Shown here: one piece after another, positions 1-30,757 of the stretch | Layout of the letters: every line of letters begins with the position of its first letter | Position numbering within the stretch: position 1 is the stretch's first letter | Origin: a virus | Virus record (IMG/VR): IMGVR_UViG_3300033153_007126 | Location: 1 to 30,757 of that record | Strand: one strand, 5' to 3' | DNA: 30,757 nt | Notes under the pieces: generated by a model | Told to the model about the DNA's origin: nothing | The model's database searches: none | Seen by the model: the letters and a program-made list of their open reading frames with translations, nothing else | Program-made: the position numbers and the translations under genes

Positions 1-2
1 TA

Positions 3-161
3 TTTGGGGTTTATATGATTATCTTCACAGAGTGTGGTCAAAGTATCGCTAAAGAGAAATTTGGTTTTATAGAAGATGTCAAAAAAGAAGTGGTAACGGA
101 AATTTCAGGTGGTAAAGAAATGCAGGAAAAATATATTAAAAAGTTTTCTGAGGAATTTTAA
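3..161 (+). CDS. 3' end of an unidentified head-tail region gene (partial)
   Basis: The reading frame is open from the window edge to a TAA at 159-161, giving the last 52 residues of a protein whose start lies outside. The visible part is Lys/Glu-rich and ends KKFSEEF; no domain can be named from it. It abuts the next gene with no gap and precedes a tail-completion-like gene, so a head closure or neck protein is likely by synteny only. Confidence 0.6.
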   Translation, partial: FGVYMIIFTECGQSIAKEKFGFIEDVKKEVVTEISGGKEMQEKYIKKFSEEF

Positions 162-599
162 ATGGGTCTTACTCTCTCAGCAAGTTTGACTAAATCTTTT
201 AGAAACTTATCTAAACAGATTGTAGACACTAACGAGAATACTGTTAAGGAAGTAATCGCTAATGTTCATAATCAAATACTTGTAAACTCTCCTATAGCTA
301 AAGGTATTTACATAAGCAATAACTATGTTGCAGAAAATAGAGAAGATGCCCGTACGACCGATAAAAATCACAGCGATAATGAGCGAAAGCAAGAGATGAG
401 AGATCTCAAAGTCGAGGTCAAGACGGGTAAAAAGTATGTTTTGTTTAATAACTTACCGTATGCAACTGCGATTGAGGGAGGGCATAGCAAGGGGAAGGCT
501 CCAGATGGGGTTTATTTACCTGCTGCTGACCAAGTATCAAAGTTTATCTCTAAGAATAAAAAAGACTATAAAAACATCAAATGGAAATCAATCAAATAA
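162..599 (+). CDS. HK97 gp10-like tail completion / neck protein
   Basis: 145 residues, with the ATG directly after the previous stop. Residues 41-46 (NSPIAK) and the later segment LFNNLPYATAIEGGHSKGKA resemble the HK97 gp10-like family, where a protein of about 140 residues has an S-P-(V/I)-x-x-G segment and an N-N-x-x-Y-A-x-x-x-E-x-G core. Such proteins join the head-tail connector to the tail tube. The position before a tail-terminator-sized gene and the tail tube gene fits. The family call rests on this motif and on order, not on a search. Confidence 0.65.
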   Translation: MGLTLSASLTKSFRNLSKQIVDTNENTVKEVIANVHNQILVNSPIAKGIYISNNYVAENREDARTTDKNHSDNERKQEMRDLKVEVKTGKKYVLFNNLPYATAIEGGHSKGKAPDGVYLPAADQVSKFISKNKKDYKNIKWKSIK

Positions 600-608
600 G
601 GAAAATCT

Positions 609-1070
609 ATGAATTTTGAATATTTCAGTGAATTAATAATGAGTCATCTATACAGCAACTATACTACGACTCCATACAGAATGAATGGTGCTGATATGCT
701 AATCGACCCAACAGACAGCAACAAAGCCAAAACATTAGATGAAATTGAGGATTTTATAGAGATGTTTATCACTTTCGATGACTCATCTAGGAAGATTTTG
801 AATGGTAACATTAAAGGTCGATGGGTATCTGGAGCTGTTAGATTCAATGCTTATGACCAAAAAGCAACTGGTAACACCAAGATTAACGGTGTGAGAACAG
901 ATCAGCTTTTAGGAATACTAGACGGTATTTTTTCAGAGCAGACGATTGAGAATGTTAATTGTAAGATAACTTTTTCTACTTTTAACGGTGCTAATCGGAT
1001 CGGGTTTAATGAAGATTTGCAGAGATTTGAGGGATTTTCTAGGGTTCGGGTTCAAGGGATTTTAAAATAA
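609..1070 (+). CDS. putative tail terminator protein
   Basis: 153 residues, starting at an ATG with AAGGAAAAT upstream. The size, the position between the gp10-like gene and the tail tube, and the mixed alpha/beta composition ending in a beta-rich segment (FSRVRVQGILK) are those of siphovirus tail terminator proteins, which cap the tube at the neck. No diagnostic motif was recognised. It is followed by a small hairpin at 1074-1089. Confidence 0.45.
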   Translation: MNFEYFSELIMSHLYSNYTTTPYRMNGADMLIDPTDSNKAKTLDEIEDFIEMFITFDDSSRKILNGNIKGRWVSGAVRFNAYDQKATGNTKINGVRTDQLLGILDGIFSEQTIENVNCKITFSTFNGANRIGFNEDLQRFEGFSRVRVQGILK

Positions 1071-1092
1071 GTTGGGGCGGTTAAGCCCCTGT
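1071..1092. terminator. hairpin between convergent genes
   Basis: GGGGC (1074-1078), loop GGTTAA, GCCCC (1085-1089) lies between the convergent stops at 1070 and 1103. There is no strong T tract on the plus strand. On the minus strand the sequence after the stem is A/T-rich. It may act as a weak bidirectional terminator. Confidence 0.4.
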
Positions 1093-1102
1093 TCTGTCTA
1101 TA

Positions 1103-1444
1103 TTAACAGTACCCAGTAGAAGCAATAGTTGTTAAGATATTTTTACCTTTTTGGGTAAGTAGTGGATATTCACATTCTCCCCAAGCTAATATGTTAAGAG
1201 ATGTTTTTTCATCAATCATATCTAGTGCTATTCCTGAGCCAACATTATTTAGCTGAACTTGAACGACACCCCCATAATGTGTATTTGTTTGTAACATTTT
1301 ACTGTCAATTTTGCTAGTTATAGCAGGAAACCCACCATACCCACCAGCATCAACAAATAAAGTGTTTACCTTAACCGTGTCTTTTGCAAACACCGTAAGA
1401 GACATTGACAACATCAATGCGAACATGAAAAGTAATTTTTTCAT
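1103..1444 (-). CDS. small secreted protein, minus-strand moron
   Basis: 113 residues. A clear signal peptide (MKK, then LLFMFALMLSMSLTVFA) predicts cleavage after AKD or VFA. The mature part is about 92 residues, with Gly-rich VDAGGYGGFP and two Cys near the C-terminus (CEYPLL and final C), which could form a disulfide. The gene faces against the tail operon, has its own -10 (1469-1474) and SD (AAAGGATAAAG), and sits between the tail terminator and a homing endonuclease. This is the usual look of a moron expressed independently of the lytic programme. The function is unknown; a host-envelope or superinfection role is speculation. Confidence 0.7.
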   Translation of the reverse strand: MKKLLFMFALMLSMSLTVFAKDTVKVNTLFVDAGGYGGFPAITSKIDSKMLQTNTHYGGVVQVQLNNVGSGIALDMIDEKTSLNILAWGECEYPLLTQKGKNILTTIASTGYC

Positions 1445-1468
1445 CTTTATCCTTTTTTTGGTTTTGTT

Positions 1469-1474
1469 ATTATA
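1469..1474 (-). promoter_or_regulatory. -10 box for the secreted moron
   Basis: On the minus strand the sequence reads TAGTATAATAAC, 25 bases before the start codon, followed by SD AAAGGATAAAG. No convincing -35 is seen. It is back-to-back with the rightward TGnTATAAT at 1508-1516. Confidence 0.5.
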
Positions 1475-1507
1475 CTATTTTTTTATTTAGGGGTTTAATT
1501 GCAGTAA

Positions 1508-1516
1508 TGTTATAAT
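1508..1516 (+). promoter_or_regulatory. extended -10 promoter, HNH gene
   Basis: TGTTATAAT matches TGnTATAAT exactly, with a predicted start near 1523. The transcript would begin with a short leader carrying a hairpin GGTGG/CCACC (1535-1539 with 1550-1554) followed by a T-rich run at 1560-1566, which could terminate part of the transcripts. Confidence 0.6.
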
Positions 1517-1596
1517 ACGGTACTTTGAAAATAGGGTGGAAGTAATTAGCCACCTGATTATTTTTTAAAGCAAACTTTTTTCAAAGGATTAATCAA

Positions 1597-2241
1597 ATGA
1601 AGTTAATTAAAGATTTGGGGCTATTGCCTAGTCACAGAGATCCCACTATGAAACATTCTTATGCTATTTTTCAATGTGCTTCTTGTTCTAAAACTTTTAA
1701 GAGAATCAAAGCAGAAGAAAAATATAGAAAAGATAATGATGACTGTAGATCTTGTCTTATGCGAAAGAAAAAAACTACTCACGGATTATCAGGGACTAGA
1801 ATAGACACTTGCTATGGCAACATGATGAGTAGATGTTATTCAAAAAAAGCAACTCATTATGAAAACTATGGAGGTCGTGGAATAACGGTTTGTGAAGAAT
1901 GGAAAGATGATAAAAATAGTTTTTTTAAATGGGCTTTTTCAAATGGATATAGTCCCAATTTAGAGATAGACCGAAAAAAACCCGACAACAATTATTCCCC
2001 TGCCACTTGCAGATGGGTAACCGAAACAATACAATCTCAAAATGTAAGAATAAGAAAAGACAACTCCAGCGGATACAAAGGTGTTTATTTTCACAAGTTG
2101 GTTAAAAAGTGGGCTGCTAGTATCCAGATAAATAAAAAAAGGGAAATTTTGGGATATTTTAAATGTAGATTAGCAGCGGCATACGCTTATGATGACTATA
2201 TTGAAAAACATCAATCTTATCATATTAAGAATTTTTCATAA
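1597..2241 (+). CDS. HNH homing endonuclease with AP2 DNA-binding domain
   Basis: 214 residues, freestanding. The N-terminal zinc-ribbon-like part has two Cys pairs (CASC near residue 27, CRSC near 51). The central HNH region starts with MMSRCYSK and HYENYGGRGI and continues to LEIDRKKPDNNYSPATCRWV and QSQNVR, the usual signature of phage HNH homing nucleases. The C-terminal AP2-type domain runs from SGYKGVYFH through KKWAASI to LAAAYAYDDY (about residues 155-205). It sits alone between tail genes with its own promoter, as mobile intronless endonucleases do. SD: AAAGGATT. Confidence 0.88.
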   Translation: MKLIKDLGLLPSHRDPTMKHSYAIFQCASCSKTFKRIKAEEKYRKDNDDCRSCLMRKKKTTHGLSGTRIDTCYGNMMSRCYSKKATHYENYGGRGITVCEEWKDDKNSFFKWAFSNGYSPNLEIDRKKPDNNYSPATCRWVTETIQSQNVRIRKDNSSGYKGVYFHKLVKKWAASIQINKKREILGYFKCRLAAAYAYDDYIEKHQSYHIKNFS

Positions 2242-2250
2242 TGGTATAAT
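2242..2250 (+). promoter_or_regulatory. extended -10 promoter, tail tube gene
   Basis: TGGTATAAT overlaps the end of the HNH gene, whose stop is at 2239-2241. The predicted start near 2257 leaves a leader of about 24 bases with SD CAAGGAT before the tail tube ATG. This gives the abundant tube protein its own promoter. Confidence 0.65.
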
Positions 2251-2280
2251 ATCCTTAAAATTAAAAAACAAGGATTATAA

Positions 2281-3225
2281 ATGGCATATTACAAGCTTTC
2301 ATCGGCTGAAGTAAGAGTTGGATACGAGGCAACACCGGGCGTAAGTCCAGTAGATGGATATTTGCTGAACACAAAGGTGTTCGGAATTACAGCAAGTCGA
2401 GACAGTGCCGTAAGAGCATTATTAAATGCAGATGCGGTGGTTGCAAAATCGTCTCTAGGTGGTAGAACGGTTGGAGGTTCAATCGAGATACCTGTACAAC
2501 CAAAAATGTTGGGAGTGTTTTTATACTCACTTCTTGGAGCACCTGTAACTACAGGATCAGGTGATTTTGAACATACATTTACACCAACAATCGCGGATCA
2601 GACTTCTTTAACGATTGAAGTGAAACTTGCAACAGGTGAATATATTAGAGCAACTGGGGTTAAAATCGGAAATATGACGGTTAATCCAACGGCAGCCTCT
2701 ACAAACTTAACGGTTGTGTTTGACTTAGTTGGAATGGATGCTGATGGTACTCAAACATCATCGTTTTTAAGCGGTACAGAGACAGATCTTACAGGTGAAA
2801 CTGACTTTTTAGATCACTTTGGAGCTGAATACTCAGGCGGTTCAACTTTCTGTCCTCCATCGTGGACTTTTAATTGCGAAAGACCATTAACAGCTAGAAA
2901 CTGTTTAGACGGTACAGCAAATGCAAGTGTTATTTTTGAAGGAAAATTCCAACCTAATGGAAGTGTTTCAATGTTCGGAGAGACAACTAATACACAAGCG
3001 ATACTTACTAAGGCTAGAAACCATACAGACGATAACTTGACCTTGACTGTTGCTGATGGTGCTACTAAGGGAGTTGATTTTGTTATGGGAACGGTAAACT
3101 GGATCGAGTCTCTGGTTACAGTTGATGCAGATGTAACGGAAAGTGAGTTGTCTATGGACTACACAGCACATTCTTCTTTTACTGTTGTCTTGAGAAATCA
3201 GGAGGCGGTTTATCCAATTACATAA
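2281..3225 (+). CDS. major tail tube protein
   Basis: 314 residues. The start AYYKLSSAEVRVGYEATPGVSP, then TASRDSAVRALLNADAVV and GGRTVGGSIEIPVQPKMLG followed by LGAPVTTGSG, match the phage tail tube family (Phage_tube_2-like). The remainder alternates beta-strand segments (LTIEVKLATGEY, MTVNPTAAS, NLTVVFDLVGMD) with an Ig-like feel near the C-terminus. It would polymerise as stacked hexamers round the tape measure. It has a strong upstream promoter and SD. In most siphoviruses the chaperones follow directly; here 3 kb of unrelated genes intervene. Confidence 0.85.
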   Translation: MAYYKLSSAEVRVGYEATPGVSPVDGYLLNTKVFGITASRDSAVRALLNADAVVAKSSLGGRTVGGSIEIPVQPKMLGVFLYSLLGAPVTTGSGDFEHTFTPTIADQTSLTIEVKLATGEYIRATGVKIGNMTVNPTAASTNLTVVFDLVGMDADGTQTSSFLSGTETDLTGETDFLDHFGAEYSGGSTFCPPSWTFNCERPLTARNCLDGTANASVIFEGKFQPNGSVSMFGETTNTQAILTKARNHTDDNLTLTVADGATKGVDFVMGTVNWIESLVTVDADVTESELSMDYTAHSSFTVVLRNQEAVYPIT

Positions 3226-3245
3226 GAACAGTTTAAGCTTAGTAT

Positions 3246-3254
3246 TGTTATAAT
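3246..3254 (+). promoter_or_regulatory. extended -10 promoter, methyltransferase island
   Basis: TGTTATAAT lies in the 102-base gap after the tail tube gene. The predicted start is near 3261, exactly at the left arm of the large hairpin described next. Confidence 0.65.
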
Positions 3255-3259
3255 ACTAA

Positions 3260-3318
3260 TTCAGTTCGGGAGAGCTTAGCGGCTTTCCCACTCCATAAGA
3301 ACTGATAATTGAACTGAA
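3260..3318 (+). promoter_or_regulatory. structured leader with duplicated 3' arm
   Basis: Inner stem GGGAGAGC (3268-3275) pairs with GCTTTCCC (3282-3289) across a TTAGCG loop. Outer arm TCAGTTC (3261-3267) pairs with GAACTGA at 3299-3305, or alternatively TTCAGTTC (3260-3267) pairs with GAACTGAA at 3311-3318. The second site overlaps the SD (GAAAGG, 3316-3320) of the methyltransferase gene. Two competing 3' arms suggest a regulatory leader; regulation itself is inference. Confidence 0.55.
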
Positions 3319-3327
3319 AGGCTACAC

Positions 3328-4035
3328 ATGGAACACTTACGAAACAAAATCACTTTAGGCGACAGCTTAGAGCTTATGAAACAAATACCTGATAATTCGA
3401 TAGATCTTATTGTTACTGATCCTCCTTATCTCTTAGATACTACAGATGCAGGAGGGTCAACACTTTTAGACAAAAGGGCTTCAAAACTAAGAAAATCAAT
3501 TGCTTTTATCGCTGATGGGTTCTGTGTTGATTCACACCTTAAGGAGTGGGAAAGAATATCTAAACAATTTCATGCTTTTATATTTTGTAGTAATAAGCAA
3601 ATATCTGATCTTATGAAATGGGGGGAGGCTCGAGGCTATTCGACACATTGCTTAGTTTGGTATAAAACAAATGCAACTCCTTTTTGCAGTGGAACATGGC
3701 AACCGTCCTTAGAGTTTTGCATACACATAAGAGAAAAAGGATCAACTTTTCAGGGTGGGGTTAAATTAAAAAATAAATGTTTTGTATCACCAATAGAAAA
3801 AAGCAAGTGGGGACACCCAACCGAAAAACCATCAAAACTAATTGAAAAATATATAAAGGTTGGAAGCAACGAGGGAGATCTTATTCTTGACCCTTTCGCA
3901 GGAAGTGGAACAACTGGAAATGCTTGTGTAAATCTAAAAAGAGATTTTATCAGCTTTGAAATTGAACCTAAATATCAAAAGATCGCACAGGATAGAATAG
4001 ATCAAAGTTTTGGTGAAGTGGGGCTGTTTGCATGA
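3328..4035 (+). CDS. DNA methyltransferase (beta-class DPPY, N6-adenine type)
   Basis: 235 residues. Catalytic motif IV TDPPYLLD is near residues 30-37 and the SAM-binding motif I DPFAGSGTTGNACV near 191-204. The order DPPY first, FxGxG last, defines the beta class (as in CcrM-like and many phage enzymes). The HPTEKP motif (residues 167-172) also fits. A Leu/Lys-rich variable region between them should hold the target recognition part. No restriction partner is nearby, so it is an orphan enzyme, probably protecting phage DNA from host restriction. The target sequence cannot be read from the protein. Confidence 0.9.
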   Translation: MEHLRNKITLGDSLELMKQIPDNSIDLIVTDPPYLLDTTDAGGSTLLDKRASKLRKSIAFIADGFCVDSHLKEWERISKQFHAFIFCSNKQISDLMKWGEARGYSTHCLVWYKTNATPFCSGTWQPSLEFCIHIREKGSTFQGGVKLKNKCFVSPIEKSKWGHPTEKPSKLIEKYIKVGSNEGDLILDPFAGSGTTGNACVNLKRDFISFEIEPKYQKIAQDRIDQSFGEVGLFA

Positions 4036-4241
4036 AAGACTTAAACCTAAAAAAGATATTCAAAAGTATTTTAAAACGAAAAAAGAAAGAGAATTGGAAA
4101 AATAAAGGTGATTATATTCCTGCCCTTTCACTTTCTAAAAGAGAAGCTAAACAGAAAGTTAGTGAGCTTTTCGCAAATGGTGGGAAAAAAGCAACTAGCC
4201 AAAGAGTTAGAGACATCATAGACTTAATAGAGAACAGATAA
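4032..4241 (+). CDS. small basic protein, unknown
   Basis: 69 residues, start overlapping the methyltransferase stop (ATGA), so probably translationally coupled. Lys/Arg-rich N-terminal half, followed by a helical segment with SKREAKQKVSELFANGGKK and ending DIIDLIENR. No family recognised; nucleic-acid binding is possible from charge alone. Confidence 0.65.
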   Translation: MKDLNLKKIFKSILKRKKKENWKNKGDYIPALSLSKREAKQKVSELFANGGKKATSQRVRDIIDLIENR

Positions 4242-4486
4242 TGAATGAAGCAATAATATTCATCTCTCAAGTGTTATTAGTATTTTTCAAACATTTAGCG
4301 ATAAGGTCAATAACTAACCACAAGAGACTACAAACAGCGATTTATACAACATTTATACAGGCTTCATGGCTTATATCGTCAGCATTAGGGATTAATGCCC
4401 TTTTGAATGGAGAGTGGCTAAGTGTATTTGTTTATATTGCTGGTGGAGTTGTTGGTAGTATGTTGCAGTTTAGAATTAAAATATAA
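4241..4486 (+). CDS. small integral membrane protein
   Basis: 81 residues with three hydrophobic segments: residues 3-19 (EAIIFISQVLLVFFKHL), 33-54 (YTTFIQASWLISSALGIN) and 60-77 (LSVFVYIAGGVVGSMLQF). The start is shared with the previous stop (TAATG). The size and topology are compatible with a holin, but no lysin is nearby in the window, so the role stays open. Confidence 0.65.
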   Translation: MNEAIIFISQVLLVFFKHLAIRSITNHKRLQTAIYTTFIQASWLISSALGINALLNGEWLSVFVYIAGGVVGSMLQFRIKI

Positions 4487-4496
4487 AGGGTAAGAA

Positions 4497-4694
4497 GTGA
4501 AAAAATTCCAGATTTTAATAGAAACAGATGAAGTTCCTGACAATATGTTTACTGAAGAGGCAACAGTAGTTGGTAATATACTAGCTTCTTCTCTAGGTAA
4601 TGGGCTTATTGAAGATTTAGAAAAAGCAGAACATACCAATAAACTACTTCGACAAATACACGATTTAGAGTTAGAATTAGCGAGTATAAAATGA
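4497..4694 (+). CDS. small acidic protein, unknown
   Basis: 65 residues from a GTG start with AAGGGTAAGAA just before it. The C-terminal third is a predicted helix (LEKAEHTNKLLRQIHDLELE) with coiled-coil spacing. The stop overlaps the next start (ATGA). Function unknown. Confidence 0.6.
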   Translation: MKKFQILIETDEVPDNMFTEEATVVGNILASSLGNGLIEDLEKAEHTNKLLRQIHDLELELASIK

Positions 4695-4879
4695 GTGGTT
4701 TAACCATACCAATAAAAGTACACAAAATGTCTAATTCGCAATACCATGCTTACCACACATTAAATGCTTACTCTTTCGATGAAGCGGTCAAACGATTAGA
4801 AACAACACTTTTCAAAGCTAAAAAATTCTTAGATTTTATGAAAACAAACGATATTTATTATAGAAACGAGGGAAAATAG
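4691..4879 (+). CDS. small protein, unknown
   Basis: 62 residues, coupled to the upstream gene by ATGA overlap. It contains SNSQYHAYHTLNAYSFDEAVK and a helical C-terminal half. No family recognised. It belongs to the run of short tightly packed ORFs behind the methyltransferase. Confidence 0.55.
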   Translation: MSGLTIPIKVHKMSNSQYHAYHTLNAYSFDEAVKRLETTLFKAKKFLDFMKTNDIYYRNEGK

Positions 4880-4880
4880 G

Positions 4881-5021
4881 ATGAGTGGAAAACCAAGAAC
4901 AGCAAATAGTATGCACATAAAACCATTAAGCGATAAAGAGTTAATTATGCAAAAAGAGTATTTGAAAAAGAATAAGGTCACTAAGATTAAACCACTTGGT
5001 GTGAGTAAGGGTAAAAGATGA
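4881..5021 (+). CDS. very small ORF, unknown
   Basis: 46 residues, MSGKPRTANSMHIKPLSDKE at the start, basic C-terminus (KPLGVSKGKR). It starts two bases after the previous stop, and its TGA overlaps the next ATG (ATGA). The close packing and the SD-like GAGGGAAAATAGG support translation. Confidence 0.5.
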   Translation: MSGKPRTANSMHIKPLSDKELIMQKEYLKKNKVTKIKPLGVSKGKR

Positions 5022-5197
5022 AAAAGAAAACAAAAATAGAAATCTATAGAGTTTCTAATAAATCAATACTTACTAATGAAGAGTGTGAATACCTATTGGT
5101 TGATATTGATTTAGGTGTATGGGAAATAAAAAAAGGTTTTGTTATGAGAAGGTTTGATATAGAAGCAAGAGTAATTAAATGCAAAATTCTAAAGTAA
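5018..5197 (+). CDS. very small ORF, unknown
   Basis: 59 residues starting MKKKTKIEIYRVSNKSILT, coupled by ATGA overlap with the upstream ORF. It runs 19 bases into the HNH-like gene in another frame. No known domain seen. Confidence 0.5.
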   Translation: MKKKTKIEIYRVSNKSILTNEECEYLLVDIDLGVWEIKKGFVMRRFDIEARVIKCKILK

Positions 5198-5514
5198 CTA
5201 AAAATAAGATTGATAAAAGCGGTCTTTTTGGAATGCCTACATCTAAAATTGTAAGAGATCTTAATTTTATGAACTGGCAACATGAAAACAAATCTTGTAT
5301 TATATGCAATAAAAAGCCGATAGAAGTTCATCATGTACTAGGTAGAAATAAAGCCACAAGAGACGATTTAACCGTTCCTTTATGCGTAACACATCATCGG
5401 AGCGAAAAAGGTGTGCATGGTAGAGATAGTAGTGAAGTCTATAGTGTTATATCTAAAGAAGAAATGCAAGAAATTGCTGAAAACAATTATCAAGAGTTTA
5501 AAGAATTGTTATAA
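5179..5514 (+). CDS. HNH-like zinc-binding protein (putative nuclease)
   Basis: 111 residues. CIICNKKP (about residues 36-43), EVHHVLGRNKATRDDLTVPLC, then THHRSEKGVHG form a C-x2-C / H-H / C-x3-H-H array typical of small phage HNH proteins, related in look to DUF968 or Ref-type nucleases. Such proteins act on DNA during recombination or packaging. It could be either a nuclease or only a zinc fold. The last residues overlap the promoter of the next gene. Confidence 0.6.
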   Translation: MQNSKVTKNKIDKSGLFGMPTSKIVRDLNFMNWQHENKSCIICNKKPIEVHHVLGRNKATRDDLTVPLCVTHHRSEKGVHGRDSSEVYSVISKEEMQEIAENNYQEFKELL

Positions 5515-5515
5515 T
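5507..5515 (+). promoter_or_regulatory. extended -10 promoter
   Basis: TGTTATAAT overlaps the end of the HNH-like gene (stop TAA at 5512-5514). The predicted start is near 5522, followed by a purine-rich SD (AAAAAAGGAAAA) and the ATG at 5535. Confidence 0.6.
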
Positions 5516-5534
5516 CACAAAAAAGGAAAAAACC

Positions 5535-6053
5535 ATGCAACTAGAGAATACTAGACCGATTATTAGAAGAGGAGATGAAACACAAGCCACTCCACTAGAA
5601 ACACTTGTTAAACAAACCTTGAATGATTTAGGAGATAAGACAACAGAGGATCATGTAATTGATTCTATTCAAGAGGTTAGAGGAGATGAATATAATAGAG
5701 AGATTGAAGAAAGTAAGGATATTATCGCTGATTTAGAACCTGTTGAGAATATCCCTGAATTACCACCACAACCTCCACAATTTACAGTTAAAGAGATAAT
5801 TAACAACAATATTGAAGAGTCCAAACAGATAATGGGAGAAATTAAAAAAGATCTTAAAGAGATTAAAGACGATCCTTGCACTCCACTTATAGAAACAGGT
5901 TGGAGTAAGCTCCCTTATGATGGCACTAGGTTAGTAATCAAATCGTTATCAGATGGAAAAAGACATACTTTTGATGGAACATTAGAAATTGCTAGAGAAA
6001 TTGCTATTGCAGAGCTTTCGTTAATCTACGATACAAGCAATTTAAAAATTTAG
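5535..6053 (+). CDS. acidic protein with coiled coil and Pro-rich linker, unknown
   Basis: 172 residues. The N-terminal 65 are acidic and helical, then PELPPQPPQF (about residues 74-83), then a long Glu/Lys helix (NNNIEESKQIMGEIKKDLKE) and a compact C-terminal domain from about residue 120 (GWSKLPYDGTRLVI, KRHTFDGTLEIAREIAIAEL). No family recognised. It is the last gene of the island between tail tube and tail chaperone and has its own promoter. A structural or host-takeover role cannot be decided. Confidence 0.6.
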   Translation: MQLENTRPIIRRGDETQATPLETLVKQTLNDLGDKTTEDHVIDSIQEVRGDEYNREIEESKDIIADLEPVENIPELPPQPPQFTVKEIINNNIEESKQIMGEIKKDLKEIKDDPCTPLIETGWSKLPYDGTRLVIKSLSDGKRHTFDGTLEIAREIAIAELSLIYDTSNLKI

Positions 6054-6054
6054 G

Positions 6055-6246
6055 TATAATTCTCTCGGCGGTCATCGTTAAGAGTCCTGTGATCGCCAAG
6101 CCTTTTAGTTAACATTCGTTTGACTCTTGCTCCTTATGTATTTGGGGATTTAAAGATCCCCACTTCTTCCAAAATGCTATAATCTTACCCATGACGGGTA
6201 GTTCCCAAATATACCTACCCGTTAATTTAAACACAAGGACTCTAAT
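6055..6246 (+). promoter_or_regulatory. long structured leader before tail chaperone genes
   Basis: A TATAAT (6055-6060) opens a 190-base non-coding stretch. Hairpin GGCGGTC (6067-6073)/GATCGCC (6091-6097) exposes loop AAGAGTCCTGT. That loop can pair with GACTCTT (6122-6128) or with AGGACTCT (6236-6243), which is the SD region of the tail chaperone gene. Further stems are GGGGAT/ATCCCC (6144-6149 with 6156-6161) and ACGGGTAG/CTACCCGT (6194-6201 with 6215-6222). A second promoter at 6175 would give a short transcript without the first hairpin. Confidence 0.5.
6175..6183 (+). promoter_or_regulatory. extended -10 promoter, tail chaperone genes
   Basis: TGCTATAAT, predicted start near 6190, so the 8-bp stem ACGGGTAG/CTACCCGT begins within about 4 bases of the 5' end. 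SD is AAGGAC at 6235-6240. Confidence 0.6.
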
Positions 6247-6753
6247 ATGAGATTAGGAAAAATTGAAAGAACGGTTATTTTAGACCAATCAGATGGTAGA
6301 TTTGCAGGTACAGAATATGCAAATGATGATTTTAGTGTTATCTTAACGGCTGGTAGTACAGGAAAGGTTATCAGTAAGATAGCTAGAGAGTTAGCTAATA
6401 AAGATTTTGAAAAAATGGGTGGTGAGTATCGTGAGTGGACTGAAACGATAAAAGATAAAGAGATCGCATTATCCAACCTCCCAGAAACACTATTAATCAA
6501 AAACTTAGCAAACAATCTTATTGAAGAGTGGTCAGGCTTTTTTGATGAAGATGGTAATGTTTTAGAACTTACAAGAGAAAACTTCTTAAAAATGTATGAA
6601 TTTGATGAGCGGTTCTTTAGCCTGTTAATGTTGGCATATATTGATAAAACAAATCCAAAAGAAACAAAAGAAGCTGAAAGTGTGGTAAACGATGGGATGG
6701 GAAAGCCCTCAGATGGTACGAATGGCGATACGGAGGAAGCACCGACAGCCTAA
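6247..6753 (+). CDS. tail assembly chaperone (gpG-like)
   Basis: 168 residues. It is called from its place directly upstream of the tape measure, its mostly helical acidic character, and a canonical slippery site inside its 3' end that gives a longer product. The last 20 residues after the slip (PSDGTNGDTEEAPTA) are disordered, as in short G-type proteins. G and GT bind the tape measure during tail assembly and are not in the virion. No sequence motif alone would define the family. Confidence 0.75.
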   Translation: MRLGKIERTVILDQSDGRFAGTEYANDDFSVILTAGSTGKVISKIARELANKDFEKMGGEYREWTETIKDKEIALSNLPETLLIKNLANNLIEEWSGFFDEDGNVLELTRENFLKMYEFDERFFSLLMLAYIDKTNPKETKEAESVVNDGMGKPSDGTNGDTEEAPTA

Positions 6754-7082
6754 AAAGTTGTGAAAGCTGTAAAGAGTTATATACAAAGCTTAAAAAACAC
6801 GGGGAGAAACATGATCGGGAGGATTCTAATGGTAAACTGGATTGTAAAAATTGTCAGTTTGCCCCTCCTACTCTTAATTCATTGTCTTATGAGTTTATGG
6901 CTAGTTTTAATCAAGCCTCTAGTCATCGTGACGGAATGGGTGGTATTAACGGTTCGGTCATGGTTGAGATTTTGAACATTAAATATGATGATAAAGAGTT
7001 TATTTTAAAAAACATTGACTTTATAGGTAGAGTTAATGGAGTGATTAGTGAGTATTCAAGCAGGAAAGCCCGTCAGAAATAA
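6247..7082 (+). CDS. tail assembly chaperone long form by -1 frameshift (gpGT-like)
   Basis: The slippery heptamer GGGAAAG (6699-6705) is in the correct phase (G GGA AAG), the same heptamer used by lambda G/GT. After the slip the frame continues from GCC at 6705 to TAA at 7080-7082, giving 153 + 125 = 278 residues. The T extension carries two Cys pairs (CESC and CKNC, residues 172-175 and 200-203), a likely zinc knuckle, then SYEFMASFNQAS and a C-terminal domain. The shifted frame is open from 6678 onward. The ATG at 6882 is only an internal Met of this extension. Confidence 0.85.
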
Positions 7083-7095
7083 GACGGACTTTTTC
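7065..7095 (+). terminator. Rho-independent terminator after tail chaperone
   Basis: AAAG-C-CCGTC (7065-7074) pairs with GACGG-A-CTTT (7083-7092) with one mismatch, loop AGAAATAA, followed by TTTTTC. It overlaps the end of the GT frame and separates it from the minus-strand pair. Confidence 0.65.
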
Positions 7096-7102
7096 TTGTT
7101 AG

Positions 7103-7303
7103 CTACCTAGCCCCAGACCTAGCCCCAGACCTAGACCAAGACCTAGACCAAGACCTAGACCTAGACCAAGACCAAGACCTAAAACTAGACCAAGACCCAG
7201 ACCTAGACCCAGACCTAGACCTAGACCCAGACCTAGACCCAGACCTAGACCTAGACCCAGACCTAGACCTATCATGTCCCTCTCTAAGTAAAGCTTGTGT
7301 CAT
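7103..7303 (-). CDS. Ser/Arg/Gly/Trp dipeptide-repeat protein
   Basis: 66 residues: a short unique N-terminus (MTQALLREGHDRS), then an almost perfect alternation of Ser with Arg, Gly or Trp to the end (GARSGAR). Its start overlaps the stop of the 116-residue gene upstream on the same strand (ATGA), so it should be translated by coupling. The DNA is a hexamer array NGGTCT with only the first base changing (A gives Arg, G Gly, T Trp). Low-complexity followers of this kind have been seen beside similar small proteins in other genomes (recollection). Function unknown; it could be a non-functional expansion. Confidence 0.5.
   Translation of the reverse strand: MTQALLREGHDRSRSGSRSRSGSRSGSRSRSGSRSGSWSSFRSWSWSRSRSWSRSWSRSGARSGAR
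7107..7270. repeat. hexanucleotide tandem array
   Basis: About 27 units of AGACCn on the plus strand (n = T, C or A), with a single interruption CCTAAAACT near 7190. The unit is exactly two codons, so slippage would change the length of the minus-strand repeat protein without breaking the frame. Confidence 0.9.
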
Positions 7304-7650
7304 TTTTGACTTCTTGGTAAATCGTCTTTAATTTTAAACATATCCAATATCGCACCTCTTCCTAAAATCACTTCGCCACTTGGGTATGGTTCAACTTCGT
7401 TTAGATTATTTATATCTTTCAAAGCATCCGCCCATCTTCCAGTATCTGCAATCCATGCTACATCTTCAAACACAAGTTCTTTATCGTAAACTTTCGTAAG
7501 CCTGCCTGTATAAGTAAAAGTAACTGTTCTAATAATATAGTTTTTTCCTACTTTAAAAGGGTAAACCTCTTCTTCTCTTGCTGTTTGAATAGTTCCAAAC
7601 ATTCCAATCAATTCTTTTGCCTCTCCAATTGTTAAATCGTCTATACTCAT
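7300..7650 (-). CDS. conserved phage/bacterial small protein, unknown function
   Basis: 116 residues. The run YPFKVGKNYIIRTVTFTYTG, then GRLTKVYDKELVFEDVAWIADTGRW and VEPYPSGEVILGRGAILD, look like a family I recognise from many phages and bacteria as an unnamed, probably beta-barrel protein. Its promoter has a perfect TTGACA -35. It lies against the tail operon between chaperone and tape measure, so it is a moron expressed on its own, with the dipeptide-repeat ORF as its second gene. SD: AAAAGGAG. Confidence 0.7.
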   Translation of the reverse strand: MSIDDLTIGEAKELIGMFGTIQTAREEEVYPFKVGKNYIIRTVTFTYTGRLTKVYDKELVFEDVAWIADTGRWADALKDINNLNEVEPYPSGEVILGRGAILDMFKIKDDLPRSQK

Positions 7651-7679
7651 TTTAAACTCCTTTTGTTTTAATGTTTAGT

Positions 7680-7708
7680 ATTTTAGCAACAGTTAGCTTA
7701 AATGTCAA
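7680..7708 (-). promoter_or_regulatory. sigma70 promoter for the moron pair
   Basis: On the minus strand TTGACA (7703-7708), a 17-base spacer, then TAAAAT (7680-7685). It is the only perfect -35 seen in the window, unlike the -35-less phage late promoters, suggesting expression in the prophage or host setting. Confidence 0.7.
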
Positions 7709-7721
7709 GGGTTTTTTAAAA

Positions 7722-7730
7722 TGTTATAAT
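7722..7730 (+). promoter_or_regulatory. extended -10 promoter, tape measure gene
   Basis: TGTTATAAT with predicted start near 7737, then AAAAAATAAGGTT and the ATG. The same AAAAAATAAGGTT leader follows the portal promoter at 27526. Confidence 0.65.
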
Positions 7731-7756
7731 TAGATTATAAAAAATAAGGTTATCGC

Positions 7757-9976
7757 ATGGGTGTTTCTGAAACCGTAAAACTTACATTTGATCTTGTAGA
7801 CAAAGCCTCTAAAGATCTTAAAAATATTGATACACGATTAAGACAGGTCGAGGGTAGCACGGATAAGGCTGGTAGATCTGTTAATAAGTTTGAGCAGTCT
7901 GTAGGTAGTTTAGGTAGAACCGTTGCTGGTAGTATCGCTGCTTATGTATCCCTTAATGCTGCTTTTAGTGAAACACAAAGAATTATCTCTAAAGGTCTGG
8001 AATGTGAAGCCTTAAATCAAAAATTAGTCTTTGCGACAGGATCGGCAGAAAAAGCAAAAGAAGCTTTTAAGTTTATTTCAGAGGAGTCGGAAAGATTAGG
8101 TATTAATTTACTTTCAGCAGGTCAAGGCTTTGCAAAGTTCGCAGCAGCTTCAAAAGGTACATCTCTAGCAGGTCAAGAAACTAACAATATATTTATAGGT
8201 ATGTCTGAAGCATCAACAGCCTTAAGACTTACAACAGAACAGACTAACGGGGCATTTGTAGCCTTAGAACAAATTATGTCTAAGGGAAAAGTACAAGCTG
8301 AGGAGTTAAGAGGTCAATTAGGTGAAAGAATCCCTGGGGCTTTCCAAATCGCTTCTCGTGCTATGGGAGTAACTACCCAAGAATTAGACAAAATGCTTTC
8401 TACTGGTAAAGTCTTAGCGACTGATTTTTTACCTAAATTTTCAAGGGAACTACACAAGACTTTTGCAGAGACAGCGGTCGAGGGTGCACAGTCAGCACAA
8501 GCCTCTTTTAATAGATTATCCAATTCTATAGATCAAGCTAGGATGTCTATTGCAGAGAGTGGTTTAATTGATGACCTTGCAAGAATGTCCGAAGTTTCAA
8601 CAGCATTTTTTAAATCTTTTGAGGGAGCCAACACCTCTGCTGTTTTTGAAACATTTAAAGGGCTTGTGACAGGTGTTAAAATTCTTGATACTGGTTTTAC
8701 TCAACTAGCATTAAGAGGCGAAAATGCTTTTTTAAGACTTTCTGGAGCAGGGGATAAAACAGCAAGAGCCATACAGGGATCTTTTAAAGCTTATATTCCT
8801 GATGTCCTTAGTAAAGCTCTTGGGATAACAGAAAAAAGTCTAAAAGATCTAGACATAGAGATCAATAAAAATGAAATTGCGATACTAAATACAGAAAAGG
8901 CTTATCATGCAGCAGCAGCTAGTCTTTGGAAATATATTGGTGCGATTAATGCAGTAGACAAAAAGACTATAGTATCAAAGCCCACTGATTTTGGAAAAGC
9001 TCCTGTTAGTTCTAAAGTAAAAATAGATATAGAAATTAATGATGATTGGATGGATGAGTTAGATAAAGAAATATCGGACTGGACTAAATCCACTAATGCT
9101 TTTGAAGAATTAAAATCAAAGTTTGAAGATTTTACTCTAACTTCAGCAGAGCGAGAAAAAAAAGAATTAAATGAGTTTGTATTTGCTTATAATAAAGTAG
9201 CAAAAGAATTAAATAAAGATCCTATCACAGTAGATTTAGTATTAGAAGGTAAAGAATCAGCCCGTATAAAACAATTTGAAAGCGATTTAAAAGAAAGTTT
9301 TTCTAATTCTTTTGAGAGTGGAATATCAGATTTAATACAAGGCGGTTCGTTAGATGATTTTGCCTCTTCTTTAGGACAAAGAATAGAAGAAGCCAGTGCC
9401 GATGCTTTAGCAAGTGAGGCTGTTTTGGCTGCTGGTAGAGAAATTGGTAAAGCTATTGGGGACAGTGCTGGAACAGAAATAAGTGCTGAAAGTGGAGCGA
9501 CTTCTGGAGCGGCAACTGGTGGGATTTGGGGGGCAGTAATCGGTCTTGTGGTAGGTGCTGTTATTGGGGAAATTACTAAAAGCAAGGATGGAGGACTTTC
9601 TGCGCAAGACTTTGCGAACAATAGATTATCTGAAATACTAAACGAGCTAGAAAAACAGACTAATGTATTGGAATTACAAGGACTTGCAGGAACAGCAGAA
9701 TTTGAAAATATTACTGGTTTGTATGATCAGATTAATAATATATTGTCAGAGCAATCAGGAATAGGACAATATTTAAGTGGGTTATCATTCAAAGAAATAG
9801 AAGAAGTAAAAAGGACTGGGTCAGTAATCACTAGACCTGATCAAGAATTTGGACAATTTTTTGCACAAGGTGATATAGCAAAATTAAATATGATGCAAAG
9901 TCTAATAGGTAACTATAATGATGCGATCTTGGAAGGGTCTGCTGTTTTTGAACAGGCGGGACTTTCAATGCAATGA
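7757..9976 (+). CDS. tape measure protein, N-terminal part up to in-frame TGA
   Basis: 739 residues. The N-terminal coiled coil (LTFDLVDKASKDLKNIDTRL) is followed by the tape-measure domain: AFKFISEESERLGINLLSAG, FAKFAAASKGT, SEASTALRLT and VQAEELRGQLGERIPGAFQI are family signatures. Then coiled coils and a Gly/Ala-rich hydrophobic segment (GATSGAATGGIWGAVIGLVV, about 585-615), typical for the part inserted in the host membrane. It sets tail length and helps DNA entry. The frame stops at TGA 9974-9976 but continues open after it (next entry). Confidence 0.9.
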   Translation: MGVSETVKLTFDLVDKASKDLKNIDTRLRQVEGSTDKAGRSVNKFEQSVGSLGRTVAGSIAAYVSLNAAFSETQRIISKGLECEALNQKLVFATGSAEKAKEAFKFISEESERLGINLLSAGQGFAKFAAASKGTSLAGQETNNIFIGMSEASTALRLTTEQTNGAFVALEQIMSKGKVQAEELRGQLGERIPGAFQIASRAMGVTTQELDKMLSTGKVLATDFLPKFSRELHKTFAETAVEGAQSAQASFNRLSNSIDQARMSIAESGLIDDLARMSEVSTAFFKSFEGANTSAVFETFKGLVTGVKILDTGFTQLALRGENAFLRLSGAGDKTARAIQGSFKAYIPDVLSKALGITEKSLKDLDIEINKNEIAILNTEKAYHAAAASLWKYIGAINAVDKKTIVSKPTDFGKAPVSSKVKIDIEINDDWMDELDKEISDWTKSTNAFEELKSKFEDFTLTSAEREKKELNEFVFAYNKVAKELNKDPITVDLVLEGKESARIKQFESDLKESFSNSFESGISDLIQGGSLDDFASSLGQRIEEASADALASEAVLAAGREIGKAIGDSAGTEISAESGATSGAATGGIWGAVIGLVVGAVIGEITKSKDGGLSAQDFANNRLSEILNELEKQTNVLELQGLAGTAEFENITGLYDQINNILSEQSGIGQYLSGLSFKEIEEVKRTGSVITRPDQEFGQFFAQGDIAKLNMMQSLIGNYNDAILEGSAVFEQAGLSMQ

Positions 9977-10774
9977 TTAAACGAAAGTCTAAATGGTGTT
10001 AATGCTAATACTTTTCTTGTAGATAGTGCTATAAGCAGATTAGGAGTAGGATCTAAAAGTGAATTAGCATTACTTGTAAAAACAGCAACTTTAGCAGGGG
10101 ATGCTCTTGCAGATGCTGAGACAGATTGGAACGATTTAACAGACGCAGGGAAAGAAGCACTAATAACAGTTCAAAACTACGGTGAAGAAATAAATATTTT
10201 AAGCGATTATTTTTTAGAGGGTAGCGAAAGCATAGAATCATTAATAGACACCCTGTCAAACTCGCTAGACTCAATCGAAAGTGTATCAAGTGGTTATCAA
10301 GGATTTATCGACAGCAACCTTACAAATGCTTATGATTTAACGACTGCAAGATCTGAACTTGATAAAAGATTTACTGAGGAATTTGGTGAAGCTGTAGAAG
10401 CAAGAGAGGCTTATGAGTCAGCAATTGGAACAGATGCAACACCCGAAGAGTTAGCTGGACTTTCTGCCGATTTACAAAAAGAATCTAGTGAAGCAATATC
10501 TGCCGCTCAATTAAATATAGATGCAATAACCGCTGAATTTGGGTCGGCTGGTAGCAGTATGGTGCAGGGCATTTTAGAACAATTTGAAAAAGAAAAAATT
10601 GAGGTATTAGATATTGATCCAATAGTAACAGAGCAAATTAAAACCAATGAACTTTTATTAAAGATTGAAAATCATTTAGACCCAACTTTAACCCCTCCCA
10701 TTGTAAACCCTGATACCACTTCACCGACAGTATCCATTTATGACCCAGAGGGGACAAGGTATCAACTAAGATGA
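9977..10774 (+). pseudogene. tape measure C-terminal part, same frame after TGA
   Basis: The frame of the tape measure stays open for 265 sense codons after the TGA (LNESLNGVNANTF onward) to TGA 10772-10774, which overlaps the ATG of the next gene. Composition (Ala/Ser/Glu-rich helices such as ARSELDKRFTEEFGEAVEAR) continues that of the upstream part. Nothing else is encoded on either strand here. The intact protein would be 1005 residues. The downstream ATG at 10559 is an internal Met. Nonsense mutation, sequencing error and readthrough are all possible. Confidence 0.75.
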
Positions 10775-12042
10775 TTTTACTAACAATATCAGACGGAACT
10801 TTAACTAAACAGCTTGTAGACACAAACAGCAAAAAGTCCTCAAAGTCCAGCGGTTACAATGACGGCACTTTCTACATTCCAGACATAGATAACCTAACCT
10901 CTCTATCTTTCTCAGCTAGACCAATCGGCATTATGCAGACTGCAAGTGTGAAGATAGATATTGAAACGGCAAAGCTTTTTGACGGTAATGAGTTAACAGC
11001 ATCTGTTGAGATATGGGACGAGGTTAATCCTAAAATATCGGTGTTCTCAGGGTTGGCTATACTTATACAGAAAAATCGTGATGCTTTTACTTATAGTTTG
11101 CGAAATGAGAAAACTTTGCAAACAGATCTTTTGAGTATAGCACCTGATTTAAAAACGATTGATAGTGAAACATCAACTTATAGCGATGGGAGGGTTTACC
11201 CTATGACTTTTGGAAGAGTAAAATTTATAACACCTTTAATACTGGCTTTGTCTTGTGTTAGTGGGTGTGGAAATGCTTTATATAGCGATGGTGAGACATT
11301 AGGTGTTTATGATGGAGGGTTATCTACAAACTTTACACAAGCGACATCAACAGTAAAAAGAGATACTACACAGCCTGTTTATCCACTTACACAGGATATA
11401 AATGGTGGAAGTACAGGAACGGGATCGGTTACAACAGATGATGAAGTTACCCAAGTTACCAAAATTGCGACAGATGGAGATGATAATACAGCAGATTTTC
11501 TAATTACTCATGGATACAAAATTATAAGTCAAGCGGGAGTAGGAGACACTACCAGACATGGATATAGTTTAGATGTAGACGGTCAGTCGCATTGGTATGA
11601 TTATAATACTGGAACGAGTCAATGGGATGAAATATTAAACATAGGAAGATCTACAGTAGGATCAGATTTTTATGCTATTGATATTACAGGAACAGAAAGT
11701 GGAATAAATATAGATACTACGGGATCTGTAGGGATAAATGTAACAAATCCCAATACTGCTATACAAGGAAGCACTATAAATGGAACAAGTGTTTATGGGG
11801 TGGCTACAGGAGTCGGAGGGACAGGAGTATACGGACAATCTGATAGCTTTATAGGAGTTAGAGCATTATCAAACACTGGGACACCTCTATCTATCGCAGG
11901 AAACTCCACAAAAGGACATTATCAACTCAATACAGGGATAACCTCCGATCCATCTTCTCCGTCAGAGGGAATGGTTTATTATAATTCTAGCACTAAAAAA
12001 TTTAGAGGCTATAATGGTACAACATGGACAGATTTTAATTAA
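10771..12042 (+). CDS. tail tip / hub N-terminal domain fused to fibre-like receptor-binding region
   Basis: 423 residues. Residues 1 to about 195 look like a distal tail or hub domain (TASVKIDIETAKLFDGNELT, VEIWDEVNPKISVFSGLAIL). From about 200 the protein is Gly/Thr/Asn-rich like a fibre: repeated SVGINVTNPN, TSVYGVATGVGGTGVYGQS, ending SPSEGMVYYNSSTKKFRGYN and GTTWTDFN, a common C-terminal tail of phage fibre proteins. The start overlaps the tape measure stop (ATGA); the stop overlaps the next start (TAATG). The next ORF could be the rest of the hub. Confidence 0.6.
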   Translation: MILLTISDGTLTKQLVDTNSKKSSKSSGYNDGTFYIPDIDNLTSLSFSARPIGIMQTASVKIDIETAKLFDGNELTASVEIWDEVNPKISVFSGLAILIQKNRDAFTYSLRNEKTLQTDLLSIAPDLKTIDSETSTYSDGRVYPMTFGRVKFITPLILALSCVSGCGNALYSDGETLGVYDGGLSTNFTQATSTVKRDTTQPVYPLTQDINGGSTGTGSVTTDDEVTQVTKIATDGDDNTADFLITHGYKIISQAGVGDTTRHGYSLDVDGQSHWYDYNTGTSQWDEILNIGRSTVGSDFYAIDITGTESGINIDTTGSVGINVTNPNTAIQGSTINGTSVYGVATGVGGTGVYGQSDSFIGVRALSNTGTPLSIAGNSTKGHYQLNTGITSDPSSPSEGMVYYNSSTKKFRGYNGTTWTDFN

Positions 12043-12728
12043 TGATTGATGCACTAACCGAAATATTATCAGGAACAGGTCTATCTTTAGTTTCAACAGA
12101 TGCAACCAATATTGAGCTAAATATCCATCAATCAAGACAAACAACAAAAGAGAGGTTAATACAAGAGATCTTAAGCTATACAGATCATATAGGATATGAA
12201 GACGGCTCTAATTTTGTAATAGTAGATAAATTGTTAGGAGTAGACTCAACAGCAATTTTAAGAGATAGGATCGTTTCGGTATCTGCAACATTAGAAAGCC
12301 TAATAATTAACCGTTTTGAGATAGATTTGCTTGTTAAAGAATTTCAGAAGCAAGATAACGGAACACCATCACTTGTTGATAAAATAGTTACTAAATCTGT
12401 ATCTACAGGTCAGTCGGGCGGTGATGTTCAAAAAGTCAGCCCTTTAAGTCAACCAACCACCTTATCAAGTGGAGAGATTGTATATTATTATGATGATATT
12501 ACAACGGTATTAAATCGCAAGAAAGATCTTTATCTCTTAGATGATATTACATTAACAGTTAAAGGCTTTCAAGAGCTTAAATACGGGGATAAAATCACAT
12601 TTACTGAGTATAATAAATATAAGACAGATGATATTGCAAGTGGTTATCTAGTTGTTACTGGTTTTAGTTATAATCAAAAGAATTTGACAACTACGATGAA
12701 AGGAATCGGAGAATATAACATTTTATAA
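12042..12728 (+). CDS. baseplate hub-like protein (late control D-like fold suspected)
   Basis: 228 residues, starting IDALTEILSGTGLSLVST. It has the helix-plus-beta pattern of hub proteins (TKERLIQEILSYTDHIGYED, then IVSVSATLESLIINRFEI) and a C-terminal barrel-like part with ELKYGDKITFTEY and ASGYLVVTGFSYNQKNLTTT. These final features are common in phage tail-tip hub proteins of the gp27/gpD group. It lacks a usual N-terminal hub domain, which the previous ORF has. Called by position and pattern. Confidence 0.5.
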   Translation: MIDALTEILSGTGLSLVSTDATNIELNIHQSRQTTKERLIQEILSYTDHIGYEDGSNFVIVDKLLGVDSTAILRDRIVSVSATLESLIINRFEIDLLVKEFQKQDNGTPSLVDKIVTKSVSTGQSGGDVQKVSPLSQPTTLSSGEIVYYYDDITTVLNRKKDLYLLDDITLTVKGFQELKYGDKITFTEYNKYKTDDIASGYLVVTGFSYNQKNLTTTMKGIGEYNIL

Positions 12729-12731
12729 AAG

Positions 12732-12740
12732 TGTTATAAT
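12732..12740 (+). promoter_or_regulatory. extended -10 promoter giving a possibly leaderless mRNA
   Basis: TGTTATAAT ends only six bases before the ATG at 12747. With normal spacing, transcription would start at or next to the A of the start codon, and no SD is present in the sequence AACCTT. Confidence 0.55.
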
Positions 12741-12746
12741 AACCTT

Positions 12747-13490
12747 ATGTATTTATTTAATCAAACAGAGAATCTAGCAACAGATACCAACATAACAAGC
12801 CCCGATTTAACCATTGTTAATTCTTTGGATAAATACTCTAAAAATGTTGATACTGCAACTGATAAAGATATTACATTAAGCTATTCAGGTGGTGAAGATG
12901 ATTTAGCGATATTAGGGACTAATGCTAGTAGATGTGAATATTCTATCTATACGGTTGGAATAACACGATATGCAGAAGATACAACAATATCAACAAATAC
13001 AACAGTTGACGGTAAAATTGTAATCGCAGGCGGTGTTGAATTTATTATAAACACTGGAGTAACCTACACTATCATAAGCACGCCAGTAGAATCAACAGAC
13101 ACTCTTTTGAAAAAAGATTTTATCAGAGGTAATTTACATTTTGGTTTAAAAGATAAAGCTTTAACAAGTGCTACAATTAGACTTGTTGGCAGTGATGATA
13201 TTGAGATAGGTTGCTTAATAGCAGGAAATTTTAGCAATTATGGCTATGTAGAAGATCAAAACAACTTTAACGGCACTATTAAAGGCATTATTAAATCAAG
13301 CGACTATGAAAAGATACAAACCTATTTAGAGACAGAAGATTTTTATTTTTATATACCTCACAAAACAAATGAGAGTAAAAATAATTTGATTCAATATGGT
13401 AAAACGGTTTTATCGGATGGATCGGTAATTAGTGATACTTTTTCAGATAGTGAAAATTTAGTAAATATAACAATTAAAATTAAGGAATAA
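12747..13490 (+). CDS. tail tip protein, unknown family
   Basis: 247 residues. A disordered polar start (NQTENLATDTNITSPDLTIV), a beta-rich middle (CEYSIYTVGITRYAEDTTIS, DGKIVIAGGVEFIINTGVTY), then GNLHFGLKDKALTSATIRLV. The C-terminal half (YEKIQTYLETEDFYFYIPHK) could be a compact tail-attachment domain. Placed between the hub and receptor-binding genes, it is probably a baseplate or receptor-binding component. No motif allows a firmer name. Confidence 0.5.
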   Translation: MYLFNQTENLATDTNITSPDLTIVNSLDKYSKNVDTATDKDITLSYSGGEDDLAILGTNASRCEYSIYTVGITRYAEDTTISTNTTVDGKIVIAGGVEFIINTGVTYTIISTPVESTDTLLKKDFIRGNLHFGLKDKALTSATIRLVGSDDIEIGCLIAGNFSNYGYVEDQNNFNGTIKGIIKSSDYEKIQTYLETEDFYFYIPHKTNESKNNLIQYGKTVLSDGSVISDTFSDSENLVNITIKIKE

Positions 13491-13492
13491 TT

Positions 13493-13909
13493 TTGGCAGA
13501 TACAACAGTTTTAGATGGCAATATTGTCTATAATGGAGGAAAACCAACAGTAAATAATAAAACGATTTTAACCACAGAAGAAGTACAAACAATCACAGGG
13601 GGCAAGACTTTTTTAGGAGATATTGATTTTAGTCAATCTTGGCAAGATGTTACAAGTAGCAGATCCGATGGGGTAACATATACTAACAATACAGGGAAAC
13701 CAATATTTGTAAGTATAACTTTTAGTAACTCAGCCGGAGCGACAAATGATTATTCTGTTTATGTTGGAGCTTTAAAAGTAGGCTATGCTTACAAGTCGAC
13801 TATAGCTTACATAGAAACTAGGTCTTTCATTGTTCCTGCCGGATCAACCTATAAAACAGTAAAAGGTGGAACAGGGATAGGGATGACTATGTGGGCAGAG
13901 TTAAGATAA
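13493..13909 (+). CDS. short tail fibre / receptor-binding protein
   Basis: 138 residues from TTG 13493 with SD AAGGAATAA. The N-terminus (TTVLDGNIVYNGGKPTVNNK) resembles shaft-type repeats; the C-terminal domain from about residue 47 is a beta-sandwich-like VTYTNNTGKPIFVSITFSNS with TRSFIVPAGSTYKTV. Such heads with VPAGxTY motifs are found on many phage tail fibres and bind sugars. Start choice: no ATG fits the frame, and the TTG has good spacing to the SD. Confidence 0.55.
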   Translation: MADTTVLDGNIVYNGGKPTVNNKTILTTEEVQTITGGKTFLGDIDFSQSWQDVTSSRSDGVTYTNNTGKPIFVSITFSNSAGATNDYSVYVGALKVGYAYKSTIAYIETRSFIVPAGSTYKTVKGGTGIGMTMWAELR

Positions 13910-13922
13910 AAAGGAAAATGAA

Positions 13923-14228
13923 ATGAAAAACTATATTAATAAAAACAATGAAATATATTCATACGAGGATAATGTTGCAGAAGAATTTTTAGAAGAAAAG
14001 ATAGTAGAACTTGAATTGATTGTTATTTCAGATGAAGATTTGGCGATATTATTAATGCCTACAGTAGAAGAGTCATCTCTACAAGCTAAAGATGTTAATA
14101 ACAATCCAATTTATCAACAATTAGAGGAGTTGGATAAAAAATCAATCAGAGCATTAAGAACAAACGACACCCAAAGAATGGCAGAAATTGAAGCAGAAGC
14201 AACAATTTTAAGATCTAAACTTCTCTAA
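13923..14228 (+). CDS. tail fibre assembly chaperone-like protein
   Basis: 101 residues, with the C-terminal helices QQLEELDKKSIRALRTNDTQ and RMAEIEAEATILRSKL. This L-D-x-x-S-x-R-x-L-R ... E-x-E-A-x-x-L-R pattern is common in short proteins downstream of phage fibre genes. It ends the tail operon and overlaps by 14 bases the end of the convergent DUF1064 gene. SD: AAAAGGAAA. Confidence 0.55.
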   Translation: MKNYINKNNEIYSYEDNVAEEFLEEKIVELELIVISDEDLAILLMPTVEESSLQAKDVNNNPIYQQLEELDKKSIRALRTNDTQRMAEIEAEATILRSKLL

Positions 14229-14571
14229 ATAGAAATTCAGGATATAAAACTAAAAACAACTGTCTTTTAAGCCGATAAGTGGCTTCTTTGGCGGTTATAG
14301 CACTCTTAACATCTTCAACCACCCATTTGTCAACCTCTTTGTATTTAAAGTCAGCAATATACTTTCTAGCTAGTAGCTTCCTATTAGTTTTAGGATCTCT
14401 AACACTCTCAACAATTTTAAACTCTGGTTGCAATGAAAGATCTGTTATTTTTCCAGCTCTTAATAGCAGTTTTAATTCTAAATACCGTCTGGCTTCTTTT
14501 CGTGAGTCAAACATAAACCCATCTATTTTAGTTTTTTTGTTTTTATATTTAGTGTTTGATTGGTAGCTCAT
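14215..14571 (-). CDS. DUF1064 family protein (putative nuclease-like)
   Basis: 118 residues from ATG 14571. SRKEARRYLELKLLLRAGKI, LSLQPEFKIVES, KYIADFKY and WVVEDVKSAITAKEATYRLK match the DUF1064 pattern (E in the first helix, then D...F.Y....VEDVK), a fold related to small endonucleases. An upstream in-frame extension to 14700 is rejected because it lies inside terL. It overlaps the terL end by 23 bases. In phages this family is found near packaging and recombination genes. Start: weak SD AAAGAA. Confidence 0.75.
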   Translation of the reverse strand: MSYQSNTKYKNKKTKIDGFMFDSRKEARRYLELKLLLRAGKITDLSLQPEFKIVESVRDPKTNRKLLARKYIADFKYKEVDKWVVEDVKSAITAKEATYRLKRQLFLVLYPEFLFREV

Positions 14572-15873
14572 TGACTGTTCTTTCGTTGAATTTTGGACGG
14601 TGTACAGGCATAATTTTACAAACTTTATATCTAAAATTATCCGTGCGATCATCAATAGCAGGGTGAGTCTTAAACTTTTCAGGCTTTCCCGTCTTCTCAT
14701 CCCATGAGTGCTGTTCTAATGCTTCAGTATGTTGAGGGCATTGTTTCACATTAACATACCATCTTTTCTTTTCAAAGGCATTATTAACAGCATTAACACT
14801 ATCCATAATATCAGGGTTTGATCTATCCATAATGACCTCTAAAAAAACACCTCTCTCTTTAGCGGTATCTTTGAGTATTTGAATATCTGATTTAGAGGCA
14901 CTTGTTTTTCTACTGTCTCCACTTGCATCTGGGTATATAAATATTCTATGTTTACCGTATTTTTCGCATAAGGCATAAGCCATTTCTCTGGTATCGTAAC
15001 TGCTCATCTCTTCAACTAAGTGAAAGGTTTGACCTCTTTGAACACTAATTGAGTTTACAGAACCACCGATGTTAAAGTCAGCTCCGATGTGTAGATCTTC
15101 ATAGTAATCTTCATATTTGATAATCTTTTCATCACTTCCATTTATGTTTCTATTGAAATATTTATAGACATTACCACTTGTAAGATTAACGAAATCGCCA
15201 TCTAAATATGCTCTTAGTAGGTTTTCAGGGTACATTTCTTTTAATGTTTCTATAAAGTCAGGTGGTAAATATTTATTATCGGTGGTCTTAGCTTTTATTA
15301 ACCGTTTACTTTCACTGGGTTCTTTTACAAATATTTGATAAGTTGCTTTATATCCCTCTGGAGTGGTTGTTATTATGAATTGTCTAACATTTCCAGCTCT
15401 TAACCTGCCTAAAAGCTTTTGAAATGCCTTGTAAGCAAGATCTTTTTTAGAAGTATCGAACTCATCACAAATTATCCAAGCTGCATTTATTCCTACCAGT
15501 CTTTCGTAGTTTTCCATCGACTTACATATTATTTTAGTTTCTACTCCGTTAATATCTAAGAAGAAAATACTATCGGCTGCATTAAAACGATACTGAACCC
15601 CCCACTCTTCTAATGCTAGTTTCATCTCAGGGATAAAAATATCTCTTAGCATAGGGTAGTTAGGTTCTGTTGCTATTCCAACCTCTCCGGGGTTTAAAAA
15701 AGATAATTGTATAGCCTTTCTACAAGCTACATAAGTTTTACCATTTCCAGTCAGCCATACCCACCGACTAAACCAATAATCTTAGTAGTTGTATCTGCTA
15801 ATAGTTCATACTGATGATTTAATAATTTAACCGTTTGGGTATGGGGTAATCCTCCTTTTTCAAGTTTAGACAA
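14549..15873 (-). CDS. terL: terminase large subunit, frame broken at Walker A
   Basis: Two frames together make one protein. Frame one starts at TTG 15873 (SD AAGGA) and reads SKLEKGGLPHTQTVKLLNHQ and on to KIIGLVGGYG before TGA 15751-15753. Frame two, a -1 shift away, picks up at once with LTGNGKTYVACRKAIQLSFL and runs to 14549; from its first ATG (15652) it has 367 residues. Walker B is AAWIICDEFD, the coupling motif ITTTPEG, and the RNase H-like nuclease has HIGADFNIGG, IFIYPDASGDS and HPAIDDRTDNFRY. It packages DNA with TerS. The break falls between GGYG and GNGKT. Confidence 0.82.
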
Positions 15874-16522
15874 AATAATAATCCTTGTAGTCTTCTAATG
15901 TTACTCTTCTTTTAAGATATTTAAAACTTACTCCAATATCTTTGGAAGCCTTGTTTATTGATTTATAAACTATTCCTCCTATAGATACTTTTGTACCGCC
16001 TTTGTATAAATGGTTATCTTTATTCTGCTTATTTGTGACACTTCTTTTTCTGCTTATCTCTAGTAACTCTTCTTTTGTTTTATCAAGATAATAGTTTCCT
16101 CCAGCATAAGAGTTTTTCTCTTTTAAGCCACTTGCTAATTTTTCTCTACCTTTTGCCCCCATCTTTTTATTTCTTCTTATGATAGATTTTCTCATCTTAT
16201 CTCTGTACTCCTGCGAACACTCTCCAGTTTTTAACCAGTGGTTATCACTCATTTTCTTTTTAATTTCAGAAGATTTGCTAATTTCTAAAGAGTTCTTAAA
16301 AGTATGCTTATAAGGGCTATGATTTATATACCCATGTTCTCTAGCCAGGTTAGCTTCTTTTTCAGTTGCTTCATCTATTGTTAAGTAGCCACAAAATAAT
16401 ATTTTATGCTTATTCTGTTTACCGTATTTTCTTTGATTATCTAAAAATCTTTTTGATGGGCTTATTGTACAACCTATCTTAATATCCCTAAGATGGTATA
16501 TGTAGAACTTGTGTTTTTTCAT
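15866..16522 (-). CDS. GIY-YIG-type homing endonuclease between terS and terL
   Basis: 218 residues from ATG 16522 (SD AAAAGG); the longer ORF start at 16585 lacks support. N-terminal FYIYHLRDIKIGCTISPSKR, with a later EATEKEANLAREH, is a degenerate GIY-YIG core (IY...KIG, R, E). The middle is Lys-rich with HWLKTGECSQEYRDKMRKSI and SYAGGNYY, as in NUMOD-containing nucleases. The end SIGGIVYKSINKASKDIGVS is an IENR1/NUMOD1-like DNA-binding element. Its last codons overlap the terL start. It interrupts the terS-terL pair, as mobile endonucleases do. Confidence 0.78.
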   Translation of the reverse strand: MKKHKFYIYHLRDIKIGCTISPSKRFLDNQRKYGKQNKHKILFCGYLTIDEATEKEANLAREHGYINHSPYKHTFKNSLEISKSSEIKKKMSDNHWLKTGECSQEYRDKMRKSIIRRNKKMGAKGREKLASGLKEKNSYAGGNYYLDKTKEELLEISRKRSVTNKQNKDNHLYKGGTKVSIGGIVYKSINKASKDIGVSFKYLKRRVTLEDYKDYYFV

Positions 16523-16594
16523 TTTATGCCTTTTATGCCTATATTTAGAGGGGAGCAACCCCCTCAGGCATTCTGTATTATACATCTATTTGCT

Positions 16595-17104
16595 TTAATC
16601 ATCTCTAACTATGTTTATGGTTGTAGGTAGTTTATTTTCGTTGTTTTGTTGAACTGCGATGTTTGTGTTGGCGTGTCTTTGGTTTACTCCAAGAGTTAAA
16701 GAAAGTCTATCTAATGAATCAGCTATAAATTTAAGCTCTTGTGGGTTAAGTTCTAAATCTACGGGCTTATCATTTATTATTGTTGTTGTTCCATCGAGAG
16801 AATCGTTTAATTTTTCTGCTAATTTATCCCCTATTCCATAAACAAGCTTTTTTCTTCTAATGCTTTCGTCTGCAACCTCATCGGCACAAAGGATTGACTG
16901 TTGATTTTCTGTTGATTTTTTTTCAGCAATAATTTCACGAGCCTTTATATAGTCACCATTCCTTTGGTGTTGCCATTGTTGATTTTTTGCTTTCTTTGAT
17001 ATGGTGCTTCTATCTATACCTGTTTTGTCTTTTATTTGTGAAAGGGTAAGCCCTGCCTCATAGTAACCTTTGGCTTTACCCCATAACTCTTTAGATATAG
17101 CCAT
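16595..17104 (-). CDS. terS: terminase small subunit
   Basis: 169 residues. An N-terminal helix-turn-helix (LTLSQIKDKTGIDRSTISKK, about residues 19-38) recognises the packaging site; the central helices (VADESIRRKKLVYGIGDKLA) would oligomerise; the C-terminal tail is Asn/Gln-rich. Such architecture and the place upstream of terL define the role. Start codon overlaps the upstream stop (TAATG). Confidence 0.75.
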   Translation of the reverse strand: MAISKELWGKAKGYYEAGLTLSQIKDKTGIDRSTISKKAKNQQWQHQRNGDYIKAREIIAEKKSTENQQSILCADEVADESIRRKKLVYGIGDKLAEKLNDSLDGTTTIINDKPVDLELNPQELKFIADSLDRLSLTLGVNQRHANTNIAVQQNNENKLPTTINIVRDD

Positions 17105-17523
17105 TATTTTCTATTCTTTCTCAATTTCTCTATGCTTTCGCTGCTTAATTCAAACCACTCTCCGACCATTCTATGTTTTTTATATCTTTTGTGTATTTTT
17201 CTTTCTACTTCATAAGCATTTTCTTTATAAAAAGAGTCTATTAATTTTAATCTATATGGATTACCTACTTGTATCCCTCTAATTCTACTTATTGGATCGT
17301 CTGCAACACCTATTTTAAAAATATCAGTATTTTCCATTTGGATAATATAAATCATTGATCCTTTTTTGGATAAGTTGCTTTTTCCATTATTCCATTTTTT
17401 TACATTCTCCGACATACTTGCTTTGCTAATGCTGAATTTTAGACATAATTCCGATTGGCTATAAATCCCTAATTCAAACTCTTCCTTTATTTTTTCCCAA
17501 TTGTATTTAGATGGTCTACCCAT
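17104..17523 (-). CDS. HTH plus T5orf172/GIY-YIG fusion protein
   Basis: 139 residues. Residues 1-47 form a TerS-like helix-turn-helix (SQSELCLKFSISKASMSENV). Residues 56-130 carry a T5orf172/MUG113-type GIY-YIG domain: MIYIIQMEN, FKIGVADDPISRIRGIQVGN, EVERKIHKRYKKHRMVGEWF. All the usual catalytic-type residues of that family (Y, R, E) are visible. Its stop overlaps the terS start. It could be a mobile nuclease that picked up a terS-like DNA-binding domain; the N-terminal likeness to terS is the odd part. Confidence 0.72.
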   Translation of the reverse strand: MGRPSKYNWEKIKEEFELGIYSQSELCLKFSISKASMSENVKKWNNGKSNLSKKGSMIYIIQMENTDIFKIGVADDPISRIRGIQVGNPYRLKLIDSFYKENAYEVERKIHKRYKKHRMVGEWFELSSESIEKLRKNRK

Positions 17524-17700
17524 TACCTATCATCCCACTTAAATTTTAATAAAATATCTAATCACTAGCAATAAACCTATGAAAAAATAAGCAAACAACA
17601 CCGATAACAAGCATACTTTCCAGCAAAGGCTCAATAGTTTAGCTTTGTTATGTTTATTGCTAGTATTGCTAATGCCCCTAATGCTAATAAAAGCTGATAC
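17524..17700 (-). other. short gap with tiny hydrophobic ORFs
   Basis: No gene of normal length. A 22-residue hydrophobic ORF (TTG 17626 to TAG 17558, LESMLVIGVVCLFFHRFIAS) and a roughly 25-residue hydrophobic ORF with a non-standard start (YQLLLALGALAILAINITKL) lie here. Both are possible membrane micro-peptides but are unsupported. Confidence 0.25.
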
Positions 17701-17868
17701 TTAATGTTCTTCAAGTTTTTTACTTTCTTTATAGCTTAATATCATAGTCACTACCAGTAATGCTAATGCAACTCCTCCAGCAAAAAGACCGAATACGGAA
17801 CACATAAACTGCCCTGCTTTTAATAGGTTGGGGCTTATTGATAGAAACTCTATGAAACTATCTAGCAT
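17701..17868 (-). CDS. small single-pass membrane protein
   Basis: 55 residues from ATG 17868, with a hydrophobic span MCSVFGLFAGGVALALLVVT (about residues 22-44) and a charged tail SYKESKKLEEH. It begins three bases after the upstream stop at 17871. Topology is compatible with a holin or spanin part; no lysin is close, so the role is open. Confidence 0.55.
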   Translation of the reverse strand: MLDSFIEFLSISPNLLKAGQFMCSVFGLFAGGVALALLVVTMILSYKESKKLEEH

Positions 17869-17870
17869 AA

Positions 17871-18071
17871 CTACAACTTATTTAAGGCAATGAATATTAT
17901 TTGTTCCCGTGCCTCTTTTTTTGTTAGATGATTCTTTTCGCCTATTGCTACTTTTACATTATCGTATTCTTCTGCTGTCTCTATGTTCCCAGTAAATGTA
18001 CCGCTAGATTTTCCAACCACTTCACCGTTATTCACCATTTCTAATGAGTAGAAATATAGATAATTTTTCAT
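17871..18071 (-). CDS. small protein, unknown
   Basis: 66 residues. The first half reads like two beta strands (YLYFYSLEMVNNGEVVG) and the second helical (LTKKEAREQIIFIALNKL). Coupled to the gene upstream by ATGA overlap. No family recognised. Confidence 0.55.
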   Translation of the reverse strand: MKNYLYFYSLEMVNNGEVVGKSSGTFTGNIETAEEYDNVKVAIGEKNHLTKKEAREQIIFIALNKL

Positions 18072-18274
18072 AAGTCGTTACCTTTTACACTCTTTGTATA
18101 CTCAAACATCTTACAAACACCATCAACACCGTTATTTTTCCATATATTATAGAGCATTTCAAAGCCTAAAGTCTGTTTGAGTGGCTTGGTTTTTTTACCG
18201 CCTAAGAAGTTGGTTATCGTAGGCATTACCACCTTAGCTTCTTTTAATATTGTTCTTAGCTCTTCTTTATTCAT
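18068..18274 (-). CDS. small protein, paralog A of a tandem pair
   Basis: 68 residues. It shares with the next gene upstream a core of FLGGKKTKPLKQTLGFEMLY against FLGGRTTKPLHKTLSFKVLY, and the same length and order of segments. It looks like a tandem duplication that has diverged. Function unknown. Confidence 0.65.
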   Translation of the reverse strand: MNKEELRTILKEAKVVMPTITNFLGGKKTKPLKQTLGFEMLYNIWKNNGVDGVCKMFEYTKSVKGNDL

Positions 18275-18473
18275 ATTTACCCTCTTTCACAGCATCTACA
18301 AATTTAAAGATCTTTTTTATGCCGTCTTTGCCTTTTAGCTCCCATACTTTATACAGGACTTTAAAACTTAGTGTCTTATGTAGTGGCTTTGTTGTTCTGC
18401 CACCTAAAAATCGTGAAATTGTACATAATGGGGTTCCGGAGCTTTTTAATATTTCTCTTACGGTTTCTTTCAT
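18267..18473 (-). CDS. small protein, paralog B of a tandem pair
   Basis: 68 residues from ATG 18473, whose start overlaps the stop of the YopX-like gene (ATGA). Upstream ORF extension to 18647 is rejected since it lies inside that gene. Core FLGGRTTKPLHKTLSFKVLY is shared with its neighbour. The 8-base overlap with paralog A suggests coupled synthesis. Confidence 0.65.
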   Translation of the reverse strand: MKETVREILKSSGTPLCTISRFLGGRTTKPLHKTLSFKVLYKVWELKGKDGIKKIFKFVDAVKEGKYE

Positions 18474-18871
18474 TTTAATAATTCTTTGTTTTCGTATTTG
18501 TTGCCAATTATTTCTACTTGATACAACATTCCATCCTCTAAAGCCCATTTTAAAAGAGTGATTGTATAGTCCTGTTCTTTTACTTCCACCTCTCCACAGT
18601 CTCCTCCTTCTGTTATGTATGGTTCTCCATCTACATCTGCATAACACTTTAAAATATCCCCCTTATAGATCTCAACACCGTTTTTATCTTTTAATCCTAT
18701 GTACTGTTCTACTGTATCGGGTCTTATTTTGTAAGCCTTTGGCGATCCTGCTTTGTTTGAAATGTATGATCCTGCTTCTTTCCCCTCTTTAATGACACAT
18801 AATAGACCATAATACCACTTACCATTCAGATCCATTCCTCTAAATTTAATTTCTCTTATTTGTTGTTTCAT
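18470..18871 (-). CDS. YopX-family phage protein
   Basis: 133 residues. EIKFRGMDLNGKWYYG at the start, IRPDTVEQYIGLKDKNGVEI and YKGDILKCYADVDGE in the middle are the typical YopX family signature, with a beta-rich C-terminus (VEIIGNKYEN). The family is widespread in phages and has no agreed function. Confidence 0.85.
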   Translation of the reverse strand: MKQQIREIKFRGMDLNGKWYYGLLCVIKEGKEAGSYISNKAGSPKAYKIRPDTVEQYIGLKDKNGVEIYKGDILKCYADVDGEPYITEGGDCGEVEVKEQDYTITLLKWALEDGMLYQVEIIGNKYENKELLK

Positions 18872-18880
18872 TTTTTTCCT

Positions 18881-19093
18881 TTATATTTCTAACAATTTGT
18901 ATTCTACTCGATGATTGTTCACTCTACTATAGACTAATTTACACAACACATTTCCCACTATATAATTAATGTCTGCTCTTAAATCAGATATTAAGCCTGT
19001 AATAACTATCCCTTTAGGTGTGCCGTTCTTAACAGGTAAAAACATTTCTTCATATTCTGCTATTTTTAAGTTATCGCGATTTATTGTTTTCAT
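18881..19093 (-). CDS. small early protein, unknown
   Basis: 70 residues, first gene of the leftward operon, 30 bases from its predicted promoter. SD AAGGAG. It contains MFLPVKNGTPKGIVITGLIS and is mixed alpha/beta. No family recognised. Confidence 0.6.
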   Translation of the reverse strand: MKTINRDNLKIAEYEEMFLPVKNGTPKGIVITGLISDLRADINYIVGNVLCKLVYSRVNNHRVEYKLLEI

Positions 19094-19122
19094 TCATAAC
19101 TCCTTAATCTTCCAATACCGAC

Positions 19123-19151
19123 ATTATACCATATATTTATTAAAAAAACAA
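19123..19151 (-). promoter_or_regulatory. leftward early promoter
   Basis: On the minus strand TTGTTT (19146-19151), a 17-base spacer TTTTAATAAATATATGG, then TATAAT (19123-19128) with extended TGG. It drives the leftward operon. Confidence 0.75.
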
Positions 19152-19169
19152 ATACTTTTTAAAAAACAC

Positions 19170-19199
19170 TTGACTTTTTAATAAACTATATGTTAGTAT
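19170..19199 (+). promoter_or_regulatory. rightward early promoter
   Basis: TTGACT (19170-19175), 18-base spacer beginning TTTTAATAAAC, TG at 19191-19192, TAGTAT (19194-19199). It is divergent with the leftward promoter; the two -35 boxes are 18 bases apart. Direct repeats ACTTTTTAA at 19154-19162 and 19173-19181 overlap the control region and could bind a regulator. Confidence 0.72.
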
Positions 19200-19227
19200 T
19201 TTAACAAACAAACTAAAAGGATAAAGA

Positions 19228-19593
19228 ATGTTAAAGGCAGATTTAGAAAAAGAGATTATTAGGTTGAAAGATGTTATCAATGGGAAGCAAGGCACTATTT
19301 TAGAGCAAGAAAGGATTATTAGGGATTTAGAGTCAAGTATTGTAGATATTGAAAAGAACTCAGACAAAACAAGTGATGAAAATTTACTTCTTAGGAAAAA
19401 ACTAAAAAACACAGCAATGATTGTTAATGTATTTCTTCAAATTAAATACCCTATAAAACAAAAAGTAAATCGTGATGGCTATTCGGACAATAAAAGAAAA
19501 CAAAATGATAATACTAGATTCTTAGAAGAGTTGCTACAAACTATCAAGATTGAAGAGCCTACGACTTGTGGGAGATCATCATGGAATCAATAG
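19228..19593 (+). CDS. coiled-coil early protein, unknown
   Basis: 121 residues. Residues 1-60 are a heptad-like coiled coil (EKEIIRLKDVINGKQGTILE through RDLESSIVDIEKN). The rest is basic and polar. First gene of the rightward operon, with SD AAAAGGATAAAG. No family recognised. Confidence 0.65.
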   Translation: MLKADLEKEIIRLKDVINGKQGTILEQERIIRDLESSIVDIEKNSDKTSDENLLLRKKLKNTAMIVNVFLQIKYPIKQKVNRDGYSDNKRKQNDNTRFLEELLQTIKIEEPTTCGRSSWNQ

Positions 19594-19877
19594 ACCACGA
19601 CCTACAACAAAGAGAAGCTCAAGGGATAAAATGGATCGCTGAAGAAACGGCAGATCTTGACGAGAGGATTGAGCAGTCTTTAGGAGACATACAAATAGCC
19701 TATGAAGATCTTAAAAGATTTTGCAATGAAAAGAATTTACTTAACTCAGAGGTCGAAGATCCAAGATTATTGTTATTAGGGATGTTTTTAACTAACAGCG
19801 GTTATCTAATGAATACAGAGCATATTGAAGAAATTAGCAAAACTAAAATAAAAAAAGCAAAAGATTTGATGCTTTAA
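19581..19877 (+). CDS. small acidic helical protein, unknown
   Basis: 98 residues from ATG 19581 (SD GGAG eight bases upstream); an in-frame GTG at 19566 is a less likely start. Overlaps the previous gene by 13 bases. Helical and acidic; QQREAQGIKWIAEETADLDE. The function cannot be told. Confidence 0.6.
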   Translation: MESIDHDLQQREAQGIKWIAEETADLDERIEQSLGDIQIAYEDLKRFCNEKNLLNSEVEDPRLLLLGMFLTNSGYLMNTEHIEEISKTKIKKAKDLML

Positions 19878-19906
19878 TTGTTTTTTTAATAATTTTATGG
19901 TAAGAT
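19878..19906 (+). promoter_or_regulatory. second rightward early promoter
   Basis: TTGTTT (19878-19883), 17-base spacer TTTTAATAATTTTATGG, TAAGAT (19901-19906). Spacer and -35 nearly repeat the leftward early promoter. Confidence 0.6.
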
Positions 19907-19933
19907 TTTAATATTAAACATAAGGAGTTTAAA

Positions 19934-20119
19934 ATGAAAGATGAGTTTACTGAAGTTAACGAGGAGTTGCATAAGTGGATAGAAGAGTGTCCGTATAGTT
20001 TATGCTCTTTTCTTAGTGATGATGGGAACATTGCTGATTGGACTAACGATATTATCGAGTCACGAGAGGGAGAACGGGCAGATCGTGCTTATGATGAATA
20101 TAAAGAGAGGGATATATAA
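19934..20119 (+). CDS. small acidic protein, unknown
   Basis: 61 residues, strongly acidic (EFTEVNEELHKWIEECPYSL, ending DEYKERDI). Good SD (ATAAGGAG). Its stop overlaps the start of the annealing protein gene (TAATG). Charge and size could suit a DNA-mimic or inhibitor, but this is only a possibility. Confidence 0.6.
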   Translation: MKDEFTEVNEELHKWIEECPYSLCSFLSDDGNIADWTNDIIESREGERADRAYDEYKERDI

Positions 20120-20835
20120 TGACTTTTGAAGAGCTTTATAAAATAGATGTTAATGAAAACACGGAAACAAAAAAAACAGGTAACACGAGATTAAAGTACC
20201 TCAGCTGGTCTTTTGCTTGGAAAAATTTTGTTGAAGCATATCCTACAGCAACATACGAAGTTGTTAAAAATGGTAACGGTTTACCTTATTTTGATGATAA
20301 TGGTGGTGCTATGGTGTTCACTAAGGTAACAGCAAATAACTTAACTCACGAGATGTGGTTACCTGTTATGAACGGTGCTAACAAAGCGATGAAAAAAGAA
20401 CAATACTCATATTTTGTAAAAGGTTACAACGGTGCAGAGCCTACAGAAAAATTTGTCGAACCTTATACAATGTTTGATATTAACAAAACGATAATGAGAT
20501 GCTTGGTTAAAAACTTAGCGATGTTTGGGCTAGGCTTATATATTTATGCAGGGGAAGATATGCCGTCAAACGAGGGCATTGTTGAAGCAACCACCAAGAA
20601 CTATAAAATGCTTAAAGATATGACTCCTCCTGAAAAAAAGCAAATGGTTGCTGATTTTAAAGAAGAGTTAATAATCTTTGGGGTGGAAGATGAAAACATA
20701 AACGATATAACAATGCAGCTAGAGTGTATTGATGAAAAAGGATCTGCAAAGCTTTCAGCAATTAGACAATGGTTAAATAGTCCAGAATTGTTCGAGTCTC
20801 AAATAAAACAGTACCTAGAAAACAGCAAAGAATAA
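20119..20835 (+). CDS. single-strand annealing protein, DUF1071 (Sak-type)
   Basis: 238 residues. TRLKYLSWSFAWKNFVEAYP near the N-terminus and EPYTMFDINKTIMRCLVKNL (about 114-133) followed by AMFGLGLYIYAGEDMP are the DUF1071 signature, a family of phage recombinases related in function to Rad52/Erf-type annealing proteins. It would anneal single strands during phage recombination, together with the SSB encoded 1.2 kb downstream. The C-terminal part (residues 165-238) is helical. Confidence 0.85.
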   Translation: MTFEELYKIDVNENTETKKTGNTRLKYLSWSFAWKNFVEAYPTATYEVVKNGNGLPYFDDNGGAMVFTKVTANNLTHEMWLPVMNGANKAMKKEQYSYFVKGYNGAEPTEKFVEPYTMFDINKTIMRCLVKNLAMFGLGLYIYAGEDMPSNEGIVEATTKNYKMLKDMTPPEKKQMVADFKEELIIFGVEDENINDITMQLECIDEKGSAKLSAIRQWLNSPELFESQIKQYLENSKE

Positions 20836-21245
20836 TGCTACTAGACTTAATAAAAACAGCAGACGGTACACTTATATCATCAAGTGAAAAAACCACCGAG
20901 ATTTTGAAAAAGGTCGCGGTGGGTAGTGGGATATTAGTTGATTTTAAACCTAAAAGAAACTATCTTTTTCATAAAAAAGCTTTTGCATTATTAAATCTAG
21001 TTTTCCAAAATCAAGACAGGTATGATAATTTAGACGATTTACTTGTAGAGTTCAAGCTAAAATCAGGTCATTATCAAGAACATATTTCAACAAAGGGAAA
21101 TTTGATGTATATCCCTAAAAGTATATCTTTTGCAGAAATGGATCAAAATGAATTTGAAGATCTATATCAAAAGTTTTTAGATATTGCTTTTAAACATTTT
21201 AATTTTACTGTTGAATTAGAAAATGAATTAATAAGGTTTACATAA
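20835..21245 (+). CDS. DUF1367 family phage protein
   Basis: 136 residues. It has the family motif order: a short leading strand, GSGILVDFKPKRNYLFHKKA followed by FALLNLVFQNQDRYD, then ISFAEMDQNEFEDLYQKFLD. Commonly next to phage recombinase genes; the role may be in recombination like NinB, but it has not been proved. It starts at the previous stop (TAATG). Confidence 0.78.
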   Translation: MLLDLIKTADGTLISSSEKTTEILKKVAVGSGILVDFKPKRNYLFHKKAFALLNLVFQNQDRYDNLDDLLVEFKLKSGHYQEHISTKGNLMYIPKSISFAEMDQNEFEDLYQKFLDIAFKHFNFTVELENELIRFT

Positions 21246-21409
21246 TGGAAAAAGAAGAGATACGAAATATGTTTATAGATGGAAAAGTTACTAGGCAAGA
21301 TCTTCTAAATTTTATTGAAAAAAATATGGAAATTGGATTCAGGGAAATACTGGAGTTTATAGATGAAAATGGAATGATTAAAGAATTACTTGAAGAGGTA
21401 AAGGGTTAA
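21245..21409 (+). CDS. very small helical protein, unknown
   Basis: 54 residues, TAATG overlap with the DUF1367 gene. Acidic, helical (QDLLNFIEKNMEIGFREILE). No family recognised. Confidence 0.55.
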   Translation: MEKEEIRNMFIDGKVTRQDLLNFIEKNMEIGFREILEFIDENGMIKELLEEVKG

Positions 21410-21411
21410 AA

Positions 21412-21516
21412 ATGTCTTTCAAAATCAAACATTGGAAAATCGAAATCGGCTTTTGGTTTTTCAAAATAAGCAACGATAAACCAAAAATAAAATATACGAT
21501 TAAGGATGTAAAGTGA
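21412..21516 (+). CDS. micro-ORF, unknown
   Basis: 34 residues, MSFKIKHWKIEIGFWFFKIS then a Lys-rich tail. Starts two bases after the previous stop with SD AGGTAAAGGG, and overlaps the GTG of the next (GTGA). The tight packing supports it. Confidence 0.45.
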   Translation: MSFKIKHWKIEIGFWFFKISNDKPKIKYTIKDVK

Positions 21517-21671
21517 AATACAATGTAAGTTATAACCACGAGGGCAGGACTAAATATGTTTTTTTATATGCAGTCACTAAAAAGGTTGCAGAGGCTAGAA
21601 AAGTTGCTTTAATTGAGGTGGGGTATGAAGATGTGAGAGTTGTTGAACAAGGGGTTAATAATGTTAATTAG
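21513..21671 (+). CDS. very small protein, unknown
   Basis: 52 residues from GTG 21513, SD AAGGATG. KYNVSYNHEGRTKYVFLYAV then a helix VAEARKVALIEVG and VRVVEQG; beta-beta-alpha-beta order like a small DNA-associated or phage host-modulation fold. No family recognised. Confidence 0.5.
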   Translation: MKYNVSYNHEGRTKYVFLYAVTKKVAEARKVALIEVGYEDVRVVEQGVNNVN

Positions 21672-22005
21672 CAAAGAGTTATTAAGTGAAGTATTAGGAG
21701 AAAAAGTACATTATTTAGAGCAATCACAAATAGGAGCAGAGTATCTTGCAATTCATTTGAATGATGGAAGTAGTAAAAAAGAAATAAATGTTTTTGAACT
21801 AGCACACAAAGTTAAATCATGGTGCTATGATAAGGGCTATCCTCTTACTCTTTTTATGGCAAACAATATTGTCCATACTAGAATCTATTTAAAAGACGAT
21901 AATGAAAAGAGGTTTTATTCACCAGAATACGATGAGCCTGATGGAGTTTTCCAAGCAGGACAATGGATATTAGACAAAAAGGACTCAAAATGTATAACAA
22001 AGTAA
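21661..22005 (+). CDS. small protein, unknown
   Basis: 114 residues from ATG 21661 (SD AAGGGG 10 bases upstream); an in-frame TTG at 21640 is a poorer start. It contains ELAHKVKSWCYDKGYPLTLF and an acidic C-terminal part (YSPEYDEPDGVFQAGQWILD). No family recognised. Confidence 0.6.
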   Translation: MLISKELLSEVLGEKVHYLEQSQIGAEYLAIHLNDGSSKKEINVFELAHKVKSWCYDKGYPLTLFMANNIVHTRIYLKDDNEKRFYSPEYDEPDGVFQAGQWILDKKDSKCITK

Positions 22006-22457
22006 TTTTAATATGTAACTTAACTAGAGATATTGAGTTAAAATATACACAGGGGGGATCTGCTATTGCAAATCTTGGAGTAGCAACCAATAGGAAATGG
22101 AAAGACAAAAATACTGGTGAGCTAAAAGAAGAGGTTACTTTTGTTGATGTAACCGTATTTGGGAAAAGTGCTGAAACTGCAAACCAGTATCTTAAAAAAG
22201 GCTCAAAAGTTTTAATTGATGGCAGATTGAAGTTTGACCAATGGACAGACCAAAGTGGGCAAAAAAGATCTAAACTTTCAGTAGTAGCAGAATCTTTACA
22301 GTTTTTAGACTCTAAAAAACAGAGTAATCAAAATCAATCATATTCCCAACCTCAGCAAAACGATCAAAACAATTACCAACAACCAAATCAACAAGCAGCA
22401 CCACCAAATGTGACAGATGGCGATCAAATTCCTTTCGCTCCATATTTAGGCTATTAA
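21990..22457 (+). CDS. ssb: single-stranded DNA-binding protein
   Basis: 155 residues from ATG 21990 with SD AAGGA. The OB fold runs from MYNKVILICNLTRDIELKYT to about residue 105 with KEEVTFVDVTVFGKSAETAN and LKKGSKVLIDGRLKFDQWTD. The tail is Gln/Asn/Pro-rich. The expected acidic end DDIPF appears as DGDQIPF but is followed by six more residues (APYLGY), so the usual partner-binding tip is not terminal. It serves phage replication and recombination with the annealing protein. Confidence 0.93.
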   Translation: MYNKVILICNLTRDIELKYTQGGSAIANLGVATNRKWKDKNTGELKEEVTFVDVTVFGKSAETANQYLKKGSKVLIDGRLKFDQWTDQSGQKRSKLSVVAESLQFLDSKKQSNQNQSYSQPQQNDQNNYQQPNQQAAPPNVTDGDQIPFAPYLGY

Positions 22458-22466
22458 AGGCTAATT

Positions 22467-22844
22467 ATGAGCTTACTAATAGAATGTTCAGATAATGTTA
22501 TGGAAGCCTACGAGGAAGCCACAGACCAATGTGAGGGGGATCTTCATCTCTTAGCTTTTTTAATTATTTTCTTTGAGCCTAAGTACTCATACAGCGAAAC
22601 AAAAATGAATTTTGACAGCGGTCAAGATATTGAAAAGTATCACGATTCTTTCGAGAGAATCAATAATATGAAACCAAAGGAGGTTAAAACATTCATAAAG
22701 TCATATTACCGCCAAGTTGATGGCGGTATGGCTTTTTTACGGGAGGCTGTAGTAGATGAATATAAACAGATACTACCTAAAGACAAAAAGGTGTGTGACG
22801 GCAAAAAACCGTCATTTAAACTAAATCAGACGAGCTTATTCTAA
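22467..22844 (+). CDS. protein of unknown function
   Basis: 125 residues, acidic N-terminal half with a hydrophobic helix (LHLLAFLIIFFEPKYSYS, about residues 26-43), then a helical C-terminal half ending SFKLNQTSLF. That ending, with Q-x-x-S-L-F, resembles a clamp-binding peptide (QxxLxLF type), which would tie it to the replisome; this is inference. Confidence 0.6.
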   Translation: MSLLIECSDNVMEAYEEATDQCEGDLHLLAFLIIFFEPKYSYSETKMNFDSGQDIEKYHDSFERINNMKPKEVKTFIKSYYRQVDGGMAFLREAVVDEYKQILPKDKKVCDGKKPSFKLNQTSLF

Positions 22845-22854
22845 AGGGAAAAAA

Positions 22855-23061
22855 ATGATAATTGAGACGAAAAAAGGGACGGTTTTTATCAAAACTAAAG
22901 GCATTAAAGGACTTACTAAAAGAATTTTAAACATGGGTAATGAGATGTTTGTTCATTATAAATATTCGGTAATAGAAATCCCTTGTAATGATAAAATTCA
23001 CTATGAAGAGGTATTTAAAAAAATAGTTGAAAAAATAAATTCTAAAAAAACTAAGGAATAA
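22855..23061 (+). CDS. small basic protein, unknown
   Basis: 68 residues, Lys-rich; begins MIIETKKGTVFIKTKGIKGL and ends INSKKTKE. SD AAAGGG. No family recognised. Confidence 0.55.
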   Translation: MIIETKKGTVFIKTKGIKGLTKRILNMGNEMFVHYKYSVIEIPCNDKIHYEEVFKKIVEKINSKKTKE

Positions 23062-23064
23062 ATT

Positions 23065-23175
23065 ATGTCAAGGACTCTAACTATTAAATACAACACATTA
23101 ATACAAATGTGGAGGGCTAAAATGGTAAAACAAGGCAAAATCAAACTTATTAAGAACGGTGCTAAAAATGGCTAA
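23065..23175 (+). CDS. micro-ORF, basic
   Basis: 36 residues from ATG 23065, strongly basic (MSRTLTIKYNTLIQMWRAKM, then KLIKNGAKNG). SD CTAAGGA. It overlaps the next gene's start by 8 bases. Translation is plausible but unproved. Confidence 0.4.
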   Translation: MSRTLTIKYNTLIQMWRAKMVKQGKIKLIKNGAKNG

Positions 23176-23431
23176 TGATGTAAAGCTCCTATTTTTAGGA
23201 CCATTGATATTAACCGTAATTTCTGCAAACAATGCTTATGGTGCTGAAAAATGCACCATTCTAAAAGAAGATAGAGCTTTTAATTGGAAACTTTCTACTT
23301 GGCAAAATGTTACTTTTGAGAGGTGTTCAAAACTTTACACATCAAAATATCTAACAAAAGTGGGTAAAAAAGTCGTTCAAGTTAAGCCAAATTTAGTTGG
23401 TAAGACTGCTTTTTACACGATAGGAGAGTAA
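23168..23431 (+). CDS. small exported protein
   Basis: 87 residues from ATG 23168. A signal peptide (VKLLFLGPLILTVISANNAYG) with likely cleavage at AYG-AEK. The mature part has two Cys (residues near 30 and 53), with WKLSTWQNVTFERCSK. Periplasmic proteins from the early region may affect the host envelope; this is a guess. An alternative start is GTG 23159. Confidence 0.6.
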   Translation: MANDVKLLFLGPLILTVISANNAYGAEKCTILKEDRAFNWKLSTWQNVTFERCSKLYTSKYLTKVGKKVVQVKPNLVGKTAFYTIGE

Positions 23432-23432
23432 G

Positions 23433-23528
23433 ATGGACTTAGGCGATTTTTTGTTATCTATTATTGCGATAATGGTGGGGCTTTTAATAACAGAGATTGA
23501 TAGAATGTTTTTAAACTTTTTGTTTTAA
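23433..23528 (+). CDS. membrane micro-protein
   Basis: 31 residues, one hydrophobic helix (FLLSIIAIMVGLLITEIDR). SD TAGGAG. Starts one base after the upstream stop; may be coupled. No further assignment. Confidence 0.45.
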   Translation: MDLGDFLLSIIAIMVGLLITEIDRMFLNFLF

Positions 23529-23539
23529 GTTTAATTTAG

Positions 23540-23621
23540 TATAATTACAATAAGACCTTTAAAAAGGCAAGGATTTAGCTCTTTTAAAAGCAAGAGCGAC
23601 CTACTTTAACTTAGGAGTAGG
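23540..23621 (+). promoter_or_regulatory. promoter and three-hairpin leader
   Basis: TATAAT at 23540-23545, predicted start near 23552. The leader then has hairpins CCTTT/AAAGG-like (23556-23567), GCTCTT (23578-23583)/AAGAGC (23592-23597), and CCTACT (23600-23605)/AGTAGG (23616-23621). The last hides part of the SD AGGAG (23613-23617). Confidence 0.45.
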
Positions 23622-23623
23622 AA

Positions 23624-24001
23624 ATGATACCAATTTATAGAGCAAAGGAATTAAAAAAAGACAATTATGTGATTGGTAGTTACATTGAAAATAGTATAGA
23701 TTGTCCTTGTATTGTAGATATGGATGCAGAGCAATACGAAATAGATAAAACAACTTTGAGTATATCATTTAAAGATATGTTAGACAAAGACAATAAAAAG
23801 ATATTTGCTAGTTTAGACTACATTGGTGGGGTAGGGGGAGATATCCTTTTTTATGAAAAAGAATACGAAAACTATACGGCAGAATTTTCAACAAGTGGCT
23901 TTATGCTGTATGAATATCTTGATGGAAAAAGCATTAAAAACACTATCATAAGAGGTATAGGAAGTATAAGAGATTTTGTAGTAAAAGGAATCCAAAAATA
24001 A
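23624..24001 (+). CDS. YopX-like phage protein
   Basis: 125 residues. IPIYRAKELKKDNYVIGSYI, YEIDKTTLSISFKDMLDKDN followed by KKIFASLDYIGGVGGDIL follow the YopX-type order (R-x-K ... G-S-Y ... I-D-x-x-T-L ... D-x-x-x-K-x-I-F). It would then be the second such gene in the window, on the other arm. Function unknown. Confidence 0.65.
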   Translation: MIPIYRAKELKKDNYVIGSYIENSIDCPCIVDMDAEQYEIDKTTLSISFKDMLDKDNKKIFASLDYIGGVGGDILFYEKEYENYTAEFSTSGFMLYEYLDGKSIKNTIIRGIGSIRDFVVKGIQK

Positions 24002-24015
24002 CTAAGGAGTAGGAA

Positions 24016-24213
24016 ATGAGTCACAGCAAAGAAATATTAAATCATTTAGAAAACGGTAACAAAATCACTGCATTAGAAGCTTTGAATCTTTTTGGGTGCT
24101 TTCGTTTGGGTGCTAGAATTTACGATCTTAAGAAGTTAGGGCATGAGATTGAAAGCGATATGATAAAAATACCGAGCGGTAAAATGGTTGCTGAGTATAG
24201 TTTAAAGGTTTAG
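24016..24213 (+). CDS. small helix-turn-helix protein (HTH_39-like)
   Basis: 65 residues. KEILNHLENGNKITALEALN, CFRLGARIYDLKKLGHEIES: the I-L-x-x-L-x-x-G-x-x-I-T-x-x-E-A-L ... R-L-x-x-R-I-x-x-L-x-x-x-G pattern is the HTH_39 family found in phage genomes, likely DNA binding. Its SD region (AACTAAGGAGTAGGAAATGA) nearly repeats that of the preceding gene. Confidence 0.7.
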   Translation: MSHSKEILNHLENGNKITALEALNLFGCFRLGARIYDLKKLGHEIESDMIKIPSGKMVAEYSLKV

Positions 24214-24221
24214 TAACTCTA

Positions 24222-24230
24222 TGGTATAAT
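24222..24230 (+). promoter_or_regulatory. extended -10 promoter of structured segment
   Basis: TGGTATAAT lies eight bases after the HTH gene stop. Predicted start near 24237. What follows is about 195 bases without a normal gene. Confidence 0.6.
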
Positions 24231-24242
24231 ACAAACAACAAC

Positions 24243-24277
24243 ACCCAACCACATCTTGAAGTGTGCAAAAGTTGGGT
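24243..24277 (+). ncRNA. 5' hairpin of the structured segment
   Basis: ACCCAAC (24243-24249) pairs with GTTGGGT (24271-24277), with an inner CACA/TGTG stem (24250-24253 with 24262-24265), and TTTT directly after. It could be a transcription terminator making a short RNA of about 45 bases, or a 5' stabiliser. Confidence 0.45.
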
Positions 24278-24309
24278 TTTGAGTTATTTTAAAATGAACT
24301 TTTAAATCA

Positions 24310-24404
24310 GCATCACTGAGACCCTATCACCCCGTCTCTTGATGGGGTGCTGGTTTAAGAGTTTATATCAAGGGGTCTTAGTGATGCAAAACCCCACTCT
24401 TAAA
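24310..24404 (+). ncRNA. structured RNA candidate with competing long stems
   Basis: Stem A is 15 bp with one G-T: GCATCACTGAGACCC (24310-24324) with GGGTCTTAGTGATGC (24373-24387). Inside it is a 9-bp hairpin CACCCCGTC-TCTT-GATGGGGTG (24328-24349). Stem B, TTTAAGAGT (24354-24362) with ACTCTTAAA (24396-24404), interleaves with A as in a pseudoknot. A third pairing, GGGGT (24372-24376) with ACCCC (24391-24395), competes with A. It ends 28 bases before the nuclease ATG. No known RNA family recognised. Confidence 0.55.
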
Positions 24405-24432
24405 ATTATTGTCAATCATCGAAAGATTTAAA

Positions 24433-25020
24433 ATGTATTTAGAAGTATGCTTAGAAGAATTAGAGCAGAAAGAGTTATATTTTAAGCTAAATGATATTTT
24501 TTGCTTAGAGAAAGAGGGGAAAGTTGCAGGAATTTATGCAATTTTTAAAGAAGATATTTGTTTGTATGTCGGACAATCTCAAAATGTAGCAAGTAGAATC
24601 GCTACCCACTTAAAAGGCAAGTACGAAACAGCCTCAGATATATACATATGGGACATTAAGGACTGTGGATTTGATAGTTTTTTTGAAAAGTCTAAAGAAT
24701 CACAAAAAGCAATTTTAATAAATGCAGAAAATTGGATGTTTAAACAATTAAAACCTATTGAAAATCTTGCTATTGATTTTAATATAATTATCCCAAAAAA
24801 ACAACAACCTGATATAGATTTAGAGTATATTCCAAGTATTAGCATTATCCTTAAAGAGCCTTATGAGACTGTAATCTATACAGAACTGCCAGAAGAAAAT
24901 ATAATAAATATTGATTATTTGCATTGTGTCGAAATACTAGATGATGAAACACATAACAAGGTTTTAGACATCATAAAAGTAAAAAACTTTTGTTCAAAAG
25001 GATACAAAAATGAGTATTAA
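24433..25020 (+). CDS. GIY-YIG nuclease
   Basis: 195 residues from ATG 24433 (a TTG at 24409 would add eight). The GIY-YIG domain is at about residues 28-110: GIYAIFKEDICLYVGQSQNV, ASRIATHLKG, and the metal-binding Glu in NAENWMFKQLKPIENLA. The C-terminal 85 residues are acidic and of no known type. It overlaps the replication initiator gene by 11 bases and follows a structured RNA-like leader. It may be a homing nuclease or part of the phage's attack on host DNA. Confidence 0.82.
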   Translation: MYLEVCLEELEQKELYFKLNDIFCLEKEGKVAGIYAIFKEDICLYVGQSQNVASRIATHLKGKYETASDIYIWDIKDCGFDSFFEKSKESQKAILINAENWMFKQLKPIENLAIDFNIIIPKKQQPDIDLEYIPSISIILKEPYETVIYTELPEENIINIDYLHCVEILDDETHNKVLDIIKVKNFCSKGYKNEY

Positions 25021-25726
25021 ATTTATGGCAAGAGTGTGGAAAGAGGAAAGTCTATCTAGTAATCAAAAACTAATAATGTTGTCAATATCCGACAATGCAA
25101 ATGACGAGGGAGTATGTTATCCCTCAGTAGATAATATACAGAAAAAGACTTGTTTGTCAAGACCTACGGTAATAAAAATAGTTAAAGAGTTAGAATCAAA
25201 AAACTATCTTATGATCCACAAAAGAGCTAGAAAAAAAGGCGGTAGATATTCAAATTTATATCTTGTTTTTCCATCTGAAACATTAGAAAACTTAGATGAT
25301 GAATACAGAGAAAAATTTAGCCAAAGTAAAGAGGCTTTACTATACCCCCAAAGTAAAGAGGCTTTACCACAAAATGATAGCCAAAGTAAAGAGGCTTTAC
25401 CTAAACCATCACTTACTTTATTTAACCATCACTTATTTAAAGAAATGAATAGTGAGGAAAAAGAATTATTTTTAGAGTATTTAAAAGTAAGAACAAAATT
25501 AAAACTTGTTACTACTTATTCAATACAAGATAGATTGTTAAAAAAATATTTTGAGTTTGGCAGGACAATAGATATTCTAGAGAACGCAATAAATAGCAGT
25601 TGGAGAGATTTTTATAAACCTAAACAGCAATACAACCCAAAGCAACCAAAAGAGTCTCTTGGTGATGTGGCTAGAAGATTACACGAAAATTCCAACATAG
25701 AAGAAGCGGAGGTGCTACATGGATAA
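25010..25726 (+). CDS. replication initiator (lambda O-like, N-terminal winged helix)
   Basis: 238 residues. The N-terminal winged helix (MARVWKEESLSSNQKLIMLS, CYPSVDNIQKKTCLSRPTVI, VKELESKNYLMIHKRARKKG) is of the HTH_36 type. Then a linker with three copies of QSKEAL (about residues 105-128), encoded by DNA iterons, then a C-terminal DnaD-like helical region (FLEYLKVRTKLKLVTTYSIQ, IDILENAINSSWRDFYKP). It should bind the iterons and recruit helicase via the next gene. SD: AAAAGG. Confidence 0.78.
   Translation: MSIKFMARVWKEESLSSNQKLIMLSISDNANDEGVCYPSVDNIQKKTCLSRPTVIKIVKELESKNYLMIHKRARKKGGRYSNLYLVFPSETLENLDDEYREKFSQSKEALLYPQSKEALPQNDSQSKEALPKPSLTLFNHHLFKEMNSEEKELFLEYLKVRTKLKLVTTYSIQDRLLKKYFEFGRTIDILENAINSSWRDFYKPKQQYNPKQPKESLGDVARRLHENSNIEEAEVLHG
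25321..25400 (+). other. origin of replication: three iterons with dyads
   Basis: CCAAAGTAAAGAGGCTTTAC occurs exactly at 25321-25340, 25348-25367 and 25381-25400. Each carries the dyad GTAAAG-AGG-CTTTAC. It is inside the initiator gene, as with lambda ori inside O. Iteron binding by the initiator is inferred. Confidence 0.75.
25404..25440 (+). repeat. A+T-rich direct repeats next to iterons (putative unwinding element)
   Basis: AACCATCACTTA occurs at 25404-25415 and 25424-25435, inside an A+T-rich tract. It sits directly after the third iteron, where an origin unwinding region would be. Confidence 0.6.
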
Positions 25727-26300
25727 AATACTTGACTACATAGGAGAATTGTTAAATATCAAATCTAACAATGAATTAACAGCTAGTAAGATGGTTTCGG
25801 AACTAAATCAAATTTCTAATAAGACAGATTTTTTAAACTTCTTAGAAGATAACTACAATGATATAGATTTTAAATACTTATCAGGGTTTCAAACATTTAT
25901 TGAAGTTACAAAAAGATACAAAAAACAAGAGTACGAAAAAATAAACAAGGAAAGCATAGAAAAAGGGAGTGCGAAATATCTAACACTTTGCAAAAAAGTA
26001 AATGATGTGCGAGTGCCTTATAATTCATATCTAAACCACCACGGAAAAGAATTAAATTATGAGTCTTTCCAAGATGCAAATGGAAACGATGCTTTTACAA
26101 AAGAGGATATATCTATTTTAAGCCGTGTAGGTTCGATTACAACCTGTTTAAGCCTACAAAGACAAGCAAGTGGTAGCGATGAGCTTTTTAATAGGTTAGA
26201 AAGCGATTTTAGGAAGAGATTGAGTTTTGAGAATAAATCAAAAGATTTGCAAGGTGGTGCAAAAATAAAAGCACTAGCAAATAAAGTTAAAAGGTTTTAA
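25719..26300 (+). CDS. probable helicase loader or replication partner
   Basis: 193 residues, overlapping the initiator gene by 8 bases, the place held by gene P in lambda. Helical, with acidic N-terminal half (LLNIKSNNELTASKMVSELN; FLEDNYNDIDFKYLSGFQTF) and basic C-terminus (LQGGAKIKALANKVKRF). No motif of known loaders is visible (no Walker A). The function is inferred from position only. Confidence 0.5.
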   Translation: MDKILDYIGELLNIKSNNELTASKMVSELNQISNKTDFLNFLEDNYNDIDFKYLSGFQTFIEVTKRYKKQEYEKINKESIEKGSAKYLTLCKKVNDVRVPYNSYLNHHGKELNYESFQDANGNDAFTKEDISILSRVGSITTCLSLQRQASGSDELFNRLESDFRKRLSFENKSKDLQGGAKIKALANKVKRF

Positions 26301-26301
26301 G

Positions 26302-26691
26302 ATGACAAAAATGAAATCACTAAAACAATCAAAATTAGAAGAGGATGCAAAAGTTAAATACAGCGAAAGGACTAAAGCACGGTTAAGAGATAAGATTTGT
26401 GATGTATGCGATAAGCCATTTACAGGAGATCTAATTGCTAAATATTGTTGCAAAGCTTGTAATTATGTTGGAGGTAGAAGAAAACTGAAGATTAAAACTT
26501 ACACTTGTAGTTACAATGGGTGTGACAAAGAGATTAAAGCTACTCATCATCGTGATTATTGCACGGACTGCTTTGCTAAAGTTCGTGGTAATAATGCGAA
26601 AATTGCAAGAGTATCAAGTCCTAATCACATGAAGAAAAAAGAGCCTGTGAGGGTTAGTATAAATTCAGATTGGAGGGAGATCTTAAAATGA
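26302..26691 (+). CDS. zinc-finger protein
   Basis: 129 residues, very basic. Two zinc sites: CDVCDKPF...YCCKAC (about residues 33-53) and CSYNGCDKEI...HHRDYCTDC (about 69-90). The N-terminus is Lys-rich. It may bind nucleic acid. In the replication cluster; stop overlaps next start (ATGA). Confidence 0.65.
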   Translation: MTKMKSLKQSKLEEDAKVKYSERTKARLRDKICDVCDKPFTGDLIAKYCCKACNYVGGRRKLKIKTYTCSYNGCDKEIKATHHRDYCTDCFAKVRGNNAKIARVSSPNHMKKKEPVRVSINSDWREILK

Positions 26692-26972
26692 CAAAAGAAC
26701 AACAAATAATTACAAGGTTAGCAAGTGTAGAGACTAGATATGATAGTCCAGATGAAGTACAATGTGAGTTGGATGAGTTAAAACGGCTTTTATTTGAAGA
26801 TAGGAATTGTAGGAGTTGCAATTATTTAATCAAAGAAACTCTTTGTAATCATAAAATAATACACTTTGCATCACCTGCGTATATTAAACTTAAAGGTTGT
26901 AGGTTTTGGAAAAGCAAAATAACAAATATTGAAGATCTGAAGGTTGAAGAACCTGTAAACAATAAAGTCTAA
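26688..26972 (+). CDS. small Cys-rich protein, unknown
   Basis: 94 residues from ATG 26688, coupled by ATGA overlap; an in-frame TTG at 26670 is inside the preceding gene and unlikely. Cys pattern CRSC, then C-x-H, then C (residues near 42-78: RNCRSCNYLIKETLCNHKII, LKGCRFW) suggests a zinc knuckle. No family recognised. Confidence 0.6.
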   Translation: MTKEQQIITRLASVETRYDSPDEVQCELDELKRLLFEDRNCRSCNYLIKETLCNHKIIHFASPAYIKLKGCRFWKSKITNIEDLKVEEPVNNKV

Positions 26973-27000
26973 ACTGTTACAATACCAAAAAGGATTCTTA

Positions 27001-27357
27001 TTGGATGAAACACACCCCATTATTATACAAGCCTTAAAAGAAAAAAGAAACTATTTAACGATTCGGGAGTGTGCTGTTGTTTTAAAATATTCCGACTCTG
27101 GAGGAATTACAGAGGCTTGTAAAATAGGTTTTATTGCTAGATTAAGTAGAGGTAAATATGACATTAGAAGTGTACACAAACGGCTTTTAGAGGTCTTAAA
27201 AGATACAAGGTTTGATAGTCTTCACCTTGTTTCTTTTGATGGCTTTCCTATCCAAATTAAACACTTTTCCCAATCAACAAATCAATTATTTTTTGAGTTT
27301 GAAACGAGTGAAGATAAGCTCTTGTTTTTAGATAAATTAAGGTTTCTTGATGATTAG
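27001..27357 (+). CDS. small protein with HTH-like N-terminus, unknown
   Basis: 118 residues from TTG 27001 (SD AAAAGGATT); no ATG fits. YLTIRECAVVLKYSDSGGIT looks like an excisionase or MerR-type winged helix. The C-terminal half is beta-rich with FDGFPIQIKHFSQSTN. It precedes a short ORF and then the portal promoter. Confidence 0.5.
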   Translation: MDETHPIIIQALKEKRNYLTIRECAVVLKYSDSGGITEACKIGFIARLSRGKYDIRSVHKRLLEVLKDTRFDSLHLVSFDGFPIQIKHFSQSTNQLFFEFETSEDKLLFLDKLRFLDD

Positions 27358-27523
27358 AAAAGTAGAAAAGTTTGCTAAGGAAAGAATTGTACTTTTAAAA
27401 GAAATGAAACCCAAAATGAAATTTGAAAAGTCAAAAGATTTATTATCTGGTCAAATTGTAGAAGCTGAAATTTTACTAAAAGAAATTAGAGATATTAAAA
27501 GAGAATTTATACTAAAAAAATAA
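27350..27523 (+). CDS. very small basic helical protein
   Basis: 57 residues, Lys/Glu-rich helix (MIRKVEKFAKERIVLLKEMK, ending KREFILKK). It overlaps the previous gene by 8 bases. No family recognised. Confidence 0.5.
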   Translation: MIRKVEKFAKERIVLLKEMKPKMKFEKSKDLLSGQIVEAEILLKEIRDIKREFILKK

Positions 27524-27525
27524 AT

Positions 27526-27534
27526 TGTTATAAT
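27526..27534 (+). promoter_or_regulatory. extended -10 promoter, head module
   Basis: TGTTATAAT, predicted start near 27541, then AAAAAATAAGGTT and the portal ATG. It shares this leader with the tape measure gene at 7722. Confidence 0.65.
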
Positions 27535-27555
27535 AAACAAAAAATAAGGTTTATA

Positions 27556-28968
27556 ATGCCTCAAATAACGAAAGTTTGGGATCGTGATGAAGATTCTAAA
27601 TACTTACTCAAAAAAATAGAGTTTATGAATGATGTAACCGATGGAACTGCTCATATGCGAGAGGTTGCGAAAGAAAAGTTATATCTTCCACAATTTCCAA
27701 AAGAAACCCCTGACGAGTACAAAACACGGCTTAATATAACTGTATTAGAACCTTTTACAGCCGATGCAATTCAATCTTCAAAAGGTAAGATATTTTCTAA
27801 AAACATAGTTTTAAATGATCTACCTAAAGAGTTTGATACTTACGGAATATTAGATAACTTTGACAGAAACGGTGCGACTTTTGAGGAGTTCGCTGGTGAG
27901 TTATCGGATCTACAATTAAAAGACGGGATCGCTTTCGTTTATGTTGCTTTTACTAAAACTTTAAACGATAAAACCATACCAAGCAAACAAGTACGACCTT
28001 ATGCAAGAGTAGTTAGTGGTGATAGAATAATCTCTAAAAAATATAGAACAATTAACGGTAAACTTCATCTTATTCAAATTGTAATTTCTGAGAATGTTTC
28101 GGGAGGTGAGGATAAATACCATCAAGAGATGGTACAGCAATACCGAAAAATCTATATTACTGGAACGGGTCAAATAACATATGAAGTTATTGTTAATGAC
28201 GGTGGTAATGAAAAACAGAAAGAAACTGGGAACATTACTCTAGGAGGTCAAACAGATCCAGAGATCCCAATAGTTCCATGCTACGGGAAGAAAAAAAGAT
28301 ATTTTGTAGGCACTTCTCACTTTGAAGAACTGGGATATTTAAACATAGAACATTACCAAAAAATGAGTGATTTTAATGGCAGTTTTCATTTAGCTGGAGC
28401 ATTAACCCCTGTAATAACAGGAGAAAAAATAAACAGCAATCAAATTAAAGATAGTGCAGTTGACGAACAACAGCAAGTGGGCGGTGCTGAAATAATGGCT
28501 CTTGAAAAAGGTGGAGATTTTAAGTGGGTTGGAGGAGGTGCTGATCTTGTTGCTATGCACAGTCACATCGAGAAAAGAGAAGAACGGATGAAGAGAATGG
28601 CTTTTGATGTTGTTGATGGTGGTAACAAAACAGCTACTCAAATAAAAGATGAGAAAAATGATAAAGAAGCTAAATTAAAATCATTAGCGATTAACCTTGA
28701 AAATTGTTTGAATAAGACTCTTTTATATATGTGTCAATATCTAAAAATTGAAATGGGTGACGGTAATGTTAAAGTGAATAAAGATTTCAACTTAACTGTT
28801 ATACCCATAGAAGATGTTAATATTTATAAAGATATGGTTTTAGAAAATGTTATCACAAAAGAGACTTTTTATAAAGAGATGCAACAAGGTGAGAGACTTT
28901 TAACTATTGAAAACAATGAAGCAGAGATTGAAAAATTAGCAGACGGTGAGCTTTTAGAAGATGGCTAA
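27556..28968 (+). CDS. portal protein, DUF4055-like
   Basis: 470 residues. DAIQSSKGKIFSKNI, GATFEEFAGELSDLQLKDGI, FVYVAF, VRPYARVVSGDRIISKKYRT, IPIVPCYGKKKRYFVGTSHF and the helix region YLNIEHYQKMSDFNGSFHLA then LTPVITGE follow the portal family DUF4055 (SPP1 gp6 type). It forms the dodecameric ring at the packaging vertex that TerL docks to. It overlaps the MuF gene by 8 bases. Confidence 0.82.
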   Translation: MPQITKVWDRDEDSKYLLKKIEFMNDVTDGTAHMREVAKEKLYLPQFPKETPDEYKTRLNITVLEPFTADAIQSSKGKIFSKNIVLNDLPKEFDTYGILDNFDRNGATFEEFAGELSDLQLKDGIAFVYVAFTKTLNDKTIPSKQVRPYARVVSGDRIISKKYRTINGKLHLIQIVISENVSGGEDKYHQEMVQQYRKIYITGTGQITYEVIVNDGGNEKQKETGNITLGGQTDPEIPIVPCYGKKKRYFVGTSHFEELGYLNIEHYQKMSDFNGSFHLAGALTPVITGEKINSNQIKDSAVDEQQQVGGAEIMALEKGGDFKWVGGGADLVAMHSHIEKREERMKRMAFDVVDGGNKTATQIKDEKNDKEAKLKSLAINLENCLNKTLLYMCQYLKIEMGDGNVKVNKDFNLTVIPIEDVNIYKDMVLENVITKETFYKEMQQGERLLTIENNEAEIEKLADGELLEDG

Positions 28969-30100
28969 AACAGCCGAAGATCTTATACAAAAACAACTCT
29001 TAATAAGTGTGATGTTGGAAAGAGTAAGACCTGTCTCTTTAGATGAGTTTGATAAGGTTATGAGCGAAGTTTTAGACGATACATTGTTAAGTATTGCTAA
29101 AGCTAAAAATCCTATGATTGTCAAAACACAAAGGCAAATACTAGCTGAGGTAACGAGACAATTAAAAGATATTTACGGTGATTTTCCTGAATGGATAAAA
29201 GTTGATGAAGAGTTTGCCTCTCAATTAGCTTATGAGTCAAGTGTTGCAAGTATGGAAAGTCAACCGAGTGTTATTAAGGCAGGTATTACAGCGATATCTT
29301 ACGACAGGTTAAACAAAGATACTATTGAGACATTACTAAGCCCTAATCGTCAATTAGGCAGTACAGGATTTACTCTTAATGATATGGTTAAAGATCTCCA
29401 AGATTATCAAACAAAAAGAACACGGCAAATTTTAGCTAAAGGGGTAACGGCAAAACAAACCCCACATGAGATAACAAGATCTGTTCAAAACTTATGGGGT
29501 GATGTTACAAAACACCGAGCCGATGCAGTAGTTAGAACAGCAATGATTGATGCTGCTAATGTAGGCAGACATCAAAGCGATAAAATATTTGATGAAGTTA
29601 TTATCGGTTATTTGTCTATGGCAGTTTTAGACAATAGAACTTCTAAAATTTGTATCCCTTTGCATTTAAAAAAATATATGCGAAAACCTAATCAAACAGC
29701 TTACGGATTATTAGAGTCAATTCCAGATAAACCACCAAGACACCCACGATGTAGATCATCACTTTTAAAGCTCACAAAAGACACTATGGAATTATTACAC
29801 GACACTGACAGAACAGCTACGATATGGGACAAAGATGACCGTATTCAGCACCGTGACGGCTCAACATCTATGCGATTAAGTGCTAAAGATGCAACACATA
29901 AAAGATTAAGAGCAGACTCAACATATCAAGAGTTTTACGACACTTTGACTATAAATCAACAAGCTTCTATTGTTGGGAGTAAGCGAAAAGTAGAGTTGAT
30001 GAGAAAAGGCAAATTATCTTTATCTGAAGTTTTAAAGACTCAGAGAACAGGACAGATAAGATATTTAACTAATGAAGAGATCTTAAAAATTGTCAAATAA
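28961..30100 (+). CDS. MuF-like head morphogenesis protein
   Basis: 379 residues. A long helical N-terminal part, then the MuF/SPP1 gp7 domain with RADAVVRTAMIDAANVGRHQ, YLSMAVLDNRTSKICIPLHL and the Cys/His motif PPRHPRCRSSLLKL. About 90 residues follow the domain (KDTMELLHDTDRTATIWDKD and beyond), which may be an effector-type or structural extension. It should assemble inside the procapsid beside the portal. Confidence 0.82.
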   Translation: MAKTAEDLIQKQLLISVMLERVRPVSLDEFDKVMSEVLDDTLLSIAKAKNPMIVKTQRQILAEVTRQLKDIYGDFPEWIKVDEEFASQLAYESSVASMESQPSVIKAGITAISYDRLNKDTIETLLSPNRQLGSTGFTLNDMVKDLQDYQTKRTRQILAKGVTAKQTPHEITRSVQNLWGDVTKHRADAVVRTAMIDAANVGRHQSDKIFDEVIIGYLSMAVLDNRTSKICIPLHLKKYMRKPNQTAYGLLESIPDKPPRHPRCRSSLLKLTKDTMELLHDTDRTATIWDKDDRIQHRDGSTSMRLSAKDATHKRLRADSTYQEFYDTLTINQQASIVGSKRKVELMRKGKLSLSEVLKTQRTGQIRYLTNEEILKIVK

Positions 30101-30263
30101 CTACAGCGAAATCTTACAAGCTCCGAAAGATGTTAAGCGATTAGAAAACTCAATAAATAAAACCATTGCAGATCTTAAAAAGCTTTACGAGATTAAAGGA
30201 CTTAAAATTGATATTAAGCCCGTGTTGGATGGTGGGGTTGTTAATTTGAAGTTAAGTTTTTAG
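30090..30263 (+). CDS. very small protein, unknown
   Basis: 57 residues from TTG 30090, overlapping the MuF gene end by 11 bases. SNNYSEILQAPKDVKRLENS followed by helix IADLKKLYEIKGLKIDIKPV. Convergent with and overlapping the minus-strand zinc-ribbon gene by 23 bases. No family recognised. Confidence 0.45.
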   Translation: MSNNYSEILQAPKDVKRLENSINKTIADLKKLYEIKGLKIDIKPVLDGGVVNLKLSF

Positions 30264-30462
30264 GATCTCCATCAAATATAAAAACATTAGGTCTTTTTTT
30301 AAATAGCTCAACAGGATCGTCTATTAAAATTTTACCTATTTTACCACCTAAACAATCTAAACAAACGAGTTTACTATAGTTTTGCAATCCTTTGACTCTT
30401 ATTTTAGTTGATACAGCTGCTTTAATTTCATTAAAACACAAATCACAGTATTTTATTACCAT
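30241..30462 (-). CDS. small zinc-ribbon protein, minus-strand cargo
   Basis: 73 residues. CDLC near the N-terminus and CLDC at about 34-37 give a two-pair zinc ribbon. The gene lies against the head operon, with its own SD (AAAGGA) and a hairpin leader, so it is a moron-like cargo gene. Function unknown; regulatory DNA or RNA binding is possible. Confidence 0.6.
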   Translation of the reverse strand: MVIKYCDLCFNEIKAAVSTKIRVKGLQNYSKLVCLDCLGGKIGKILIDDPVELFKKRPNVFIFDGDPKNLTSN

Positions 30463-30483
30463 TTCAAATCCTTTAATTTAAAA

Positions 30484-30530
30484 GAACCGATCCCACTTTC
30501 CTACATCCGTGTACTGATAGGATCGGCTTC
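30484..30530 (-). promoter_or_regulatory. hairpin leader of the zinc-ribbon gene
   Basis: GAA-CCGATCC (30484-30493) pairs with GGATCGG-C-TTC (30520-30530), 10 pairs with one bulge, a 26-base loop between. On the minus strand it lies between a possible -10 (TAATAT, complement of 30535-30540) and the gene start. Confidence 0.5.
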
Positions 30531-30588
30531 TCTGATATTAGTCACTTAGCTTATCTTTTCCAAAAAATGTTGGTTCTTTATTGGCTTG

Positions 30589-30757
30589 TTATGACTTAGT
30601 ACCAATATTGTAAATTTTATTAAGTTGATCTATTGGAACATTAATAAAATCAGCCCCACAGTCCAAACACTTACATAACAAAAATTCTTTATAGATTTCC
30701 ACTTCTTCCCCTTTGCTTTCATTGTTCATAAATTCTTCTATTTGAGGACATAAGTAG
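30589..30757 (-). CDS. C-terminal part of a Cys-rich small protein (partial)
   Basis: Open on the minus strand from the window edge to TAA (30589-30591), 55 residues visible: YLCPQIEEFMNNESKGEEVE, later LLCKCLDCGADFINVPIDQL. The C-x-C-x2-C-G cluster points to a zinc ribbon, second of two on this strand. Its start is outside the window. Confidence 0.5.
   Translation of the reverse strand, partial: YLCPQIEEFMNNESKGEEVEIYKEFLLCKCLDCGADFINVPIDQLNKIYNIGTKS

Follow-up and report, generated by a model that had tools for sequence, protein, structure and literature searches.

A putative structured leader RNA ahead of a phage replication operon and its possible antisense-type pairing

Gene context and promoter

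The window, i.e. the whole stretch of DNA that was analysed, corresponds to a single linear virus record (30,757 bases) with genes for tail, portal and head proteins, terminase, Sak annealing protein and SSB. Within it, a structured segment (24222-24432) is located between a winged-HTH gene and a GIY-YIG nuclease gene, the latter being followed in the operon by the gene of an O-like replication initiator (Table 1). The nuclease most likely starts at ATG 24433, which is preceded by GAAAG, while TTG 24409 is also possible. A first-pass annotation of this DNA had stated that the segment is not explained by any gene, and indeed it is free of open reading frames, except for the 5' end of the nuclease frame in case of a start at TTG 24409. 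The TGnTATAAT promoter proposed in the same annotation is found with its TG at 24222-24223 and TATAAT at 24225-24230, and a -35-like TTTAAA lies 18 bases further upstream. While the match is good, its kind is not rare in such a stretch (10 matches found compared with 8.3 expected), and it is convincing because of its place directly ahead of the leader.

Table 1 Features of the putative leader and its neighbouring genes (positions in the window)
Feature	Position	Strand	Remarks
Winged-HTH (HTH_39) gene	24016..24213	+	directly upstream of the segment
Promoter match, sigma-70-type	24201..24230	+	TTTAAA, 18 nt, extended -10 TGGTATAAT; 10/12 matches, TG before -10
First leader hairpin	24239..24281	+	CAACACCCAAC / GTTGGGTTTTG, arms 24239-24249/24271-24281; inner CACA/TGTG; short T run
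seqA	24298..24306	+	ACTTTTAAA; seqB complement with one G-U (together with the preceding base, 10 pairs in a row)
Outer A+T helix, 5' strand	24300..24308	+	TTTTAAATC; pairs with the start-codon region
Main stem (P1), 5' strand	24310..24324	+	partner 24373-24387
Inner hairpin (P2)	24328..24349	+	9 bp, TCTT loop; arms 24328-24336/24341-24349
seqB	24354..24362	+	TTTAAGAGT; exposed in main-stem loop; complementary to seqC and, less strongly, to seqA
Main stem, 3' strand	24373..24387	+	5' end with G24372 = GGGGT, alternative partner ACCCC 24391-24395
ACCCC and seqC	24391..24404	+	seqC is ACTCTTAAA; 3' partners of GGGGT and seqB
Outer helix, 3' strand	24425..24433	+	GATTTAAAA; extends over the first nucleotide of the probable nuclease AUG
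GIY-YIG nuclease gene	24433..25020	+	PF01541, 6e-6; 38% identical to L199 protein
O-like replication initiator gene	25010..25726	+	next operon gene; phrog_678, 6e-20

Further features of the window were observed outside the segment. Another promoter-like TATAAT with a hairpin-rich leader occurs at 23530-23624, where a CCTAC/GTAGG pairing can cover the Shine-Dalgarno sequence of the 23624 gene, and the start context AGGAGTAGGAAATG is common to this gene and the next one. A stretch of the HTH gene (24092-24108) holding the TTTGGGTGCT repeat is complementary to the 5' end of the predicted leader transcript at 24232-24248 (17 nt, 82%). On the minus strand, a long GGTCTA/GGTCTG/GGTCTT hexamer array (7121-7290) just beyond the end of the 7300-7650 gene displays the second-lowest folding z in the window. 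Also on the minus strand, the terminase large-subunit ORF (14549-17523) apparently lacks the N-terminal part of the ATPase domain. Its neighbours are an ORF resembling homing endonucleases (phrog_314) and a T5orf172 ORF, and the terminase gene may be a split one. Within the O-like gene, three near-identical in-frame repeats (QSKEAL) are found at 25320-25402, and repeats of this type are present as well in the O genes of the related phages L002, L003, L199 and L121. By analogy with lambda O, these repeats are likely to be origin iterons.

Pairings and folding of the leader

All pairings listed in the first-pass annotation were located where it had placed them or within one base. The leader begins with the described hairpin carrying a T run, which is terminator-like, yet a terminator scan gave it no terminator score. 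Downstream, the 15-bp stem enclosing a 9-bp tetraloop hairpin is present as well, the main stem consisting of 14 Watson-Crick pairs plus one G-U and the inner hairpin of eight Watson-Crick pairs plus one G-U. Between seqB and seqC, the 9-bp stem B (24354-24362/24396-24404) is formed by nine of nine perfect pairs and interleaves with the main stem, as had been claimed. Stem B alone is less remarkable, nine pairs being reached in 3% of 3'-flank shuffles. In combination with the GGGGT 24372-24376/ACCCC 24391-24395 pairing, which exists as described in competition with the main stem, it yields an alternative helix of -16.0 kcal/mol that is equalled by 0.5% of shuffled flanks. The pairing of seqB with the upstream seqA (10 pairs including one G-U) is equalled in 1.4% of shuffles.

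The amount of pairing had been called striking, and comparison with shuffled controls, a check proposed in the first-pass annotation, bears this out: the segment folds at -63 kcal/mol compared with a shuffled mean of -41 (z -5.13), with 0 of 200 shuffles reaching as low an energy, and its z is the lowest of the window (-6.06) in a scan of 766 stretches on both strands. The description of the stems as mutually exclusive applies only in part to the window, where the main hairpin (-46.2 kcal/mol) is far more stable than any fold containing stem B (-32.0 kcal/mol), a gap of about 14 kcal/mol. With linkers of 10 and 8 nt, the main hairpin and stem B could also coexist as a pseudoknot.

As to RNA versus DNA, all non-Watson-Crick pairs in P1 and P2 of the window, in both stems of the probable homologue L127 and in the stem of the related L003 leader (both described below) are G-U on the plus strand, and none is A-C. 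Moreover, the plus strand folds at -60.8 kcal/mol compared with -50.7 kcal/mol for the minus strand. These plus-strand wobbles and the better folding of the plus strand point to a transcript running in the direction of the nuclease and O genes rather than to a DNA element. A function at the DNA level, be it as replication-origin structure, as recombination or integration site or as protein-bound cruciform, would suit the neighbourhood of the O-like gene and the fact that long inverted repeats can act as DNA. It is nevertheless very unlikely in view of the wobbles restricted to one strand, the better folding of that same strand, the position immediately behind a promoter and the placement of the likely origin iterons within the O gene itself (the three repeats around 25320-25402).

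A probable homologue in a Sulfurimonadaceae prophage

A covariance model was built on the window copy alone and run over 424 kb of related loci. Besides the window itself, the best match was obtained at L127:10219-10345 (E 0.0096 for 424 kb) in a Sulfurimonadaceae genome stretch that had been chosen for its distant O-like gene, and whose context is that of a Sulfurimonadaceae prophage. The matched element ends 117 nt before the start of the O-like gene, which is followed by an integrase-like gene, and the O protein encoded there is only 25% identical to the O-like protein of the window. The element comprises a 14-bp main stem and an 8-bp tetraloop hairpin positioned as in the window; its loop contains GAGTGTTTATAAGGGGT, and a run of CCC occurs in its 3' flank. 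In addition, the loop can pair with RNA just upstream, at the place of the seqA pairing of the window, in a 14-pair helix including two G-U pairs, which was equalled in 0 of 2000 shuffles.

Compensatory changes in relatives had been named in the first-pass annotation as a check on the structure, and this check is passed with one homologue. In L127, both partners differ from the window at 18 of 41 modelled pairs versus 9.2 in shuffles, a figure to be read as that of a single homologue whose alignment was fitted to the model itself. Nine of them fall into the main stem (16 pairs modelled) and five into the inner hairpin (of nine), giving 14 compensatory pairs in the two main stems, while the other four belong to the outer helix; in slid versions of the alignment, the paired fraction drops to about 40%. 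The L127 element is a probable syntenic homologue of the window leader. Covariance models R1 and R2 returned no member beyond L127 from 397 and 228 genomes plus 1.4 Mb of loci; weaker matches were set aside, as their neighbours are unrelated genes.

Database searches gave no further relatives. No Rfam family, c4 (RF01695) included, was matched by the window or the related loci. Since matches were lacking, membership of the c4 family was dropped, likewise the reading as an Rfam riboswitch or ribozyme, the tRNA-like reading and a group I intron with GIY-YIG endonuclease, for which no Rfam intron match appeared even at E 10. Searches of annotated phages for DNA or protein related to the element or the nuclease were negative, viral contigs yielded no relatives by single-protein or pattern queries, and the 228 Sulfurimonadaceae genomes contained no relatives of the nuclease.

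The same pairing plan in other phage leaders

Several leaders ahead of early genes of other phages follow the same plan, in which the loop of a long stem is complementary to the RNA immediately 3' of that stem. The closest relative of the window is L199 (O 65% and nuclease 38% identical), which has the same HTH/GIY-YIG/O gene order. Its first leader (1668-1865), located before the HTH gene, is the clearest example of the plan: a TATAAT promoter and a hairpin with T6 are accompanied by a 20-bp perfect stem and an interleaved loop-to-flank helix of 14 pairs, a value reached in 0 of 2000 shuffles. The sequence of this leader is unrelated to that of the window, and an upstream complement of the seqA type is absent from it. 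A second leader of L199, before the nuclease, has a second promoter, and its loop can form 8-9 bp with RNA downstream. In L003, an O relative (56%), an 18-bp stem and about 13 loop-flank pairs are found immediately before the O start. The loop CCTCCTCAG of L121/L019 pairs with CTGAGGAGG in the Shine-Dalgarno region of O, 12 loop-to-flank pairs of L201 include the AAGGA of its gene, and leaders of similar plan occur in L126/L021, L120, L034, L095 and L061. Both conformers are nearly equal in energy in the first leader of L199 and in L121, and the seqB/seqC fold is favoured in L201 and the second leader of L199.

A fixed descriptor of the plan, shaped with the help of three of the six independent leaders that it retrieves, gave seven matches (six independent) in 5236 phage and mobile-element leaders versus 0.4 expected from dinucleotide shuffles, the scan being restricted to intergenic leaders. 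Chromosomal control leaders gave none in 1619 (0.275 expected). The window itself matches the strict descriptor only with a start at TTG 24409, since 28 nt separate its 3' partner from ATG 24433. Unrestricted scans were not specific (35 matches versus 28.4 expected and 33 versus 18.75), chromosomal controls matching at an equal rate via spurious ORFs; only the scan restricted to intergenic leaders separates phage from control. Likewise, a blind three-part search for seqA, seqB and seqC over the loci was not enriched (18 versus 13.3 in shuffles; 7 versus 3.7 for the chromosome), so that seqA is taken as suggestive in such A+T-rich sequence.

These counts are relevant to the view that the leader is nothing but a 5' hairpin stabilising the mRNA, its loop complementarity having arisen by chance in A+T-rich sequence. 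The frequency of stem B alone in shuffles (3%) and the lack of enrichment in the three-part test would agree with it, yet helices of 12-14 loop-to-flank pairs in L199 and L201 and the six leaders found against 0.4 expected render it unlikely.

A more serious alternative, and the strongest of the rivals, is that the leader covers a ribosome site. According to this explanation, it would be a plain translational block in cis that hides the ribosome site of the nuclease without any antisense action in trans, the nuclease being made from certain transcripts only. In a fold of 24238-24500, the AUG region is indeed largely paired, the AUG residing in the 9-bp A+T helix 24300-24308/24425-24433, and in L121, L120, L126 and L201 the 3' partner falls on the Shine-Dalgarno region. 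Precedents exist in I-TevI, mobE and segB, for which RNA structures have been shown or implicated in reducing translation (PMC3014915). On the other hand, the outer helix consists of just nine A+T-rich pairs, the GAAAG bases are mostly unpaired in the ensemble except for the last one, and the L127 element ends more than 100 nt before the O start, so that cover of the start codon is not conserved. On balance, a plain block of this kind is doubtful.

Not every relative carries such a leader. A structured leader is absent from the nuclease homologue of L279 (z 0.03), and the L120 gene has relatives with a different leader. Relatives of the L061 gene are mostly without the leader in question, so that they supplied no alignable family for covariation. 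Other arrangements were observed alongside. L130, L131 and L132 share a 112-aa gene with L129, yet the leader of this gene is built quite differently in them, the AAAAAGGAG ribosome site being covered by a stem of long range. In the Bacteroidetes-type phage L144, two hairpins precede a replication-type gene (2400-2503) and could kiss via their loops GTGGAG/CTCCAC, the stem/flank pseudoknot being absent. Upstream of O, three related phages (L003 4198-5022, L002 3049-3837 and L204 around 2240-2380) possess genes with GGRAS/GGRAC-type ends that resemble the variable proteins of diversity-generating retroelements.

Genes presumably served by the element

The first-pass annotation had suggested a cis-acting switch controlling the nuclease. 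A cis-acting RNA control element is supported by the promoter match, the wobbles, the folding, the L127 homologue and the recurrence of the plan, but the focus on the nuclease is not: in L127, L003 and L121, the downstream gene is an O-like initiator and a nuclease is absent. Hence, the element belongs to the replication operon, of which the GIY-YIG gene is one member. The same comparison affects the idea that the RNA is a partner of the GIY-YIG nuclease, either guide or substrate, in the manner of omega RNA for IscB. What prompts this idea is the position of a roughly 200-nt structured RNA immediately before a nuclease gene, but the homologue and the similar leaders precede non-nuclease genes (O-like, HTH_39 and others), no Rfam family is matched and the L279 nuclease homologue has no such RNA, which leaves this idea with hardly any probability.

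Comparison with known systems

The closest functional parallel is the CI RNA of P4, which is processed from a leader, pairs with seqA upstream and seqC downstream, leading to premature termination, and keeps the replication genes off in the lysogenic state (PMC4825925). As in P4, the window features a predicted phage replication-operon leader behind its own promoter (promoter match, element, GIY-YIG and O-like genes) and a hairpin segment with a complement downstream and, more tentatively, another upstream, arranged in the same order: a seqA-like sequence at 24298-24306, the hairpin 24310-24387 with seqB, and seqC at 24396-24404. In contrast, a sequence relation to CI is not detectable, the seqA of the window is weak, and P4 is a satellite phage of enterobacteria.

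The c4 RNA of P1/P7 is released from a longer transcript by RNase P, and its loops pair with the ribosome site of its target (PMC5320573). The window would share with it the embedding in one transcript upstream of the target, and it has a comparable stem with further hairpins inside; among the similar leaders, L121, L120, L126 and L201 also have the loop pairing at or near a ribosome site. Differences concern the missing match to the c4 model, the c4 target, which is an antirepressor operon, and the pairing site of the window, which ends 28 nt before ATG 24433, away from the ribosome site, while being 4 nt ahead of the less likely TTG 24409. The element is accordingly not assigned to c4 or any other family; what is proposed is that it works like CI/c4-type leaders.

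Other leaders are similar in part. The IsrK leader of Gifsy-1 also combines a promoter, a short terminator-like RNA and a structured leader of an early prophage operon, but Gifsy-1 controls an antirepressor gene, and its likeness to the window is one of layout. The leaders of the homing endonucleases I-TevI, mobE and segB likewise place RNA structure before a nuclease gene, with the start codon in a predicted helix, whereas the element of the window is far larger and interleaved, and its relatives have it before non-nuclease genes. The T4 gene 32 leader is pseudoknot-capable, belongs to a phage replication gene and lies upstream of an A+U-rich start region as in the window; it is, however, a compact two-stem pseudoknot bound by the product of its own gene, while no binding protein is known here.

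Finally, the put RNAs suggest a different mode of action, in which the leader would bind the emerging RNA polymerase and cause terminators to be ignored across the early operon. The location of the leader immediately behind the promoter that opens an early operon, and its series of stem-loops, agree with this, and HK022 putL is similarly located just downstream of its promoter (PMC9378689). However, put RNAs are about 70 nt long and consist of two bulged stems with conserved, common sequence, none of which is matched by the window, and leaders sharing a plan without sharing sequence are ill suited to one conserved polymerase contact. A put-like function is therefore quite improbable.

Proposed mechanism and significance

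The favoured reading, to which a probability of roughly 45% is given, is that the segment is a replication-operon leader RNA, made from its own promoter and regulating by self-complementary antisense-type pairing in the style of P4 CI and P1 c4. It is based on the promoter match, the structure, the strand, the probable homologue and the recurring plan. Weighing against it are the lack of any Rfam match, the unenriched three-part search, the 28 nt between seqC and the likely AUG, the energy gap in favour of the main hairpin, the single probable homologue with its distant O protein, the use of three of the six leaders in shaping the descriptor and the unstructured leader of the L279 nuclease homologue. 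The leader transcript would be produced from the promoter at 24201-24230, ahead of the GIY-YIG nuclease gene and then the O-like initiator gene. Its hairpin 24310-24387 would hold out seqB, complementary to seqC downstream and less strongly to seqA upstream, and, either in cis or after processing in trans, might pair via seqB with leader RNA. Such pairing may lower expression of the operon by blocking ribosome access or by early termination. Since the main hairpin is strongly favoured in the window, seqB would serve as a loop offered for pairing, within a pseudoknot or in trans, instead of forming one side of an evenly poised switch. Confidence is lowest for transcription, for pairing in vivo and for the direction of regulation. 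A role in superinfection immunity is conceivable, but no integrase was found among the open reading frames inspected in this fragment, so that a need for immunity is unproven.

What is known of P4 CI/P1 c4-type RNA control over phage replication genes comes from a handful of enterobacterial models plus a single covariance model of c4 type. More speculatively, and with considerable doubt, phages of Campylobacterota and others may possess a large, fast-evolving class of early-operon leader RNAs that preserve the pairing plan while their sequences diverge. Their loop/flank complementarity would serve as a variable antisense code by which replication genes are switched off and related phages are divided into immunity groups. 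Leaders that keep their plan while changing every base would escape sequence or covariance searches. Such RNA control may thus be far more widespread than annotations suggest, the present case concerning phages of sulfur oxidisers of the Sulfurimonas type, and a swappable loop/flank pair, if true, would be a simple basis for phage incompatibility.
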